Source: Gemmobacter aquaticus
Lineage (GTDB): Bacteria > Pseudomonadota > Alphaproteobacteria > Rhodobacterales > Rhodobacteraceae
NCBI RefSeq assembly: GCF_007859075.1
Contig: NZ_VOAK01000022.1
Span: forward strand, 124,001-188,000
Length of the DNA stretch: 64,000 nt
Reading direction: 5' to 3'
The notes beneath the pieces are model-generated. The model saw nothing but the letters and a program-made list of their open reading frames with translations, searched no databases and was not told the origin of the DNA. Of this stretch, positions 1 to 64,000 are shown in pieces; the stretch's first letter is position 1, and every line of letters begins with the position of its first letter. Both the position numbers and the translations under genes were made by a program.

Positions 1-39
1 TCGCGGTATGCCAAGACTGGCGCATTCAGGAAACCCCCA

Positions 40-1041
40 ATGACTATCGGAACACAGATCGCATGGGACGATACGGTCCTGCCATTTCAACTTGATCACT
101 CGGATATCCGCGGCCGGGTCGCCCGGCTGGACGGTGTGCTGGATCAGGTGCTCAAGCAGCATGCCTATCCGCCACAGATCGAGGCGCTGGTGTGCGAGGC
201 GGCGCTGCTGACCGCGCTGATCGGGCAGACGATCAAGCTGCGCTGGCGGCTTTCGCTGCAGATCCGTGGCACCGGCGCGGTCAAGATGATCGCGACCGAC
301 TACTATGGCCCCACCGATGACGGGCAGGCCGCACGCATCCGCGCCTATGCCCATTTCGAGGAAGATCAACTCGACACGGCCGAAAAGCCCTTTGACCTTC
401 TGGGCGAGGGTTACTTCGTGATTGTGATCGATCAGGGGCAGGGCATGGTTCCCTATCAGGGGATCACGCCGCTGACGGGGGACTCGATTTCTGCCTGTGC
501 AGAGACATATTTTGCCCAATCGGAACAGCTGCCCACGCGCTTTGCCCTGACCTATGGCCGCAGCCAGCTGCCGGGCTCCAACCCGCATTGGCGGGCCGGT
601 GGCGTCATGATCCAGCACATGCCCAAGGCCTCGCCCTTCGTGGCGGGCGAGGGCGGCTCGGGCGAGGGTGGGCTGCTCAAGGCCTCTGACATCGTGCAGG
701 GCGAAGAGGGCGAGAACTGGAACCGCGTGAACCTGCTGCTCGACACGGTCGAGGAGATCGAGTTGATCGGCCCTTCGGTCGCGCCGACTGACCTTCTGGT
801 GCGGCTCTTCCATGAGGAAGGCCCGCGGGTCTTCGATGCGCAGCCCGTGCGCTTTGGCTGCTCATGTTCGGCCGACAAGGTGCGCAATGCGATGTCGATC
901 TACTCGGCGAAGGACCTGCGCCACATGACCACGCCCGAGGGGATTGTCACCGCCGACTGCCAGTTCTGCGGTGCGCATTATGAGTTTGATCCGGCAACGC
1001 TAGGGTTTGAGGCCGAAAAGGCGCGGAAGGATGAAGCTTGA
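40..1041 (+). CDS. hslO: Hsp33 redox-regulated chaperone
   Basis: A 333-residue cytoplasmic holdase activated by oxidative unfolding. The C-terminal zinc switch is visible: C274-x-C276 in CSCSADKV and C307-x2-C310 in CQFCG, the four zinc ligands of the family. The N-terminal substrate-binding body is full length. The ATG at 40 follows an AGGAAA about 7 bases upstream. The stop overlaps the start region of the Nudix gene, so this gene probably heads a co-transcribed run through 7742. Bases 1-39 hold no recognisable coding sequence. The assignment is firm because all four cysteines are spaced as in Hsp33. Confidence 0.96.
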   Translation: MTIGTQIAWDDTVLPFQLDHSDIRGRVARLDGVLDQVLKQHAYPPQIEALVCEAALLTALIGQTIKLRWRLSLQIRGTGAVKMIATDYYGPTDDGQAARIRAYAHFEEDQLDTAEKPFDLLGEGYFVIVIDQGQGMVPYQGITPLTGDSISACAETYFAQSEQLPTRFALTYGRSQLPGSNPHWRAGGVMIQHMPKASPFVAGEGGSGEGGLLKASDIVQGEEGENWNRVNLLLDTVEEIELIGPSVAPTDLLVRLFHEEGPRVFDAQPVRFGCSCSADKVRNAMSIYSAKDLRHMTTPEGIVTADCQFCGAHYEFDPATLGFEAEKARKDEA

Positions 1042-1621
1042 TCAGTGGCGGGCGGCGCTTGAACGGGTGGCGCCCGAAAGTTCGGACTATGATCTGAATC
1101 CGGGAACCGTGCTGCCGCCGGGGCGTGTTCTGCGCCCGGCCGCAGTGCTGGTGGCGATCTGCGAAGGTGCGGCAGGTCCGTCGGTGCTGCTCACCAAGCG
1201 CGCCTCCGGCCTGCAGCACCATCCGGGGCAGATCGCCTTTCCGGGCGGCAAGATAGATGCGGGCGATGCCTCGGCCGAGGCGGCAGCCCTGCGTGAGGCG
1301 CGCGAGGAGGTGGGGCTTGACCCTGCCATCGTGCAGATCCTTGGCCGGCTGCCAGCCCATGAAACCGTCACCGGATACAGTGCCATCCCGGTTCTGGCCC
1401 ATGTCACCCGATCCTTCACCCCGATCGCCGAGGCCGGCGAGGTAGACGAGGTGTTCCATGTGCCACTTGCGCATCTGGCCGACCTCTCGCGCTACCGGGT
1501 TGAACGGCGCATGTGGCGCGGAGACTGGCGGCGCTACTATGCGGTGCCGTGGGGCCCCTATTACATCTGGGGGGCGACGGCCCGAATGCTGCGCGGTCTG
1601 GCAGAGAGGTTGCAGCCATGA
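1031..1621 (+). CDS. Nudix hydrolase, NudL/CoA-pyrophosphatase-like
   Basis: A 196-residue Nudix protein. The Nudix box spans about residues 72-94: GG, then E, then REAREEVGL, matching Gx5Ex7REUxEExGU. Around it, LTKRASGLQHHPGQIAFPGG resembles the NuA/CoAse signature, so cleavage of CoA or a related nucleotide pyrophosphate is inferred. An in-frame start exists at 1007, but ATG 1031 directly follows GGAAGG and begins a family-like N-terminus (MKLDQWRAAL), so it is preferred. The gene overlaps the end of hslO and shares an ATGA with cca. Confidence 0.88.
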   Translation: MKLDQWRAALERVAPESSDYDLNPGTVLPPGRVLRPAAVLVAICEGAAGPSVLLTKRASGLQHHPGQIAFPGGKIDAGDASAEAAALREAREEVGLDPAIVQILGRLPAHETVTGYSAIPVLAHVTRSFTPIAEAGEVDEVFHVPLAHLADLSRYRVERRMWRGDWRRYYAVPWGPYYIWGATARMLRGLAERLQP

Positions 1622-2760
1622 GGGTGAGTGGAGACTGGATCGACAACCCCGCGACGCAGGCCGTGTGCCACGCGATTGAGTGCGCGGGTCATCAGGCGCT
1701 GTTCGTGGGCGGCTGCGTGCGCAACGCGCTGCTGGATCGTCCGGTCTCCGACATCGACATCGCCACAGACGCCGATCCTCATTCAGTCTCTGATATTGCC
1801 GAAAGGGCCGGATTCAAGGTCGCACCCACGGGGATCGACCACGGAACCGTGACGGTGATTGCGCAAGGTATCCCGCATGAGGTCACGACCTTCCGTCAGG
1901 ACATCGAAACCGATGGGCGCCGCGCGGTGGTCGCCTATTCGCCGCATATCGAGGATGACGCTGCCCGTCGTGATTTCACGATGAATGCGCTTTACGCCCG
2001 ACGCGACGGGACGGTCATCGATCCGCTGGGTGGCCTGCCTGATCTGCTGGCGCGGCGCTTGCGCTTTGTGGGCGATGCCGATGCGCGCATCCGTGAGGAT
2101 TATCTGCGCATTCTGCGGTTCTTCCGGTTCCATGCCATCTATGGCGACCCTGAAGGTGGGATCGACGCCGAAGGGCTGGCGGCTTGCGCGCGCCATGCTC
2201 CGGCCATTTCCGGCCTCTCGGCCGAGCGGATCGGCGCCGAGATGCGCAAGCTTCTGGCGGCGGAGGATCCCGCGCCCTCGGTTGCCGCGATGGAGCGGGC
2301 AGGGGTGTTGGCCCAGGTCCTTCCCAGTGGAGACGCGCGCTTCCTTGCTGTGCTGGTGCATCTTGAGGGCGGCCTGCCGCCCCGGTGGCTCCGCCGACTC
2401 GCCGTTCTGGGGGGCGAGGATGTGACGGATCGCTGGCGCCTGTCGCGGGCGGAATCCCGTGATTTGAGCCATATCAGAGACGCTTTGGGCGCGATGTCTA
2501 CGCCCGCAGTTCTTGGATACCGGCTGGGCGCCACACTGGCCGGCGATACGATTCTTGCCCGCGCTGCACTGTTCGGAACCGCTCCGCCCGACGATTGGAC
2601 CGCAGAGATCGCCCGTGGTGCATCCACCGCATTTCCCGTGAAGCCCGCCGATCTGATGCCCGCGTTGCAAGGCGCCGCCCTTGGTACACGGCTGAAAGAG
2701 CTTGAGGCGCAGTGGCTGCAATCCGACCTGCGGCTGCCGCGTGAGGCGCTTCTCGGCTGA
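1618..2760 (+). CDS. cca: CCA tRNA nucleotidyltransferase / poly(A) polymerase family
   Basis: A 380-residue class II nucleotidyltransferase, inferred to add or repair the 3' CCA of tRNAs. The active-site motif FVGGCVRNALL (about residues 29-39) is followed by D45-I-D47, the metal-binding aspartates. Then come ARRDFTMNAL and an RFVGDADARIREDYLRILR block that forms the neck and RNA-binding region. The true start is ATG 1618, which overlaps the Nudix stop in ATGA; the open frame extends upstream to 1513 only as a shadow inside the Nudix gene. The length suits alphaproteobacterial Cca proteins without an HD domain. Confidence 0.92.
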   Translation: MRVSGDWIDNPATQAVCHAIECAGHQALFVGGCVRNALLDRPVSDIDIATDADPHSVSDIAERAGFKVAPTGIDHGTVTVIAQGIPHEVTTFRQDIETDGRRAVVAYSPHIEDDAARRDFTMNALYARRDGTVIDPLGGLPDLLARRLRFVGDADARIREDYLRILRFFRFHAIYGDPEGGIDAEGLAACARHAPAISGLSAERIGAEMRKLLAAEDPAPSVAAMERAGVLAQVLPSGDARFLAVLVHLEGGLPPRWLRRLAVLGGEDVTDRWRLSRAESRDLSHIRDALGAMSTPAVLGYRLGATLAGDTILARAALFGTAPPDDWTAEIARGASTAFPVKPADLMPALQGAALGTRLKELEAQWLQSDLRLPREALLG

Positions 2761-2827
2761 GCGCAGGTTTTCCTTCCGGTCAAATCAAGCTATATCAGGC
2801 CTCCGACCGTTGTGAGGCGCCTTTCCC

Positions 2828-4669
2828 ATGTTCCGGTTCTTTGAAGGGCTTGTCGACCCTTATCAGCCCTATGTGCATTCCGACACGCCACCGCGAAAGC
2901 TCTGGCCGTTTCTGGCTGAATATATCCGGCCGTTCCGCAAGGTCTTTGCGGCAACGGCGGTGCTGTCTGTCATCGCAGCAGCGATCGATGTGGCGCTGAT
3001 CTGGTATGTCGGGCGCTTGGTTGATCAACTGACACAGGGCACGCCCGCGCAGGTCTGGGCCGCGCATGGGTTCGAGATCGTGGCAGTCGCCCTGGCGGTT
3101 CTGATGCTGCGCCCGCTGCTGCTGGTGTCGAACGTGGCGCTTTTGCACAACACGATTCTGCCGAACTTTGGAACCATGATCCGCTACCGCGCGCATGATC
3201 ATGTTCTGCGTCAGCCGGTTGGCTGGTTCGAAAGCGACTTTGCGGGTCGCATCGCCAATCGGGTAATGCAGACCCCGCCTGCGGCCGGGGATGCGGTGTT
3301 CCAGACCTTTGACGCCATGGCCTTTGCCAGCGTCACCATCGTGGGCGCGGGGATCATGCTTGCCGGGGCTGATCCGCGACTTCTGCTGCCACTGCTGGTG
3401 TGGTTTGCGCTCTACGCGGCCCTTGTCCAGTGGACACTCCGGCGCGCGGGCCCAGCCTCCAAGGCCAGTTCGGATGCACGCTCGGCAGTCACAGGGCGCG
3501 TCGTCGATGCCTATACCAACATCCATTCGGTCAAGATGTTTGCCCATCACGGGCTGGAAATGCGCCACGCGACCGAGGCGATCGAAGAGGCGCGTCGCAA
3601 GTTCCAGTTCGAGATGCGCATCGTGACGCGGATGGATCTTGCGCTGACGGTGCTGAACGGGTTCCTGATTGTCTCGGTCACCGGCTGGGCCTTGCTTCTG
3701 TGGTATCAGGGGCAGGCGAGCATCGGCACGGTCGCGGCTGCAACGGCGCTGGTGCTGCGGCTGAACAGCATGACCTACTGGATCATGTGGGCCACCACCT
3801 CGCTGGTGCAGGCGCTTGGCATCGTGCAGGAGGGGATGGAGACGATCACCCAGCCCATCGGCCTGACCGATGCGCAGGACGCGCGGCCCCTGCAACTCAC
3901 CAAGGGTGAGATCGTGCTCGACCATGTGTCGCATCATTATGGTCGCGGCACGGGCGGTCTGCGCGACGTCAGTCTGACGATCCGGCCCGGTGAACGCATC
4001 GGGCTGGTGGGGCGGTCGGGCGCGGGCAAGTCCACCCTCGTCAAGCTGATGCTGCGGTTTTACGACTGCGAGGGCGGTCGCGTGCTGATCGACGGTCAGG
4101 ACATCGCCCATGTGACGCAGGACAGCTTGCGCCAGAACATCGGGATGGTGCAGCAGGACAGCTCGCTTCTGCACCGCTCGGTGCGCGACAACATCCTCTA
4201 TGGCCGCCCCGACGCGACCGAAGAGGAGATGATCGCCGCCGCCAAACGGGCCGAGGCGCACGAGTTCATCCTGACGCTGGAAGACCCCGAGGGCCGCCGT
4301 GGCTATGATGCCCATGTGGGGGAGCGGGGGGTCAAGCTTTCCGGCGGGCAGCGCCAGCGCGTTGGGCTTGCACGGGTCATCCTGAAGGATGCGCCGATCC
4401 TGATCCTGGACGAGGCGACAAGTGCGCTCGACAGCGAGGTGGAGGCCGCGATTCAGGAGGCGCTTTATGGTGTGATGCAGGGCAAGACCGTGATCGCCAT
4501 CGCGCACCGGCTGTCAACCATCGCCGCGATGGACCGCATCGTGGTGCTGGAGGATGGCAGCGTCGCCGAGGTGGGCAGCCATGCCGAACTGCTGGCCAAG
4601 GGCGGGCTTTATGCACGGTTCTGGGCGCGGCAATCCGGTGGCTTCATCGGCACGGAGGATGCGGCATGA
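2828..4669 (+). CDS. ABC exporter half-transporter (TMD-NBD), first of pair
   Basis: A 613-residue fused permease/ATPase of the MsbA/multidrug exporter type. About five to six hydrophobic stretches lie in residues 30-330, then a nucleotide-binding domain. Walker A is GRSGAGKST with K401, the signature LSGGQRQR is near 504, and Walker B ends in LDEATSALD with the catalytic Glu present. The D-loop and switch His (IAHRLST) are intact, so this NBD should hydrolyse ATP. It overlaps the next exporter gene by ATGA, suggesting a heterodimer. Substrate cannot be read from sequence; lipid or drug export is the family expectation. Confidence 0.9.
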   Translation: MFRFFEGLVDPYQPYVHSDTPPRKLWPFLAEYIRPFRKVFAATAVLSVIAAAIDVALIWYVGRLVDQLTQGTPAQVWAAHGFEIVAVALAVLMLRPLLLVSNVALLHNTILPNFGTMIRYRAHDHVLRQPVGWFESDFAGRIANRVMQTPPAAGDAVFQTFDAMAFASVTIVGAGIMLAGADPRLLLPLLVWFALYAALVQWTLRRAGPASKASSDARSAVTGRVVDAYTNIHSVKMFAHHGLEMRHATEAIEEARRKFQFEMRIVTRMDLALTVLNGFLIVSVTGWALLLWYQGQASIGTVAAATALVLRLNSMTYWIMWATTSLVQALGIVQEGMETITQPIGLTDAQDARPLQLTKGEIVLDHVSHHYGRGTGGLRDVSLTIRPGERIGLVGRSGAGKSTLVKLMLRFYDCEGGRVLIDGQDIAHVTQDSLRQNIGMVQQDSSLLHRSVRDNILYGRPDATEEEMIAAAKRAEAHEFILTLEDPEGRRGYDAHVGERGVKLSGGQRQRVGLARVILKDAPILILDEATSALDSEVEAAIQEALYGVMQGKTVIAIAHRLSTIAAMDRIVVLEDGSVAEVGSHAELLAKGGLYARFWARQSGGFIGTEDAA

Positions 4670-6510
4670 GGCCCCTTCGCGCGCTCGGCACGGTGATTGA
4701 TGCTTTTCGCCCCGCGGATGGCCCACCTCCGCAGACGCTTGGCGCGTTCATCCGCTGGAGCCTGTCAGGCGCCTGGCCACCCTTGATGCTCGCGGCCGTG
4801 ATCGGCGCGCTGGCCGGCACGATGGAGGTGATCTCGGCGCTTCTTCTGGGCTGGACCATTGACGCAGCGCTTGCCAGCGGGCCCGAGCGGGTGCTGGCCG
4901 ACCATGCACCGCTGCTGATCGGGTCGGTCGCCTTCTTCCTGATCCTGCGTCCACTGGCCTTTGGCATCTTCTCGGCCTCGAACTCGGTCCTTGTCGGGCC
5001 GAACGTGCTGCCATTGGTCCTGAGCCGCCTGCATCGCTGGACGATGGGGCAGGATGTCACCTTCTTTGACAATGATTTCGCCGGTCGGATCGCGCAAAAG
5101 CAGATGCAGGCCGCCCGCGCGATGACCGATGTTGCCTCCGAGAGCATCAATACCGTCTGTTTCTCGCTCGCCTCGGTGATCGGCTCGGCGTTCTTTCTGC
5201 TGACGGTCGACTGGGCGATTGCCGTCGGTCTGTTGCTGTGGCTGGTGATCTATCTTGCGACGATCCGGTTCTTCCTGCCGCGGGTGAAGAAGAACTCGTC
5301 CGCGCGCGCAGCGGCTCGGGCGATGGTGACCGGGCAGGTGGTTGACACGATCACCAACATCAAGACCGTCAAGCTGTTCGCCCACGCCAGCTTCGAGGAC
5401 CGCGTCGCGCTGAAAAGCATGGATCTGTTCCGCGAGCGCAGTCTCGATTTCGGCATCATCTCGACCCAGTTCCGGCTGGCGCTGACGGCGCTGGCCGGTG
5501 TGCTTCCGGTCATGCTGATCGGGGGGGCATTGATGTTGTGGCGGCAGGGCGCGGCCACCCCCGGCGACATCGCCACCGCTGGCGCCGTCGCGATGCGGAT
5601 CACGCAAATGACCGGCTGGGTCAGCTTTGCGCTGATGTCGGTCTATTCCAACGTGGGCGAGATCGAGGACGGGATGCGCACGCTGGCCGGCCCCCACCGC
5701 CTGACCGATGCACCCGATGCCATCGATCTGCCCAAGGTTTACGGAGATGTCCGGTTCAACGATGCGGGCTTTGCTTATGGCCGGCGTCGCGGCGGGATCG
5801 ATGGCGTCACGCTGCATATCAAACCGGGGGAGCGCATCGGGATTGTCGGTGCTTCGGGTGCAGGCAAGTCAACGCTCGTTTCCCTGCTTTTGCGTCTCTA
5901 TGATTGCGAAAAAGGCGCAGTTCTGGTCGATGGGCATGACGTGCGCGCGGTGACGCAAGAGAGCCTGCGCAGCCAGATCGGCATGGTCACGCAGGAAACC
6001 GCGATGTTCAACCGCTCGGCCCGCGACAACATCGGCTACGGCCGCCCGGATGCGTCAGAGGACGAGATCATCGCCGCCGCCAAGGCCGCCGAGGCGCATG
6101 ACTTTATCCTGCATATGGAGGATCATCAGGGTCGCAAGGGCTATGACGCGCATCTGGGCGAACGGGGGGTCAAGCTTTCCGGGGGCCAGCGCCAGCGCAT
6201 CGCGCTTGCCCGCGCCTTCCTGAAGGACGCGCCCATCCTTGTTCTGGACGAGGCGACAAGCGCGCTCGACAGCGAGGTGGAGGCAAGCATTCAGGAGGCG
6301 CTGAACCGCGTGATGAAGGGCAAGACCGTGCTCGCCATCGCGCACCGTCTGTCCACCATTGCCGAAATGGACCGGATCGTCGTGCTCGATGAGGGCCGGA
6401 TCGTCGAAGAGGGCAGCCATGAGGCGCTTTTGGCCAAAGGGGGGCTTTACGCGCGCTACTGGAACCGGCAATCCGGGGGCTTCATCGTCACCGAAGAGGC
6501 AGCGGAATGA
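4666..6510 (+). CDS. ABC exporter half-transporter (TMD-NBD), second of pair
   Basis: A 614-residue paralogue of the preceding gene with the same layout. Membrane segments occupy roughly residues 35-330 and the NBD follows, with GASGAGKST (K401), [14 protein letters not shown] and LDEATSALD. Both members keep a catalytic Glu, unlike asymmetric heterodimers in which one site is degenerate. The two share near-identical stretches such as [14 protein letters not shown] and EVEA-IQEAL, which suggests tandem duplication. The start overlaps the upstream stop and its own stop overlaps the methyltransferase start (ATGA), so all three are probably translated together. Confidence 0.9.
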   Translation: MRPLRALGTVIDAFRPADGPPPQTLGAFIRWSLSGAWPPLMLAAVIGALAGTMEVISALLLGWTIDAALASGPERVLADHAPLLIGSVAFFLILRPLAFGIFSASNSVLVGPNVLPLVLSRLHRWTMGQDVTFFDNDFAGRIAQKQMQAARAMTDVASESINTVCFSLASVIGSAFFLLTVDWAIAVGLLLWLVIYLATIRFFLPRVKKNSSARAAARAMVTGQVVDTITNIKTVKLFAHASFEDRVALKSMDLFRERSLDFGIISTQFRLALTALAGVLPVMLIGGALMLWRQGAATPGDIATAGAVAMRITQMTGWVSFALMSVYSNVGEIEDGMRTLAGPHRLTDAPDAIDLPKVYGDVRFNDAGFAYGRRRGGIDGVTLHIKPGERIGIVGASGAGKSTLVSLLLRLYDCEKGAVLVDGHDVRAVTQESLRSQIGMVTQETAMFNRSARDNIGYGRPDASEDEIIAAAKAAEAHDFILHMEDHQGRKGYDAHLGERGVKLSGGQRQRIALARAFLKDAPILVLDEATSALDSEVEASIQEALNRVMKGKTVLAIAHRLSTIAEMDRIVVLDEGRIVEEGSHEALLAKGGLYARYWNRQSGGFIVTEEAAE

Positions 6511-7742
6511 AACTGACCATCGCACGGCTTGGGCATCTTGGCGACGGCATCGCCGAGGGGCCGGAAGGTCCGGTCTATGTGCCGGGCATGCTGCCGGGCG
6601 AAGAGGTTGAGGGAGAGTTGCAGGGGACATCGCTTGCGGGCGCACGGATCCTCACACCCTCGACCGACCGGGTCAAACCGCCGTGCCCACATGCCCGCAG
6701 TTGCGGTGGCTGCCTGATGCAGCACGCGCGGGACGGGTTCGTGGCCGACTGGAAACAGGGGATCGTGCGCGGCGCCTTGGCGGGGCAGGGGTTGGAGGCA
6801 CCGATGCGACCGATCCTGACCTCGCCGCCGCGTTCGCGCCGCCGGGCGACGCTGGCGGCGCGCCGCACAAAAGGTGGCACGCTGATCGGCTTTCATGCCC
6901 GCAACTCTGATACGATCATCCCGGTGCCGAACTGCCAGCTTCTGCACCCGGACCTGATGGCCGCGGTTCCGGCACTGGAGGCGCTGGTCATGGCGGGTGG
7001 ATCGCGCACCGCCGAACTGGCGCTGACCATCACCCGCACGCTGGCCGGGCCGGATGTCCTGGTGAAGGGCGGCAAGGCGCTGGACGGCGAACTGCGCCTT
7101 GCTCTTGCGCGGGTCGCCGAAGCGCACGGCCTGTCACGCCTGTCCTGGACGGACGAGCGTGGCGAGGTCGAGGTGGTTGCCCTGCGCGCGGCGCCGATGC
7201 AGCGGATGGGGCGGGCGCTGGTCGCCCCACCACCCGGGGCCTTCCTGCAAGCCACCGCCGAGGGCGAGGGCGCGCTCCTCGATTGTGTGCGAGAGGTCGT
7301 GGGCCGCGCGCAGAAGGTCACAGACCTGTTCGCAGGCGCCGGAACCTTTGCCTTGCCCTTGTCGGAACAGGCCGATGTCCATGCGGTTGAAGGCGATGCC
7401 GCGATGATGGCCGCGCTCGACAAGGGCTGGCGCATGGTGGGGGGCCTGCACCGGGTCACCTGCGAGACGCGCGATCTGTTCCGTCGCCCGCTGGAGCCGG
7501 ACGAGTTCCGCCATGTCGATGCCGTGGTGATCGACCCGCCCCGCGCCGGGGCAGAGGCACAGGTGGCAACGCTGGCGCGCAGCGCCGTTCCGGTGATCGC
7601 CATGGTTTCCTGCAACCCCGTGACCTTTGCCCGCGATGCGCGTGTGCTGGTGCAGGCGGGCTACAGGCTGGACTGGGTTCAGGCGGTCGATCAGTTCCGC
7701 TGGTCGGCCCATGTGGAGCTTGCCGCAAGGTTTAGCCGCTAA
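6507..7742 (+). CDS. 23S rRNA m5U methyltransferase, RlmD/RumA-TrmA family
   Basis: A 411-residue class I SAM-dependent RNA methyltransferase. Iron-sulfur ligand cysteines are seen at C60, C66 and C69 (CPHARSCGGC) with a fourth at C143 (PNCQLL). The SAM site is DLFAGAGTFALPL, followed by VIDPPRAG, and the catalytic nucleophile is C369 in SCNPVTFARD. An N-terminal TRAM-like segment is short. Family members methylate U747 or U1939 of 23S rRNA; which one applies here cannot be decided from sequence. It overlaps the upstream exporter gene by four bases. Confidence 0.9.
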   Translation: MKLTIARLGHLGDGIAEGPEGPVYVPGMLPGEEVEGELQGTSLAGARILTPSTDRVKPPCPHARSCGGCLMQHARDGFVADWKQGIVRGALAGQGLEAPMRPILTSPPRSRRRATLAARRTKGGTLIGFHARNSDTIIPVPNCQLLHPDLMAAVPALEALVMAGGSRTAELALTITRTLAGPDVLVKGGKALDGELRLALARVAEAHGLSRLSWTDERGEVEVVALRAAPMQRMGRALVAPPPGAFLQATAEGEGALLDCVREVVGRAQKVTDLFAGAGTFALPLSEQADVHAVEGDAAMMAALDKGWRMVGGLHRVTCETRDLFRRPLEPDEFRHVDAVVIDPPRAGAEAQVATLARSAVPVIAMVSCNPVTFARDARVLVQAGYRLDWVQAVDQFRWSAHVELAARFSR

Positions 7743-7856
7743 GCGCACGATTCCGTGAAGTTGCTGTGCCTTTGCGGCACTATCCACGCTTTGCAGGTCG
7801 TGCAAAAATCGATAAGGGGGCAGGAAAAACCACGAGCAGAAAAAGACGGTCGTTCC

Positions 7857-8354
7857 ATGAAGTTCATCCGCATTCTATTGATGTTGACACTGGCGGTCGG
7901 CATCGCCGCCTGCGGCAACAGCAAGTTCAGAAAATACAACGGACCAGAGGTCACGCAGATTCAGGTCCATAAGGCGGACCGCAAGATGTACCTCATCCAC
8001 AAGACCGAGGTGCTGAAGGAATATGACATCTCGCTGGGCTTCAACCCCGTCGGGCACAAGCAGTTCGAGGGTGACGGCAAGACGCCCGAGGGGCTGTACT
8101 TCATCAGCCACCACAACCCGCGCAGCCGCTATCACCTGTCGGTCGGGATCTCTTATCCCAACGAGAATGATCTGACCTATGCGCTGGAACAGGGCAAGGA
8201 TCCCGGCGGAGATATCATGATCCACGGACGCACGAATTATGATTCGCGTCACAAGGGAGACTGGACTGCCGGCTGTATCGCCATCGAGGATGACGACATG
8301 GAGGAGGTCTATTCGATGTTGCGAAAGAACACACCGATTTACATCTTCCCGTAA
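7857..8354 (+). CDS. L,D-transpeptidase (YkuD) lipoprotein
   Basis: A 165-residue secreted protein. The N-terminus is a lipoprotein signal with lipobox IAAC, C19. The YkuD domain covers most of the rest. The active-site pair is H123 in MIHGRTNYD and C140 in TAGCIAI, the HG...(S/T)xGC pattern. The small domain resembles E. coli YafK-like murein L,D-transpeptidases, which crosslink peptidoglycan or attach proteins to it. The start at 7857 fits the signal peptide; the upstream extension to 7755 has no signal character. A strong terminator follows. Confidence 0.88.
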   Translation: MKFIRILLMLTLAVGIAACGNSKFRKYNGPEVTQIQVHKADRKMYLIHKTEVLKEYDISLGFNPVGHKQFEGDGKTPEGLYFISHHNPRSRYHLSVGISYPNENDLTYALEQGKDPGGDIMIHGRTNYDSRHKGDWTAGCIAIEDDDMEEVYSMLRKNTPIYIFP

Positions 8355-8355
8355 G

Positions 8356-8386
8356 AAAAAAGGCGCCCCTCGGGGCGCCTTTTTTG
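8356..8386. terminator. Bidirectional intrinsic terminator
   Basis: An 8-bp GC stem (8361-8368 with 8373-8380) and a four-base loop are flanked by five A on the left and five T on the right. It therefore ends the L,D-transpeptidase transcript on plus and the CAP-protein transcript on minus. Confidence 0.9.
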
Positions 8387-8404
8387 TTTCCGGCGCGGCT
8401 TTCC

Positions 8405-9013
8405 TTACTGCGTTGGCAGTGCGGTCGCGCCGTCCATCTCGGTGTTGACCGAGCGACCGAGCGCTGTCGACGTCACATTGGCAACGGGCGGGCGGGTCGA
8501 ATCCCCCGTCAGAAGCGTCCACCACAGCTTGCCCGCAGGCTCCTGATACCAGCCGATGCCCATCTCGTTGGCGCTGGCATCCATCAACACGGCAAGCGTA
8601 TCGGGCTGCGCTGTCCAGTCGGACAGAACCTCCAGTTCCGACTGATAGGTCTCGGCAATCAGCTCACCCTGCAGGTGACCCTGATAGCCTGCGCGCTGCG
8701 CCCGGACCGGCGGGGACGAGCCATCCGAGCCAAAGTGCCACGGACGGTTCTGTGCCGACATATTGCGCGAATGGGCCACGGCGGCATCGCTCAGGGCGCT
8801 GTTCAGCTGCAGTTGCTGCACACCCCTTGCTGCCCGCAATGTGTTGACCGAATCCACCACACGGTAGGGTATCTCTTTGATATCGGCCTTGGACATCTTG
8901 TAGACCTGCGGCAGGGGGCGCCCGTCGGGCCCGACTTGCGGCCCCTTGGCGGCGGGCGAACACGCCGACAGCAGAGCCGCTGCGCAGACAGCAAGAACCG
9001 TGAATTTCGTCAT
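8405..9013 (-). CDS. CAP/SCP-domain (PR-1-like) lipoprotein
   Basis: A 202-residue exported protein with a lipoprotein signal ending at LLSAC (C18). The CAP core is recognisable: VDSVNTLRAARGVQQLQLNSALSDAAVAHSRNM, then an RPWHFG stretch and a late WTAQPD / NEMGIGWY block. The related YkwD proteins are extracytoplasmic, and their molecular role is poorly defined. It is transcribed toward the bidirectional terminator at 8356 and lies back to back with the Tat-type L,D-transpeptidase at 9179, so their promoters share 9014-9178. The domain call is good; the function is unknown. Confidence 0.82.
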   Translation of the reverse strand: MTKFTVLAVCAAALLSACSPAAKGPQVGPDGRPLPQVYKMSKADIKEIPYRVVDSVNTLRAARGVQQLQLNSALSDAAVAHSRNMSAQNRPWHFGSDGSSPPVRAQRAGYQGHLQGELIAETYQSELEVLSDWTAQPDTLAVLMDASANEMGIGWYQEPAGKLWWTLLTGDSTRPPVANVTSTALGRSVNTEMDGATALPTQ

Positions 9014-9117
9014 CTCTCATCACACCGATGGCTTTGGATTGCCCGTGTCTTTAGCCAATCGGCTGGCAAGGTTCAAACGCAACTCTGCACAAATCCGCTT
9101 GTTGACAGGTGTTTGAA

Positions 9118-9161
9118 TTGCGAATGTGCGCGGCTGCGGCTAAAAACCGCTCAATTCGCAA
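9118..9161. promoter_or_regulatory. Inverted repeat upstream of Tat-type L,D-transpeptidase
   Basis: TTGCGAAT (9118-9125) and ATTCGCAA (9154-9161) are perfect 8-bp inverted arms, with a nested GCGG/CCGC pair between them. They sit just before the AGGAG (9166-9170) of the gene at 9179. This could be an mRNA hairpin or an operator. A TTGACA at 9102-9107 is a candidate -35 without a convincing -10. Confidence 0.4.
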
Positions 9162-9178
9162 GATCAGGAGTCCGCTTC

Positions 9179-9754
9179 ATGTCCGCAGATAGCTCGTTCA
9201 AGCCAAGCCGCCGCGCCGTTCTGGGGGGGGCTGCTGCCATGCTGGGCACCGCGGTCGCCGCACCGGTTCTGGCGCAGACGGAAAGCTCGATTGTGGCCAA
9301 TATCTCCAGCTTCCGCATGCTGGACTGGCAACCCTATTTCCCGACGCTGGAAAATGGCGCGATCCTTGTCGATACGGTGTCGCGGGCGCTGCACTACTGG
9401 TCGCCCGACCAGGTGACCTACAAGCTCTATCCGACTTCGGTGCCGGTTTCGCCGGAACTGACGCGCCTGGGCCGCACGACAATCATCAAGAAGGATCCCG
9501 CCCCGTCCTGGCGCCCGACGCCCTCGATGCGCGAGCGCAACCCTGACTGGCCGGAATACATTCCTCCGGGCCCGGATTGCCCGCTGGGCACCCGTGCGAT
9601 GTGGCTGTCTTGGGAATATTACCGCATCCACGGCACCCACGACACCCGCAAGATCGGGCGGAAATCCTCGAACGGCTGCATTGGCATGTTCAACGAGCAC
9701 GTCGAAGAGCTGTATGACTACGTCCAGATCGGCGCGCAGGTGTTGCTGATTTGA
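9179..9754 (+). CDS. Tat-exported L,D-transpeptidase (YkuD)
   Basis: A 191-residue protein with a twin-arginine signal, SRRAVLGGAAAML with R11-R12, cleaved near VLAQ. The YkuD domain carries H151 in YRIHGTHD and C167 in SNGCIGM, the catalytic His and Cys. This family crosslinks peptidoglycan stems 3-3 or attaches lipoproteins. ATG 9179 is chosen because AGGAG lies 8 bases upstream; the open frame extends back to 8384 only as an overlap with the opposite-strand CAP gene. Tat export of a Ldt is common in Rhodobacterales. Confidence 0.9.
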   Translation: MSADSSFKPSRRAVLGGAAAMLGTAVAAPVLAQTESSIVANISSFRMLDWQPYFPTLENGAILVDTVSRALHYWSPDQVTYKLYPTSVPVSPELTRLGRTTIIKKDPAPSWRPTPSMRERNPDWPEYIPPGPDCPLGTRAMWLSWEYYRIHGTHDTRKIGRKSSNGCIGMFNEHVEELYDYVQIGAQVLLI

Positions 9755-9837
9755 CGACCGGTCAGGCTGTCCAGGTAGTGCACATGCGCCCCACGTTGCC
9801 TGCTGTCTGACGTAGCAATAGACAACAGGAACGAGGA

Positions 9838-9901
9838 TCAGTCTTGGGGACCCGCCGGTCACGCAAAGTGGGCCGGCAGGGCATACTGGAGGTTACCACA
9901 C
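9838..9901 (+). promoter_or_regulatory. Structured leader of small secreted peptide 1
   Basis: The leader contains TCAGTCTT (9838-9845), a GC hairpin built from GCCGGTCAC and GTGGGCCGGC around GCAAA, then ATACT and a TGGAGG ribosome site 9 bases before ATG 9902. The first and last of these words recur at similar spacing before the paralogue at 22268. No promoter is clear. Confidence 0.35.
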
Positions 9902-10081
9902 ATGAAGAAATTCGCGCTCGCAGCCGCGCTCACGCTGGCCGCCTCTACCGCTTTTGCCGGCGGCATGGTTGAGCCGGTCATGGAGCCGGAAGTCGTTGAA
10001 CAGGCGACGTCGTCTTCGGCCGGCGGCGTCATCGTTCCGCTGATGCTGCTGCTTGTCGTGGCTGCGGCGGCTGCCAGCTGA
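9902..10081 (+). CDS. Small secreted peptide with C-terminal hydrophobic tail (paralogue 1)
   Basis: A 59-codon gene. Residues 1-20 are a Sec signal peptide (MKKFALAAALTLAASTAFA|GG). Then come an acidic linker (EPVMEPEVVEQ), a serine cluster, and a hydrophobic end (GGVIVPLMLLLVVAAAAAS) able to span or insert in a membrane. A strong TGGAGG precedes it and a terminator follows directly, so it is monocistronic. It is clearly paralogous to the 69-residue product at 22268: MKKFA start, STAFAGG junction, EP-VV linker, ASS, hydrophobic tail. The function is unknown. The second copy lies in an exopolysaccharide locus and recalls YjbE/GfcA-like small exported proteins, which is only an inference. Confidence 0.8.
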   Translation: MKKFALAAALTLAASTAFAGGMVEPVMEPEVVEQATSSSAGGVIVPLMLLLVVAAAAAS

Positions 10082-10107
10082 GATCCGCCACCATTGTGAC
10101 AGACGGG

Positions 10108-10133
10108 CGCCGGGGGAAACCCCGGCGTCTTTT
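10108..10133 (+). terminator. Intrinsic terminator of small peptide gene
   Basis: The stem CGCCGGGG (10108-10115) pairs with CCCCGGCG (10120-10127) across a GAAA loop, and TCTTTT follows. It touches the end of hemH on the opposite strand. Confidence 0.85.
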
Positions 10134-11230
10134 CATTCTGCGGGCGCGATCCAGCCTGCCAGATTCTCGCGAATCACAGCCGTCAGCGCCGTGATATGGG
10201 CAGCCTCGGCGTTCAGGCAGGGGATATAGGTGAAAACCTCACCCCCGGCATGCTCAAAGCTCTCACGGATTTCGCCGTTGATCTCTTCCAGTGTTTCGAT
10301 GCAATCGGCGCTGAAGGCGGGTGCGATGACGGCGATGCGCTTCTTGCCCTGCCTGGCAAGCTCTGCCACATGCTCGACCGTATAAGGGCGAAGCCATTCC
10401 TCGGTCCCGAAGACCGACTGGAAGGTGGTGTCGATCGCGCCTTTGTCCCAACCAAGCCGTTCGCGCAGCAGGCGCGAGGTTTTCTGGCACTGGCAATGAT
10501 AGGGGTCACCCTCCATCAGGTAGCGCTTCGGCATGCCGTGATAGCTGGCCACGAGGACATCGGGCTTGTGATCGAGACCCGCATAGGCCGCCTCGACCGA
10601 TTGTGCGAGCGCGTCGATATAGAGCGGATGGTCAAAGTATTCGGGCAGGGTGCGGGCCGCAGGTTGACGCTTTTCCTTCATCAGGGCGCGGAAGAACTGG
10701 TCATTCGCAGTCGCCGAGGTTGCCCCGGCATAGTGCGGATAAAGCGGGCAGAAGAGGATCTTCTCGCAGCCCGCCTCTACCATGGCGCGGACCTTCGACT
10801 CGGTCGAGGGATTGCCATAGCGCATGCAGAAATCGACCATGACCGCATCGCCGTATTGGGCCTTCAGCGCCGCGGCCACCGCCTCGGTCTGGTTGCGGGT
10901 GATGGTCATCAGCGGGCTCTCGTTCCGCTCATTGTCCCAGATCAGCTTGTAGTTGGCGCCACTGGTGAAGGGGCGCTTGGACAGGATGATCAGTTGCAAC
11001 AGCGGCTGCCACTTCCACGCAGGATAATCGATCACCCGCCGGTCGGACAGAAACTCGTTCAGGTAGCGCCGCATGGACCAGTAGTCGGTCGCATCGGGCG
11101 TGCCCAGATTGGCCAGAAGCACGCCGATCCGCGCGGTGCGCACCGGCGGGTGGCTCTGCGGCGCATGGGTCAGGCGACCCTCTCCCGGGCGGATCATCGC
11201 AGCCACCGCATCGCGCAGCGCATCAAGCAT
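10133..11230 (-). CDS. hemH: Ferrochelatase
   Basis: A 365-residue enzyme that inserts Fe2+ into protoporphyrin IX in the last step of heme synthesis. The signature GVLLANLGTPDATDYWSMRRYLNEFLSDRRVID starts near residue 36. The later VASYHGMPKRY carries the catalytic His region, and the conserved C-terminal Glu-rich motif (IETLEEIN) is present. The start has CAGGAG 8 bases upstream on the minus strand. About 30 residues precede the family core, a modest N-terminal extension. It converges with the small peptide gene at 9902. Confidence 0.96.
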   Translation of the reverse strand: MLDALRDAVAAMIRPGEGRLTHAPQSHPPVRTARIGVLLANLGTPDATDYWSMRRYLNEFLSDRRVIDYPAWKWQPLLQLIILSKRPFTSGANYKLIWDNERNESPLMTITRNQTEAVAAALKAQYGDAVMVDFCMRYGNPSTESKVRAMVEAGCEKILFCPLYPHYAGATSATANDQFFRALMKEKRQPAARTLPEYFDHPLYIDALAQSVEAAYAGLDHKPDVLVASYHGMPKRYLMEGDPYHCQCQKTSRLLRERLGWDKGAIDTTFQSVFGTEEWLRPYTVEHVAELARQGKKRIAVIAPAFSADCIETLEEINGEIRESFEHAGGEVFTYIPCLNAEAAHITALTAVIRENLAGWIAPAE

Positions 11231-11282
11231 CGTCGTCTCCTGTCATACTCGCCCGCTCGAGATAGCCTTCGGGGCGGTCAGG

Positions 11283-12095
11283 TCAACTGTCGTCTTTTGC
11301 CGCAGCCTTCAGCGCGTCCTCAAGTCGGGCGATGGCCGAGCCCGGACGCAGCGGCTTTTGCTGGCTTTCATGCGGCGCCCAGCCGGTCAGGCAGATGATA
11401 TCGAAGCTGGCCGGAACGCGGCCATCGGGGGTTGCGAAATGGGCAGAATAGCGCGCGGCCGCATCCGCCAGAACCGCACGCCGGGTCGGGTGGCGCGTGC
11501 GCTCGGTCAGAGCATTGGCCTCACCCATGGCGCGCAGGTCGGCCATCAGGTGAAAGGCATCACGATAGCTCACGGTCCGTGTAAAGCCATCGGCCACCGG
11601 AAGGGCAAGACCCGCCCTTTGCAGCAGCGCGCCCAGATCGCGGATCTCTGCCATGGGCAGAATACGCGGGGACAGGCCGCCGGTCTGGGCGATTTCGGCC
11701 TCGGCCAGCGCGGCACGCAGCTCCTGCAGGGTCTGCCCACCCAGTGTCAGCGCCAGAAGAAGGCCATCCGGTACCAGAGCGCGCCGGCATTGCACCAGTT
11801 GTCCAACCGGATCATTTGACCAGTGCAGGCACATGGCATGGACAATCAGGTCATGCGACCCCGGCTGCAGGTCCAGCACCTCATCATCCGCAACAATTCG
11901 CGCACCGGGCAAAACTTCAGCCCAGATTTCCGGCCAAGGCGTCACGATCGCGGGGTTTGTAAACCTCCTGTTAACCTGACTCAGCCTCTCCTGCACCTCA
12001 ATGACGGCCTCGTCATGCAGGAACAGCGCGTCACGGCGGGCGCGGCGGCGGTTTCTGCTTAGGGCGGTGCGGTCAACGATCTGCGGTGGGTGCAT
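11283..12095 (-). CDS. Class I SAM-dependent methyltransferase, BioC/NDUFAF5-like
   Basis: A 271-residue protein beginning MHPPQIVDRTALSRNRRRA. That opening resembles the NDUFAF5/BioC-like family, where it is followed by a Rossmann fold (the LQPGSHDLIVHAMCLHWSNDP segment is motif IV). The SAM-binding glycine loop is poorly conserved, as in other alphaproteobacterial members. The start is set at 12095 because GGAAGGAG lies just upstream; the frame reaches 12245 without other support. It is divergent from comF, with promoters in 12096-12133. A role in hydroxylation or methylation is not established here. Confidence 0.75.
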   Translation of the reverse strand: MHPPQIVDRTALSRNRRRARRDALFLHDEAVIEVQERLSQVNRRFTNPAIVTPWPEIWAEVLPGARIVADDEVLDLQPGSHDLIVHAMCLHWSNDPVGQLVQCRRALVPDGLLLALTLGGQTLQELRAALAEAEIAQTGGLSPRILPMAEIRDLGALLQRAGLALPVADGFTRTVSYRDAFHLMADLRAMGEANALTERTRHPTRRAVLADAAARYSAHFATPDGRVPASFDIICLTGWAPHESQQKPLRPGSAIARLEDALKAAAKDDS

Positions 12096-12133
12096 GGCGG
12101 CTCCTTCCGGTGCGGACCATAGGAGTGTGTGAG

Positions 12134-12856
12134 ATGGGTTTGCAAGCGGCGCTGCGGCTGATTTATCCGCCGCTATGCATTGCCTGTGATGGGCAGGTGG
12201 CAACGGAATTCGGTCTTTGCACCGACTGCTGGCAGACGACGCCATTTATCGGCGGCGCGGTCTGCGACTGCTGCGGCGCACCCTTGCCGGGCGAGGACGA
12301 TGGCCGCGCCGCGCAATGCGACGATTGCCTGACGCTTGCACGACCGTGGAGCCGCGGCCGCGCGGCCTTGCAGTATCGTGATACGGCGCGGCAGCTCGTC
12401 ATGGCGCTGAAGCACGCTGACCGGCTGGATCTTGCCGTGCCTGCGGCGCAATGGCTGATGCGCGCGGCTTCGCCACTTATCGCGCCGGATACCGTGATCG
12501 CGCCCGTGCCGCTCCATTGGTTGCGCATGGTCCGGCGAAAGTACAACCAGTCTGCGGTACTGGCGCAGGCCCTGGCGCGGCAGGCCGGACGCCCGGCCTG
12601 CCCCGATCTGCTGATCCGTCACCGCAACACCCGCAGTCAGGAAGGACGTGACCGCGACGGCCGCTTCCGCAATGTCGAAGGGGCGTTCCGGGTCAGGCCC
12701 GGTCGCGATTGGGTGGCCGCGGGGCGTCCGGTGCTGCTGGTCGATGATGTCATGACATCGGGCGCGACACTTTCGGCCTGCACCGAGGCTTGTCTCGCGG
12801 CAGGTGCCGCACGGGTTGACGTCGTGGTGCTGTGTCGCGTTGCGAAAGAGGCGTGA
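12134..12856 (+). CDS. comF: ComF family phosphoribosyltransferase-like protein
   Basis: A 240-residue ComF protein. The N-terminus holds a four-cysteine zinc finger (CIAC, CTDC, then CDCCGAP) over residues 15-60. The C-terminal phosphoribosyltransferase fold has the PRPP loop VLLVDDVMTSGAT near 200-212. In competent bacteria ComF helps DNA uptake; in other species the role is uncertain. ATG 12134 is preferred because AGGAG ends 8 bases upstream; the longer frame from 12086 overlaps the divergent gene. It is followed closely by the glutaredoxin and amidase genes. Confidence 0.88.
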   Translation: MGLQAALRLIYPPLCIACDGQVATEFGLCTDCWQTTPFIGGAVCDCCGAPLPGEDDGRAAQCDDCLTLARPWSRGRAALQYRDTARQLVMALKHADRLDLAVPAAQWLMRAASPLIAPDTVIAPVPLHWLRMVRRKYNQSAVLAQALARQAGRPACPDLLIRHRNTRSQEGRDRDGRFRNVEGAFRVRPGRDWVAAGRPVLLVDDVMTSGATLSACTEACLAAGAARVDVVVLCRVAKEA

Positions 12857-12898
12857 ATCCCTATATTTGCCGCAACTGCACGAAACGCGGATGCGAAG

Positions 12899-13156
12899 AT
12901 GAAACCTGTCGAAATCTACACGACCCCGACCTGTCCCTATTGTCAGGCAGCCAAGCGGCTTCTGGCGCGCAAGGGCGTGACCTATTCCGAAATTGACGTC
13001 AGCGGTGATCCAGCGCTGCGCGCAGCCATGACCGAACGTGCCAGCGGACGCCGGACCGTGCCGCAGATCTTTGTGGGTGAGGTTCACGTCGGCGGCTGCG
13101 ATGACCTGCATGCGCTGGAAGATGCGGGCAAGCTTGACCCGCTTCTGGCGGGCTGA
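12899..13156 (+). CDS. grxC: Glutaredoxin 3
   Basis: An 85-residue dithiol glutaredoxin with active site C12-P-Y-C15 and the glutathione-binding TVPQIFVGEVHVGGCDDL block. The length is exactly that of GrxC. It reduces disulfides and glutathione adducts in the cytoplasm. Only four bases separate its stop from the downstream amidase start, so they are co-transcribed. Confidence 0.95.
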   Translation: MKPVEIYTTPTCPYCQAAKRLLARKGVTYSEIDVSGDPALRAAMTERASGRRTVPQIFVGEVHVGGCDDLHALEDAGKLDPLLAG

Positions 13157-13159
13157 GGA

Positions 13160-13990
13160 ATGCGCGCCGCACTGGTCCAGCTGACGGTCGGGGACGATCC
13201 GCAGGCGAACCTTCCCGAAACGCTGACCTACCTGCGGGCGGCGGCGGCAGGTGGCGCCGATCTTGTGCTGACGCCGGAATGCACCGGGCTTCTCAGCTCC
13301 AGCCGTGATCACCAGCGGCGGGTTCTGCGCACTGAGGCCGAGGATGAAACGCTTGCGGCCTTGCGTGCCGAGGCGCGCGCAATCGGGATTCCGGTGCTGG
13401 TGGGATCACTGGGGCTGCTGACCGGCGATGCCGACGGGCGATTCGCCAATCGGTCTTTCCTGATTGGCGCCGACGGAGAAATCGTCGCGCGCTACGACAA
13501 GATCCACATGTTTGACGTCAATGTATCAGAGACCGAAGTCTACCGCGAAAGCGCGGCCTATCGGCCGGGCGTGCGCGCGGTTGTGGCGGACATGCCCTTC
13601 GCCCGGATCGGTATGGCGATCTGCTATGACGTGCGCTTTCCGCATCTCTTCCGCCGACTGGCGCAGGGCGGGGCGCAGATCCTGACGGTTCCGGCAGCCT
13701 TCAATCACCTGACAGGCGAGGCGCATTGGGAAGTTCTGCTCCGCGCCCGCGCGATTGAGACCGGTTGCTTCGTGCTGGCCCCCGCGCAGACGGGCTTTCA
13801 CCCCGAAGAGCATGGCAAGGGACGCCGCACACATGGTCACAGCCTTGCAGTGAACCCCTGGGGTGAGGTTATGGTCGATGCGGGCACCGATCCGGGCGTC
13901 ACTTTCGTCGATCTTGATCTGTCTGAAGTGGACAAGGCACGGGGGCGGGTTCCGTCCCTGACCCATGACCGGCCCTTCGATGGTCCGTGA
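13160..13990 (+). CDS. Carbon-nitrogen hydrolase (nitrilase superfamily, Nit2-like)
   Basis: A 276-residue amidase. The catalytic triad is visible: E40 in TPECTG, K114 in YDKIHMFDV, C155 in AICYDVRFPH. The sequence most resembles the Nit1/Nit2 branch, which repairs deaminated glutathione or hydrolyses omega-amides of alpha-keto acids, fitting its place behind a glutaredoxin. The stop overlaps the GTG/ATG cluster of the MarR gene. The family call is firm; the substrate is inferred from context. Confidence 0.9.
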   Translation: MRAALVQLTVGDDPQANLPETLTYLRAAAAGGADLVLTPECTGLLSSSRDHQRRVLRTEAEDETLAALRAEARAIGIPVLVGSLGLLTGDADGRFANRSFLIGADGEIVARYDKIHMFDVNVSETEVYRESAAYRPGVRAVVADMPFARIGMAICYDVRFPHLFRRLAQGGAQILTVPAAFNHLTGEAHWEVLLRARAIETGCFVLAPAQTGFHPEEHGKGRRTHGHSLAVNPWGEVMVDAGTDPGVTFVDLDLSEVDKARGRVPSLTHDRPFDGP

Positions 13991-14013
13991 TGGCAAGGGG
14001 TAGGGGCGGCGAT

Positions 14014-14457
14014 ATGGCAGAGAAAACCGAGGATCTGGCGATTGCGCTCTTTGGCGAGTTGTTCATGGCCGATCAGCTTGCGCGCAACCGCATCTCGAAA
14101 GTGCTGCCCAAGGGGATGGAACTTTCGCATTTCGGCGTGCTGAATCATCTGGCCCGCATCCAGGAAGAGCGCACGCCCGCGCAACTGGCGCGCAGTTTCC
14201 ACGTCACCCGCGGCGCGATGACCAATACGCTGAACAAGCTGGAATGGGCCGGGCATATCCATATCCGTCCCGACTGGGACGATGCGCGGCGCAAGTTCGT
14301 GGCGATCAGCCCCTCGGGCCGGGCGGCGCGCGACGCAGCCGTTCAAGCCATCGCCCCGCTGATCGCCGAGGTGGTGACTGCGCTTGGTGCAGAAAAGGTG
14401 CGCGGGGTGCTTCCCGTGTTGCGGGATCTGCGTGGCAAGCTTGAGGGCGACGACTGA
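14014..14457 (+). CDS. MarR family transcriptional regulator
   Basis: A 147-residue winged-helix regulator. The helix-turn-helix is RTPAQLARSFHVTRGAMTNTLNKLEWAGHI (about residues 50-80), and the wing DDARRKFVAISPSG follows. ATG 14014 is chosen because a G-rich site (AAGGGGTAGGGG) lies upstream; GTG 13987 and ATG 13990 are in frame and overlap the amidase stop. MarR proteins usually sense phenolic or oxidative signals; the ligand is unknown. It converges on the Wza-like gene with only 18 bases between stops and no obvious hairpin. Confidence 0.88.
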   Translation: MAEKTEDLAIALFGELFMADQLARNRISKVLPKGMELSHFGVLNHLARIQEERTPAQLARSFHVTRGAMTNTLNKLEWAGHIHIRPDWDDARRKFVAISPSGRAARDAAVQAIAPLIAEVVTALGAEKVRGVLPVLRDLRGKLEGDD

Positions 14458-14475
14458 CGCCGCCCCCCGTTGCGA

Positions 14476-15597
14476 TCAGGTCAGATCCTCGGCCCGGATC
14501 ACGATACCGAAGGCTTCGTAGATCAGGCTGATGATGGTCGCTGTTCCGACGACCGAGCTCTCGGTCACAAGCACCAGATCCTTGTGCTGGACGGGGAACT
14601 CGCCGGCGCTGAACAGCCCGTCTGCCGATTTCAGGTCAAACACGAACACGACACGGTTGGTCTTGGGGCCGGTCTCGTCGGTGCGGATCGAGGTCGAGGG
14701 ATACTCGCGCAGGATCAGCACGCCCTTGGCGTTGGCGCGCGTCGCGCTGAGGCCACCGACGAGCGAGGCTGCATCCAGAACCGTGACCTGATCGCTTGGA
14801 AAGAAGACCTGCGATTCCTTGTTCGCGGCACCCAGCGACAGGAAGTACCGCTCGTCGCTTTCCAAGTACACCTTGTCGCCGCCTGCAAGCGTCGTATCGA
14901 GCGAGGGTTCATCCATCAACTTGTTGGCCGAGATGCCGTAAAGCTTGCCATTGCGCGACAGCCGGACCTGTGGATTGATAAGATCCTTGCTGATGCCACC
15001 GCCCATGGCGATCAGGCCAAGCACGGTCACGTCGCGATCGGGAAGAGGGAAGCTGCCCGGAGTAGTCACACCGCTGATCAGATCGACCGAGCTTTCGCGG
15101 CCCGGTGTATGTAGCAGTTGCACCTGCGCGGTAGGGCTGATGGCCGAGAACTTTTCCTGCACCACGGCACGGGCGCGGTCAGGGGTCATGTTCGCGATAT
15201 AGACCTGATCGACGTAAGGCAGGAATACCTCGCCTGCCGGGGTCACGCGGATCCCCTTCATTTCGACGGTTTTCCGGCCCTTCTCCATCAGAAGCGAGCT
15301 GTCGCCGTTGTCCCAGATCGCCAGATCGATCACGTCGCCCGGCGCGATCACTTGCGAAGACGGGCCCGATTGCCGCTTGATCCAGCCATATTGACGGGCT
15401 CGGTCATGCCTGGGCCATGATGCAAGCAGGGGCAGGGTCTCGCGCGTGACAGGGTAGACCGCGTAGTTCGCGTCCTTCTGCGAAGCCTCACTAAGAATTT
15501 GGCCTGCTTGTGGAGCACCGCCGGGCGGATCGGAACAGGCGGAAAGGATGGAGAGGCAGGCTGTAATCAGCGCGACCTTTCCGGCGAATTGCGTCAT
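14476..15597 (-). CDS. Polysaccharide export lipoprotein (Wza-like, Poly_export/SLBB)
   Basis: A 373-residue outer-membrane lipoprotein with lipobox LSAC (C21). A Poly_export domain (VIAPGDVIDLAIWDNGD, then VTPAGEVFLPYVDQVYIANMTPDRARAVV) lies in the first half. Two SLBB-like repeats follow (VDLISGVTTPGSFPLPD and FFPSDQVTVLDAASLVGGL). The C-terminal segment GTATIISLIYEAFGI could be the barrel-forming helix as in Wza. It exports exopolysaccharide across the outer membrane and faces away from the epimerase and transferase genes it should serve. Confidence 0.9.
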   Translation of the reverse strand: MTQFAGKVALITACLSILSACSDPPGGAPQAGQILSEASQKDANYAVYPVTRETLPLLASWPRHDRARQYGWIKRQSGPSSQVIAPGDVIDLAIWDNGDSSLLMEKGRKTVEMKGIRVTPAGEVFLPYVDQVYIANMTPDRARAVVQEKFSAISPTAQVQLLHTPGRESSVDLISGVTTPGSFPLPDRDVTVLGLIAMGGGISKDLINPQVRLSRNGKLYGISANKLMDEPSLDTTLAGGDKVYLESDERYFLSLGAANKESQVFFPSDQVTVLDAASLVGGLSATRANAKGVLILREYPSTSIRTDETGPKTNRVVFVFDLKSADGLFSAGEFPVQHKDLVLVTESSVVGTATIISLIYEAFGIVIRAEDLT

Positions 15598-15613
15598 CTG
15601 AAACTCCGGCAGA

Positions 15614-15630
15614 CCACCCGGCGGGGGTGG
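15614..15630. other. Short hairpin in divergent exopolysaccharide promoter region
   Basis: CCACCC (15614-15619) pairs with GGGTGG (15625-15630). It lies in the 118-base gap between the Wza-like gene and the epimerase, so it may be a leader hairpin of the minus-strand gene or an operator. No convincing -35/-10 pair is seen. Confidence 0.3.
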
Positions 15631-15715
15631 ACTTGTTTTGGCGTCAGAAGATACTTGGGGAACGGAACGGGTTCAATGCCGAAGAATTCTTAGGCGAAAC
15701 TATGCCGGGGTTGGA

Positions 15716-16588
15716 ATGATCTGTGTTCTTGGCGCAACGGGTCGGTTGGGTGCAATCTTACGACAGCATTGGGTATCGGCACCATATCAGCCGGTACTCT
15801 GGCAGGCGCGGTCGGGATCTGTTCCCGACGCTGCAGCGGGATGGCTCGCCTGGAACATGCTGTCAGAGCCATGGCCCTCCGGGGTGGCGCTGCCGGATGG
15901 GGTGGTCCTCAACCTTGCTGGCGTGACCGGTGGCGACGCCAACGCTTTGGCCGCGAATGTGGATCTCGGCCTTGCCGGATGCGAGGCGGCGCGGATCTCG
16001 GGCGCGCGGCATGTGTTTCTTTGTTCTTCCTCGGCAGTCTATGGTCGCGGCAGCGCCAAACAGCGTGCCCTTTGCGAAAATGATGAACCGCATCCGGCAA
16101 ATCCCTACGGCGAGGCAAAGCTGCGGATGGAGGAGGTGGCGCTGGAGTGGGCGTCGCACCCTGGCCGTCCTGGCCTGACGCTCTTGCGGATCGGCAATGT
16201 GCTTGGGGCGGATGCGTTGATCGGCGGCGTGCAGCAGGGGCGTATTGTGACGCTTGATCCGGTGCCGGGACAGCCAGAGGGGCCGATGCGGTCCTACATC
16301 GGTCCGCGCAGCCTTGCCCGTGTGCTATGGCGGCTTGCCGAACTTGCGCAGGCGGGTGCGTCGCTTCCCCCCGTGCTGAACATCGCAGCCCCCTTGCCGG
16401 TCGGCATGGCCGAACTGCTGGAGACGGGCGGCATTTCATGGCAATGGGGGCCGGACAATCCGGCGGTTCTGGCGCGGCTGGTGCTGGATACGACCTTGCT
16501 GGAGGCGCTTTGCCCCGGTCTGGCCGGACCGGGCAGCGCGCGCGCCTTGATGCAAGAGTTGCGACTGGAAGAGGGGCCTGCACGTTGA
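15716..16588 (+). CDS. NAD-dependent epimerase/dehydratase family protein
   Basis: A 290-residue extended short-chain dehydrogenase. The nucleotide-binding loop is VLGATGRLG at residues 4-12. The catalytic Ser and Tyr-x3-Lys are in LCSSSAVYG and NPYGEAK. It probably modifies a nucleotide-activated sugar for the exopolysaccharide. ATG 15716 is taken because the Rossmann strand begins immediately after it; the frame runs back to 15638 without support. The stop overlaps a TTG start of the sugar transferase. Confidence 0.83.
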   Translation: MICVLGATGRLGAILRQHWVSAPYQPVLWQARSGSVPDAAAGWLAWNMLSEPWPSGVALPDGVVLNLAGVTGGDANALAANVDLGLAGCEAARISGARHVFLCSSSAVYGRGSAKQRALCENDEPHPANPYGEAKLRMEEVALEWASHPGRPGLTLLRIGNVLGADALIGGVQQGRIVTLDPVPGQPEGPMRSYIGPRSLARVLWRLAELAQAGASLPPVLNIAAPLPVGMAELLETGGISWQWGPDNPAVLARLVLDTTLLEALCPGLAGPGSARALMQELRLEEGPAR

Positions 16589-17217
16589 CCTTTGGCAAGC
16601 GAGTGTTCGATCTGGTGCTGGCGCTGCTTCTGGGTGCTGTCCTGCTGGTGCCTTTCACGGTCTTGCTGGTGGTCCTGCTGGTCAAGGAAGGGCGCCCCAT
16701 TTTCTACGTGGCCGAGCGGATGAAGGCGCCGGGACAGCCCTTCCGGTTGTGGAAACTGCGCACGATGACAGTGGCGCGCAGCGACAGCGGGGTCTCGGGG
16801 GGTGACAAAAGCGCGCGGATCACAAGCATGGGCCGCTTTTTGCGCAAGACCCGGCTGGATGAGGTGCCGCAGCTTTGGAACGTGATCCGGGGTGACATGA
16901 GCTTTGTGGGTCCGCGCCCACCGCTTCGCCTGTATGTCGAGAGATTTCCTGAACTTTATGAACAGGTTCTGCGCAGCCGACCGGGAATTACCGGCCTTGC
17001 ATCGCTGCATTTTCATGCCCATGAGGAGCGGATTCTGGCCTGCTGTTCCAGCGCGGCCGAGACGGACGAAGTCTATTCGCGGCGCTGCGTGCCAAGAAAG
17101 GCGACGCTCGACCTGATTTATCAGCGCCACAGGTCGCTGTGTTTCGACATGGCCCTCATTGCGCAGACCGGCAAGCGTGTGCTCTTGAAGCGGTTGACGA
17201 AGCGGAAACAGCCCTAG
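16585..17217 (+). CDS. Undecaprenyl-phosphate sugar phosphotransferase (bacterial sugar transferase)
   Basis: A 210-residue short phosphoglycosyl transferase. One N-terminal membrane helix (residues 8-30) is followed by the catalytic domain with [35 protein letters not shown] and RPGITGLA, the full motif set. It loads the first sugar phosphate onto undecaprenyl phosphate at the inner membrane. The start is an unusual TTG overlapping the upstream TGA (TTGA), with GAAGAGGGG about 8 bases before it; the next ATG lies far into the catalytic domain. The frame opening at 16327 is a shadow of the epimerase. Confidence 0.88.
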
Positions 17218-17243
17218 GCCGAATCACGCCAGTCAAGTATGTG

Positions 17244-17265
17244 ACGGCCTTGTTGCAAGGGCCGT
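17244..17265 (+). terminator. Stem-loop between sugar transferase and dehydratase genes
   Basis: ACGGCC and GGCCGT form a stem around a short loop, but no T tract follows, so it may be a weak terminator or an mRNA-stability hairpin within the exopolysaccharide gene series. Confidence 0.35.
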
Positions 17266-17343
17266 AATGCATTAAGATTGGGCAGTCCTTTTCAAAATCG
17301 AACAAAGGCCCGGCGGCAAACGACCGGACCGACAAGGAACAAG

Positions 17344-19254
17344 ATGCGGCAGCTAAGGGACGCGCTTCACATCTTTCAGTCGAAGCTCTCGCGCAGGAAC
17401 AAGCAGTTTGTCCTGCTGGTGATCGACACGCTGCTGCCGCCCGCAGTTCTGGTGCTGACCCTTGTGTTGATACGCAATGGGCTGTCGGCCTTCGTGATCT
17501 ATCCCCGTGTCATTCTGGCGCTGCCGATACTGGCCACCATTGGCGGTGCGCTGTCGATCTGGCTCGGTCTGTCGCGCATCCAGCTTAAGGCCTATGAGAC
17601 AAATGCGATGGCGCGGACGGCGATGTTTGCGCTGGTTCTTGCGCTTGCGGTGCCGATCATACTGGGCCTGTTCATGCCCGGATTCCCGATTGCCGGTGTG
17701 GTCGTCTTCGGGCTTGTGACCTTTATCGCCTCGGTCGGGGTGCGTCTGGCCATGTTCCATGCGCTGCTGTGGGTCCTGCGCCATGGCAAGCAAAAGCACC
17801 GTGTGGTGATTTACGGGGCCGGGGCAACCGGCGTGCAGCTTGTTGCCGCGCTGCGTTCACACGAGCGCATCGTGCCGGTGGCCTTTGTCGACGACAACGC
17901 CGCGCTGCATTCGACCACCGTATCGGGGCTGCGCGTGCTGCCCCCCGACCGGCTGGAGGTACTGGCCGAGCAATATGATATCGACCGGGTGATCCTTGCG
18001 ATGCCCTCGGTCTCGGCGCCCAAGATCGCACGCCTCTCGCGCGGCCTGCGGGCCATGGGGCTCAAGGTTCAGTCGCTGCCCTCTTTCGCGCAATTGGTGG
18101 GTGAGGAAGAGCTGATCGACAATCTGTCGCCCGTGGTCCCCGGACAGTTTCTGGGTCGGGCGCAGATCGACCATCGTCTGCTCAAGGCTGATGGCGCCTA
18201 TCGTGGCAAGTCGATCCTCGTCTCCGGGGCGGGCGGTTCGATCGGGTCAGAGCTGTGCCGGCAATTGATCAACTATGCGCCCGCGCGGATCGTGCTTTAT
18301 GAGGTCAGCGAGGTCGCGCTTTACAACATCGACCGCGAATTGCGAGAGCGGATCGAGGATTCAGGTATAGAGATCGTCCCGGTGCTGGGATCGGTCACCG
18401 ACAGCCGGCTGACACGGATCGTGATCAACCAGTACGCCATCGACGTCGTATTCCACGCCGCTGCCTACAAACATGTGCCGCTGGTGGAAATCAACCCGCT
18501 GGCAGGACTTGCCAACAACGTCCTTGGCACCCGCACCATAGCCGAGGTTTCGCATGAGGCGGGTGTTGGGCGGTTCATCCTCGTCTCGTCCGACAAGGCC
18601 GTGCGTCCCACGAATGTCATGGGTGCATCCAAGCGACTGGCCGAGCTGGTGATCCAGGATCTTGCCAAACGCTCACGCGGGACAGTGTTTTCCATGGTGC
18701 GCTTCGGCAATGTGCTGGGCTCATCAGGCTCTGTCATCCCGCTGTTCAAGGAGCAGATCGCCAAGGGTGGCCCTGTCACCCTGACGCATGAGGACGTGAC
18801 GCGCTATTTCATGACCATCTCCGAGGCCGCGCAGCTTGTTCTGCTGGCGGGTTCATTCTCGGATGCGCAAACCTCGCGCGGGGGCGATGTTTTCGTTCTG
18901 GACATGGGCAAGCCGGTCAAGATCCGCGATGTGGCGGTGCAGATGATCCATGCGGCGGGCTATTCGGTGCGCGACGATCGCAATCCCGATGGCGATATAG
19001 AGATTCAAGTGACCGGTCTGCGGCCCGGAGAGAAGCTCTATGAAGAACTGCTGATCGGGGCGGGACTGTTGACCACACCGCACAGCAAGATCATGCGCGC
19101 CCGTGAAGAAAGCCTGTCGGAGCTCGAAATGGCCTCGGCGCTGCGCGAGTTGCGTTCGGCCGTCGCCGTGGGTGACGAGGATGCCGCGCGGGGCGTGATC
19201 GTCAGGTGGGTGAACGGCTATCAGCCCGCACAACATGTTTCCGCCGCGCAATGA
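17344..19254 (+). CDS. CapD/WbpM-like nucleotide-sugar 4,6-dehydratase, membrane-anchored
   Basis: A 636-residue polysaccharide biosynthesis protein. Four hydrophobic helices (about residues 22-140) precede a first Rossmann-like domain (GAGATGVQL near 159) and a second, catalytic one (GAGGSIGSEL near 297). The catalytic region reads SSDKAVRPTNVMGASK: Met stands where most SDRs have Tyr, as is known for WbpM/CapD-type 4,6-dehydratases. The likely substrate is a UDP-HexNAc. ATG 17344 is chosen for the AAGGA just upstream and the start of the membrane domain. Confidence 0.9.
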   Translation: MRQLRDALHIFQSKLSRRNKQFVLLVIDTLLPPAVLVLTLVLIRNGLSAFVIYPRVILALPILATIGGALSIWLGLSRIQLKAYETNAMARTAMFALVLALAVPIILGLFMPGFPIAGVVVFGLVTFIASVGVRLAMFHALLWVLRHGKQKHRVVIYGAGATGVQLVAALRSHERIVPVAFVDDNAALHSTTVSGLRVLPPDRLEVLAEQYDIDRVILAMPSVSAPKIARLSRGLRAMGLKVQSLPSFAQLVGEEELIDNLSPVVPGQFLGRAQIDHRLLKADGAYRGKSILVSGAGGSIGSELCRQLINYAPARIVLYEVSEVALYNIDRELRERIEDSGIEIVPVLGSVTDSRLTRIVINQYAIDVVFHAAAYKHVPLVEINPLAGLANNVLGTRTIAEVSHEAGVGRFILVSSDKAVRPTNVMGASKRLAELVIQDLAKRSRGTVFSMVRFGNVLGSSGSVIPLFKEQIAKGGPVTLTHEDVTRYFMTISEAAQLVLLAGSFSDAQTSRGGDVFVLDMGKPVKIRDVAVQMIHAAGYSVRDDRNPDGDIEIQVTGLRPGEKLYEELLIGAGLLTTPHSKIMRAREESLSELEMASALRELRSAVAVGDEDAARGVIVRWVNGYQPAQHVSAAQ

Positions 19255-19345
19255 TGTGCCGATACTGACGGTTGGGCGATTGTTGCGGCGCGGACTTTCT
19301 CCTATTCTGCGCTCGAAACATTCAGGAAGCCAAGGCAACAACCGC

Positions 19346-21526
19346 ATGATGACGTTCTCGGCCCGGAAGGCGGGATATCTCGCCGCCACCTCGTTGTTGG
19401 CCCTCGTAGCCTCTTCCGCCTTGCAGGCGCAGTCTGCCGATCCGGTTTTTCCGCGCGCCACGCTCAACCTTTACGGTGTCAGCGGTCTGATCGACATGCC
19501 GTCGGGTGAGATGCAGCCTGATGCCTATCTGACCAGCTCTTACGGGACGTTCGGCCCGATCAGCCGCACGACGCTGACCTTCCAGATCACCCCCCGCATG
19601 TCGGCGAGCTTTCGATACTACGGGGTCGAGGACTGGATCGCCAACCTGAACTGCTATCCCGACTGTCAGGGTCGGGTGAACAGCTATGAGACCTATTACG
19701 ACCGCTCCTTCGACTTCCGCTATCAGTTGTTGCAGGAGCGGGGCTATCTGCCTTCGGTGGTCATCGGGCTGCAGGACATCGCCGGAACCGGGATCCTGTC
19801 GGGCGAGTTCATCGCGGCGACCAAGCACATCACGCCAGAGCTCAAGGCCACCCTCGGCCTCGGCTGGGGCCGGCTTGGAAGCTACGGATCCTTCGGATCA
19901 CCCTTTGGCGACCGGCCGAAGATCCAGGTCGATGAGGGTGGCGATTTCAACTACGACACCTGGTTCCGCGGCCCCTCCGCCTTCTTTGGTGGGGTGGAGT
20001 GGCAGGCGACCGACAAGCTGTCATTCAAGCTCGAATATTCCTCGGACAATTTCGATGTCGAGGCGGAACAACGCAAGACCTTTGATCGCAGCAGCCCGAT
20101 CAACGTTGGCGCGGAATACACCTTCAACGAATGGTTCCGTGTCGGTGGCTATTACATGTACGGCAGCGAACTGGGCTTTGCCGCGCATTTCACGATCAAT
20201 CCCAAGCAACGCCCGATGGGCAGCATCCGCGACGGCGCGCCCGATCCGGTCCAGCCGCGGCCTGCCCGCAGCGCCGACCCGGAAAGCTATGATCCTGGCT
20301 GGGTTACCCAGCCAGACGCCGCGCCCTTGCTGATCTCCAATATCAACAAGCGGCTAAAAACCGACGGCCTTGTGGTCGAAGGCATGAACTTTGATGGCAC
20401 GACCGCCCGCGTCACCGTCCGCAACAACCGCTACGATGCCGAAGCGCAGATGGTGGGTCGGGTCGCGCGGGCCATGTCCTATACCATGCCGAACTCGGTC
20501 GAGACTTTCGAGATCCTGCCAGTGCATGACGGCATACCCGCTTCACGCATCGTGGTTGACCGCAAAACGCTTGAACGCACCGAAAACTCGCCCACTGCGA
20601 CCGAGGACATGCGCAAGGGTGTCGTGGTGACTGAGACGTCGCCGCTGCGGACCCTCGACATGACGATGAACCCGGATCTGTATCCGCGGTTCCGCTGGTC
20701 GCTGGCCCCCTATGCGCAGATCGAACTGTTTGACCCGGACGAGCCCTTCAAGGCCGATTTCGGACTTGAACTGTCTGGCCGTTATGAGGCTGCACCGGGT
20801 ATTGTGTTGTCAGGTGCCATCACGCAGCCGCTGTTCGGCAACCTTGATGACGATCCGACCCCCTCGACCTCGGAACTGCCGCACGTGCGCTCGGACGCCG
20901 CGCTTTATAACGAGCAGGGGCGCCCCGCGATCGAGCATCTGACCGCCGCCTGGTACGCCAGCCCGACGCCAACGGTTTACAGCCGGGTGACGGTCGGCCT
21001 GATCGAGCGCATGTTTGGCGGTGTTTCGGCCGAAGTCCTGTGGAAGCGGGTGGATAGCCCCTTCGCGCTCGGCGCCGAGGTGAACTACGTGCAACAGCGC
21101 GACTATGACCAGCTCTTCACCTTCCAGGATTACACGGTCACGACGGGCCATGTGTCGGGCTACTATGAATTCGGCGAGGGGTATCATGCCCAGCTTGATG
21201 TGGGCCGCTATCTGGCTGGGGACGTCGGCGCCACCCTTTCGCTGAACCGCGAGTTCGAGAATGGCTGGCGTGTCGGGGTCTTTGCGACCAAGACTGACGT
21301 TTCGGCCGAGGAGTTCGGCGAGGGCTCGTTCGACAAGGGCATTACGTTGACGATTCCGCTTACCTGGGGCCTGGGGACGCCGTCCACCGACACCTATGGC
21401 GCCACGATCAGGCCGCTTACTCGGGATGGCGGCGCACGCCTCAATGTCGCGGATCGCCTGTACGAATCCATCCGCCGGCATGACGAGTCGAGCATCGACG
21501 GACAGTGGGGGCGGTTCTGGAAATGA
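19346..21526 (+). CDS. YjbH domain exopolysaccharide outer-membrane protein
   Basis: A 726-residue exported protein with a signal peptide ending near SALQAQS. The opening LNLYGVSGLIDMPSGEMQPDA and the many amphipathic strands with aromatic ends are typical of YjbH/GfcD, an outer-membrane barrel pair associated with capsule or exopolysaccharide secretion. The C-terminal half (from about RWSLAPYAQIEL) looks like a second barrel. ATG 19346 begins the signal; the frame from 19235 overlaps the dehydratase end. The stop overlaps the YjbF start in ATGA, so the two are translationally coupled. Confidence 0.85.
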   Translation: MMTFSARKAGYLAATSLLALVASSALQAQSADPVFPRATLNLYGVSGLIDMPSGEMQPDAYLTSSYGTFGPISRTTLTFQITPRMSASFRYYGVEDWIANLNCYPDCQGRVNSYETYYDRSFDFRYQLLQERGYLPSVVIGLQDIAGTGILSGEFIAATKHITPELKATLGLGWGRLGSYGSFGSPFGDRPKIQVDEGGDFNYDTWFRGPSAFFGGVEWQATDKLSFKLEYSSDNFDVEAEQRKTFDRSSPINVGAEYTFNEWFRVGGYYMYGSELGFAAHFTINPKQRPMGSIRDGAPDPVQPRPARSADPESYDPGWVTQPDAAPLLISNINKRLKTDGLVVEGMNFDGTTARVTVRNNRYDAEAQMVGRVARAMSYTMPNSVETFEILPVHDGIPASRIVVDRKTLERTENSPTATEDMRKGVVVTETSPLRTLDMTMNPDLYPRFRWSLAPYAQIELFDPDEPFKADFGLELSGRYEAAPGIVLSGAITQPLFGNLDDDPTPSTSELPHVRSDAALYNEQGRPAIEHLTAAWYASPTPTVYSRVTVGLIERMFGGVSAEVLWKRVDSPFALGAEVNYVQQRDYDQLFTFQDYTVTTGHVSGYYEFGEGYHAQLDVGRYLAGDVGATLSLNREFENGWRVGVFATKTDVSAEEFGEGSFDKGITLTIPLTWGLGTPSTDTYGATIRPLTRDGGARLNVADRLYESIRRHDESSIDGQWGRFWK

Positions 21527-22191
21527 CACGCAGCATCGGGTTTGCCATCCTCGGCGCAGTCGCGCTGACGCTTGGCGCATGCGGCAGCGACAAAGGCCAA
21601 TCCTCACCGGCTGTCCTCTTTGGCAAGACGCTTGCCGGTGTGGTCATGGGCAAGGGCGGTGCGGCGGCGCCCGCTCAGGTGTCGCGGGCCGAACTGGAAA
21701 AGCTGGGCACGCCGGTCATCATGGGCACGATCGCGTCGTCGGGCGGGCTCCTTTACCTTGTCCCGATCTCCCAGCAGGGAAATGTCGTGACCTGGTCGAC
21801 GTCAAACGACATCACCATCACCTTCAAGGACGATGTCATGTCGCAGACGCGCGGCATCGGCCCCGACATCATGGAATCTGCGACTCCGAGTCGTTCGCAG
21901 CTGCAGAATCCCGGCTCAACCTATCGGCGTAGCTATGCTTATCTGGATGGCGGCGATCGTCTTGTCCGTTTTACCTACGACTGTGCGGTCAGTTTCGCAG
22001 GCGCAGAAACCATTACTGTGGTAGGCCGGCAACATTCGACCCGTCATATGCTGGAACAGTGCACCGGAAATCGGGGTCAATTTACCAATGAATACTGGTT
22101 CGAAAGTGACGGAAAAGTAAGGAAATCCAAGGAGTTGCTTGTGACGGAATGGGGCCCGATCGAGCTTTTCCGGGTGATTGACAGGGGCTAG
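21523..22191 (+). CDS. YjbF/GfcB family lipoprotein
   Basis: A 222-residue lipoprotein with lipobox LGAC at residue 18. It carries the YjbF/GfcB pattern of a periplasmic beta domain ending in KELLVTEWGPIELFRV. In E. coli yjbF and yjbH lie in one operon with yjbE and yjbG; here YjbG is absent and YjbH comes first. A candidate promoter for the next gene lies inside its 3' end (TTGACA at 22178-22183). Confidence 0.83.
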   Translation: MTRSIGFAILGAVALTLGACGSDKGQSSPAVLFGKTLAGVVMGKGGAAAPAQVSRAELEKLGTPVIMGTIASSGGLLYLVPISQQGNVVTWSTSNDITITFKDDVMSQTRGIGPDIMESATPSRSQLQNPGSTYRRSYAYLDGGDRLVRFTYDCAVSFAGAETITVVGRQHSTRHMLEQCTGNRGQFTNEYWFESDGKVRKSKELLVTEWGPIELFRVIDRG

Positions 22192-22195
22192 AAGT

Positions 22196-22267
22196 TCAGT
22201 CTTACTTTCCCTGTCGCGTTGTGATATCGCGTGGGCAATCGCCAATACTAAGTCATGGAGAGATAAA
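22196..22267 (+). promoter_or_regulatory. Leader of small secreted peptide 2
   Basis: It holds TCAGTCTT (22196-22203), a GCG-rich inverted stretch, ATACT (22245-22249) and GGAGA before ATG 22268. The TCAGTCTT-to-ATACT spacing is 49 bases, against 45 in the leader of the paralogue at 9902. Just upstream, TTGACA (22178) with CTTACT (22201) at 17 bases is a weak promoter candidate. Confidence 0.35.
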
Positions 22268-22477
22268 ATGAAAAAGTTCGCTGCTCTCGTCGTCGCCGCC
22301 TCGCTGGCTTCGACCGCTGCATTCGCTGGTGGCCCGGTTGTCGTGGCTGAAGAGCCGGCAGTCGTTGCTGCTGCACCGGCTTCGTCGATCGGCACCGCCG
22401 GCATCATCGCTGGCCTCGCAGGCCTGGCGCTGATCGCCGCTCTGTCGTCGGACTCGTCGGACGACACCACCAACTAA
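22268..22477 (+). CDS. Small secreted peptide with C-terminal hydrophobic segment (paralogue 2)
   Basis: A 69-residue product. The Sec signal is MKKFAALVVAASLASTAAFA|GG. Then come a Val/Ala/Glu-rich linker, a Gly/Ala/Leu hydrophobic segment (GTAGIIAGLAGLALIAAL) and an acidic Ser/Asp/Thr tail (SSDSSDDTTN). It is paralogous to the 59-residue peptide at 9902. Its place right behind yjbH-yjbF matches the small exported YjbE/GfcA-type protein of enterobacterial operons, but similarity is limited to the general layout. GGAGA precedes the ATG and a strong terminator follows. Confidence 0.82.
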   Translation: MKKFAALVVAASLASTAAFAGGPVVVAEEPAVVAAAPASSIGTAGIIAGLAGLALIAALSSDSSDDTTN

Positions 22478-22506
22478 TCGGTGGTTACCGAGCATTCGGT
22501 TCAGGG

Positions 22507-22536
22507 GGCCCGCTTCTAGCGGGCCTTTCTGTTTTT
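22507..22536 (+). terminator. Intrinsic terminator of exopolysaccharide locus
   Basis: GGCCCGCT (22507-22514) pairs with AGCGGGCC (22518-22525) across TCT, and a T-rich TTTCTGTTTTT follows. It separates the exopolysaccharide genes from the YihY gene 15 bases on. Confidence 0.9.
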
Positions 22537-22550
22537 CAGGACTGCGCACT

Positions 22551-23408
22551 GTGCCGACCCTTATTCACAGGTTGAAGCGCCGCCTTGCACGCATCTTCGT
22601 CCGCGCTGCAAAGGCGCAGCTTGGTATGGCTGCGGCTGCGGTGGCGTTCTACGGCTTTCTGGCTGTCTTTCCGGGCATAGCTCTGGTCATCGCCTTGTGG
22701 AGCATAGCCGCGGATCCAGAAGCGATTCGGCGCGAGCTGGAGATTCTGGACGATTTCCTGCCACCCGATGCCTTCTCGCTGCTTTCAAGCCAGGTCGAGG
22801 CACTGATGGCCGCGAACAGCACCGAACTGGGCTGGACTACGATCCTGTCGCTTCTCGTCGCCTTCTGGTCGGCGCGCGCGGGCGTTGCCGGCATGATCTC
22901 GGGTCTCAATGCTGTCCACCACCGGCCCGATCACGGCAGCCTGCGTGGCACTCTGCTGGCGCTGGTGCTGACCCTCGGGCTGATCTCCCTGGCGCTGCTG
23001 GCGCTTGTGGCAGCGCTTGTGGTGCCACTCGTGATCTCGCTCCTGCCGCTCGGCGCCCTGACGGCACTGGCGCTTGAACTGGCCAATACGGCTTTCCTGC
23101 TGGGGCTGGTCGTCTTCAGTCTGGGGATCACCTATCGCTTTGGTCCGAACCGGGCCGAGCATCACCAGAGACCGCCCCTGCTGACGGTGGGACTGCTTGT
23201 GGCGCTGGTGCTGTGGTTTGTCGTCTCGCGTGGGTTCGTGATCTATCTGGCGAACTTCAACACCTACAACCGCGTCTACGGCTCTATCGGGGCGGTGGTG
23301 ATCCTTCTGATCTGGATGTACCTCAGCGCCTATGCGGTGCTGTTCGGCGCCGCAGTTGACGCCGAACGGGCCGAGGTTCCCGAACCGGGGCTGCCCCCGG
23401 TTCAGTAG
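22551..23408 (+). CDS. YihY/BrkB (UPF0761) family inner-membrane protein
   Basis: A 285-residue polytopic protein with six hydrophobic segments and the family features AKAQLGMAAAAVAFYGFLAVFPG near the N-terminus, FWSARAGVAGMISGLNAVH in the middle and INTYNRVYG-like FNTYNRVYGSIGAV near the end. The older label ribonuclease BN is wrong for this family; function is unknown. It starts with GTG. Its end overlaps the end of tamB by seven bases on the opposite strand. Confidence 0.87.
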   Translation: MPTLIHRLKRRLARIFVRAAKAQLGMAAAAVAFYGFLAVFPGIALVIALWSIAADPEAIRRELEILDDFLPPDAFSLLSSQVEALMAANSTELGWTTILSLLVAFWSARAGVAGMISGLNAVHHRPDHGSLRGTLLALVLTLGLISLALLALVAALVVPLVISLLPLGALTALALELANTAFLLGLVVFSLGITYRFGPNRAEHHQRPPLLTVGLLVALVLWFVVSRGFVIYLANFNTYNRVYGSIGAVVILLIWMYLSAYAVLFGAAVDAERAEVPEPGLPPVQ

Positions 23409-26400
23409 TCCTTCTGCTTGAAGATGCCGATGCTGGTATCGCCATCGTTGCCGACGGTACCGCGCACCGTTATCGAATCCGTCACGTCGAGGTTGAGGTG
23501 AATTTCGGCCTGGCCGCCCTGGCCGATCTCGACTTCGGTATAAGTGTTCTTCGAGATGTACTTGCCTGCTGTGACGGTGGTCTCGCCTTGGGCATTGGTG
23601 CTGACGTCCAGATCATCAAGCCCAAATCCCTTGCGCAGGTTGCCCACGATCCCGGCGCCACCCCGCCCGGCCAGTGTCGCCACCGCCGAGGCCAGCTGCA
23701 TCGCCTGAAACGCTGAAAGTGAGCTCAGGTCGCGCCCGAACAAAAGCCGCGCCAGAACCTCTTCCTGCGGCAGTTCGGGGCTTGAGACGAAGCTGACGTC
23801 AGGCTCGCTGACCGGCCCTTCGATCTGGACAGAGCTTGTGATCCCGTCGCTTTCGTTCGAGGCCACGACCTGAAGATAAGGGTCGAAGTCGCCCTCAACT
23901 CGGATCGTCGCTTCGGAAATCGTCAGACGCTTGCCCAGAATGTCCAGCCGGCCGCGAACCAGCTCGAACCCACCCGACGGGACGATGCGCTCGGTGGTGC
24001 CGCCTACGCGCAGCTCTCCGCCCATCTCAAGGTCAAGCCCGCGACCGCGCACAAAGATGCGCTGCGGAGCAGACACAGTCAGGTCCAGCCCGTAGGGACG
24101 CATCTTGCTGCCCCCACCGCCCGAGGCCTTGCTGCCGTCGCCAAGCAGTCCGGCGCGCTTGCGCGTTGCGAGTACATCCGCAGGCTCGGCCCTATGCTCA
24201 AGGCCCGGAAGACCTGCCGCACCACCAAAGCCGGTGGAGGGGATCTGAAGTTCGGTTTCACTGAGCGTGATGTTGCCCGCGATCATGGCCCCCCCTGCGA
24301 GCGGACCGCGAACGGAGACCCCGCCATTCAGACGCGTCGTGAACAGGTTGGGATCGCGCAGGATCAACTGTCGTAAACTGACGTCGATATTGCCCTGGAA
24401 GGGGGCCTCGATCCCCGTGCTGCCCGCGATCGAAAAGTCGCCGCCTGCGTTGCTGCGTCCACGCAGGTCAATCCGGGCCGTGCCGCCCGACAGTGTAATG
24501 GTTCCGCCCAGCCCCTCGACACTGTTGGGGGCCGAGGGGTTGGCGATGCGCAAGCCATCCAGCGTCACCGTGCCGCGCAGTGAGGCAGGCGCCAGCGGCC
24601 CCACCAGCCGCAGGTCATAGCGCACCCCACCGGTTACCGTGGTCGGATCGACAAAGGGGTTGGCAAGCGCTGCCTGCGCACGCCCGGCAATGCCCAGATC
24701 GGCCGTTGAGAAGTCTGACGCCATCCGACCGCGCACTGTGCTGTCGATCCCACCCGGACCGCGCGCGGCAAGGTTCAGGTCATAGCCGCGCGCGTCCTCG
24801 ACAGCCGTGCCCTTGATGGTCAGTGCACCGGGAAATTGGGGCAGGACGGTCGCCAGATTGTTGATCGCGGCATCGACCGTCAGGCGGCGGTTCGCCCCTT
24901 CGATGGTGCCGCGGAGATCGGCGCGCATCTGCGGGTTACTCAGGTTGGCGGTGTTCACCTTGACCTGCCCGCCCTGCAGCGCAACATCCGCAGCCAGACG
25001 CGTCTCGCCCGCCAGCAGGCGGTCGGCCTCGGGCTGCCCGATGGCGAGACCCCGGCCATTCGCGCGCAGCGTCAGCGCGCCATCCTGTGGCGTTCCGCGG
25101 AAGGTGGCATCCGCCGTCAGGCTGCCACGATATCCGCCGCCAAGAGTGCGCAGATCGCTGAAGCCCATCCGGGCGCGCAGATCATGGCCCGCAGGGTCGA
25201 TCTTGCCCTGCGCCGAAAGATCCAGCGTCGCGGCATTGACCGTCAGCTGTTCCAGATCGACGGTCTGCCCCCGCACCCGCGCCTTTGCCGTGATGGTCGA
25301 TGCGCCGCGCAGCAGGCTGTCAGCCTCGGCGATGCCCACCGCAAGGCCGTTTCCGCGCGCGTCAAACGTAACGACCGCATCCTGGCTGGTGCCTGTGACG
25401 CGCGCCTGACCTGCAAGGCTGCCGCGATACGGCCCGCCCAACACCGACAGGTCGCCAAAACTCAGATCGGCGGTCAGATCACTGCCCGTTGTGGCCAGGG
25501 AGCCTTTGGCCGTCGCCTTGAGACTGGCGGCCGTTACATCCAGCGTGTTCAGGCGGGTGCCGGTTTGGTCGCGTTTGATGTTTATCGTGATGGCTGAGGA
25601 TCCGGCCAGAAGATTGTCCACTTCGGCAATCCCGACCTTCAACCCTTCACCCTGTATACGACCCGCAAGGTCAAAGGCGCCGGTCAGAAGCGCTGCATCG
25701 CCCGAAAGCTGGGCCTGCACCTTGCCGCCCAGTGATCGGCCCGCAAGGTCCGAGAACCGCGCAAGATCATCGGCGCGCACAGCGCCCTGACCCTTCAGGG
25801 CCAGCGCTGATTGAAGGCCGCCGATATCGAGCGCCCCGTCAAAGCCGAAATCTGCGCCTTCGACCTGAAGAAGCGGCAGGGCCAGCGCATCCTGCCCCTC
25901 TTGCCAGCGAAACCCGAGGCGGCCCTTCAGCGTGTCGCCGATGGCACGGGCCAGCGCCTGATCGGCAGCTGCGACACCTGTCGCGGCAAAGTCGATCGTT
26001 CCCTCGGCAAGCGGCTTGCCGTCGGGGCGCGCGATGCTGCCACCCCCAGTGACGCCAAGTTGCCCAAGGCCGAGCTCGGGCGCGTCCAGTCCCGTTACGC
26101 CAAGATCAATCGTCCAACGATCTGCCTTGACCGCGTCAAAGGCCAGATTGAGGTTAGCCTGCGATACATAGGTGGGTTTGTCGCCCGCGATTGGCAAAAG
26201 CACGCGCTGGCCATCCAGCCCCAGATTGCCCTTCACATCAAAGCGTTGGGGCAAGCCATCGCTTGCCAGCGCCAGATCGCCGCCGAGCCGCAGGGCGCGC
26301 GTGGTGACGCCAAACTGGCTGACCTCCAGTGCACCATCGGCCCGGCGCTCGCCCTGTGCCGTCAACGCCACGTCTGACCCGAAGAAGGCCGCATATTCCG

Positions 26401-27235
26401 GCAGGAACAAAGGTGCCGGATCGCCGCGCAGGTCCAGCGCAAAGCGGGTGTCGCCGGGGGCGGTGCCGCTCGCCACCTTGGCCGTTCCGGCCAGACGGTC
26501 AGCACCGTCCGAGGCAAGGCGAATATTGGCGGTGTAGTCGGTCAGCGGCCCCTCGCCCTGAACCGCAAGCTCGACCGGCGGGGCGCCCGGCAGGCCCAGC
26601 AAGGTGGTGACGATACCGCCTGCGTCCTCCGCCGCGCGCAGGTCAAGCGAGAGCACGCCTGATTCATTGACAAAGCCCGCCGTCAGATCGACCACACCTG
26701 AAGGGCCCGCGTCAGTGCGGGTTAGGTCAAGCCTGGCCTGCCCCTCGCCACCCGAGAGAGAGACGGCCGCATCGAGCCGCGCCTCGACCGGCTGTCCCAG
26801 CACAGATTCCCCCAGCGTGATCTTTTGCGCAGAGAGCTGGCCGATGTTGATCGAGACCGGCAACTCTGGCAGCGCGAAGGGCTTCGCCTCGGGCGAGGGG
26901 AGTTCCGGACCCGCTTGCGACTGCGGGATCCGATCAAGCACAATCTCAGCCGCGCTCAGTGTATTGACCGAGACATTGCCTCGCAAAAGCGCTGCCCGGT
27001 TCCAGTCCAGCACCACATCGCGCAGGGTGAGCCATGTGCCGGTGTCATCGGCGATGGTCAGTTCCGCCATGGTGGCCTGCGACGACAGCGCGCCCTCGAA
27101 CCCCGTGATGGTAACGGCGCGTCCGGCACCCGAGAGATTGTCTTCAAGCAGGCGGGTCAGAAACCCTCGGTCGTCTTCCTGAGCTGCCGCCTGTAGGGGC
27201 AGGGCGCAAAGGGCAAGAGCATAAATCCGCTTCAT
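23402..27235 (-). CDS. tamB: Translocation and assembly module protein TamB
   Basis: A 1277-residue AsmA-like bridge protein spanning the periplasm. A short N-terminal signal/anchor (residues 1-18) is followed by long beta-helical sequence and a C-terminal DUF490 domain ending in DVTDSITVRGTVGNDGDTSIGIFKQKDY. TamB with TamA aids outer-membrane protein insertion and anterograde phospholipid transport. Three tandem segments of about 97 residues begin near 530, 628 and 725, sharing G(I/Q)xE(A/V)DxLLxG and LGGxYRGSL words. The start overlaps the tamA stop by one base (TGATG). Confidence 0.93.
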   Translation of the reverse strand: MKRIYALALCALPLQAAAQEDDRGFLTRLLEDNLSGAGRAVTITGFEGALSSQATMAELTIADDTGTWLTLRDVVLDWNRAALLRGNVSVNTLSAAEIVLDRIPQSQAGPELPSPEAKPFALPELPVSINIGQLSAQKITLGESVLGQPVEARLDAAVSLSGGEGQARLDLTRTDAGPSGVVDLTAGFVNESGVLSLDLRAAEDAGGIVTTLLGLPGAPPVELAVQGEGPLTDYTANIRLASDGADRLAGTAKVASGTAPGDTRFALDLRGDPAPLFLPEYAAFFGSDVALTAQGERRADGALEVSQFGVTTRALRLGGDLALASDGLPQRFDVKGNLGLDGQRVLLPIAGDKPTYVSQANLNLAFDAVKADRWTIDLGVTGLDAPELGLGQLGVTGGGSIARPDGKPLAEGTIDFAATGVAAADQALARAIGDTLKGRLGFRWQEGQDALALPLLQVEGADFGFDGALDIGGLQSALALKGQGAVRADDLARFSDLAGRSLGGKVQAQLSGDAALLTGAFDLAGRIQGEGLKVGIAEVDNLLAGSSAITINIKRDQTGTRLNTLDVTAASLKATAKGSLATTGSDLTADLSFGDLSVLGGPYRGSLAGQARVTGTSQDAVVTFDARGNGLAVGIAEADSLLRGASTITAKARVRGQTVDLEQLTVNAATLDLSAQGKIDPAGHDLRARMGFSDLRTLGGGYRGSLTADATFRGTPQDGALTLRANGRGLAIGQPEADRLLAGETRLAADVALQGGQVKVNTANLSNPQMRADLRGTIEGANRRLTVDAAINNLATVLPQFPGALTIKGTAVEDARGYDLNLAARGPGGIDSTVRGRMASDFSTADLGIAGRAQAALANPFVDPTTVTGGVRYDLRLVGPLAPASLRGTVTLDGLRIANPSAPNSVEGLGGTITLSGGTARIDLRGRSNAGGDFSIAGSTGIEAPFQGNIDVSLRQLILRDPNLFTTRLNGGVSVRGPLAGGAMIAGNITLSETELQIPSTGFGGAAGLPGLEHRAEPADVLATRKRAGLLGDGSKASGGGGSKMRPYGLDLTVSAPQRIFVRGRGLDLEMGGELRVGGTTERIVPSGGFELVRGRLDILGKRLTISEATIRVEGDFDPYLQVVASNESDGITSSVQIEGPVSEPDVSFVSSPELPQEEVLARLLFGRDLSSLSAFQAMQLASAVATLAGRGGAGIVGNLRKGFGLDDLDVSTNAQGETTVTAGKYISKNTYTEVEIGQGGQAEIHLNLDVTDSITVRGTVGNDGDTSIGIFKQKDY
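24775..25646 (-). repeat. Triplicated ~97-residue segment inside tamB
   Basis: Three consecutive units start at LKVGIAEVDNLLAGSS, LAVGIAEADSLLRGAS and LAIGQPEADRLLAGET. Units one and two also share SFGDLSVLGGPYRGSL / GFSDLRTLGGGYRGSL. Unit three has diverged in its second half. The pattern points to duplication of a beta-helix rung block. Confidence 0.75.
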
Positions 27236-29070
27236 CAGAAGGCCTGTCCGATACCAATGTAGAATTGAACCCCTTCACCGGTATCGACGCTGCCCTCGAT
27301 TGGGGCGGCGACGTCAAATCGGATCGGGCCAAAGCCTGTCGCGTAGCGCACCCCAAGTCCGGCGCCGCCATGCCAGTTGCCATAGTCGCCGCCGAAATCC
27401 ATCGCGCCGACATAGCCGAGATCGAGAAAGCCCACGACGCCGATCTTTTCGGTCACACGGGCACGCACCTCGCCTGACAGGGCGCCAAAGGCCATGCCGC
27501 CAATCTTTTCAGCGTAGATCTCGGGGTAATCGACGCCAAGTGACTGGTAGGGCTGGCCGCGCACGGTGCCGCCCCCGCCCGAGTAGAACAGAAAGTCGCG
27601 GGGTGTGCCGAGCAGGGTCGACCCGATGATCGTGCCAAGTTGCGCGCGACCCGCCAATGTCAGGGGGCGCTCCTCGCCAAAGGTCAGATAGCCCCGGCCA
27701 TCAGCCGTGATGCGCACACCGCTGTCGGTATCGTTGAACCCCTGGAACGGGCTGACCTGGGTCGAAAGGAAGAAGCCTTTCTGCGCGTCAAGTTTGGTGT
27801 CGCGGGTGTCCCATGTGACACCGATCGGCAGGTTCAGGTATTCGTAGGTGTATTCGTCAAAGAAGTCGTCCACCTTGGCGTAGCCGAACTCAAGCCCGAC
27901 ACTCGCCGTAAGCTGCTCGGAGAAGAAGTGGCTGAACCCCGCGCCCAGCGTGACGATGTCGGCAATGTAATCCTCGTCATCGAGATGCGCGAAGGCGGTC
28001 TTGAAACTGAGGGTCGTGTCTGGCGTCAGCGTGGCGGGCCGGTCAAGCTGCACGCCGATCCCATAATCCACCCCGCTTGACTGCGCGGCGATATTGCCGA
28101 TCTCGGCATCGACCCGCAGCCGCTCGCCCCCACCCAACAGGTTGCGGTGCAGCCAGCTGCCGGTCAGGTCAATCCCGTCGAGGCTGGAGACTTCAGCCCC
28201 GATGGAATAGCGCCGCCGCCGCTCTTCGACGACGGTTGCGGTGATGTCGAGGTAGTCGGGCGCCCGGATGGCCTCGGCTTCGGTCAGCGTGACCGAGCTG
28301 AACACACCCGTCCGACGCAGGCGTTCGGCGCTACGGCGCAGATCCTCGGGGCTGTAGACCTCGCCTTCGGGAAGGCCCGCGATCTTGTGTATGCGGCGCT
28401 CGCGCATCCGCTCGTTGCCCTTCACGGTCAGGGTCCCAAAGCGCAGGCGCGGGCCGGGGTTCAGCTGAACATTGGCGGACAGCGTGCTGTTGTCGTGATT
28501 GGCAATCACGCGCTGCGAGGCAACCTTGGTCTTGGCGTGACCGACATCGCGCCACCCGTCCACGCCGGTCTGGACGGCCTGCCGCACCAGATCGCTGCGG
28601 GCAACCTTGCCGCGGGCAAAATCCTCGGGCAGGCGGGTTTCAGGGGCAAGCGGCGCCACGACAGCGTCCGAGAACTGGAACTTTGGTCCCGGGTCTACGG
28701 TCACAGTGACCAGCCCGATCCGTTTCGGGGCCTCAAGCGGCGGGATCGAGGCGGCCTCACGCCCGTCGATCAGCACATGCACAACCGGCCCGTAATGACC
28801 AAGCGCATATAAGGCATTGACGATGCTGGCATATTCCGCGCGTGCGGCACCATAGAGGTCGTCGGGTTCTGTGTTGCCATCGCGTACTGTACCGAGCAGC
28901 GAGGATGCTGCGCGCACGGCATCGTCAACCTCGGCCGCATCTGGCCCGGTGACCCCAAAGCGCACAATCTGATCCGCCGCCTTTTCTGCCAGGGCGAGTT
29001 CAGAGAGGCCTGTGCCCGCCAGAGCCAGAATGGCGGCCCCAGCGATCGGTCGCAGACGCAAGAATGACAC
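27235..29070 (-). CDS. tamA: Outer-membrane assembly factor TamA (POTRA plus BamA-type barrel)
   Basis: A 611-residue Omp85 protein. A signal peptide is followed by three POTRA-like domains (to about residue 270) and a 16-strand barrel with the family motifs RGQPYQSLG and the terminal strand GPIRFDVAAPI...FYIGIGQAF. It begins with GTG and its stop overlaps the tamB start, so the pair is one operon. Nearest alternative is a generic BamA/TamA protein, but the tamB partner settles it. Confidence 0.93.
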   Translation of the reverse strand: MSFLRLRPIAGAAILALAGTGLSELALAEKAADQIVRFGVTGPDAAEVDDAVRAASSLLGTVRDGNTEPDDLYGAARAEYASIVNALYALGHYGPVVHVLIDGREAASIPPLEAPKRIGLVTVTVDPGPKFQFSDAVVAPLAPETRLPEDFARGKVARSDLVRQAVQTGVDGWRDVGHAKTKVASQRVIANHDNSTLSANVQLNPGPRLRFGTLTVKGNERMRERRIHKIAGLPEGEVYSPEDLRRSAERLRRTGVFSSVTLTEAEAIRAPDYLDITATVVEERRRRYSIGAEVSSLDGIDLTGSWLHRNLLGGGERLRVDAEIGNIAAQSSGVDYGIGVQLDRPATLTPDTTLSFKTAFAHLDDEDYIADIVTLGAGFSHFFSEQLTASVGLEFGYAKVDDFFDEYTYEYLNLPIGVTWDTRDTKLDAQKGFFLSTQVSPFQGFNDTDSGVRITADGRGYLTFGEERPLTLAGRAQLGTIIGSTLLGTPRDFLFYSGGGGTVRGQPYQSLGVDYPEIYAEKIGGMAFGALSGEVRARVTEKIGVVGFLDLGYVGAMDFGGDYGNWHGGAGLGVRYATGFGPIRFDVAAPIEGSVDTGEGVQFYIGIGQAF

Positions 29071-29161
29071 GCGTACCCCCAGCTATCGAAATCGCATCGA
29101 GTATTGCAGCTTGGGCTGCGAAGCTCAATCGTTGCAGGCAAGTCGCGCCGGTTTTGCCGGG

Positions 29162-30436
29162 TCAGGCTGCGGATTCACGCGCAGGCATCAAAAGCGCGTC
29201 GGTGACCTCTGACAAGGCCAGAGCCGCCGCGCCATGCGCCCAGAGAAGATCGCCCCAGGCATGGATCTTGACCGGCGGCTTCGGGCGGCCGGTCGAGATC
29301 GCAAGCTGCTCCATCTCTGCCAGCGTTTCCGAGGCATAAAGATAGTCGTAGCGCATCCGCTCGCCCGACAAGATGATCAGCGAGGGGTCAAAGAGGTTCA
29401 CCACATTGGACAGACCTACCGCGAGATAGCGCCCCGCGCGCCGGAAGATAGACCGGGCAGCGGTGTTCCCCGCCTTGGCGTGATCATAGAGGCTTTCCAG
29501 CAGGACGTTGATCGACTGGCCCTCGCGGTGGCTCCAGTTCAGCGCGGTGGTCGCCTCGCGCGCAAGGGCATAGTCGGCGACATAGGCCTCAAGGCAACCG
29601 CGTTGGCCGCAGCGGCAGAGCGCGCCGTCGAGCTGCACCTTGGTATGGCCCAGCTCCATGCCAAGGCCCTTGGCGCCGCGGTAGATGCGGTGATTGATCA
29701 CGCACCCCATGCCCACGCCGTGCTCGATGGTGACGACCGCGAAATCGGCCAGCGCCCGCCCTGCGCCGAACCACAGCTCGGCCAGCGTCACCAGATTGGC
29801 GTCGTTGTCCACATGGACGGGCAGGCCGAGGTGCGTGGTCGCCGCCTGTGCCAGGGCCACACCGCGTTCCAGCAGAACCGATGACCACATGACCATTCCC
29901 GACTGGCAATCGACAAAGCCCGGCACCCCAAGCCCAAGCGCGGTCAGATTGGCGGGCTCGATCCCGGCCTTGGCGCAGACGCGATGCAGCAGCGTTTCGA
30001 TCGCGGCCAACAGCTCTGGCAGGCTCATCGGTCCGGGACGACGGGGGATGACGTCGCCGGCGATCAGGTTGCCCGAGAAGTCTACCACCACAGCGGTATG
30101 TTCACGGTCAGAGAGCTTCATTCCGGCCACAAGATGCGCCGAGGACCGCACGCAGAGTGCGACCGCGGGCCGGCCGCGTCCCTGGTCACCTTCGCGCGGG
30201 GCAGAGGCCTCTTCGATCAGACCGGCCTCGATCAGCTCCTGGGTGATTGTCGTGACCGAGGCGGGAGAGACGCCGAGTTCCTTGGCGACCTGCACGCGGG
30301 GAATCAGCCCCGCCGCGCGCACCCGGTCAAACACCTGCTGGCGCAGGGGCCGCGTCGTTTCGGAAAGGGGCGCGATCAGGGGGCCGCACCCCTTGCGCTC
30401 ATCCCCCAGTCCGGCCAACAGGGTTCGCGGCGTCAT
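29162..30436 (-). CDS. xylR: ROK family transcriptional repressor, XylR-like
   Basis: A 424-residue ROK regulator. The N-terminal winged helix (about residues 20-75, VFDRVRAAGLIPRVQVAKELGVSPASVTTITQELIE) precedes a sugar-kinase-like domain. The ROK zinc motif is CRCGQRGCLEAY, after GMELGHTKVQLDG. It is divergent from xylFHGBA, so control of xylose uptake is a strong inference. ATG 30436 is used; the frame to 30520 adds an unlikely N-terminus. Whether it still phosphorylates sugar is doubtful, as in other ROK repressors. Confidence 0.88.
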   Translation of the reverse strand: MTPRTLLAGLGDERKGCGPLIAPLSETTRPLRQQVFDRVRAAGLIPRVQVAKELGVSPASVTTITQELIEAGLIEEASAPREGDQGRGRPAVALCVRSSAHLVAGMKLSDREHTAVVVDFSGNLIAGDVIPRRPGPMSLPELLAAIETLLHRVCAKAGIEPANLTALGLGVPGFVDCQSGMVMWSSVLLERGVALAQAATTHLGLPVHVDNDANLVTLAELWFGAGRALADFAVVTIEHGVGMGCVINHRIYRGAKGLGMELGHTKVQLDGALCRCGQRGCLEAYVADYALAREATTALNWSHREGQSINVLLESLYDHAKAGNTAARSIFRRAGRYLAVGLSNVVNLFDPSLIILSGERMRYDYLYASETLAEMEQLAISTGRPKPPVKIHAWGDLLWAHGAAALALSEVTDALLMPARESAA

Positions 30437-30540
30437 TTCTTCGGTCTCCAAACTAAAAATTCGGGCAGCGGTGCCAAATCTGCCTGCGAAATGCTGCACG
30501 GCAGCAAGAAAACGCAACAAACTTCGGCTTCATGACAGTC

Positions 30541-30562
30541 TGACAAAAATTATATTTTGACA
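30541..30562. promoter_or_regulatory. Candidate xyl operator/promoter
   Basis: In the 213-base gap between xylR and xylF, an AT-rich block contains CAAAA-N6-TTTTG (30544-30559), an imperfect palindrome overlapping a TTGACA -35 (30557-30562). AAATTAT also occurs twice, 20 bases apart (30547 and 30567). The matching -10 is weak. It is the only AT-rich patch in the gap, so it is the best guess for the repressor site. Confidence 0.45.
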
Positions 30563-30649
30563 ACTGAAATTATTCAGGGCATTTTTCTGGCGTGCCGGCG
30601 AATCCGTCGGCCTGGCCATTCGCTGGCCGCATCCATAGGGAGGATACAA

Positions 30650-31675
30650 ATGCGTAATGCTCTGATCGCCGCGGTCATCGCGGCCGCTGGCTTTTCGTCC
30701 GCGGCTCTTGCCGAAGGCCTGACCATCGGCGTGAGCTGGTCCAACTTCCAGGAGGAGCGCTGGAAGACCGATGAGGCTGCCATCAAGGCCGCCCTCGAAG
30801 CCGCCGGCAACACCTATATCTCGGCTGACGCCCAGGCGTCGGAAGCCAAGCAGCTGACCGATATCGAGGCGCTCATCGCCCAGGGCGCAAATGCCCTGAT
30901 CGTTCTGGCCTACAACAAGGACGCCATTGGCCCCGCCATCGAAAAGGCCGCAGCCGAAGGCATCCCGGTCGTGGCCTATGACCGCCTGATCGAAGACCCG
31001 CGCGCCTTCTACCTGACCTTCGACAACAAGGGTGTGGGCCGCATCATCGCTGAAAATGTGGTCGCCGCTGCTCCGAAGGGCAACTACGCGATCATCAAGG
31101 GTGATCCGGGCGACGCCAATGCTGGCTTCCTGCGTGAAGGCATGGAAGAGGTGCTGGCTCCGAAGGTTGCCTCGGGCGACATCAAGATCGTGGGCGAGCA
31201 GTTCACCCAGGGCTGGAAGCCGGAAGGCGCCCAGGAGAACATGGAACAGATCCTGACCGCCAACAACAACGCCATCGACGCCGTTCTGGCACAGAACGAT
31301 GGTATGGCGGGCGGTGCGATTGCCGCGCTGCAGGCCCAGGGTCTGAACATTCCGATCGGTGGTCAGGACGGCGACCTTGCCGCGCTGAACCGCGTGGCCC
31401 GTGGCACGCAGACCGTGTCTGTCTGGAAAGACAGCCGTGCACTGGGCAAGGCGGCCGGCGAAATCGCCTCGGCGCTCGCCTCGGGCACCGCGGTTGATGC
31501 GGTCGAGGGTGCAGTCAAGTTCTCGGGCGGCGAAAAGGGCGTTGAGATGAACGCGATCTTCCTTGACCCGACCCCGATCACCAAGGCGAACCTGAACGTC
31601 GTGATCGACGCCGGTGTGATCTCGAAGGAACAGGCCTGCGAAGGCGCTGCCGACGACGTGGCGGCCTGCAAGTAA
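30650..31675 (+). CDS. xylF: D-xylose ABC transporter substrate-binding protein
   Basis: A 341-residue periplasmic protein with a signal peptide (AALAEG cleavage near 22). The ribose-binding fold includes GLTIGVSWSNFQEERW, QGANALIVLAYNKDAIGPAI, VVAYDRLIED and DAVLAQNDGMAGGAI. It binds D-xylose for the XylGH transporter. ATG 30650 has AGGGAGGA about 6 bases upstream; the longer frame from 30557 contains the promoter. It is separated from xylH by a stem-loop, usual where binding protein must be made in excess. Confidence 0.93.
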   Translation: MRNALIAAVIAAAGFSSAALAEGLTIGVSWSNFQEERWKTDEAAIKAALEAAGNTYISADAQASEAKQLTDIEALIAQGANALIVLAYNKDAIGPAIEKAAAEGIPVVAYDRLIEDPRAFYLTFDNKGVGRIIAENVVAAAPKGNYAIIKGDPGDANAGFLREGMEEVLAPKVASGDIKIVGEQFTQGWKPEGAQENMEQILTANNNAIDAVLAQNDGMAGGAIAALQAQGLNIPIGGQDGDLAALNRVARGTQTVSVWKDSRALGKAAGEIASALASGTAVDAVEGAVKFSGGEKGVEMNAIFLDPTPITKANLNVVIDAGVISKEQACEGAADDVAACK

Positions 31676-31685
31676 GGCCCCCGCT

Positions 31686-31717
31686 GCCCGGTGCGCCCAT
31701 GCGCGCGCCGGGCTTTT
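31686..31717 (+). terminator. Intra-operon attenuator after xylF
   Basis: GCCCGG (31686-31691) and CCGGGC (31708-31713) pair, with an inner GCGC/GCGC stem, followed by TTTT. It probably lowers expression of xylHGBA relative to xylF. Confidence 0.7.
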
Positions 31718-31814
31718 CACAGGCGGCACCGCCGCCACTGCGACAAAGGCCTGACAGGGATGGCCCCCTTGTCCGCCCGTCTGCACCCTTCACCCCGTAG
31801 TGCCGGACGCAAAC

Positions 31815-33134
31815 ATGACCTCATCCACCACCCCATCCCACGGGACTGACACCGCTCAGAGCCCCGTTGCCCGCTTTCTTAAAGCCACCGAGATCGACAC
31901 CCGCCTGCTTGGCATGGTCGGGGCCCTTCTGCTGATCTGGCTGGGCTTTCACATCTTTGGCGCAGTCTTCAAGGGGCAGGGCTCGTTTCTGACGCCCCGC
32001 AACCTTTGGAACCTGTCGGTCCAGACCGCCTCTATCGGCATCATGGCCTGCGGCATGGTCCTGATCATCGTGACCCGCCATATCGACCTGTCGGTCGGTT
32101 CGGTTCTGGGTTTCACCGCCATGGTCATGGGTATCACCCAAGCCCGCATCCTGCCCGATATATTTGGTCTTGGCAGCCCGATGATCTGGATCGTCACCTG
32201 CCTTGTTGGGCTTGTGGTGGGCACGGCAATCGGCGCCTTCCATGGCTGGCTGGTGGCCTATCGGGGTATCCCCGCCTTCATCGTGACACTGGGCGGGCTT
32301 CTGGTCTGGCGTGGCGCGGCCTTCCTTCTGGCGCGCGGCGAGACGATCTCGCCCCTCGACAGCACTTTCTCGCTGATCGGTGGCGGGCCCTATGGCTCTA
32401 TCGGCGCCACGGGCAGCTGGATCGTCGGCCTGATCGCCTGCGCCTTCATCCTGTGGAAGCTCTACAGCGGTCGCAAGAACCGTGAACACCACGGCTTTCC
32501 GCAGCGCCCGGTCTGGGCCGAGGTCTTTCTGGGTGTGCTTGGCTGCGGCCTCGTGATCGGCGCGACGATGCTGGTCAACGCCTATCCCTGGCCCAAGGGC
32601 ATCGTGAACCAATACGCCGCGGCACAGGGCTTCGAGGTGCCGGCCGAGGGTCTGTTCATCAGCCACGGCTGGGCCATCCCGGTTCTGGTGCTAATTGCGG
32701 TGGGCATCGCCATGACGGTTCTCTCGACCCGCACCCGCTTTGGCCGCTACGTCTTTGCCATGGGCGGCAACCCCGATGCAGCCGAGCTTTCGGGCATCAA
32801 CACCAAGCTGATGACCGTCAAGATCTTTGCGCTGATGGGCTTTCTGACCGGGCTTTCGTCGATCGTCGCCTCGGCCCGCCTGAACTCGGCCACCAACGCA
32901 CTTGGCACACTGGACGAGCTGTACGTGATCGCCGCAGCCGTCATCGGCGGCACCTCTCTGGCAGGTGGTGTCGGCACGATCTACGGCGCGATCATCGGCG
33001 CGCTGGTCATGCAGTCGCTGCAGACGGGCATGGTGCTGATCGGCTTTGACGCCGCCTTGCAGAACATCGTCGTGGGTTCGGTCCTCGTCTTCGCGGTCTG
33101 GGTCGACATCATCTATCGCAAGCGCGCGAAGTAA
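31815..33134 (+). CDS. xylH: D-xylose ABC transporter permease
   Basis: A 439-residue multi-spanning permease of the ribose/xylose family with about ten hydrophobic helices. Family motifs are [16 protein letters not shown] and [20 protein letters not shown] followed by [20 protein letters not shown]. It forms the membrane channel with XylG. ATG 31815 is chosen; GTG 31800 is also open and neither has a clear ribosome site. Confidence 0.93.
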
Positions 33135-33148
33135 GGGGAGGCAAGGAC

Positions 33149-33916
33149 ATGAGCACCAATCCCAACAAGGGCACCCCCCTGGTCGAACTGCGCGACATCT
33201 CGATCGCATTCGGCGGGATCAAGGCGGTCGACCACGTCTCGGTCGATCTTTACCCCGGCGAGGTCGTGGGGCTTCTGGGCCATAACGGCGCCGGCAAATC
33301 CACGCTGATCAAGTGCCTTTCGGGCGCCTATCGGGCCGACAGCGGCGAAGTCTGGATCAATGGCGAAAAGGCCGAGATCAACAACCCGCGTGACGCCCGC
33401 AGCTACAACATCGAGACGATCTACCAGACGCTTGCGCTGGCCGATAACCTCGATGCCGCCTCGAACCTGTTCCTCGGGCGCGAACTGGTCGGCGCGGGCG
33501 GTTTCCTTGATGACATCGCGATGGAATCCGAGACCCGCAAGATCATGGGTCGGCTGAACCCGAACTTCCGCAAGTTCAATGTGCCGGTCAGCGCGCTTTC
33601 GGGCGGTCAACGGCAGTCGGTCGCCATCGCGAGGGCGGTCTACTTCAACGCCAAGATCCTGATCATGGACGAACCGACCGCAGCACTCGGGCCACATGAG
33701 ACGCAGATGGTGGCCGAGCTGATCCAGGAACTGAAAAAGCAGGGTCTGGGCATCTTCCTGATCGAGCATGACATCCATGCGGTGATGGACCTCTGTGACC
33801 GCGCGGTGGTGATGAAGAACGGCCAGCGCGTCGGCACGGTGAACGTGGGCGATGTAACCGATGATGACATCCTTGGCATGATCATCATGGGCAAGAAACC
33901 CCCGCAGGCCTACTGA
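33149..33916 (+). CDS. xylG: D-xylose ABC transporter ATP-binding protein, single-domain
   Basis: A 255-residue ATPase with one complete NBD: Walker [10 protein letters not shown] (K50), signature [14 protein letters not shown], Walker [11 protein letters not shown] and switch EHD. The E. coli XylG has two fused NBDs of about 510 residues, so this is the one-domain type. Here Walker B is followed by AAL rather than ASL. A GGGGAGG site precedes the ATG. The stop overlaps the xylB start (TGATG). Confidence 0.92.
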
Positions 33917-35355
33917 TGTATCTCGGGCTTGATCTGGGTACCTCTGGTCTTAAGGGGTTGCTGATCGATGAAACCCAGGGGGTGGTGGCCGAGGCCGCCG
34001 CCCCTCTGGGCGTTTCGCGACCTGCGCCGGGATGGAGCGAGCAGTCCCCCGCCGACTGGATAGCAGCAGCCGAGGCTGTGATGGAGGCTTTGTCCCGCTC
34101 TGCGGGGCTGGGTGCGGTGCGGGCGATCGGCCTTTCCGGGCATATGCACGGCGCTACACTTCTTGATACCGCGGACGAAGTGCTGCGCCCCTGTATCCTG
34201 TGGAACGACACCCGTTCCCATGTTGAGGCCGCCGTGCTCGATGGAGATCCGATGTTCCGACGGATCTCGGGCAATATCGTTTTTCCGGGCTTCACGGCGC
34301 CGAAGCTTGACTGGGTCCGCGCGCATGAGCCCCGGATCTGGGAACGTGTCGCCAAGGTCTTGCTGCCCAAGGACTACCTGCGCCTCTGGCTCACGGGCGA
34401 GCATGTGGCAGAGATGTCGGATGCGGCGGGCACGAGCTGGCTTGATACCGGTGCGCGCGACTGGTCGGATGATCTGCTGGCCGCAACCGGACTGACACGC
34501 AGCCACATGCCGCGGCTGATCGAGGGCTCCGAAGTTTCGGGCAGGCTGCGCGCGGAACTGGCCAACCGTTGGGGTTTGCCCGGCGATGTGGTCGTGGCCG
34601 GTGGGGGCGGCGACAACGCAGCCTCTGGCGTGGGGGTGGGTGTTGTACGGGCGGGAGATGCCTTCGTCAGCCTTGGCACCTCGGGCGTGCTCTTTGCGGC
34701 GAATGATGGCTATCGGCCCGCGCCGGATACGGCCGTGCATACCTTCTGTCATGCCTTGCCGCAAACCTGGCACCAGATGGGGGTCATTCTGGCCGCCACC
34801 GATGCGCTGAACTGGTATGGGCGCTTTGTCGACCGCGACGCGGCGGCGCTAACGGCCGAACTTGGCGCGTTGCAGGCGCCGGGGAAGACGGTGTTCCTTC
34901 CCTATCTGGGCGGTGAGCGCACGCCCCTGAACGACGCCGCGATCCGGGGTGCCCTTACGGGGCTCGAGCACGCGACCGACCGCGCCGCAGGCACCCGCGC
35001 CGTGCTGGAAGGCGTCACCTTTGCCCTGCGCGATTGCCGCGATGCGCTGGCAGTCACCGGCACCCGGCTTGAGCGGCTTGTCGCGGTGGGCGGCGGCTCT
35101 CGGTCCGAATACTGGCTCTCGGCCATCGCGACCGCCCTCGGCGTGCCCGTCATGCTGCCGCAAGCCGGCGATTTTGGCGGGGCCTTCGGCGCCGCCCGCC
35201 TTGCCATGATGGCCGCAACCGGCGCCGGGGCCGAGATCGCGACCCTTCCCCCCATCGCGCGGGTGATAGAACCCGTCACCGCGCTTTCCGACGCATTCGA
35301 TGCGGGCCATGCCCGCTATCGCGCTGCACAATCCGCAATCCGAGGACTGACATGA
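33916..35355 (+). CDS. xylB: Xylulokinase
   Basis: A 479-residue FGGY kinase that phosphorylates D-xylulose to xylulose 5-phosphate. The N-terminal ATPase-fold strand is [17 protein letters not shown]. The substrate region holds [13 protein letters not shown] and the C-terminal domain has [11 protein letters not shown] and the [16 protein letters not shown] signature. Full family length. It is coupled to xylG and xylA by start/stop overlaps. Confidence 0.95.
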
Positions 35356-36653
35356 CCGAGTTTTTCAAGGGCATCCCCCAGATCAAGTATGAGGGGCCGT
35401 CGAGCACCAACGAATTTGCCTTTCGGCATTACAATCCCGACGAGGTCATCCTCGGCAAGCGCATGGAAGATCACCTGCGGTTCGCCATCGCCTACTGGCA
35501 CAGCTTCGCTTGGCCGGGTGGCGATCCGTTCGGTGGACAGACGTTCGATCGCCCGTGGTTCGGCGACACGATGCAGCTTGCCAAGCTGAAGGCAGATGTG
35601 GCCTTCGAGATGTTCGATATCCTGGGCGCGCCCTTCTACTGCTTCCACGACGCCGACGCCCGCCCCGAAGGCGCCACCTTCGCGGAGTCGCTGCGCAACC
35701 TTGAGGAAATCGTCGACTACCTTGGCGAGAAGCAGACCAGCCACAAGGCAAAGCTTCTGTGGGGCACCGCCAATATGTTCAGCCACCGGCGCTGGATGTC
35801 GGGTGCGGCGACAAATCCCGATCCGGATGTCTATGCCTATGCCGCCGCGAATGTGAAGGCGAACATGGATGCCACGCTGAAACTGGGCGGGGCGAACTAT
35901 GTTCTCTGGGGGGGCCGCGAGGGCTATGAAACGCTGCTCAACACCGACCTGAAGGCCGAGCGTGAGCATGCCGGGCGCTTCCTGCAGCAGGTGGTCGAGT
36001 ACAAGCACAAGATCGGCTTCAAGGGCGCGATCCTGATCGAGCCCAAGCCGCAAGAGCCATCAAAGCACCAGTACGACTATGATGTGGCCACCGTTTACGG
36101 CTTCCTCGTGCAGTTCGGACTGGAGAAAGAAGTCAAGGTCAACATCGAACAGGGCCATGCCATCCTCGCCGGTCACAGCTTCGAGCACGAGATTGCAACC
36201 GCCGCGGCGCTTGGCATCTTCGGTTCGATCGACATGAACCGGAACGACTATCAATCGGGCTGGGATACCGACCAATTCCCGAACAACCATGCGGAAAAGG
36301 CGCTGGCCTTCTATGAAATCCTGCGCGCCGGTGGCTACACCACGGGCGGGACGAACTTTGATGCCAAGGTGCGGCGCCAGAGCCTCGATCCCGAGGATCT
36401 GGTCCTTGCGCATGTGGGCGGCATGGACACCTGCGCGCGCGCCCTGAAATCGGCAGCTGCCCTGCTGGAGTCGGGTGAGCTGGAGGCCAACCGCAAGGCC
36501 CGCTACGCAGGGTGGGAAACCCCGGCCGCGCAGGCGATGCTGAAGGGCACGCTGGAGGCCGCGGCCGCCCGCGTGACGGCCGAAGGTCTGGAACCCGAGC
36601 CGCGTTCAGGTCGGCAGGAGCGGCTGGAGAACCTCTGGAACCGCTACATCTGA
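35352..36653 (+). CDS. xylA: Xylose isomerase
   Basis: A 433-residue TIM-barrel enzyme converting D-xylose to D-xylulose. Conserved blocks include [20 protein letters not shown] with the catalytic His, [14 protein letters not shown], the metal-ligand [15 protein letters not shown] and [20 protein letters not shown]. It belongs to the longer, class II type. It is the last gene of the operon, overlapping xylB in ATGA and followed by a perfect 11-bp stem-loop. Confidence 0.97.
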
Positions 36654-36660
36654 TCTTTGC

Positions 36661-36686
36661 GAAGGGCCGCCTGCGGGCGGCCCTTC
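36661..36686 (+). terminator. Stem-loop ending the xyl operon
   Basis: GAAGGGCCGCC (36661-36671) pairs perfectly with GGCGGCCCTTC (36676-36686) over a four-base loop. Only CTGCTGC follows rather than a T run, so it may need factor help or act in RNA stabilisation. Confidence 0.7.
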
Positions 36687-36770
36687 TGCTGCCCGGTGCT
36701 TACCGGTTGGAAAGGATTCGCGCCGTAGTCTGGGCCCCAAGCGCCCCGCACGGACGGAGAATCCGCCACC

Positions 36771-37439
36771 ATGCCACGATACCCCCTTGCCCTTTTGCTG
36801 GCCGCCCTTGGCGCAACGCCCGCAGATGCCCGGCCTGCGGTACTCTGCGATCAGGCCGCGCGGAACGCTGCGCGGGAAACCGGGGTGCCTGCTGATATCC
36901 TTCTTGCGCTGACGCGTGCCGAAACTGGTCGGGCGGGCGAGACGGGGCTGGAGCCTTGGCCCTGGGCCGTCAATCAGGCAGGTCAGGGCTACTGGTTCGA
37001 CAGCAAGGCCGAGGCCGAGCAGTTCGTCGAGGCGCAGCTTGAGCTGGGTTACACCAATCTCGACATTGGCTGCTTTCAGTTGAACCTGCACTGGCATGCC
37101 GAGAAATTCGCCGCGCTGCCTGACATGTTCGACCCCGAGGAAAATGCACGCTATGCCGCGCAGTTCCTGTTGCAGAAGTATCGGGAAACCGCCGATTGGG
37201 TGCAGGCTGCAGGGGCCTATCACTCGGGCACCGACAGCCACGCCGACCGCTATATGGCGCGTTTTGAAGATGTGCTGGCCGGGATCGGGGATGTCCGGTT
37301 GGCTGATGCGGGGCCCATTGTCGAGGGGGCGCGCGTCAATGCCTTTCCGCTGCTGGTCGCGGGCGAGGGGCGGGCCTCGAACGGCTCGCTGATGCCGCGG
37401 GTCGGCGGGGTCGGGTCTCTCTTGCGGCGGATGCCGTGA
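36771..37439 (+). CDS. Lytic transglycosylase (SLT), flagellar-locus type
   Basis: A 222-residue exported protein with a signal peptide ending near ADAR. The goose-lysozyme-like SLT fold has a candidate catalytic E51 in LALTRAETGRAG, the motif IGCFQLNLHWH and the late GAYHSGTDSHADRYM (AYNxGxxxxxxY-like). It cuts glycan strands, and its place directly before flhA suggests opening the wall for the flagellar rod, a role filled by FlgJ elsewhere. Its stop overlaps the flhA start. Confidence 0.85.
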   Translation: MPRYPLALLLAALGATPADARPAVLCDQAARNAARETGVPADILLALTRAETGRAGETGLEPWPWAVNQAGQGYWFDSKAEAEQFVEAQLELGYTNLDIGCFQLNLHWHAEKFAALPDMFDPEENARYAAQFLLQKYRETADWVQAAGAYHSGTDSHADRYMARFEDVLAGIGDVRLADAGPIVEGARVNAFPLLVAGEGRASNGSLMPRVGGVGSLLRRMP

Positions 37440-39514
37440 TGACCGGGACCAACCTGCGCACCCTCTTTCAGCCCACGATCCTGCTCGCGCTGGCGCTGAT
37501 GGCGATCATCGCGATGATGATCCTGCCCGTACCAACATGGCTTCTGGACTTCGGGCTTGCCGTATCATTCGCACTGGCGATCCTGATGTTCACGGTCACG
37601 CTGTTTGTGGAACGGCCGCTGGATTTCTCGGCCTTCCCGACGATCCTGCTGGCCTCGCTGCTCTTGCGGCTGGCGCTGAATGTCTCGTCCACCAAGCTGA
37701 TTATCGGCAACGGCCACACCGGAACTGCCGCAGCCGGCCATGTGATCGAAGGCTTTGCCAATTTCATCATGGGCGGCAACCTGATCCTTGGCCTTGTGAT
37801 CTTTTGCGTGTTGCTGATCGTGAACTTCATGGTGATCACCAAGGGCGCGGGTCGCATGGCCGAGGTGGGCGCGCGCTTTGCCCTTGACGGGATGCCGGGC
37901 AAGCAACTTGCCATCGACGCCGACATGTCGGCTGGTGCGATAACCCACGCCGAGGCAAAGGCGCGACGCGAGCGTGAACTGGCCGAGACCAACTTCTTCG
38001 GCTCGCTCGACGGGGCCTCGAAATTCGTCAAGGGTGATGCGGTTGCGGGCTTGTTGATCACCGGGCTGAACCTGATCGTCGGGTTGATCATGGGCATCGC
38101 AATTCACGGCATGCCCGCCGCACAGGCCTTTGAAACCTACACCATTCTGACGGTCGGTGACGGGTTGGTGACGCAGATCCCGGCCGTCATCATCTCTGTC
38201 GCCTCGGCGCTGCTGCTGGCGCGTGGCGGTGGGACAGGCTCGGCGGACGCCGCGTTCTTCAGGCAACTTGGCCAGTACCCCGGCGCGCTTGCGACAGTCG
38301 CGGTGCTCTTGTTCCTGTTCGCGCTGGTGCCGGGATTGCCGTTTCTGCCCTTCATGGCTGGGGCAGCGGCTCTTGGGCTGGCGGCCCGTTTCCGTCACAA
38401 GGCGCCAGCGCCCGCAGGTGATGTGCTGTCCGATCCAGCCAACGTCGCGCCAAGCCGCCGGCCTATGGGCGATGTGCTGGACTTTGACGAGATCCATATC
38501 GAGTTTGCCCCGGATCTTGTGCCGATGGCCTTGTCCCCCGCGACCGGGATCGACGCACGTATCCAGAACATGCGCAACCATATTGCCGCGAGTTTCGGCC
38601 TGATCCTGCCTGAGATCCGGCTGACAGATGATGCGCTTCTTCCCCCCGGAGCCTATCGCATCCGCCTGCAGGGGGTTGAGCGGGTGCGAGACCGTTTGCA
38701 GCCCGACAAGGTGCTGGTCCTGCTGTCCGATGGAGTAGAGGCGCCCGGTGGCCTGGATGTGCGTGAGCCGGTTTATGGTGCACCGGCGCGCTGGATCGAC
38801 CCGGACCTGCAAGAGGATGCGGTTCTGTCCGGCCTGACCGTGGTCACCCCGGCCGAGGTGCTGGCGACGCACCTGCTTGAGGTGTTGAAGGCCAATCTTG
38901 CCCGTCTTCTGACGCTCAAGGGGTTGCGTAAACTTCTGGACGAATTCGTCAACGTCTCTGACCCCGCAAGGGCCGAAGCGAACCGGAAGCTGCTCGACGA
39001 GTTGATCCCCGACCGCGTGCCAACGGATCTCTTGCTCACAGTGCTGAAGCTTCTGCTGGAAGAGCGCGTCTCGGTGCGCAACCTGCCCCTGGTGCTGGAG
39101 GCTATCGCCGAGGCGCGCGGCCAACCCACGCCCGAGGCGGTCTGTGATCACGTCCGTCAGCGGCTTGGCTTTCAGATTGTCGCCGAGCTCAAGCGCGAGG
39201 ATGGCACGATCCCGCTGCTGCAACTGGCGCCAGAGTGGGAAAAGACCTTTGCCACCTATCAGATCGAGGGTGAACGCGGCCTGCGCGACGTGGCCCTGCC
39301 GCCCGACCAGTTCAGTCGCCTCGCAAACGCGCTGGCCGAACGCCTGTCGAAAGCGGCCGAAAGTGGCATGCACCCCGCGCTTGTCACCTCGACCCTGCGG
39401 CGACGGTTCCTGCGGACGGTCCTGGGCGCCAAAGGCCTGCCGACGCCGGTGCTCTCCTATGAAGAAATCGGGATGGAGGCTCGCCCGGCCCTGATCGGCG
39501 TCGTTCCGGCATGA
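37439..39514 (+). CDS. flhA: Flagellar export apparatus protein FlhA
   Basis: A 691-residue protein. The N-terminal half has eight membrane helices with the FHIPEP signature region (SSTKLIIGNGHTGTAAAGHVIEGFA, GRMAEVGARFALDGMPGKQLAIDADM). The C-terminal cytosolic half forms the nonameric ring that receives export substrates. ATG 37439 is in a TGATG overlap; GTG 37436 directly before it is possible. It starts the flhA-fliR-flhB series, all overlapped by a few bases. Confidence 0.95.
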   Translation: MTGTNLRTLFQPTILLALALMAIIAMMILPVPTWLLDFGLAVSFALAILMFTVTLFVERPLDFSAFPTILLASLLLRLALNVSSTKLIIGNGHTGTAAAGHVIEGFANFIMGGNLILGLVIFCVLLIVNFMVITKGAGRMAEVGARFALDGMPGKQLAIDADMSAGAITHAEAKARRERELAETNFFGSLDGASKFVKGDAVAGLLITGLNLIVGLIMGIAIHGMPAAQAFETYTILTVGDGLVTQIPAVIISVASALLLARGGGTGSADAAFFRQLGQYPGALATVAVLLFLFALVPGLPFLPFMAGAAALGLAARFRHKAPAPAGDVLSDPANVAPSRRPMGDVLDFDEIHIEFAPDLVPMALSPATGIDARIQNMRNHIAASFGLILPEIRLTDDALLPPGAYRIRLQGVERVRDRLQPDKVLVLLSDGVEAPGGLDVREPVYGAPARWIDPDLQEDAVLSGLTVVTPAEVLATHLLEVLKANLARLLTLKGLRKLLDEFVNVSDPARAEANRKLLDELIPDRVPTDLLLTVLKLLLEERVSVRNLPLVLEAIAEARGQPTPEAVCDHVRQRLGFQIVAELKREDGTIPLLQLAPEWEKTFATYQIEGERGLRDVALPPDQFSRLANALAERLSKAAESGMHPALVTSTLRRRFLRTVLGAKGLPTPVLSYEEIGMEARPALIGVVPA

Positions 39515-40269
39515 CGGCAGAATTGACCGCGCTGATGGAGGTGGCGGGACCGCACGTAGCCGGTCTGCTCGTCATCTTTTGCCGGGTGGCAGGCATGGTT
39601 GCGCTGTTGCCCGCGTTCGGCGAGGCGACACTGCCCCCGCGTGTGCGCCTTGGCGTGGCGCTGGCCTTTACCATGGTTGTGGGGCCAGTTGTCGCCCCCC
39701 ACCCTGTGCCGCCCACTATTCCCGCGATCATTGCCGAGGCGGCCATTGGACTGATGCTCGGCCTTGGTCTGCGGCTGCTTGTCATGGCGCTGCAGATCGC
39801 CGGGACGATCATCGCGCAGTCCATTTCGCTTGCGCAGCTTTTCGGCGTGGCGGGTGAGCCTCAGCCGGTGGTCTCGCATCTCTTGGCGGTCGCGGCGCTG
39901 GCCCTTGCGGTTGCGGCTGGCCTTCATGTCAAGGTCGCGGCATTGCTGATCGAAAGCTATGATCTCTTCCCTGTCGGCCTTGCCCCCGCCGCGCACGATT
40001 CGGCCGAATGGGCCACCGCACAGGCCGCGCACTGTATCGGGCTTGGCTTTACGCTCGCTGGGCCGTTCGTCGTGATCTCGGTGCTGTACAATCTTGCGCT
40101 CGGGGTGATCAACAGAGCCATGACGCAGATGATGGTCTCGATGATCGGGGCCCCGGTGGTGGTTCTGGGCGGGATGGCGCTGCTGGCAATCACGGCGCCG
40201 ATTGCGCTTGTCATCTGGGGTGGGTCGCTGGACAGCTACCTTTCCGACCCGCTGGCCCTGCCGAGATGA
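39511..40269 (+). CDS. fliR: Flagellar biosynthesis protein FliR
   Basis: A 252-residue polytopic export-gate protein with about six hydrophobic helices. Typical blocks are VAGMVALLPAFGEATLPPRVRLGVALAFT and the ALQIAGTIIAQSISLAQLFG helix. It assembles with FliP and FliQ; FliP is not in this window. ATGA overlaps join it to flhA and flhB. Confidence 0.93.
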   Translation: MTAELTALMEVAGPHVAGLLVIFCRVAGMVALLPAFGEATLPPRVRLGVALAFTMVVGPVVAPHPVPPTIPAIIAEAAIGLMLGLGLRLLVMALQIAGTIIAQSISLAQLFGVAGEPQPVVSHLLAVAALALAVAAGLHVKVAALLIESYDLFPVGLAPAAHDSAEWATAQAAHCIGLGFTLAGPFVVISVLYNLALGVINRAMTQMMVSMIGAPVVVLGGMALLAITAPIALVIWGGSLDSYLSDPLALPR

Positions 40270-41330
40270 GCGAGGAAGACGCCGACGATCGCCAGCATGA
40301 GGCCAGCCAGAAGCGGCTGGAATCGTTGCGCTCCGAAGGCCGCATCGCCCGCTCGCCAGAGGCGCTTTCGGCCATTTCGCTGGTTTCCTTTTGTCTGGGC
40401 GCAGTCTTTCTTGGCCCTGCGATCACCGATCAGGTGTCGTTGCGTCTGATGCGCCTGCTGTCTGCCGAGGCCGGGGTGGCTTGGGCGGGCAACATGCGGC
40501 CCGCAGAGCTTGTGTTGTCTCTCGCGTTAGAGATTGCGCCGCTGTTTCTTCCGCCACTGATGGCCGTCGTGCTGGCGGTCACCGTGATGCGAGGGTGGAC
40601 CTTTACCCCGAAGAACCTTGAACCGCGTCTGTCGCGCATCTCGCCCCTGGCGGCGGCCGGTCACAAGTTCGGGGTGCAGGGGCTGTTCGATTTCGGGCGT
40701 AATCTTGCGAAGCTGGCGGTTACTGCCATCGCCGCCGTCTGGTTCGTTCGCTCTCACCTCAACGCGATCATGGGGGTCGCGCAACTGCAGGGCCGCCAGA
40801 TTGCCTTTGTGATCTTCGACCTCGCGATGGACTTCCTGATCTTGTCGGCCGCCCTCGGGCTCGTTTTCGGCGCTGCCGACTACCTTTGGCAGGTGCTGCG
40901 CCATCGCCGGCAGGCGATGATGACCCGCCAGGAAATGACCGAAGAGCACAAGGAGTCTGAGGGTGATCCGCATTTTCGCGCCCATCGGCGTCAGCGTGGA
41001 CAGGAAATTGCGCTGAACCGCATGCTGCAGGCGGTGCCCGAGGCCGATGTCGTCGTGGTGAACCCGACGCATTATGCCGTGGCGCTGAAATGGAACCGCA
41101 AGGACGGGCGCGCGCCGGTCTGTGTCGCCAAGGGTCAGGATGAGATTGCGGCCCGCATCCGCGAACGTGCGATCGAAGCCGGTGTCCCAATCCACCGCGA
41201 CCCACCCACCGCGCGCGCGCTGCATGCCGCGCTCGACGTCGGGGATGAGATCGGTCGCGAACATTATCAGGCCGTCGCGGCGGCGATCCGCTTTGCCGAA
41301 GCCATGCGCAAGAAGGCCCGGAGGAGATGA
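40266..41330 (+). CDS. flhB: Flagellar biosynthesis protein FlhB
   Basis: A 354-residue export switch. The N-terminus (SEEDADDRQHEASQKRLESLRSEG) precedes four membrane helices. The cytosolic C-domain has the self-cleaving N266-P-T-H sequence in VVNPTHYAVALKW. Cleavage switches export from rod/hook to filament substrates. Start ATG 40266 overlaps the fliR stop; the frame running back to 40008 is a shadow inside fliR. Confidence 0.95.
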   Translation: MSEEDADDRQHEASQKRLESLRSEGRIARSPEALSAISLVSFCLGAVFLGPAITDQVSLRLMRLLSAEAGVAWAGNMRPAELVLSLALEIAPLFLPPLMAVVLAVTVMRGWTFTPKNLEPRLSRISPLAAAGHKFGVQGLFDFGRNLAKLAVTAIAAVWFVRSHLNAIMGVAQLQGRQIAFVIFDLAMDFLILSAALGLVFGAADYLWQVLRHRRQAMMTRQEMTEEHKESEGDPHFRAHRRQRGQEIALNRMLQAVPEADVVVVNPTHYAVALKWNRKDGRAPVCVAKGQDEIAARIRERAIEAGVPIHRDPPTARALHAALDVGDEIGREHYQAVAAAIRFAEAMRKKARRR

Positions 41331-41659
41331 TGAAGGACGAAAGACTTGCGAGGCTTGTTCAACTGGCGGCAGCCATCAGCGACCGCAAGCTGGGTGCCTA
41401 TCACGAGGCAACGGCGCGCTGCGCAGAGACGCGCACGTTGATGCAGGCACTCGATGCCTCGCCCGCGTCTGACCTGCCCCTGATCGCAGCCGCAAAGGCG
41501 CAACTGGTCTATGGCGTCTGGGCCGACCGGCGCCGGGCGCAACTGCGCGAAATTCTGGAACAGCAGCTTGACGAAGCCAAAAAGCGCCGCACAGAGGCGG
41601 CGCAGGCATTTGGCAAGTCGCAGGTTCTGAATCAGCTGTCAGGGCGGCCGGCAGGCTAG
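41327..41659 (+). CDS. Small coiled-coil flagellar-locus protein, FliJ-like position
   Basis: A 110-residue soluble protein, mostly helical, rich in Ala, Arg, Lys, Glu and Gln (REILEQQLDEAKKRRTEAAQAFGKSQVLNQL). Size, charge and antiparallel-helix pattern recall FliJ, the small export chaperone/stalk that acts with FliI, but no diagnostic motif is present. It follows flhB with overlap (GAGGAG just upstream). The alternative ATG at 41330 is equally possible. Identity is not certain. Confidence 0.6.
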   Translation: MMKDERLARLVQLAAAISDRKLGAYHEATARCAETRTLMQALDASPASDLPLIAAAKAQLVYGVWADRRRAQLREILEQQLDEAKKRRTEAAQAFGKSQVLNQLSGRPAG

Positions 41660-41669
41660 CGCCCCCACG

Positions 41670-42143
41670 TTAGCTATCCTGTCGTCCGATGTCGGTGATC
41701 AGCACATCGCTGACGATCCCGGGCAGGATCTGATTGCCCTCTGCCAACAGGTTTTCACGTAGCCGATCCAGGATGTTGCCCTCGGTGAAGGTGCCGTCAA
41801 AGGCGCCGGAATTTGCATGATCGAACAGGATCTGGAGAAAACTGTCCCGCAGTTTCGGCTCCTTTGCGTGGACGGCTTCTTCCTGACCCTGCTGCACCTC
41901 GAGGCTGAGCGACATCACAACCAGAGACCGGATGCGCCCCTTCTCGACCAGCGGGATGACAAACTGGTTGGTCATCCTGACGTACTCCAGCGCCTCGGGG
42001 GTGCTGGCCCCTGCATGATCTGAAGCCTCTGCTGGCGCTTCGATCTCTTCCGGGTGCGGCGCGGGGCGGAATCTCAGACCGGCGCCTATGCCGGCGCCGG
42101 CGCTGATCAGGATAATGGCGAGGAACAGGAAGACGCGTTTCAT
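41670..42143 (-). CDS. fliL: Flagellar basal-body-associated protein FliL
   Basis: A 157-residue single-pass protein. An N-terminal membrane helix (residues 4-24) precedes a Pro/Glu-rich linker and the FliL domain (MTNQFVIPLVEKGRIRSLVVMSLSLEV, then KEPKLRDSFLQILFDHA). FliL supports the stator around the basal body. It is last in the minus-strand flagellar operon, converging with the small gene at 41327. Confidence 0.87.
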   Translation of the reverse strand: MKRVFLFLAIILISAGAGIGAGLRFRPAPHPEEIEAPAEASDHAGASTPEALEYVRMTNQFVIPLVEKGRIRSLVVMSLSLEVQQGQEEAVHAKEPKLRDSFLQILFDHANSGAFDGTFTEGNILDRLRENLLAEGNQILPGIVSDVLITDIGRQDS

Positions 42144-42148
42144 CGGGC

Positions 42149-42868
42149 TCAGAACGGCAGAAGGATATCGGTGATCTGCTGGCCATAGCGGGGCTGCTGC
42201 ACATCGGTGATCTGGCCTCGGCCCCCATAAGAGATCCGAGCGCCGGCAATCTTGTCATAGGTGATCTCGTTCTGGCGTGAGATGTCGATGGGCCGCACAT
42301 AGCCGGTTACGATCAGCTCGCGCAGTTCATTGTTCACGCGCACCTCTTGCTGCCCCTCGATCCGCAGGATGCTGTTGGGAAGCTGCTCGACCACGGTCGC
42401 GGCGATCCGCAGTTCCAACTGTTCCGCGCGCGAGATCGACCCGTCGCCCTTGTAGCTGGAGCTTGAGGAGGTGTTCACCGCCTCTTCCATGCTGGCACCC
42501 TCCGGAAGGTGCTCGTTCAGACGCTGCGGGATACCGAAGAGGTCGGGAACCTGCATCGTATCGCTGCCCTCGCGGTCGCGGCTGCTGGAATTGGAGATCT
42601 CGGCGCTGTCGTCTATCTCGATCACCACGGTCAGAATGTCACCACGCCCCTGGGCGCGGCGTTCGCCGAACAGGGATTCGCGATTGGCAGACCACAGGGA
42701 CGAGGCATCCGATGGCCGACCCTCAGCGAGGTCTTTGGGGAACGGTGTCGAATACATCGAATGGTGCTGATAGCTGCCTTCGATCGGGGTCAGCTCGGGC
42801 GCCTTGCCCACATTCGAAAGCCGTCCACAGGCGGCGAGGCAGAGGGCGCAAAGCAGGATGCGGCGCAT
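42149..42868 (-). CDS. flgH: Flagellar L-ring protein FlgH
   Basis: A 239-residue outer-membrane lipoprotein with lipobox LAAC (C14). Family blocks include SLFGERRAQGRGDILTVVIEIDDSAEISN and the C-terminal NELRELIVTGYVRPIDISRQNEITYDKIAGARISYGGRGQ. It forms the ring in the outer membrane around the rod. Five bases separate it from fliL. Confidence 0.95.
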   Translation of the reverse strand: MRRILLCALCLAACGRLSNVGKAPELTPIEGSYQHHSMYSTPFPKDLAEGRPSDASSLWSANRESLFGERRAQGRGDILTVVIEIDDSAEISNSSSRDREGSDTMQVPDLFGIPQRLNEHLPEGASMEEAVNTSSSSSYKGDGSISRAEQLELRIAATVVEQLPNSILRIEGQQEVRVNNELRELIVTGYVRPIDISRQNEITYDKIAGARISYGGRGQITDVQQPRYGQQITDILLPF

Positions 42869-42877
42869 GATGGTCCT

Positions 42878-43300
42878 TCACGGGCTGGAGCGGGTGGAGA
42901 CAGTGCCGTCGGGCTGAATCTGGCCGGTGACAGTCGTTCGCGATTCAAGGTTCATGACGCGGATGACGTCTCCGGCGCCGCCGCGCGCCATCGCGCGACC
43001 CTCGGTCAGGATCGAAAGACCACCCGAGCCATATGCAAGCGGCACGATCTGATTCCGTTCGATGATCGCCGGTGGCCCGATATCCTCGGCGCGGATTGGG
43101 CGACCCGCATAGAGCGTGACTTGCGCCTCTTGTCCGATTGCCATTGCTGGGTCGGAAAGCGCACCGGGCACTTCGCTCTCACCCGGTGTAAGGTCGGTTT
43201 CCGCAATGATCTCGGTCGCGCGGATGGTGCGGGTCGGCACAAGCGACTGCGCTTCCGCCATGCCGCCTAGCAGGAGTGCGGTATAGAGAAGACATCGCAT
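42878..43300 (-). CDS. flgA: Flagellar P-ring assembly chaperone FlgA, short form
   Basis: A 140-residue periplasmic protein with a signal peptide (GGMAEAQS). Only one SAF domain is present (RTIRATEIIAETDLTPGE ... GRPIRAEDIGPPAIIERNQIVPL ... TVTGQIQPDGTV), shorter than the about 220 residues of E. coli FlgA. It helps build the P-ring, though flgI itself is not in this window. The stop-start junction with flgG is a one-base overlap. Confidence 0.87.
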   Translation of the reverse strand: MRCLLYTALLLGGMAEAQSLVPTRTIRATEIIAETDLTPGESEVPGALSDPAMAIGQEAQVTLYAGRPIRAEDIGPPAIIERNQIVPLAYGSGGLSILTEGRAMARGGAGDVIRVMNLESRTTVTGQIQPDGTVSTRSSP

Positions 43301-44085
43301 CAGCGTACCTGTGCGGTTGCCGACAGCATCTGGTCGGCGGCTGTGATGACCTTGGCGTTCAGCTCATATCCCCGCTGCGCCTTGATCAGTTCGGTGATCT
43401 CGCGCACGGAATCGACCGAGCTTTCCTCAAGATACCCCTGCCGCAGCGTGCCCAACCCGTCCTCACCCGGCTGCCCCGGCACGGCTGGGCCTGAGGCGGC
43501 GGTTTCGAGGAACATGTTGCCGCCGATCGCCTCAAGGCCCTTTTCGTTTGCGAAGCCCACAAGGCTCAGCTCTCCGATCAACTCGGGCTGAACCTCGTCG
43601 ATGAAATGGGCATAGACCTCGCCATCGGCATTGATCGAGACACTGCGGGCATCGACTGGGATCGTCAGTCCCGGCGCGACCGGGTAGCCCTCGGAGGTTA
43701 CGATCAGTCCGTCAGCCGTACGCTTCAGGCCCCCGTCGCGGGTATAGCCCGCGCTGCCCGACGGCAAGGTGACCTCAAGATAGCCGCGTCCCTCGATCGC
43801 GATGTCCAGATCGCCGCCCGTCTGGGTCAGTGAGCCCTGGGCCAGGACGACCGAAACCGCGGCAGGCCGCACGCCCATGCCAAGTTGAACGCCGGTTGGC
43901 AGCATGGAGCCATCTTCGGCCGAGATCGACCCGGGACGCGCGATCTGTTGATAGTGCAGGTCCGCAAACTCGGCACGGCGGGCGTTGTAGCCGGTCGTGC
44001 TCATGTTTGCGAGGTTGTTCGAGACGACATCGACCCGCATCTGCTGTGCCGCCATGCCGCTGGCCGCGATCTGGAGTGCCTTCAT
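43300..44085 (-). CDS. flgG: Flagellar distal rod protein FlgG
   Basis: A 261-residue axial protein. The N-terminal ALQIAASGMAAQQMRVDVVSNNLANMSTTGYNARRAEF and the C-terminal LIKAQRGYELNAKVITAADQML are the paired rod-family helices. The middle (VDIAIEGRGYLEV-like LDIAIEGRGYLEVTLPSG) is standard. It forms the distal rod through the P- and L-rings. Confidence 0.96.
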   Translation of the reverse strand: MKALQIAASGMAAQQMRVDVVSNNLANMSTTGYNARRAEFADLHYQQIARPGSISAEDGSMLPTGVQLGMGVRPAAVSVVLAQGSLTQTGGDLDIAIEGRGYLEVTLPSGSAGYTRDGGLKRTADGLIVTSEGYPVAPGLTIPVDARSVSINADGEVYAHFIDEVQPELIGELSLVGFANEKGLEAIGGNMFLETAASGPAVPGQPGEDGLGTLRQGYLEESSVDSVREITELIKAQRGYELNAKVITAADQMLSATAQVR

Positions 44086-44091
44086 CTTTGG

Positions 44092-44805
44092 TTATCCTCC
44101 AAGCACCTGAATGACGGTGCGCAAGCGATCATCCTCGCGATCAAGAAAGCTTTGGCCGGCCTCATAGGCGCGCTGCACTTCGACCATGCGTGCAAGCTCG
44201 GACATCGGGTTCACGTTGCTGGCCTCGATGCGGCCTTGCACCATGCGACCACCATCCAGCGGAACCTCGCCTTGCGTCGTACGAAAGAGAGTCCCGCCCT
44301 CATGCTGCAGGTCGCCGTCGGCTGCGGGTTGCCACAGACCGATCCGGGCAATCGGCTCATCCCCGGCGGACAGCGTGCCATCGGAGGAGAGCATGACCTG
44401 GCCCACATCGGGCGGCACGAAGACCGGTGCGCCGCCCTGATCGAGCAGGCGATGGCCGTCGGGGTTGACGAGTTCACCCTCGGCCGAGGGCGTGAACATG
44501 CCCGCGCGTGTCAGGCGATTGCCTTGTGGGGTTTCAACAAGAAAAAAGCCCTCGCCTTCGATCGCGAAATCGAAGGTCGCGCCCGTCATCTCGGTTTCGC
44601 CCGGCGTCAGGTCGACGTGGCGTGCCGATGCATGGGCCATCGACAGCGACGGCGCATCGTCGAGGCGCCTGACATATTCCGAGAACACCACCCCTTCGCG
44701 CCGGAAGCCGGCGGTCGAGGCATTGGCGATGTTGTTGGCGATCAGTTGCATTTCGCGCATCAGCCCGGATTGCCGGGTCAGCGTCACATAGCCAGCGGCA
44801 TCCAT
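44092..44805 (-). CDS. flgF: Flagellar proximal rod protein FlgF
   Basis: A 237-residue rod protein with TLTRQSGLMREMQLIANNIANASTAGFRREG at the N-terminus and SNVNPMSELARMVEVQRAYE at the C-terminus. It is shorter than FlgG and shows the FlgF-type YVTLTRQSGL opening. It sits between fliQ and flgG, the order found in alphaproteobacterial flagellar clusters. Confidence 0.94.
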   Translation of the reverse strand: MDAAGYVTLTRQSGLMREMQLIANNIANASTAGFRREGVVFSEYVRRLDDAPSLSMAHASARHVDLTPGETEMTGATFDFAIEGEGFFLVETPQGNRLTRAGMFTPSAEGELVNPDGHRLLDQGGAPVFVPPDVGQVMLSSDGTLSAGDEPIARIGLWQPAADGDLQHEGGTLFRTTQGEVPLDGGRMVQGRIEASNVNPMSELARMVEVQRAYEAGQSFLDREDDRLRTVIQVLGG

Positions 44806-44806
44806 T

Positions 44807-45073
44807 TCAACCTCCTGCGATTCCGGGAACGATCTGGTCGGTGAAGAAGCTCACGAGGTTTGCGGTCATGAAGCTCATGGATGCCCAGAGAACAATTAGC
44901 ATCGCCGCAACCTTGGGCACGAAGGTCAGCGTCATTTCCTGAATCGAGGTCAACGCCTGAAAGAGGCCGATCACCACGCCGGCGACAAGCGCCACCAAGA
45001 GCATCGGGGCCGAAATCTTGACTGCGATCCAAAGCGCCTGACGTAGCGCATCAAAGATCTGGTCCTCGGTCAT
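44807..45073 (-). CDS. fliQ: Flagellar export gate protein FliQ
   Basis: An 88-residue two-helix membrane protein (KISAPMLLVALVAGVVIGLFQALTSIQEMTLTFVPK is the signature). It is part of the FliPQR gate. It overlaps fliE by four bases and its stop precedes flgF by one base. Confidence 0.95.
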   Translation of the reverse strand: MTEDQIFDALRQALWIAVKISAPMLLVALVAGVVIGLFQALTSIQEMTLTFVPKVAAMLIVLWASMSFMTANLVSFFTDQIVPGIAGG

Positions 45074-45363
45074 ACCGGCATCCTCAGGATTTCCTGATAG
45101 GCCTCGACCACCTTGTCGCGGACGGTGACTACGGTTTCGACGGCCATTTCGCTGGCGGCCAGCGCCTCGACCAGCGCATGCGGATCAGCGCCGCCCGTCA
45201 TCGCCGCCCGTGCCGTCTGTTCGGCCGAGGCTAGTACCTCCTCGAACGCAGAGACGGAGCTGGCGACGGGGTTCGCAGCAGGGTCGGTCGTACCCGGCAT
45301 GGGCGCGGCGGCAGAGCGTGCGGCGGTGTAGGTTTGCGATACCAGTTTATTATGAATGTCCAT
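45070..45363 (-). CDS. fliE: Flagellar hook-basal body protein FliE
   Basis: A 97-residue adaptor between the MS-ring and rod. The C-terminal helix VEALAASEMAVETVVTVRDKVVEAYQEILRMPV is the family signature. The N-terminal half is low in complexity (Ala, Pro, Ser). It overlaps the fliQ start. Confidence 0.92.
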   Translation of the reverse strand: MDIHNKLVSQTYTAARSAAAPMPGTTDPAANPVASSVSAFEEVLASAEQTARAAMTGGADPHALVEALAASEMAVETVVTVRDKVVEAYQEILRMPV

Positions 45364-45374
45364 TCTGGAACTCC

Positions 45375-45755
45375 TTATCGGCGTAGCAGTGCAAGCAGGT
45401 CGCTGGTCATCTGCCGCGCCTGATCAAACATGCGAAGATTGGCCTCGTAGCTGCGCTGCGCTTCGCGCGCGTCAGCGATTTCCGTGATCAGATCGACATT
45501 CGATCCATCATAAAACCCCGCCTCGTCGGCGAGGGGGTGGCCGGGATCGAAGATCCGGTCCAGCGGCTTCTGGTCAAGCCGGACCGGCGAAAGCGCGACG
45601 CCGGGTTGATCGGCCATTTCTTCGAACGCGACGGTCTTGCGGCGATAGCCCGGCGTATCGGCGTTTGCGATGTTTTCCGAAACGTGGCGCAACCGACTGG
45701 CCTGTGCCTGCATGCCCGAGGCCGCGAACGAAAGGGATGATCCAAGGTCTGACAT
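45375..45755 (-). CDS. flgC: Flagellar proximal rod protein FlgC
   Basis: A 126-residue rod protein with FAASGMQAQASRLRHVSENIANADTPGYRRK at the N-terminus and the C-terminal AREAQRSYEANLRMFDQARQM. ATG 45755 lies two bases after the flgB stop; a GTG at 45761 overlapping that stop is less likely. It interacts with FlgB and FliE. Confidence 0.94.
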   Translation of the reverse strand: MSDLGSSLSFAASGMQAQASRLRHVSENIANADTPGYRRKTVAFEEMADQPGVALSPVRLDQKPLDRIFDPGHPLADEAGFYDGSNVDLITEIADAREAQRSYEANLRMFDQARQMTSDLLALLRR

Positions 45756-45757
45756 GA

Positions 45758-46147
45758 TCACCGCGCCTTTCCAAGACTGCCGCGCAGGATGTTGGAGACG
45801 CTTTGATAGATCGACAGCGCCATCGCGTGGTCCTGACGCACCTCCGCCGCGCGAACCATCTCGCGCTCGATGGAAACCGTGTTGCCATCGGGCGAGGCTG
45901 CAGAGCCGTCGACACGTGCGACGGCCGCTCCCTCCGGGCCTTTCGCAGACCCCAGATGACCCGGCCGCGTGGCGAGCATCCCCTGACCTTGGGCCGCGCC
46001 ATACACTTCTGCAAAGGGGGGCATGTCGCGCGCCTTGAAACCGGGCGTATCGGCATGGGCCATGTTGCGCGCAATTTCGGCCTGCCGCGCGCCTGCATGC
46101 CGCGCAAATCCTTGCGTCATCTTGGTTATTTCGAGTTTTTCAAACAT
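45758..46147 (-). CDS. flgB: Flagellar proximal rod protein FlgB
   Basis: A 129-residue protein with HAGARQAEIARNMAHADTPGFKARD, the rod-family helix with ADTPGF. ATG 46147 is preferred because GGGAGAAG precedes it; the frame continues to 46177 with a poor N-terminus. It heads the minus-strand flagellar operon flgB-flgC-fliE-fliQ-flgF-flgG-flgA-flgH-fliL, back to back with fliI. Confidence 0.92.
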   Translation of the reverse strand: MFEKLEITKMTQGFARHAGARQAEIARNMAHADTPGFKARDMPPFAEVYGAAQGQGMLATRPGHLGSAKGPEGAAVARVDGSAASPDGNTVSIEREMVRAAEVRQDHAMALSIYQSVSNILRGSLGKAR

Positions 46148-46179
46148 CGGGGCTTCTCCCTCGACCAGCTTCACCAAGG

Positions 46180-46199
46180 CTTAAGGGTGATTCCTTTAG
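46180..46199. promoter_or_regulatory. Imperfect palindrome in flgB/fliI divergent promoter
   Basis: CTTAAGG (46180-46186) and CCTTTAG (46193-46199) are near-perfect inverted arms six bases apart. They lie midway in the 71-base gap between the two divergent flagellar transcription units, where a shared regulator could bind. A CtrA-type TTAA-N7-TTAA is not complete here. Confidence 0.4.
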
Positions 46200-46218
46200 A
46201 AACCGTAATCAGGAACAA

Positions 46219-47559
46219 ATGAGGAATCCGATGATCGATGCGATCGACACCCCCTTTCGCGGACTGCTGGCAGAGCTTGGGTCGATCCCTTTGGCACGTC
46301 GCCTTGGTCGCGTGGTCGAGCTGTCGCGCGGGACGGTTCTCGTCTCGGGTCTTTCGCGTGCGGCGACGCTGGGGGATCGGGTCCTTATCCGATCAGGCAC
46401 CGGACTGGCTGGTGAGGTTGTGCGGGTGGCACGCGACCACGCGACAGTGCTGCCCGAAACCGCAGCTGAAGGGGTTCAGATCGGTGCTGCGGTCGAATTG
46501 AACGGGCCCGCGATGATTGCGCCGGATGACAGCTGGATCGGCCGGATCGTCGATCCTTTCGGGCGTCCTCTGGATGGCAGACCGCTTTTTCGCGGGGCTA
46601 CAAGCAGGCCCTTGCGGGCGCAACCACCGGATGCCGCCGCACGGCGACGGATGGGCGAGAGGCTGGCGACGGGAACGGCCTGCTTTGACACGGTGCTGCC
46701 GCTGGTGCGTGGTCAGCGGATCGGGCTATTTGCCGGATCGGGGGTCGGAAAGTCCTCGCTTCTGGCAAAGTTTGCGCGTGGGGTGCAGGCCGATGTCGTC
46801 GTGATTGCCCTGATCGGTGAACGCGGACGCGAGTTGCGCGAGTTTACCGAAAGTGTCCTGGGTCCGGAAGGCATGGCGCGGTCGGTGGTCGTCACCGCGA
46901 CGTCGGACCAATCCGCGCTGGCACGGCGGCGCTGCGCATGGTCTGCGATGGCGGTGGCTGAGCATTTCCGCGATCAGGGGCGGCAGGTGCTGTTGCTGGC
47001 CGACTCGATCACCCGTTTTGCCGAGGCGCATCGCGAGGTCGCGGTTGCTGCGGGCGAAGAGGGCAGCCTGCGCGGCTTTCCTCCGTCAACCAGCCACACG
47101 ATCATGGCGCTGGCCGAGCGCGCGGGACCGGGGCGCGATGGCGCGGGCGATATCACGGCGGTCTTTTCGGTTCTTGTTGCGGGGTCGGACATGGAAGAGC
47201 CTGTCGCCGATATTCTGCGCGGTGTGCTGGATGGCCATGTGGTGATGGATCGCCGCATTGCCGAGCGGGGGCGGTTCCCGGCGATCGATCTGCTGCGCTC
47301 TGTCTCGCGCAGTCTGCCCCATGCCGCCAGCGATGACGAAAACCGGCTGATTGCCGAGATTCGCAAACTGCTGGGCGCGTATGACCGGGCCGAGTTGATG
47401 ATACAGGCCGGGCTCTATGTGCCGGGCAGCGACCCGGTTGTTGATCGGGCGATCCGGCTCTGGCCGGCGCTGGATGCTTTTCTGGCTGCCGATGCACCGG
47501 AGGGGATCGGTGCGGCTTTTGACCGTCTGTCCGCCTGCCTCGCCGGAATGGGGGGGTGA
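46219..47559 (+). CDS. fliI: Flagellum-specific ATPase FliI
   Basis: A 446-residue F1-beta-like ATPase of the export machinery. Walker A is AGSGVGKSS with K178. Downstream are VVIALIGERGRELREF, LLADSITRFAEAHREV and the conserved FPPSTSHTIMALAERAG-like FPPSTSHTIMALAERA stretch. ATG 46219 and ATG 46231 are both preceded by AGGA-like sites; the first is kept. It is monocistronic on the plus strand, divergent from flgB. Confidence 0.94.
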   Translation: MRNPMIDAIDTPFRGLLAELGSIPLARRLGRVVELSRGTVLVSGLSRAATLGDRVLIRSGTGLAGEVVRVARDHATVLPETAAEGVQIGAAVELNGPAMIAPDDSWIGRIVDPFGRPLDGRPLFRGATSRPLRAQPPDAAARRRMGERLATGTACFDTVLPLVRGQRIGLFAGSGVGKSSLLAKFARGVQADVVVIALIGERGRELREFTESVLGPEGMARSVVVTATSDQSALARRRCAWSAMAVAEHFRDQGRQVLLLADSITRFAEAHREVAVAAGEEGSLRGFPPSTSHTIMALAERAGPGRDGAGDITAVFSVLVAGSDMEEPVADILRGVLDGHVVMDRRIAERGRFPAIDLLRSVSRSLPHAASDDENRLIAEIRKLLGAYDRAELMIQAGLYVPGSDPVVDRAIRLWPALDAFLAADAPEGIGAAFDRLSACLAGMGG

Positions 47560-47604
47560 GGCCGCAAGCTCCCGTTTTCGTGATGCCTTGCCGCGACGGA
47601 AACT

Positions 47605-47655
47605 CTGTCAGGCTGCGTAAGGGTGAAACGAACACCAGATCCAACCTGACAGGAG
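47605..47655 (+). promoter_or_regulatory. 5' leader inverted repeat covering the ribosome site
   Basis: CTGTCAGG (47605-47612) and CCTGACAG (47645-47652) are perfect 8-bp inverted arms 32 bases apart. The second arm runs into the AGGAG (47651-47655) of the dienelactone hydrolase gene. If the mRNA folds, initiation would be reduced; as DNA it could be an operator. Confidence 0.5.
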
Positions 47656-47661
47656 CGCGCC

Positions 47662-48549
47662 ATGACCAGATTGACTGCGAAGGATTTTGCCCCCGAACTG
47701 CTGGAGCTTTATGACTTTTACGCCCACGGAAAGATCACGAAGCGCGAGTTTCTGGACCGCGCCTCGAAGTTCACTGTGGGCGGAATGACCGCCGTGGCGA
47801 TCCTTTCCGCGATGTCACCGAACTATGCGCTAGCCCAACAGGTCCCGGCATCCGACCCTGACATCACCGTCGAATACATCGCCTATCCTTCGCCCAAGGG
47901 CCATGGAGAGGTGCGCGGCTATCTGGCCCGTCCGGCCTCGGCCAGTGGCAAACTGCCGGCCGTGGTGGTTGTTCACGAAAATCGGGGCCTGAACCCCTAT
48001 ATCGAGGATGTCGCGCGGCGGGTGGCAAAGGCGGGCTATATCGCGCTGGCCCCCGATGGGCTGACCTCGGTCGGTGGCTATCCGGGCAATGACGACAAGG
48101 GGCGCGAGCTTCAGCAGCAGGTGAACCCCGAAAAGCTGATGAATGACTTCTTTGCCGCCATCGAATTCCTGATGGCGCATGAGGCGACGACCGGAAAGGT
48201 CGGGATCACCGGCTTCTGCTATGGCGGTGGCGTGTCAAACGCGGCGGCCGTCGCCTATCCCGAGCTTGCCTGTGCCGTGCCCTTCTATGGCCGCCAGCCC
48301 GCCGCCGCGGACGTCGCGCGCATCAAGGCGCCGGTTCTGTTGCACTATGCCGAGCTTGACACCCGCATCAATGAAGGCTGGCCCGGATATGAGGCCGCCC
48401 TCAAGGCCGCAGGCGTGACCTATGAGGCTTATATCTACCCCGGAGTGAATCACGGGTTCCACAACGACACCACGCCTCGCTACGACGAGGCGGCCGCGAA
48501 ACTCGCCTGGCAGCGGACACTTGACTGGTTCGCCAAGCACCTGGCCTGA
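47662..48549 (+). CDS. Dienelactone hydrolase family protein (YghX-like)
   Basis: A 295-residue alpha/beta hydrolase. The Cys nucleophile is in GFCYGGG; the acid and base are probably the Asp of ELDTRIN and the His of NHGFHND, which completes a Cys-Asp-His triad. The N-terminus (residues 1-60) carries [25 protein letters not shown], a twin-basic, Tat-like or anchor segment set about 28 residues in, as in YghX relatives. The substrate is unknown. It is followed 52 bases on by a cytochrome b561. Confidence 0.88.
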
Positions 48550-48601
48550 ACCCTTTGGCCTCTGGCGTGAATCCAGGGGCAATCCGACCTGGAGCCCACA
48601 C

Positions 48602-49084
48602 ATGAGCACTTCCCCCGGAAGCTACCTGCGCAGTCAAAAGATCCTGCACTGGCTGATCGCTGCACTGATTGCGCTGCAATATCTGGCGTTTGATTCCATC
48701 GGCCGCACCTTCAGCGCGGCGATGCGCGGGGCAGGCTTGACCTATCCCGCAGATGTGCTGGGCCATATCGTTGTGGGCGGCGCGGTCCTTGTCTTGATGA
48801 TGGCGCGCATCGCCCTGCGCCTGCGCCATGGCGCTCCATCCACGCCGCCAGAGGAGCCTGCCCCTCTGCAATGGCTCAGCAGGGCCGCGCATGCTGCATT
48901 CTACGCCTTGTTGCTGCTCTTGCCGATAAGTGGGCTGGTTGCATGGTTCATGCAGCTTTCGAGCCCCGCCGAGGTGCATGAGGTGATGACGACACTGCTG
49001 CTCGCGCTGATCGGCCTGCATGTCGCGGCGGTGGCGGTACATCAGTTCTGGTGGAAGACCGGGCTGATCCACCGCATGGTCTGA
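48602..49084 (+). CDS. Cytochrome b561 family protein
   Basis: A 160-residue four-helix membrane protein. Heme-ligand histidines are visible: KILHWLIAALI in helix 1, DVLGHIVVGGAVL in helix 2, RAAHAAFYALLLL in helix 3 and IGLHVAAVAVHQFWW in helix 4. Such proteins move electrons across the inner membrane from quinol or other donors. ATG 48602 is used; the frame from 48521 has no support. A stem-loop follows its stop. Confidence 0.9.
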   Translation: MSTSPGSYLRSQKILHWLIAALIALQYLAFDSIGRTFSAAMRGAGLTYPADVLGHIVVGGAVLVLMMARIALRLRHGAPSTPPEEPAPLQWLSRAAHAAFYALLLLLPISGLVAWFMQLSSPAEVHEVMTTLLLALIGLHVAAVAVHQFWWKTGLIHRMV

Positions 49085-49093
49085 CATCGCGTC

Positions 49094-49125
49094 GCGGATC
49101 TCCGCCGGGGCTTGCGGCGATCCGC
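49094..49125 (+). terminator. Stem-loop after cytochrome b561 gene
   Basis: GCGGATC-t-CCGC (49094-49105) pairs with GCGG-c-GATCCGC (49114-49125), an 11-bp stem with one mismatch, ten bases after the stop codon. No T run follows, so termination is only likely. Confidence 0.5.
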
Positions 49126-49164
49126 AACCGCGGCAATCCTTGCGCGGCACCCGCGGAGCGCATC

Positions 49165-50067
49165 ATGGCCTTTACCCTGCGACAGCTACAGTTCTTTACC
49201 GCTGCAGCCGAGGCTGGCAGCGTCTCGGGCGCCGCTCGCGCGCTGTCGATCTCGCAATCCTCGGTAACCGAGGCGATCCGCGCGCTTGAGGATGATCTGG
49301 GCGTACTTTTGTTTGAACGGCAGGCGAAGGGACTGCTGATCACCCACAAGGGTTCGGCTTTTCTGCGCCATGCGCGCCAGATCCTTGCCGATGTCGCCGC
49401 CGCCCGCACCGCTTTTCGAGATGAGGCCGAGCAAGTCACCGGGCGCCTGTCGCTTGGCGTGACCTCGCTGGTCGCAGGCTATGTGCTTTCAGATATCCTG
49501 CAAAGATTCCGTCGTGCCTTTCCGCTGATCGAGTTGAATGTGATTGAGGATACTGGCGAGTATCTGCAGCACCTCTTGATCGGCGGAGAGCTGGATGTCG
49601 CGGTGCTTTTGACCTCATCGGTCAAGGACCGCATGGCCCTGCATGTTGAGACACTGGTCGTCTCGGCCTATCGGCTCTGGCTTCCGCTTGGCCATCCGCT
49701 CGCCTTGCAAGAGTCGATTGCGTTGGAGGAACTGGCCGGTCGCCCGATGATCCAACTGATGGTGGATGAGATCGAGGAATCGACGCGCCGCCTGACCGCC
49801 GCTCTGCCGGTGAAGCCCGAGATCGCCTTCCGTACGCGCAGCGTCGAGGCGGTGCGTAGCCTTGTCGCCACTGGCGCGGGCCTTGCGATACTGCCCAGCC
49901 TTGTCTACCGGCCCTGGTCTTTGGAAGGCGACCGGATCGAGATCCGCGATGTTTCGGGCGACCTTCCGACGGTGCAGGTGGGTCTTGCCTGGCGGCGCGG
50001 TGCCCCCCTGTCGCCCCCGGCGCTAAACTTCGTACGTTCCGCACAGTCAGGTCTGGCAGAACGCTAA
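49165..50067 (+). CDS. LysR family transcriptional regulator
   Basis: A 300-residue LysR regulator. The N-terminal helix-turn-helix (AAEAGSVSGAARALSISQSSVTEAIRALEDDLG) leads into the type 2 periplasmic-binding-like effector domain. The neighbouring downstream operon imports and oxidises polyamines, so control of it is inferred. A perfect T-N11-A palindrome lies 4 bases after its stop, upstream of that operon. ATG 49165 follows GGAG; the frame extends further upstream without a family-like sequence. Confidence 0.88.
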   Translation: MAFTLRQLQFFTAAAEAGSVSGAARALSISQSSVTEAIRALEDDLGVLLFERQAKGLLITHKGSAFLRHARQILADVAAARTAFRDEAEQVTGRLSLGVTSLVAGYVLSDILQRFRRAFPLIELNVIEDTGEYLQHLLIGGELDVAVLLTSSVKDRMALHVETLVVSAYRLWLPLGHPLALQESIALEELAGRPMIQLMVDEIEESTRRLTAALPVKPEIAFRTRSVEAVRSLVATGAGLAILPSLVYRPWSLEGDRIEIRDVSGDLPTVQVGLAWRRGAPLSPPALNFVRSAQSGLAER

Positions 50068-50070
50068 GCC

Positions 50071-50085
50071 ATCGGATTTTCCGAT
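50071..50085. promoter_or_regulatory. LysR-type (T-N11-A) palindrome
   Basis: ATCGGA-TTT-TCCGAT is a perfect inverted repeat with T at 50072 and A at 50084, the T-N11-A form of LysR boxes. It lies between the LysR gene and the binding-protein gene at 50198. Confidence 0.55.
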
Positions 50086-50197
50086 ACTGCCTATCCTGAT
50101 TTTGTGTTTGCGAAAGCTGAAGCTTGGTCGCAGCATGCCGGCAGACCGGAATACCGGCAGCGCAAGGTTGCGCATCTCAATCAGGGAGATTTCGGAA

Positions 50198-51364
50198 ATG
50201 ACCAAGACGCATGCGATGAAACGCGCCGCGGTGATGGCGTTGGCGGCGGTAACCGCCACCGGACCGGCCTTTGCCCAGATGACCGCAGTCGGTCAGGGCG
50301 AGGGCGCGCTGTCGATCGTCGCCTGGGCGGGCTATGTGGAGCGCGGCGAGACCGACCCCAAGTTCGACTGGGTCACCAAGTTCGAGGCCGCGACGGGCTG
50401 CAAGGTCAGCGTGAAGACCGCCAACACCAGCGACGAGATGGTCGCGCTGATGAACGAAGGCGGCTTTGACCTTGTGACCGCCTCGGGGGATGCGTCGCTG
50501 CGGCTGATCGCTGGCGGCAAGGTGCAGGAAATCAACAAGGATCTGGTGCCGTCCTGGTCGACCATCGACCCGCGCCTGCAGGATGCCCCCTGGCACACGG
50601 TTGATGGCAAGCATTACGGTGTGCCCTACATGTGGGGCCCCAACGTCCTGATGTACAATACCAACACGTTCAAAGAGGCGCCGACCTCCTGGAACGTCGT
50701 GTTCGAGAAGATGGACCTCGCCGATGGCAAGTCGAATGAGGGCCGGGTGCAGGCCTATGACGGCCCGATCCACATCGCCGATGCCGCGCAGTATCTGATG
50801 TTCCACAAGCCGGAACTGGGCATCAAGGACCCCTATGAACTGAACGAAGACCAGTACAAGGCCGCGCTTGACCTTTTGCGCGCACAGCGCCTGCTGGTCA
50901 GCCGCTACTGGCACGATGCCTTCATCCAGATCGACGACTTCAAGAACGAAGGCGTTGTTGCCTCGGGCTCGTGGCCCTTCCAGGTCAACCTGCTCAAGGG
51001 TGAAGGGCAGCCGATCGCCAGCACCATCCCGCAGGAAGGGGCAACCGGCTGGGCCGATACCACCATGCTGCACGCCGACAGCGAACACCCGAACTGCGCT
51101 TACATGTGGTTTGAACATCAGCTGTCCTCGAACCTGCAGTCCGACCTCTCGGTCTGGTTTGGCGCCGTGCCTTCGGTTCCCGCGGCCTGCACCGACGGAC
51201 GTGGCATGCAGACGGCCGAAGGCTGCGACGCCAACGGTCTGAAAGACTTTGACCGCATCCGCTTCTGGCGCACGCCGGTCGCCAACTGCAGCCAGGGCGA
51301 GGGTGCCTGCGTGCCCTACTACCGCTGGGTCAGTGACTATATCGGCGTGATCGGCGGTCGCTGA
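50198..51364 (+). CDS. Polyamine-type ABC transporter substrate-binding protein (YdcS/PotD-like)
   Basis: A 388-residue periplasmic binding protein with a signal peptide ending near GPAFAQ. Features include LSIVAWAGYVERG near the N-terminus, FDLVTASGDASLRLI, and GVPYMWGPNVLMYNT, typical of spermidine/putrescine binding proteins. The closest-looking E. coli system is ydcSTUV-patD, whose gene order is exactly reproduced here. AGGGAGA lies upstream of ATG 50198. Putrescine is the likely ligand by context. Confidence 0.87.
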   Translation: MTKTHAMKRAAVMALAAVTATGPAFAQMTAVGQGEGALSIVAWAGYVERGETDPKFDWVTKFEAATGCKVSVKTANTSDEMVALMNEGGFDLVTASGDASLRLIAGGKVQEINKDLVPSWSTIDPRLQDAPWHTVDGKHYGVPYMWGPNVLMYNTNTFKEAPTSWNVVFEKMDLADGKSNEGRVQAYDGPIHIADAAQYLMFHKPELGIKDPYELNEDQYKAALDLLRAQRLLVSRYWHDAFIQIDDFKNEGVVASGSWPFQVNLLKGEGQPIASTIPQEGATGWADTTMLHADSEHPNCAYMWFEHQLSSNLQSDLSVWFGAVPSVPAACTDGRGMQTAEGCDANGLKDFDRIRFWRTPVANCSQGEGACVPYYRWVSDYIGVIGGR

Positions 51365-51404
51365 TCACTTCGGGGACGGGCGACAGAGCCGCCTGCCCCC
51401 TTCT

Positions 51405-51470
51405 TCTTTTCCCAAATATCCTCGGGGGGAGGGCCGCTTCGCGGCCCGTGGGGGGCAGACAGCCCCCCGC
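51405..51470. repeat. REP-like element with tandem GC hairpins
   Basis: A CTTTTCCCAAATATCCTCGG core is followed by two perfect hairpins, GGGCCGC-TTC-GCGGCCC (51431-51447) and GGGGGGC-AGACA-GCCCCCC (51450-51468). It fills the 141-base gap between binding-protein and ATPase genes. Similar intergenic elements are common in Rhodobacterales; it could stabilise the binding-protein mRNA. Confidence 0.6.
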
Positions 51471-51505
51471 GACCTCTCCCGCCCAAGCAATCCATCGGAC
51501 CTGCC

Positions 51506-52501
51506 ATGACCTCGCCCGCCACCCCGGCCGTCGAATTTCGCGCCGTTACCCGCCATTTCGGATCCGTCCGCGCCGTCGATGGCGTGGATCTGACGATCGC
51601 CGAAGGCGCCTTCTTCGCCATGCTCGGACCTTCGGGGTCGGGCAAAACCACCTGCCTGCGGCTGATCTCGGGGTTTGAAAAGCCCACCTCGGGACAGATC
51701 CGCATCTTCGGACAGGATGTCAGCGACGTGCCCCCCAACCGGCGCAACGTAAACACGGTGTTCCAGGACTATGCGCTGTTCCCGCATATGAGCGTGCGCG
51801 ACAACGTGGCCTACGGGCTGATGGTCAAGGGCGTCGATCGCAAGACCCGTTTGGACAGGGCCGAAGAGATGCTCTCGCTGGTCAAGCTTCCGGGCTACGG
51901 CGACCGCAAGCCGGGGCAGTTGTCGGGCGGTCAGCGGCAGCGTGTGGCCCTGGCTCGCGCGCTGGTGAACGAGCCCCGCGTCCTTCTGCTGGATGAACCG
52001 CTTGGCGCGCTTGACCTGAAGCTGCGCGAGGCGATGCAGGATGAACTGAAGGCCCTGCAAAAGCGTCTTGGCATCACCTTTGTCTTCGTGACCCATGACC
52101 AGCACGAGGCGCTGAGCATGGCGGACAGTCTTGCAGTCTTCTCGGACGGCAAGATCGCCCAGATAGGCACACCGGAAGAGGTTTATGCCCGCCCGCAAAG
52201 CCGCTTCGTCGCTGATTTCGTGGGGTCCTCCAATGTGCTGCCTCCAGATCTGACACGGGCGCTTGGCGGACCGGCCCGTTGGTCCAGCCTCAGGCCTGAA
52301 CAGGTGCGTATCGCGGATCAGGGTCAGGGCCGGGGGATCGTCACCTCGATCCGCTATCTGGGTGCGGGCTCGCGCGTCGCCCTGCGGATTGGTGAGGCCG
52401 AAGTGGCGGCACTGGTTCCAGCAGGTCAGACCGTGCCCGAGCAGGGGGCCGAGGTCGCCATCGCCTTCGACCCCGCCGCGCTGCATGTGATGGAGGGCTG
52501 A
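51506..52501 (+). CDS. Polyamine ABC transporter ATP-binding protein (YdcT/PotA-like)
   Basis: A 331-residue ATPase. Walker A is GPSGSGKTT, the signature [14 protein letters not shown], Walker [14 protein letters not shown]-terminal TOBE-type regulatory domain (about residues 240-330, [13 protein letters not shown]) is present. It energises the two permeases that follow. Its stop overlaps the next start (TGATG). Confidence 0.9.
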
Positions 52502-53445
52502 TGATGCAGCCCGCAACCGCCATCCTTCCCGAGCGGGGCTTGGGCGACCGGCTGACGGCACTGTTCTGGCGCCGCCCGCGCGTGCTTCTGGCCCTGCTGC
52601 TGGTGCCGCCGCTTCTGTGGCTGGGCGTCGTCTATCTGGGCTCGCTCTTTGCGCTGCTGTTGCAGAGCTTCTATTCGATCGACGAGTTTTCGGGCGTGGT
52701 GAAAGAGGAGTTTACCCTCAAAACCTATGCCGAGCTGTTCCGCGCGCAGAACGTTGACATCATCCTTCGCACGCTGCTGATGTCGGCGCTGGTCACGCTG
52801 GCCTGCGCGGTCATCGCCTTTCCCATCGCCTATTTCGCCGCGCGCTTTGCCCGTGGTCGCTGGAAGGCGGTGTTCTATCTGGGGGTCATGCTGCCCCTGT
52901 GGTCGTCCTATCTGGTCAAGGTCTATGCGTGGAAGCTGATCCTTGCCAAGGAAGGGATCCTGACCTGGACGGCCGAGCATATGGGCGTCGGCGCCATCTG
53001 GGGGCGTGCCCTTGATGAGCAGTGGTTCGGCGGCTCGTCGCTGTCCACCTCGCCGGTCGGCACCTTCATCGTCTTTGTCTATATCTGGCTGCCCTACATG
53101 ATCCTGCCGATGCAGGCCGCGCTGGAACGCGTGCCGGGATCGATGCTCGAGGCGGCAGCGGATCTGGGCGCCAGCCGGGCGCAGGCCTTCCGGACGGTGA
53201 TCCTGCCCCTGGCACTGCCGGGGATCGTTGCGGGGTCGATCTTTACCTTCTCGCTGACGCTGGGCGATTACATCATCCCGCAGATCGTCGGCACCTCGGC
53301 GCGGTTCATCGGGCTCGCGGTCTATCAGCTGCAAGGCACCGCCGGGAACATCCCGCTCGCCGCGGCATTCGCCGTCGTGCCCATCGTCATCATGCTGGTC
53401 TATCTGACCGTTGCCAAACGCATGGGGGCCTTCGATGCACTCTGA
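52501..53445 (+). CDS. Polyamine ABC transporter permease 1 (YdcU/PotB-like)
   Basis: A 314-residue permease with six to seven membrane helices and the EAA loop [30 protein letters not shown] that docks to the ATPase. A second ATG three bases on is also possible. It overlaps the next permease by about ten bases in another frame. Confidence 0.9.
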
Positions 53446-54241
53446 TCGCGCCTCTTGGGGCCTGAAACTGGGGGCCGGGCTGGGACTCGCCTTCCTGCAC
53501 CTGCCGATCCTGCTGATCTTCCTCTATGCCTTCACGACCGAGGAAAAGAGCTATCAGTTCCCGCCGCCGGGGCTGACGCTCAAATGGTTCGGGGTCGCGT
53601 GGGAGCGCGCTGACATTTGGCCGCCCCTGTGGCTGTCGCTGCAGGTTGCCGCCATCGCCACTGTGCTTGCGATGATCCTTGGCACGCTCGTCGCCGCCGC
53701 CATGGCACAGTCCCGCTTCTTCGGGCGCGACCAGATCAGCCTGCTGATCCTGCTGCCCATCGCCCTGCCGGGGGTGATCACCGGCATGGCGCTGCGCTCG
53801 GCCTTTTCGGTGATGGACATCCCGTTTTCGGTCTGGACCATTATTCTGGGCCACGCCACCTTTTGTATCGTCATCGTCTACAACAACGCCGTCGCACGGT
53901 TTCGTCGCTTGTCAGGCGGGATCCTCGAGGCATCGAGCGATCTTGGCGCCAACGGGTTTCAGACCTTCCGGCATGTGCTGCTGCCGAATCTTGGCTCGGC
54001 CCTGCTGGCGGGGGGCATGCTGGCCTTCGCGCTGTCGTTCGACGAGGTGATCGTCACCACCTTTACCGCCGGACAGCAATCGACGCTGCCTATCTGGATG
54101 CTGCAGGAACTGGTGCGCCCGCGCCAGCGGCCCGTCACAAACGTGGTCGCCATCGTGGTCTTTGCCGTGACCTTCCTGCCAATCCTTGCCGCCTATTACC
54201 TGACCCGAGACGGCGATCAGACCGCCGGCGCGGGCAAATGA
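53435..54241 (+). CDS. Polyamine ABC transporter permease 2 (YdcV/PotC-like)
   Basis: A 268-residue permease with six helices and an EAA loop ([30 protein letters not shown]). ATG 53435 overlaps the end of permease 1, showing translational coupling. Pairing of YdcU- and YdcV-type genes completes the importer. Confidence 0.9.
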
Positions 54242-54252
54242 GGGAGAAGAAC

Positions 54253-55701
54253 ATGAACGCGATTGATACCGCCCGGATCGAGACCGGCCTGCTGATCGGG
54301 GCCGAGTTCCAGCTGGGGCAAGAGACGCCCGAGCCGATCCTGAACCCGCGCACCGGCGCGCTGATCCTGAACGTGGCCGAGGCATCGCTGGCACAGGTGG
54401 ATGGGGCCGTGGCCGCCGCGCGCAAGGCGTTCGAGGGCTGGTCGCGCACGACACCGGCGGAACGTTCGGCCGCCCTTCTGCGCATCGCCGACCGGGTCGA
54501 GGCCGAGGCCGCAGCCTTTGCCGCGCTTGAGGCGCTGAACTGCGGCAAGCCGATCAATGCCGCCCTGAATGACGAGATCCCGGCAATCGTTGACTGCTAC
54601 CGCTTCTTCGCAGGCGCGGTGCGTACACAGCACGGGCAGGTTGCGGGCGAATATCTGGCCGGCCATACCAGCATGATCCGCCGTGACGCGGTGGGTGTGG
54701 TGGCCTCCATCGCGCCCTGGAACTATCCGCTGATGATGATGGCGTGGAAGCTGGGCCCGGCCATCGGGGGCGGCAATACTGTCGTCTTCAAGCCCAGTGA
54801 GCAGACGCCGCTGACCGCGCTCAAGATGGCTCGTATCCTGGCCGAGGAACTGCCCGAGGGTGTCGTGAACGTCATCACCGGACGCGGCCAGACGGTCGGT
54901 AACTACCTGATCAATCATCCCGGCGTCGACATGATCTCGCTGACAGGCGACGTGGCCACGGGCCGCAAGATGCTGGATGCCGCGTCAAAGACCGTCAAGC
55001 GCACCCATCTGGAACTGGGAGGCAAGGCCCCGGTCGTGGTGTTTGACGATGCCGATGTATCTGAGGTGGTCGAGGGTCTGCGTGCATTTGGCTACTACAA
55101 CGCAGGGCAGGACTGCACCGCCGCCTGCCGGATCTATGCGGGCAAGAAGGTTTATGACCGTCTGGTGGCCGACCTTTCCTCGGCCGTCTCTGGCATCGCG
55201 CTGGCGAATGAGGATGACACCACGAACGAGATCGGCCCGCTGATCTCACTGCGCCAGCGTGACCGGGTTGCGAGCTTCGTGAACCGCGCGCGTGAGTTGT
55301 CGCATATCGAGGTGACGGCAGGCGGCGAAGTGATGGATCAGGGCTATTACTACCGCCCCACCGTCATCGCCGGCGCGCGCCAGGAGGACGAGATCGTGCG
55401 GCGCGAGGTCTTTGGCCCGGTCGTCTCGATCACGCCGTTCTCGGATGTGGACCAGGCGGTCACTTGGGCCAATGACAGTGACTACGGCCTCGCCTCCAGT
55501 GTCTGGACAAAGGACGTTGGCCGCGCCATGGCGACGGCGGCACGGCTGCGCTACGGCTGCACCTGGATCAACACCCACTTCATGCTGGTCAACGAGATGC
55601 CGCATGGCGGACTGAAGCAATCGGGCTACGGCAAGGACATGTCCTCGTATGCGCTCGAGGACTACACCGTCGTCCGCCATGTGATGATCAAGCACGGCTG
55701 A
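54253..55701 (+). CDS. patD: 4-aminobutyraldehyde dehydrogenase (PatD/YdcW-like)
   Basis: A 482-residue NAD-dependent aldehyde dehydrogenase. The general-base region [16 protein letters not shown] and the nucleophile region [13 protein letters not shown] are intact, as is [12 protein letters not shown] of the cofactor site. It would oxidise 4-aminobutyraldehyde, the putrescine breakdown product, to GABA. AGGGAGAAG precedes ATG 54253; the longer frame from 53617 is a shadow. No putrescine aminotransferase or oxidase is encoded nearby. Confidence 0.87.
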
Positions 55702-55763
55702 CAAAAGCCATTCGCCGCAGGGGATTGCGGCGCGGGCGGGGGTGGTGCATCGGGGCCCGCCTC

Positions 55764-55806
55764 AAACTCCGGGGAGCGTGCGAGCGCCCCCCGGAGTTTC
55801 TTTTTG
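55764..55806 (+). terminator. Intrinsic terminator of polyamine operon
   Basis: AAACTCCGGGG (55764-55774) pairs perfectly with CCCCGGAGTTT (55789-55799), followed by CTTTTT. It sits between convergent patD and RND genes. Confidence 0.88.
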
Positions 55807-55811
55807 GCCGC

Positions 55812-58800
55812 TCAGGCCGCCACGGCAGGCTTGCGGCGCAGCCGGCTGACGGCATCCAGCACAAAGACGAAGAACACCGGCACAAAGAAGATCGCAAGGA
55901 TCGTGGCCGAGATCATCCCGCCGATCACCCCGGTGCCGATGGCGTTCTGGCTGGCGGCCGAGGGGCCCGTCGCGATGGCCAGCGGCACAACCCCCATCGT
56001 GAAGGCCAGCGAGGTCATCAGGATCGGCCGGAAGCGCAGCTTCGCGGCCTCGACTGCCGCCTCGATCAGGCTTTGTCCCTCGGCGCGCAGCTCCTTGGCA
56101 AACTCGACGATCAGGATGGCGTTCTTGGCCGAAAGCCCGATGATCGCGATGAGGCCCACCTTGAAGTAGACGTCATTGGGCATGTCGCGCAGCATCACCG
56201 CAACCACGCATCCCAGCACGCCCAAGGGCACCACCAGCATCACTGAAAGCGGGATCGACCAGCTTTCATAGAGACCCGACAGCAGCAGGAACACGAAGAC
56301 GATCGACATCGCGTACAGCAGGGTCGAGGTGCTGCCCGACTTGATCTCTTCCAGCGACTGGCCTGACCATTCGTAGCCAAACCCGGGCGGAAGTTGCGAT
56401 GCCAGACGCTCCATTTCAGCCATGGCATCGCCCGAGCTGAAGCCCGGCGCGGCCTGACCCGACAGGCGGACGGCCGGATAGCCGTTGTAGCCCACCACCT
56501 GCGACGGCCCCATCTGCCAGCGGAGCTGCGCGAAGGACGAGAAGGGCACCATGCCGCCGTTGGTGTTGGGCACCATCAGCTTCAGGATGTCCTCGGCCTG
56601 CATCCGCGCATTTGCATCCGCCTGAAGGATCACGCGCTGCAGTTTTCCGTTGTTGGGAAAGTCGTTGACGTAGGATGACCCCAGATACTGCGAAATCGTG
56701 GCGTTGATCGCGGCGAAGGTCACGCCAAAGGTATCGGCCTTCTCTCGGTCGATCTCTACCTGCACCTGTGCCGATGCAGGCATGCCTTCGGGATACATAC
56801 CGACGATGATGCCACCCTGCGCGGCGCCCGCCATCAACTGCCCGGCGGCGGCCTGCAAGGCCTGCTGGCCTAGACCGGAGCGGTCCTGCAGACGGAACGA
56901 GAACCCGCCCGAGGTGCCAAAGCCCGCGATCGCAGGCGGCGAAAGCGCGAACACCCGTGCATCCCGCATGCCGTAAAGCTGCATGTTGGCCGCATTGGCG
57001 ATATCCTGCGCTGAACGGTCACGCTCGGCCCAGTCTTTCAGGGTGATGAACATCAGGCCCGCATTTGTGCCCTGACCCGAGAAGCTGAACCCACGGATCG
57101 CAACCACGTTCTCGACCGCATCATCGGCCATGAAGTGCTCGCTGATCGACTTGAGCGCGGCATCGGTGCGGTTCACCGATGAGGCGGGCGGGGTCTGCAC
57201 GTCAGCGATCAGATAGCCCTGATCCTCGTTCGGCAGGAAGCCCGTGGGCAGGCGCACGAAGCCAAGCGCCGTCAGGGTGACGAGACCGAGGTAGATCAGC
57301 ATCATCAGCACCGTTCGCCGCGTGATGATCGAGAGACTGCGGCCATAGCGCTGGGTCAGCTTCTCGAAGCTGCGGTTGAACCAGCCAAAGAAGCCGCCGC
57401 GCTCGTGATGCCCGCTGACGGGTTTCAGGAACGTCGCGCACAGCGCAGGCGTCAGGGTCAGTGCAAGGAAGGCCGAGAACAGGATCGACACCACCATGGT
57501 CAGCGCGAACTGGCGGTAGATGATGCCGGTCGCGCCAGGGAAAAAGGCCATCGGGATGAACACGGCTGCCAGAACCAGCGTGACGCCGACAATCGCGCCT
57601 GTGATCTGGCCCATGGCCTTTTCGGTCGCTTCTCGCGGTGGCAGGCCTTCGGTTGCCATGATCCGCTCGACGTTTTCGATGACCACGATGGCATCGTCGA
57701 CAAGGATGCCGATGGCAAGAACCATCGCGAACATCGTCAGCACGTTGATCGAGAAGCCCGCCATATACATCACGCCGATCGTGCCCATCAACGCGATCGG
57801 GACCACGATCGTGGGGATCACGGTGTAGCGGAAGTTCTGCAGGAAGATGAACATCACGATGAACACCAGAACCACAGCTTCGATCAGCGTATGCACCACC
57901 TTTTCGATCGAGGCTGCCACGAAAGGCGCGGTGTCATAGGGGATCGAATAGCTGACGCCCTCCGGGAAGAACTTTGACAGCTCCTCCATCTTGGCAGCGA
58001 TGGCCGCCGAGGTCTGGAGGGCATTGCCGGTGCTGGTCAGCTGCACGCCGATGGCGGCGGTGGGCTGGTTGTTGAGCCAGGTTGATTGGGCGTAGCTTTC
58101 CGATCCGATCTCAACCCGCGCGACGTCCTTCAGCCGGACCAGAGATCCGTCCGGGTTCGAGCGCAGCACGATGTTCTCGAATTCTTCGATTGTGCTGAGC
58201 TGACCCTTGATCAGGACCGTCGCGGTCAGTTGCTGGGCAAGCGGGTTCGGTTCCGCCCCGATGGCCCCGGCCGAGACCTGCGCGTTCTGGGCACGGATCG
58301 CGGTGGAGACATCGGCCGTTGAAAGCCTGAGGCCTGTCATCTTCGACGGATCGAGCCATACCCTGAGCGCGCGTTCGGACGAGAACACCTGCGCGCTACC
58401 CACGCCCGAGATCCGGCGCAGTTCGCCGACCACGTTGCGGTTGACGTAGTCCCCCAGGTCGGTCGCATCGCGGCTGCCGTCTTCCGAGGTCAGCGCCACC
58501 ACCAGAAGGAAACCTGCGCCTGCCTCTTCGACCTGGATGCCCTGATCGATCACGCTTTGCGGCAGCAGGGGCTCTACCCGGCGGACGGCGTTCTGCACAT
58601 CTACCTGGGCATCGCCGGTATCCGTGCCGGGCTCAAAGGTTGCCGTGATCGACACCGCGCCCGACGAGTCGGCAGTCGATTCGAAATACATGATCCCTTC
58701 GACGCCGTTCAGCTCTTCCTCGATGGGCTGGGCGACACTGCGGTGGATCTCTTCAGGAGAGGCCCCGACATAGAAGGTCGAAACCGAGATCTGCGGCGGG

Positions 58801-58916
58801 GCGACCGACGGGTATTGCGCAACCGGAATGATCGGAAGCGCCACCAGCCCGGCGATCACGATAAAGATCGCGATAACCCAGGCCAGAACCGGACGGTGGA
58901 TGAAGAAATGGGCCAT
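55812..58916 (-). CDS. RND efflux pump inner-membrane transporter (HAE-1, AcrB/MexB type)
   Basis: A 1034-residue drug/proton antiporter. Twelve membrane helices with two large periplasmic loops fit the HAE-1 layout. The proton-relay aspartates are D407 and D408 in GILVDDAIVVIENVER, at the AcrB numbering. A Lys in GLSAKNAILIVEFA matches the TM10 Lys. FFIHRPVLAWVIAIFI opens the protein. It forms one minus-strand operon with the adaptor and TetR genes. No TolC-type channel is encoded beside it, so a housekeeping channel is probably used. Confidence 0.95.
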   Translation of the reverse strand: MAHFFIHRPVLAWVIAIFIVIAGLVALPIIPVAQYPSVAPPQISVSTFYVGASPEEIHRSVAQPIEEELNGVEGIMYFESTADSSGAVSITATFEPGTDTGDAQVDVQNAVRRVEPLLPQSVIDQGIQVEEAGAGFLLVVALTSEDGSRDATDLGDYVNRNVVGELRRISGVGSAQVFSSERALRVWLDPSKMTGLRLSTADVSTAIRAQNAQVSAGAIGAEPNPLAQQLTATVLIKGQLSTIEEFENIVLRSNPDGSLVRLKDVARVEIGSESYAQSTWLNNQPTAAIGVQLTSTGNALQTSAAIAAKMEELSKFFPEGVSYSIPYDTAPFVAASIEKVVHTLIEAVVLVFIVMFIFLQNFRYTVIPTIVVPIALMGTIGVMYMAGFSINVLTMFAMVLAIGILVDDAIVVIENVERIMATEGLPPREATEKAMGQITGAIVGVTLVLAAVFIPMAFFPGATGIIYRQFALTMVVSILFSAFLALTLTPALCATFLKPVSGHHERGGFFGWFNRSFEKLTQRYGRSLSIITRRTVLMMLIYLGLVTLTALGFVRLPTGFLPNEDQGYLIADVQTPPASSVNRTDAALKSISEHFMADDAVENVVAIRGFSFSGQGTNAGLMFITLKDWAERDRSAQDIANAANMQLYGMRDARVFALSPPAIAGFGTSGGFSFRLQDRSGLGQQALQAAAGQLMAGAAQGGIIVGMYPEGMPASAQVQVEIDREKADTFGVTFAAINATISQYLGSSYVNDFPNNGKLQRVILQADANARMQAEDILKLMVPNTNGGMVPFSSFAQLRWQMGPSQVVGYNGYPAVRLSGQAAPGFSSGDAMAEMERLASQLPPGFGYEWSGQSLEEIKSGSTSTLLYAMSIVFVFLLLSGLYESWSIPLSVMLVVPLGVLGCVVAVMLRDMPNDVYFKVGLIAIIGLSAKNAILIVEFAKELRAEGQSLIEAAVEAAKLRFRPILMTSLAFTMGVVPLAIATGPSAASQNAIGTGVIGGMISATILAIFFVPVFFVFVLDAVSRLRRKPAVAA

Positions 58917-58928
58917 GTTTGCCTGCCC

Positions 58929-60083
58929 TCAGTTCTGCGGCGCGTCAGTGGCCGCGGGCTGCCACGGTTCGGGGACGACGGCGGCGCCCGGGAACAGCTT
59001 CTGCGCCCCCTCGACCACAACCTTGTCCCCGGCGTTCAGACCACTCTCGACGATCCATGACGAGCCGACCGAGGTGCCAAGCCGGATTGACCGGACGGAA
59101 ACCTTGTTGTCGGTGCCGATGACATAGACCTGCGCATTGCCTTGGGCATCTCGCTGCACGGCCATCTGCGGCACTGCCAGCGCGTGCTCGCGGACGGCCT
59201 GTTCGACGGCGACGCGAACGTAAAGCCCCGGAAGCAAAAGGTTTTTTGTATTCGGGAACTCGCCGCGCATCGTGACCTGTCCGGTCAACTCGTCCACGGT
59301 CGCTTCCGAGAACAGAACCTCACCGGGCTGTTCGTATTCGGTCCCGTCGTCAAAGTAGAGACGCATCTGTGCGGTATTCGCATCGACGGCAACCAGCTCG
59401 CCCACCTCAAGCGCACGGCGCAGCTTGAACAGCTCGGCCGAGGATTGCGTAAAGTCGACATAGACCGGGTCAAGCTGCTGGATCGTTGCCATGATCTCGG
59501 TCTGCGCGGTCACCAGCGCGCCCTCGGTCACCAGTGCCCGGCCAATGATGCCGGAGATCGGCGCCTTGACCTCGGTGTAGTCGAGATTGAGCTGCGCCTC
59601 GGCCAGCGCGGCTTCGGCAATCGCCACATCCGCGTCCGCCTGGGCAAGAGTGGTGACCGCGTTCTCAAGATCGACGCCTGCGGTGATATTGCGATCACGC
59701 AGGGTCTGGGCGCGCTTCTGCTGGTCTTGCGCGTTCAGCTGACCAGCTTTGGCCTTGGCGAGCGTCGCCTCGGCACTGGCGACACGCACACGGAATGGCG
59801 CAGGGTCGATGCGATAGAGCACGTCACCTGCCTTGACGGTGCTGCCCTGCTCAAACACCCGCTCCAGCACGATTCCACTGATCCGCGGACGAACCTCGGC
59901 CAGTCGCGTGGCCGAGACACGGCCCGGCAGTTCATTGATCACCGGCAGAGGCTGGGGCTTCAGCTCCAGAAAGCTGACCGGCGTTGGGGGCATCTCTCCG
60001 CCTTGCTGAGAGATCGCAGCAGGAGCAAGGAAGGGCAGGCAGAGCGCCGCAACCAGAATCCGGAATGAGAGGGGGCGTTTCAT
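58929..60083 (-). CDS. RND efflux periplasmic adaptor (MFP, AcrA type)
   Basis: A 384-residue membrane fusion protein with a signal peptide (AAISQQG). Blocks are LPGRVSATRLAEVRPRISGIVLER, the LNYTEVKAP-like LDYTEVKAPISGIIGRALV, and a C-terminal LPGLYVRVAVEQ barrel. A coiled-coil hairpin lies between the two halves of the lipoyl domain. It bridges the RND pump and an outer-membrane channel. Twelve bases separate it from the RND gene. Confidence 0.94.
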   Translation of the reverse strand: MKRPLSFRILVAALCLPFLAPAAISQQGGEMPPTPVSFLELKPQPLPVINELPGRVSATRLAEVRPRISGIVLERVFEQGSTVKAGDVLYRIDPAPFRVRVASAEATLAKAKAGQLNAQDQQKRAQTLRDRNITAGVDLENAVTTLAQADADVAIAEAALAEAQLNLDYTEVKAPISGIIGRALVTEGALVTAQTEIMATIQQLDPVYVDFTQSSAELFKLRRALEVGELVAVDANTAQMRLYFDDGTEYEQPGEVLFSEATVDELTGQVTMRGEFPNTKNLLLPGLYVRVAVEQAVREHALAVPQMAVQRDAQGNAQVYVIGTDNKVSVRSIRLGTSVGSSWIVESGLNAGDKVVVEGAQKLFPGAAVVPEPWQPAATDAPQN

Positions 60084-60089
60084 TTGTCT

Positions 60090-60671
60090 TCACCTAACGG
60101 AGTGTTCAGGGTGATTCGGATCTTGGGATGCAGTCAGAAGATCCATGATATCGTCAGCGATCTCTTGGCGTCTGTCCGAAGAGAAAGCGTGAAAGCCGGA
60201 ATATTCAAGGCATTGCAGCCCGTGAATCGCAAGGTAGGCAAGGATCGCCCGGCGGGGGGCGGGGGAGTCCGTGTCGATCCGGTTCAGATCTTCGGCCACG
60301 GTGCGGGCGATAATGGCCCGGCAGGATTCGCTGTCCCCGGTGCCCGAAGCCACGATCGTCGCAACATCGAGGTCATCTGCCGTCGGCTCCTCGCGCAGGC
60401 AATCGACCCAGCCCCGCAGCCAGGCATCGGTGGCATCCCCATGCAGGCTGGCCCGGTCCGTGATGTTGGCCCGCCATTCGGACAGGCGGGTGTCGATATA
60501 GGCCTCTAGCAGGGCAGACTTGCTGCCAAAGTCATAAAGGACGCTGGATTTGCTGATGCCGGCCGCCTTGGCCACTGCGTCGATGCTGAGTGCGGCAAAG
60601 CCACGCTCGCGCACCACGGTCTCGATCGCGCGCAAGGTCGCCTGACGGTCGATTGTCTTCCTGCGTCCCAT
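60090..60671 (-). CDS. TetR family regulator of the RND pump
   Basis: A 193-residue repressor. The N-terminal HTH is RKTIDRQATLRAIETVVRERGFAALSIDAVAKAAGISKSSVLYDFGSK. The C-terminal ligand domain is all-helical. ATG 60671 matches typical TetR openings (MGRRKT); the TTG at 60695 is unlikely. A 28-bp palindrome covers its promoter, pointing to autoregulation of the tetR-mfp-rnd operon. Its coding end is six bases from the adaptor gene. Confidence 0.9.
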   Translation of the reverse strand: MGRRKTIDRQATLRAIETVVRERGFAALSIDAVAKAAGISKSSVLYDFGSKSALLEAYIDTRLSEWRANITDRASLHGDATDAWLRGWVDCLREEPTADDLDVATIVASGTGDSESCRAIIARTVAEDLNRIDTDSPAPRRAILAYLAIHGLQCLEYSGFHAFSSDRRQEIADDIMDLLTASQDPNHPEHSVR

Positions 60672-60681
60672 GCGCGCCCCA

Positions 60682-60709
60682 GAATATCGGTCCAATCGTT
60701 CGGATATTC
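60682..60709. promoter_or_regulatory. Palindromic operator candidate for TetR
   Basis: GAATATC (60682-60688) and GATATTC (60703-60709) are perfect inverted arms separated by 14 bases, centred 24 bases upstream of the tetR ATG. Size and place match TetR-type operators. Confidence 0.6.
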
Positions 60710-60967
60710 CTGTTGGGCGGGGCGGTCAAGCACGGATTCTGCACAACACTGGGCGATGAGGCACGGTCTTGTACTACATCTGGCTCAGTGATCCGTTCAT
60801 GCTAGGTTCATCAAGGCTTGCCCCTGAGGCGAAAACGGCGCAAAATATCAAGATTGCCGATAAGCATTCCTGCCCTTTGCCCGCAGGACTGCAGTGTGTG
60901 ATTGCTTCCCTTGCCGTTCGGCCGCCGGTCGCACCCTGGGCGTTTATCGTGGAGTTGAAGGCAGACA
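60710..60967. other. Upstream region of the NRPS-like gene
   Basis: These 258 bases between the palindrome and the GTG at 60968 hold no supported gene. Open frames here are short and lack ribosome sites. GGAG (60951) and GAAGG (60957) precede the GTG. No convincing Fur, RirA or Irr box is seen. Confidence 0.5.
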
Positions 60968-63900
60968 GTGACACGAACCGTCCGTTTCCGGCAGTTTGCG
61001 GCCTCGACGCAATCGATCCTGGAAGAGCTTCTTGCTCCCCTTGTCGACAGGGCTGAGCGCGATGGTGCCAGTTCGCCGGCATCGCAGTCGATTGATTTTC
61101 GCCAAGCAGCGTCCAGCCGGTCGCCAGCAGCTGCCCTAGGTGCAGCGCACGCCCTTGCCGAGGTACCCGCTGCCAACACATGCACCGCCGCATTTGCCGA
61201 GATAGGAGAGCGCGGATTCGCGCTGGTGCTGATGCCGCCCGCAGGAACCAGCATTCCGGTTGGCGCATTTTGCGCGGTTGTCGACGCTGTTTCTGTCAGG
61301 TTTGGGCAGTGGAAGGGTTCGACAGGTGCCGCCGAACAGCTTGCGATCACGGATCGCGCGGCGTCGACTGCGATCCTTCTGCATCACGGGGCTGCGCGCT
61401 CGGTGCTGATCCATGCCGCCGATGGGTCGATCTGCCTGATGAAGCACGAGGCCCAGACCGGCGTTTCCGGATCGACGCTGAGGTCGGTCGCGCAGCGCTG
61501 TGGCACGGATATGGAAGGTCTTCTGGTATCGACATGGGCTCTGATTCTGGCCCGGACCTGCGGCCTGGACCATGCGGCCTTTGCGACCCGCGGGGATGCG
61601 ACCTCAGGGAAAGTGGAACTGCGCACCGTTGATCTGGTGGGATGCAAGACCCTGTCTGATCTGTTGGGGGCCGCACATGCAGAGACCGGCGCACCGCAGA
61701 TGGAAGTTGCGCAGCTTGCCAACTGGCCAGAGCATGCGGATCGCCAGCCGGTCTACGAGACGCTGCTGGACACAACGGGCACTGGGGCCGACGCGATTGG
61801 ACTGACCTTTCAGGTGCGTGCTGAGATCGGCAGTGATGGCCCGGTGACCCTGCTTGCCCGGCAGTTGCCCGGCGGAGAGGCGAACCCGCTCTCTGCCTTC
61901 CTGCAGGGCGCTTCGCTGACTGCCGGTTTTGCACGGCTGCTCGACGCGACCTCTACCGCCGGCCCAGATTCAGCGCTTTGCGCTTTGGACATGCTTGATC
62001 CGGGCGAGCGGGCCGAGTTGCTGCGCCTTGCCTCGCCGGATGTGGAACTGGCCGAGGCATCACCGTGCCCAATCACGCGCTTCGAGGCGATCGCCGCGGC
62101 ACAGCCCGAAGCCTGGGCGCTGATCTCCGACACCGATGGCGATGCCATCACCTACGTTCAGCTTGACCGGCGGGCGAACGCGCTTGCCCACCGGCTGGGC
62201 AAGGTAGGCTGCGGCCCCGAGCGCATCTGTGCGATCAACCTGCCGCGCGGGGTGGAATTCATCATCGCAATGCTCGCGGTCCTGAAGTGCGGGGGTGCCT
62301 TCCTGCCTCTGGACATGGCGCTCCCCGAGACCGAGCGCGCTATTCGCGCGGCCGAGGCAGGCGTCGATGTCGTGATCGGGCATGAGGGGCTGGCCGGTCT
62401 TGCGGTTGCCGTTCTGGCCCCGGATGCAGCGCAGCGGGACGATCCGCCGGCGCGCCCGGCACCCGATGTCGGACGGCTGGCCTATCTGATCCATACGTCG
62501 GGTTCGACCGGGCGGCCAAAGGGGGTCATGGGCACCACCGGCGCGCTCTCGGCACACGCCTCGGCGGTGATCGCGGCCTATGGTCTTCACGCTGAAGATC
62601 GGGTCCTGCACTTTGCCTCGCCGGGCTTTGACGTCGCGCTGGAAGAGATTTTCCCGACGCTCCTTTGCGGCGCTCTCCTCGTCGTCCGGGCCGAGGACAG
62701 GGCTGAATCGATAAATGCGTTCCTCACGCTTCTGCAGGCCAGGAAGCTGACTGTGCTGAACCTGCCTGCAAGTTTCTGGCATGTTCTGGTCACTGAGATG
62801 GCCCATCGCAACCTGCGTTTGCCCGAGTCGGTTCGACTTGTCGTCACCGGCAGCGAGCGGATCCTGCCCGCGGCGCTGGCGCAATGGCAGCAGCTTGCGC
62901 CGGGATGCAGATGGATCAATGGCTATGGCCCGACCGAGACCACCATTACCGCGACGATCCACGCGCCCGATTTGACGGGACCGCCCGTTGACCCTGTTGC
63001 CGATGTTCCCATCGGGCGCCCGCTGGCCCATGCGACGGCGCATGTCCTTGCATTTGATGGAAGTCTTGCCCCCCCTGGGGCAGAGGGGACACTGCACATC
63101 GGTGGCCCGGCCGTAACGCGCGGCTATCTGCACCAGCCTGAGGCGACGGCCGCAGTCTTCGGGTCAGATCCGTTCGGGTCAGTGGGTGGACGTCTCTACA
63201 ACACCGGCGACAGGGCGCGCTGGCGTCCCGATGGGGCGCTTGACTTCCTCGGGCGGCGTGACCGGCAGGTGAAGCTGCGCGGGCAGCGCATCGACCTTGG
63301 CGAGATCGAGCGTGCCCTAGGCCAGTTTGACGCGGTGCGCGAGGCACGTGTGGCGGTTGACGCCGCGGGAACGGATGCCGCGCGGCTGATCGCGTGGGTC
63401 ACCGGCCCGGATATGGCCGAAGGTCGGCCTGTGCCTGCGGGATTGGTCGAGAATGTCGCGCGCCATATGTCGGGGGCGACACGACCTGTGATCGTGCCGG
63501 TGTCGGGTTTTCCACTAAAGCCGAATGGCAAGGTGGATATGGCAGCCCTGCCCCGCCCGGTCTTCCGAGGCGGCGCGCCAGAGTCTGGCCCGGTTGATGC
63601 GCAGACCGAGGCCGTCCTCGCCTGCCTGGCCGAGGTTCTGGGCAAGGGTGCGACAGATCCGGACATGGACATTCGCGACCTCGGGGCGAATTCATTGGTC
63701 GCGCTACGGCTCGCCTCGGTGCTGGAGGGGCGCTTTGGCCGCCCGGTTGTAGCGACAGATCTCTATCGAAACCCGACAGCGCGCAAGATTGCCCGCTTTC
63801 TTGAAACTGAGTTCGACGTTCCGCGCACGGTGGTGCCAATCCAGACCGGCGGCACCAAGCCCCCCTTCCTTGCGGTGCATGTGCTGGGCGAGAAAGAGAT

Positions 63901-64000
63901 GCTGTTCCGCCCGCTTGCTGCCGCTCTTGGCCCGGACTATCCGGTCTATGGGCTGACGGTAGGCCCACCGTCCAGCCTGTCGGAAGTTACAGTCGAGGGG
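60968..64000 (+). CDS. NRPS-like synthetase (partial; C-like remnant, A, PCP, start of TE), continues past window
   Basis: An uninterrupted 1011-codon frame that runs off the window. GTG 60968 is the first start after an in-frame TGA at 60956. Residues about 1-360 look like the back half of a condensation domain (LLVSTWALILAR, then a FQV...LLARQ strand) without HHxxxDG. Adenylation motifs follow: HTSGSTGRPKG at 509, FDVALEE at 554, NGYGPTE at 651, GDRARWRPDG, KLRGQRIDLGEIE, and NGKVD with K855. A carrier Ser is S909 in GANSLVAL. From about 955, KPPFLAVHVLGEKEMLFRPLAAALGPDYPVYGL resembles a type I thioesterase. The pocket read against GrsA is D-V-E-N-V-G-G-I-T with K; the acidic E/N pair recalls the hydroxyornithine code, a weak inference. 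Confidence 0.85.
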   Translation, partial: MTRTVRFRQFAASTQSILEELLAPLVDRAERDGASSPASQSIDFRQAASSRSPAAALGAAHALAEVPAANTCTAAFAEIGERGFALVLMPPAGTSIPVGAFCAVVDAVSVRFGQWKGSTGAAEQLAITDRAASTAILLHHGAARSVLIHAADGSICLMKHEAQTGVSGSTLRSVAQRCGTDMEGLLVSTWALILARTCGLDHAAFATRGDATSGKVELRTVDLVGCKTLSDLLGAAHAETGAPQMEVAQLANWPEHADRQPVYETLLDTTGTGADAIGLTFQVRAEIGSDGPVTLLARQLPGGEANPLSAFLQGASLTAGFARLLDATSTAGPDSALCALDMLDPGERAELLRLASPDVELAEASPCPITRFEAIAAAQPEAWALISDTDGDAITYVQLDRRANALAHRLGKVGCGPERICAINLPRGVEFIIAMLAVLKCGGAFLPLDMALPETERAIRAAEAGVDVVIGHEGLAGLAVAVLAPDAAQRDDPPARPAPDVGRLAYLIHTSGSTGRPKGVMGTTGALSAHASAVIAAYGLHAEDRVLHFASPGFDVALEEIFPTLLCGALLVVRAEDRAESINAFLTLLQARKLTVLNLPASFWHVLVTEMAHRNLRLPESVRLVVTGSERILPAALAQWQQLAPGCRWINGYGPTETTITATIHAPDLTGPPVDPVADVPIGRPLAHATAHVLAFDGSLAPPGAEGTLHIGGPAVTRGYLHQPEATAAVFGSDPFGSVGGRLYNTGDRARWRPDGALDFLGRRDRQVKLRGQRIDLGEIERALGQFDAVREARVAVDAAGTDAARLIAWVTGPDMAEGRPVPAGLVENVARHMSGATRPVIVPVSGFPLKPNGKVDMAALPRPVFRGGAPESGPVDAQTEAVLACLAEVLGKGATDPDMDIRDLGANSLVALRLASVLEGRFGRPVVATDLYRNPTARKIARFLETEFDVPRTVVPIQTGGTKPPFLAVHVLGEKEMLFRPLAAALGPDYPVYGLTVGPPSSLSEVTVEG

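Follow-up and report, generated by a model that had tools for sequence, protein, structure and literature searches.

At the right-hand end of the window (the whole stretch of 64,000 nucleotides that was analysed, i.e., C22:124001-188000 of a host genome of 27 contigs and 3,986,766 bases), a gene begins that an earlier note had read as a stand-alone enzyme made of adenylation, carrier and thioesterase domains and preceded by a condensation region without an active site. The question raised by this locus is what such a truncated nonribosomal peptide synthetase (NRPS) might be and what it might still do. The open reading frame starts with a GTG at position 60,968 of the forward strand, with AAGG- and GGAG-like stretches 5' of it, and is open up to the end of the window; its stop lies at window-equivalent 64,585 (whole gene 60,968..64,000 and on to 64,585; L003:8968-12585), and the gene encodes 1205 amino acids with uninterrupted codons. 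The Pfam models AMP-binding (residues 372-721, E 5.8e-68), PP-binding (882-945, E 3.8e-13) and Thioesterase (971-1198, E 5.4e-16) all matched the protein. According to Pfam, the family alignment and the profile, the adenylation (A) domain comprises residues 366-865 (62,063..63,562, forward strand) and carries the A10 lysine K855; the peptidyl carrier (T) domain, with Ser909 embedded in the motif GANSL, follows at 63,590..63,811 on the same strand (Pfam and alignment). The type I thioesterase (TE, residues 955-1203) starts at 63,830 on the same strand and extends through the end of the window to equivalent 64,576 (Pfam, alignment and model); its catalytic residues, placed by alignments at Ser1035, Asp1062 and His1182, are encoded beyond the window end, and its predicted structure has a mean pLDDT of 90.4. 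On the basis of these matches the three domains are complete, and they possess the catalytic residues of a canonical NRPS termination module, whose complete condensation (C) domain is absent. Hence, Pfam, motifs and profiles bear out the domain order of the earlier reading and the lack of a condensation active site.

The analysis of the N-terminal region revealed a composite situation. No Condensation match was disclosed by Pfam in the full-length protein at E<=0.1, and residues 1-370 searched alone reached no better than E 0.45 with this model, the match spanning residues 169-208. The region of about 350 residues that had been described ahead of the A domain does lack the active site, but it can be divided into two parts: residues 1-168 (60,968..61,471, forward strand), without detectable homology to the N lobe of C domains (six-frame N-lobe profile and AlphaFold2), and residues 169-352 (61,472..62,023, forward strand), corresponding to a degraded condensation C lobe (C-lobe profile and terminal branch). 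A profile of the N lobe was built from 15 relatives, whose own scores, high by construction, start at 181 bits for a contig-end fragment and reach 313 bits; it gave at most 0.3 bits when the 5.7 kb surrounding the gene were scanned in all six frames, and a frameshifted remnant of the N lobe was therefore rejected. The C-lobe profile assigned 31.5 bits to the window protein vs 279 to its Gemmobacter caeruleus ortholog (L028), the A-domain profile 686 vs 720. The window C lobe is strongly diverged, with deletions, and the identity to L028 is lowered up to about residue 320 and sister-like from about residue 321 on. The coding bias is weaker over the first 112 codons, and the AlphaFold2 block means of pLDDT, obtained with a 13-row alignment, lie between 27 and 57 as far as residue 160 and between 55 and 94 over residues 161-360. 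When residues 1-361 were used as a probe against 198 family genomes, only two matches beyond the window genome were retrieved, both short (E 3.0e-5 and 2.4e-4) and covering only residues 316-360 and 235-304, respectively. The possibility that the 5' codons came from elsewhere in the genus was also rejected, since ten other Gemmobacter genomes yielded only short and weak matches (best E 0.0076, with a limit of E<=1).

The terminal branches measured on one fixed tree differ among the domains. In the C lobe, the window protein has a branch of 1.96 vs 0.39 and 0.40 in its sisters; the corresponding values are 0.30 vs 0.25 and 0.30 in the A domain, 0.39 vs 0.20 and 0.18 in the T domain, and 0.44 vs 0.16 and 0.34 in the TE; if the best-aligned C-lobe blocks alone are considered, the values become 1.07 vs 0.50 and 0.40, i.e., an excess of only about two-fold. 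On the evidence of profiles and branches, a broken condensation domain makes up the N-terminal region; its N lobe is gone and its C lobe is fast-evolving. In our reading this points to an old loss of condensation, followed by continued constraint on the A domain and a weaker one on T and TE; the simplest reading of the synthetase at the sequence level is that condensation was lost and A-T-TE kept.

In order to place the gene, its relatives were searched for. Orthologs are harbored by G. caeruleus N8 (L028) and G. serpentinus HB-1 (L029), with 1310 and 1320 amino acids, respectively; both possess a Condensation domain (E 2.7e-29 and 6.9e-35) with the motif HHALLDL. The synthetase gene is thus found in 3/11 Gemmobacter genomes, two of the eight without an ortholog being only 82-87% complete. 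A probe of the TE, run against 394 genomes of the family in the GTDB sense (about one per genus), retrieved 13 places in 12 genomes at no less than 141 bits; the next place scored 99.9 bits, in a frame of 385 amino acids, and those at or below 87 bits belonged for the most part to another conserved protein, about 2150 amino acids long. Across the class (385 genomes), scores above 300 bits were obtained in the window genome and in one other of its family, and three further matches scored 108-117 bits. The TEs of the window protein and of G. caeruleus align with 321 bits and 62% identity, and the family-specific TE is present in the window protein. A whole-protein scan of genome contigs confirmed no relative.

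Overall, 19 members were compared, i.e., the window protein, the two Gemmobacter orthologs, twelve loci, and the copies from a Phaeobacter plasmid, Paracoccus marcusii, Paracoccus liaowanqingii and Sulfitobacter. One of them (L055) is a contig-end fragment; a 761-aa fragment at L052, pulled in by similarity, reads as the end of a polyketide synthase (PKS) and was left out, and a Bradyrhizobium match (L079, code DAWQFGLIDK) was set outside the family. The Ser, Asp and His residues of the TE are conserved in 19/19 members. As for the catalytic condensation motif HHxxxD(G), carried by the N lobe, its Asp and its second His occur in all 18 relatives, both His in 16/18 and the final Gly in 16/18; the exceptions are L056 (SHAILDG) and L077 (PHALLDG) for the first His, and the two Gemmobacter orthologs, without the Gly. 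The motif is not found in the window protein, whose N lobe is absent. Judging from these shared features, the window gene belongs, as a diverged member, to a family of Rhodobacterales C-A-T-TE synthetases that consist of a single module and stand alone; the family is of the known C-A-T-TE kind, of which the window form, devoid of the N lobe, is by the same comparison a variant.

The specificity residues read from the family alignment (D555, V556, E559, N598, V626, G628, G652, I660, T661 and K855) give DVENVGGITK, the same code as read earlier, and the pattern DV/IEN V/I G G/S/A I/V T K is shared by 19/19 members, including the window protein. The earlier note had compared it with the hydroxyornithine code DMENLGLINK and had proposed a synthetase of a hydroxyornithine-based hydroxamate siderophore. 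The two codes have D, E, N, G, I and K in common, and the basic side chain implied by this proposal is plausible; the siderophore is not supported and appears very unlikely. Indeed, no convincing ornithine or lysine monooxygenase was found in the genome: the three matches to PF13434 (Lys/Orn-monooxygenase) are partial, and the proteins concerned fit Pyr_redox_3, FMO-like or NAD_binding_9 better. No siderophore or other biosynthetic genes were recognised among the downstream ORFs, inspected mostly by eye, an outcome that the earlier note had itself set against its proposal. Neither an acyltransferase nor a TonB receptor was recognised by eye among the ORFs of the stretches L003 and L004 near the gene; no MbtH helper was found in the host genome, and nothing spoke in favor of the suggested cyclisation or trimerisation. 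None of five hydroxyornithine-type codes was found in the open-licence papers searched. In the Lys-activating domain of Pls_A, E217, four residues after D213, forms a salt bridge with the lysine epsilon-amine (PMC11253843). By the same D+4 spacing, E559 (position 239) may be the equivalent of this residue. Since position 239 is a Glu in 19/19 members and the Pls_A Glu binds the epsilon-amine, a basic amino acid is plausible, and it is probably the substrate of the whole family.

No partner or tailoring genes were recognised among the ORFs read near the gene. In the downstream ORFs, assigned mostly by eye and by Pfam for two of them, a sugar ABC transporter and a regulator are accompanied by a GlcNAc 2-epimerase-like protein and by flagellar and sugar genes. 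The sugar ABC operon lies directly downstream on the same strand, from window-equivalent 64,459 on (L003:12459-18113), and includes a binding protein identified by Pfam; inspection by eye added an ATPase, a GntR-type regulator and two permeases. On the other side, a TetR regulator, an RND adaptor and an RND permease adjoin the synthetase (55,812-60,695, reverse strand); the nearest named model of the adaptor is MexC, with a score under its cut-off. A partnership of these genes with the synthetase is not supported, since the TetR gene does not track with it across Gemmobacter: no match at E<=1e-20 was found in G. caeruleus or G. serpentinus, and the two other genomes with such a match are devoid of the synthetase. 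Flagellar genes, recognised by eye, are located near the synthetase in both G. caeruleus and the window genome. In G. serpentinus (L029:13414-16998) and in another genus (L051:12697-16243), the synthetase is located near a GST gene and apparent petABC genes.

A different picture emerges from the relatives. Glycan genes were recognised at 11/18 of their loci (L049, L052, L053, L054, L055, L056, L058, L060, P. marcusii, P. liaowanqingii and Sulfitobacter), in fetched stretches of differing length and with no control rate for other genes. As an example, in L049 and L053 (the Phaeobacter plasmid type) a GT4 glycosyltransferase and a polysaccharide pyruvyl transferase are located upstream and an amino-acid ABC transporter downstream, and the Sulfitobacter locus contains rfbCBD and a ManC-type gene. 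Six of the 18 loci (L052, L054, L056, L058 and the two Paracoccus) encode a Wzx-type flippase (PF13440 or an annotated oligosaccharide flippase); some of the glycan neighbors form flippase operons, and in L054 the flippase and synthetase genes share a 4-base overlap. L049 is the Phaeobacter inhibens plasmid pP59_c; here the intact relative has polysaccharide genes on one side and, on the other, an amino-acid ABC transporter operon that could supply the substrate of the synthetase. Rhamnose and polysaccharide genes are also carried by Phaeobacter plasmids with an intact relative. At the remaining loci (7/18: L028, L029, L051, L057, L059, L061 and L062) no glycan genes were recognised in a partial ORF annotation, and ten glycan-type query proteins gave no match either in the surroundings of the window gene or in the flanking stretches fetched for the two Gemmobacter orthologs; a probable mannose-1-phosphate guanylyltransferase, assigned by eye only, is separated from the G. 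caeruleus copy by about 5 kb. No described case of a glycan-linked single-module NRPS was recognised in the open-licence papers searched.

A phosphopantetheinyl transferase (PPTase), which the earlier note had advised to look for, does exist in the genome and is of the Sfp type, but it lies beside another cluster, about 166 kb away. This second cluster, conserved in Rhodobacteraceae, is located on the same contig, outside the window and about 155-166 kb from the synthetase (C22:18476-29916 and beyond; L083:6476-17916). It contains a PKS (incomplete at the limit of the fetched stretch) and a family-2 glycosyltransferase, together with a formyltransferase-A-luciferase-like monooxygenase-carrier protein and the PPTase; in L052 and P. 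marcusii, a like cluster adjoins the C-A-T-TE gene. Its monooxygenase was retrieved in 144/394 family genomes at E<=1e-40 (a few being weaker matches to other proteins), among which are all 12 genomes with the C-A-T-TE thioesterase (hypergeometric 4.2e-6); with genomes at least 90% complete, it occurs in 10/10 TE carriers and in 127/347 (3.4e-5), in a test that was post hoc and on genera that are not independent. The need for the PPTase of the cluster explains this co-occurrence equally well as a shared product. No product of such a cluster was found in the open-licence papers searched; a hybrid HSR/NRPS/PKS cluster on pCP157_02 is given as having no known product in the part of the source available (PMC8273931).

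The comparison with known systems helps in defining what is unusual. The window gene shares the A-T-TE order, the code, the VS-type nucleophile motif of the TE and the stand-alone module with the NRPS of the Phaeobacter plasmids of about 68-71 kb (PGA2_71p110/Inhi_3983), which differs in having an intact condensation domain and glycan and amino-acid ABC transporter neighbors. The family gene is present on the 70,384-bp plasmid NC_018422.1 of P. inhibens 2.10 (DSM 24588); therefore, Inhi_3983 and PGA2_71p110 were taken as family members. In the available part of the source, these P. inhibens genes, located on plasmids of 69 and 71 kb, respectively, are named without a function (PMC4062626). The layout of the family is like that of the solved C-A-T-TE termination modules EntF, SrfA-C and AB3403, the last of which (4zxh) aligns to the window protein over residues 392-1198. 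Unlike the window protein, these three have an active C domain and are parts of larger assembly lines. The A-T-TE enzymes of furanone/quinone biosynthesis have the same domain order without C; however, they activate alpha-keto acids and have no amine-binding Asp235, whereas this Asp is present in the window protein (D555). Finally, in the DltA/AlmE-type aminoacylation of envelope polymers, adenylation and a carrier decorate a polymer, as proposed here; those systems employ separate carrier and transferase proteins, whereas the window protein is one chain ending in a TE, for which transfer to a polymer may be proposed.

Taken together, these data might suggest, with a probability of about one half, that the window gene encodes a diverged family member that lost the catalytic N lobe, retained the C-lobe platform alone and works as an A-T-TE enzyme on one basic amino acid. 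The A domain, clearly constrained, would activate this amino acid as aminoacyl-AMP (as E559 and D555 suggest) and the aminoacyl group would be loaded onto the phosphopantetheine arm of Ser909, probably provided by the Sfp-type PPTase encoded elsewhere on the contig; the TE, constrained less clearly, as is the T domain, would then pass it from Ser1035-Asp1062-His1182 to water or to an acceptor. Without an acceptor, the outcome would be hydrolysis only. The main rival is an early pseudogene, in which the enzyme died when its condensation N lobe was lost and the remainder is drifting, with stop codons yet to come. The diverged C lobe with its deletions agrees with this, as do the T and TE branches exceeding those of the sisters, which are compatible with a slow decay of the whole gene, the lack of recognised partner genes nearby, the absence of the ortholog from eight of 11 Gemmobacter genomes (two of them incomplete, as said above), and the fact that no Condensation match was found elsewhere in the host genome at E<=0.001, so that none was found to act in trans. 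Nevertheless, 1205 uninterrupted codons, an A domain evolving at the rate of its sisters, and intact catalytic and code residues make such decay rather unlikely. The suspicion of an assembly or sequencing artefact, hiding a real gene with an intact condensation domain, arises from the availability of a single genome of the species, without a read check; since the C lobe diverges far beyond local error and no N-lobe remnant occurs in the six frames mentioned, it can hardly be credited.

If the truncated enzyme is active, it might instead release a free small product (a lactam, a diketopiperazine or the aminoacyl ester of a soluble acceptor) without any link to glycans. It is known that some A-T-TE enzymes dimerise their own substrate, and in the window genome the synthetase stands alone, adjoined by RND efflux genes; yet the TetR neighbor does not follow the synthetase through Gemmobacter and no tailoring genes were recognised, and a free product appears improbable. 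As for the proposed A-T-TE transferase, its acceptor might be guessed to be a sugar or another small envelope precursor, because many intact relatives are located in glycan loci. A wider and still doubtful proposal is that exported glycans or glycolipids are decorated with amino acids or N-acyl-amino acids by the single-module synthetases, as a class specific to Rhodobacterales that would act alongside glycosyltransferases, Wzx-type flippases and the conserved PKS/formyltransferase-A-monooxygenase-T cluster, and that the window member, having shed acylation, would transfer a bare basic amino acid via its TE.

The glycan loci of the intact relatives, on Phaeobacter plasmids and in Paracoccus clusters, suggest that single-module NRPSs may play a role in surface polymers. 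Provided that the truncated enzyme is active, it would represent a natural record of a module that shed its joining domain and kept loading and release, which bears on how such enzymes are re-used; with many of its relatives lying among sugar-polymer genes, the role left to the window enzyme may be to join one amino acid to some other partner.
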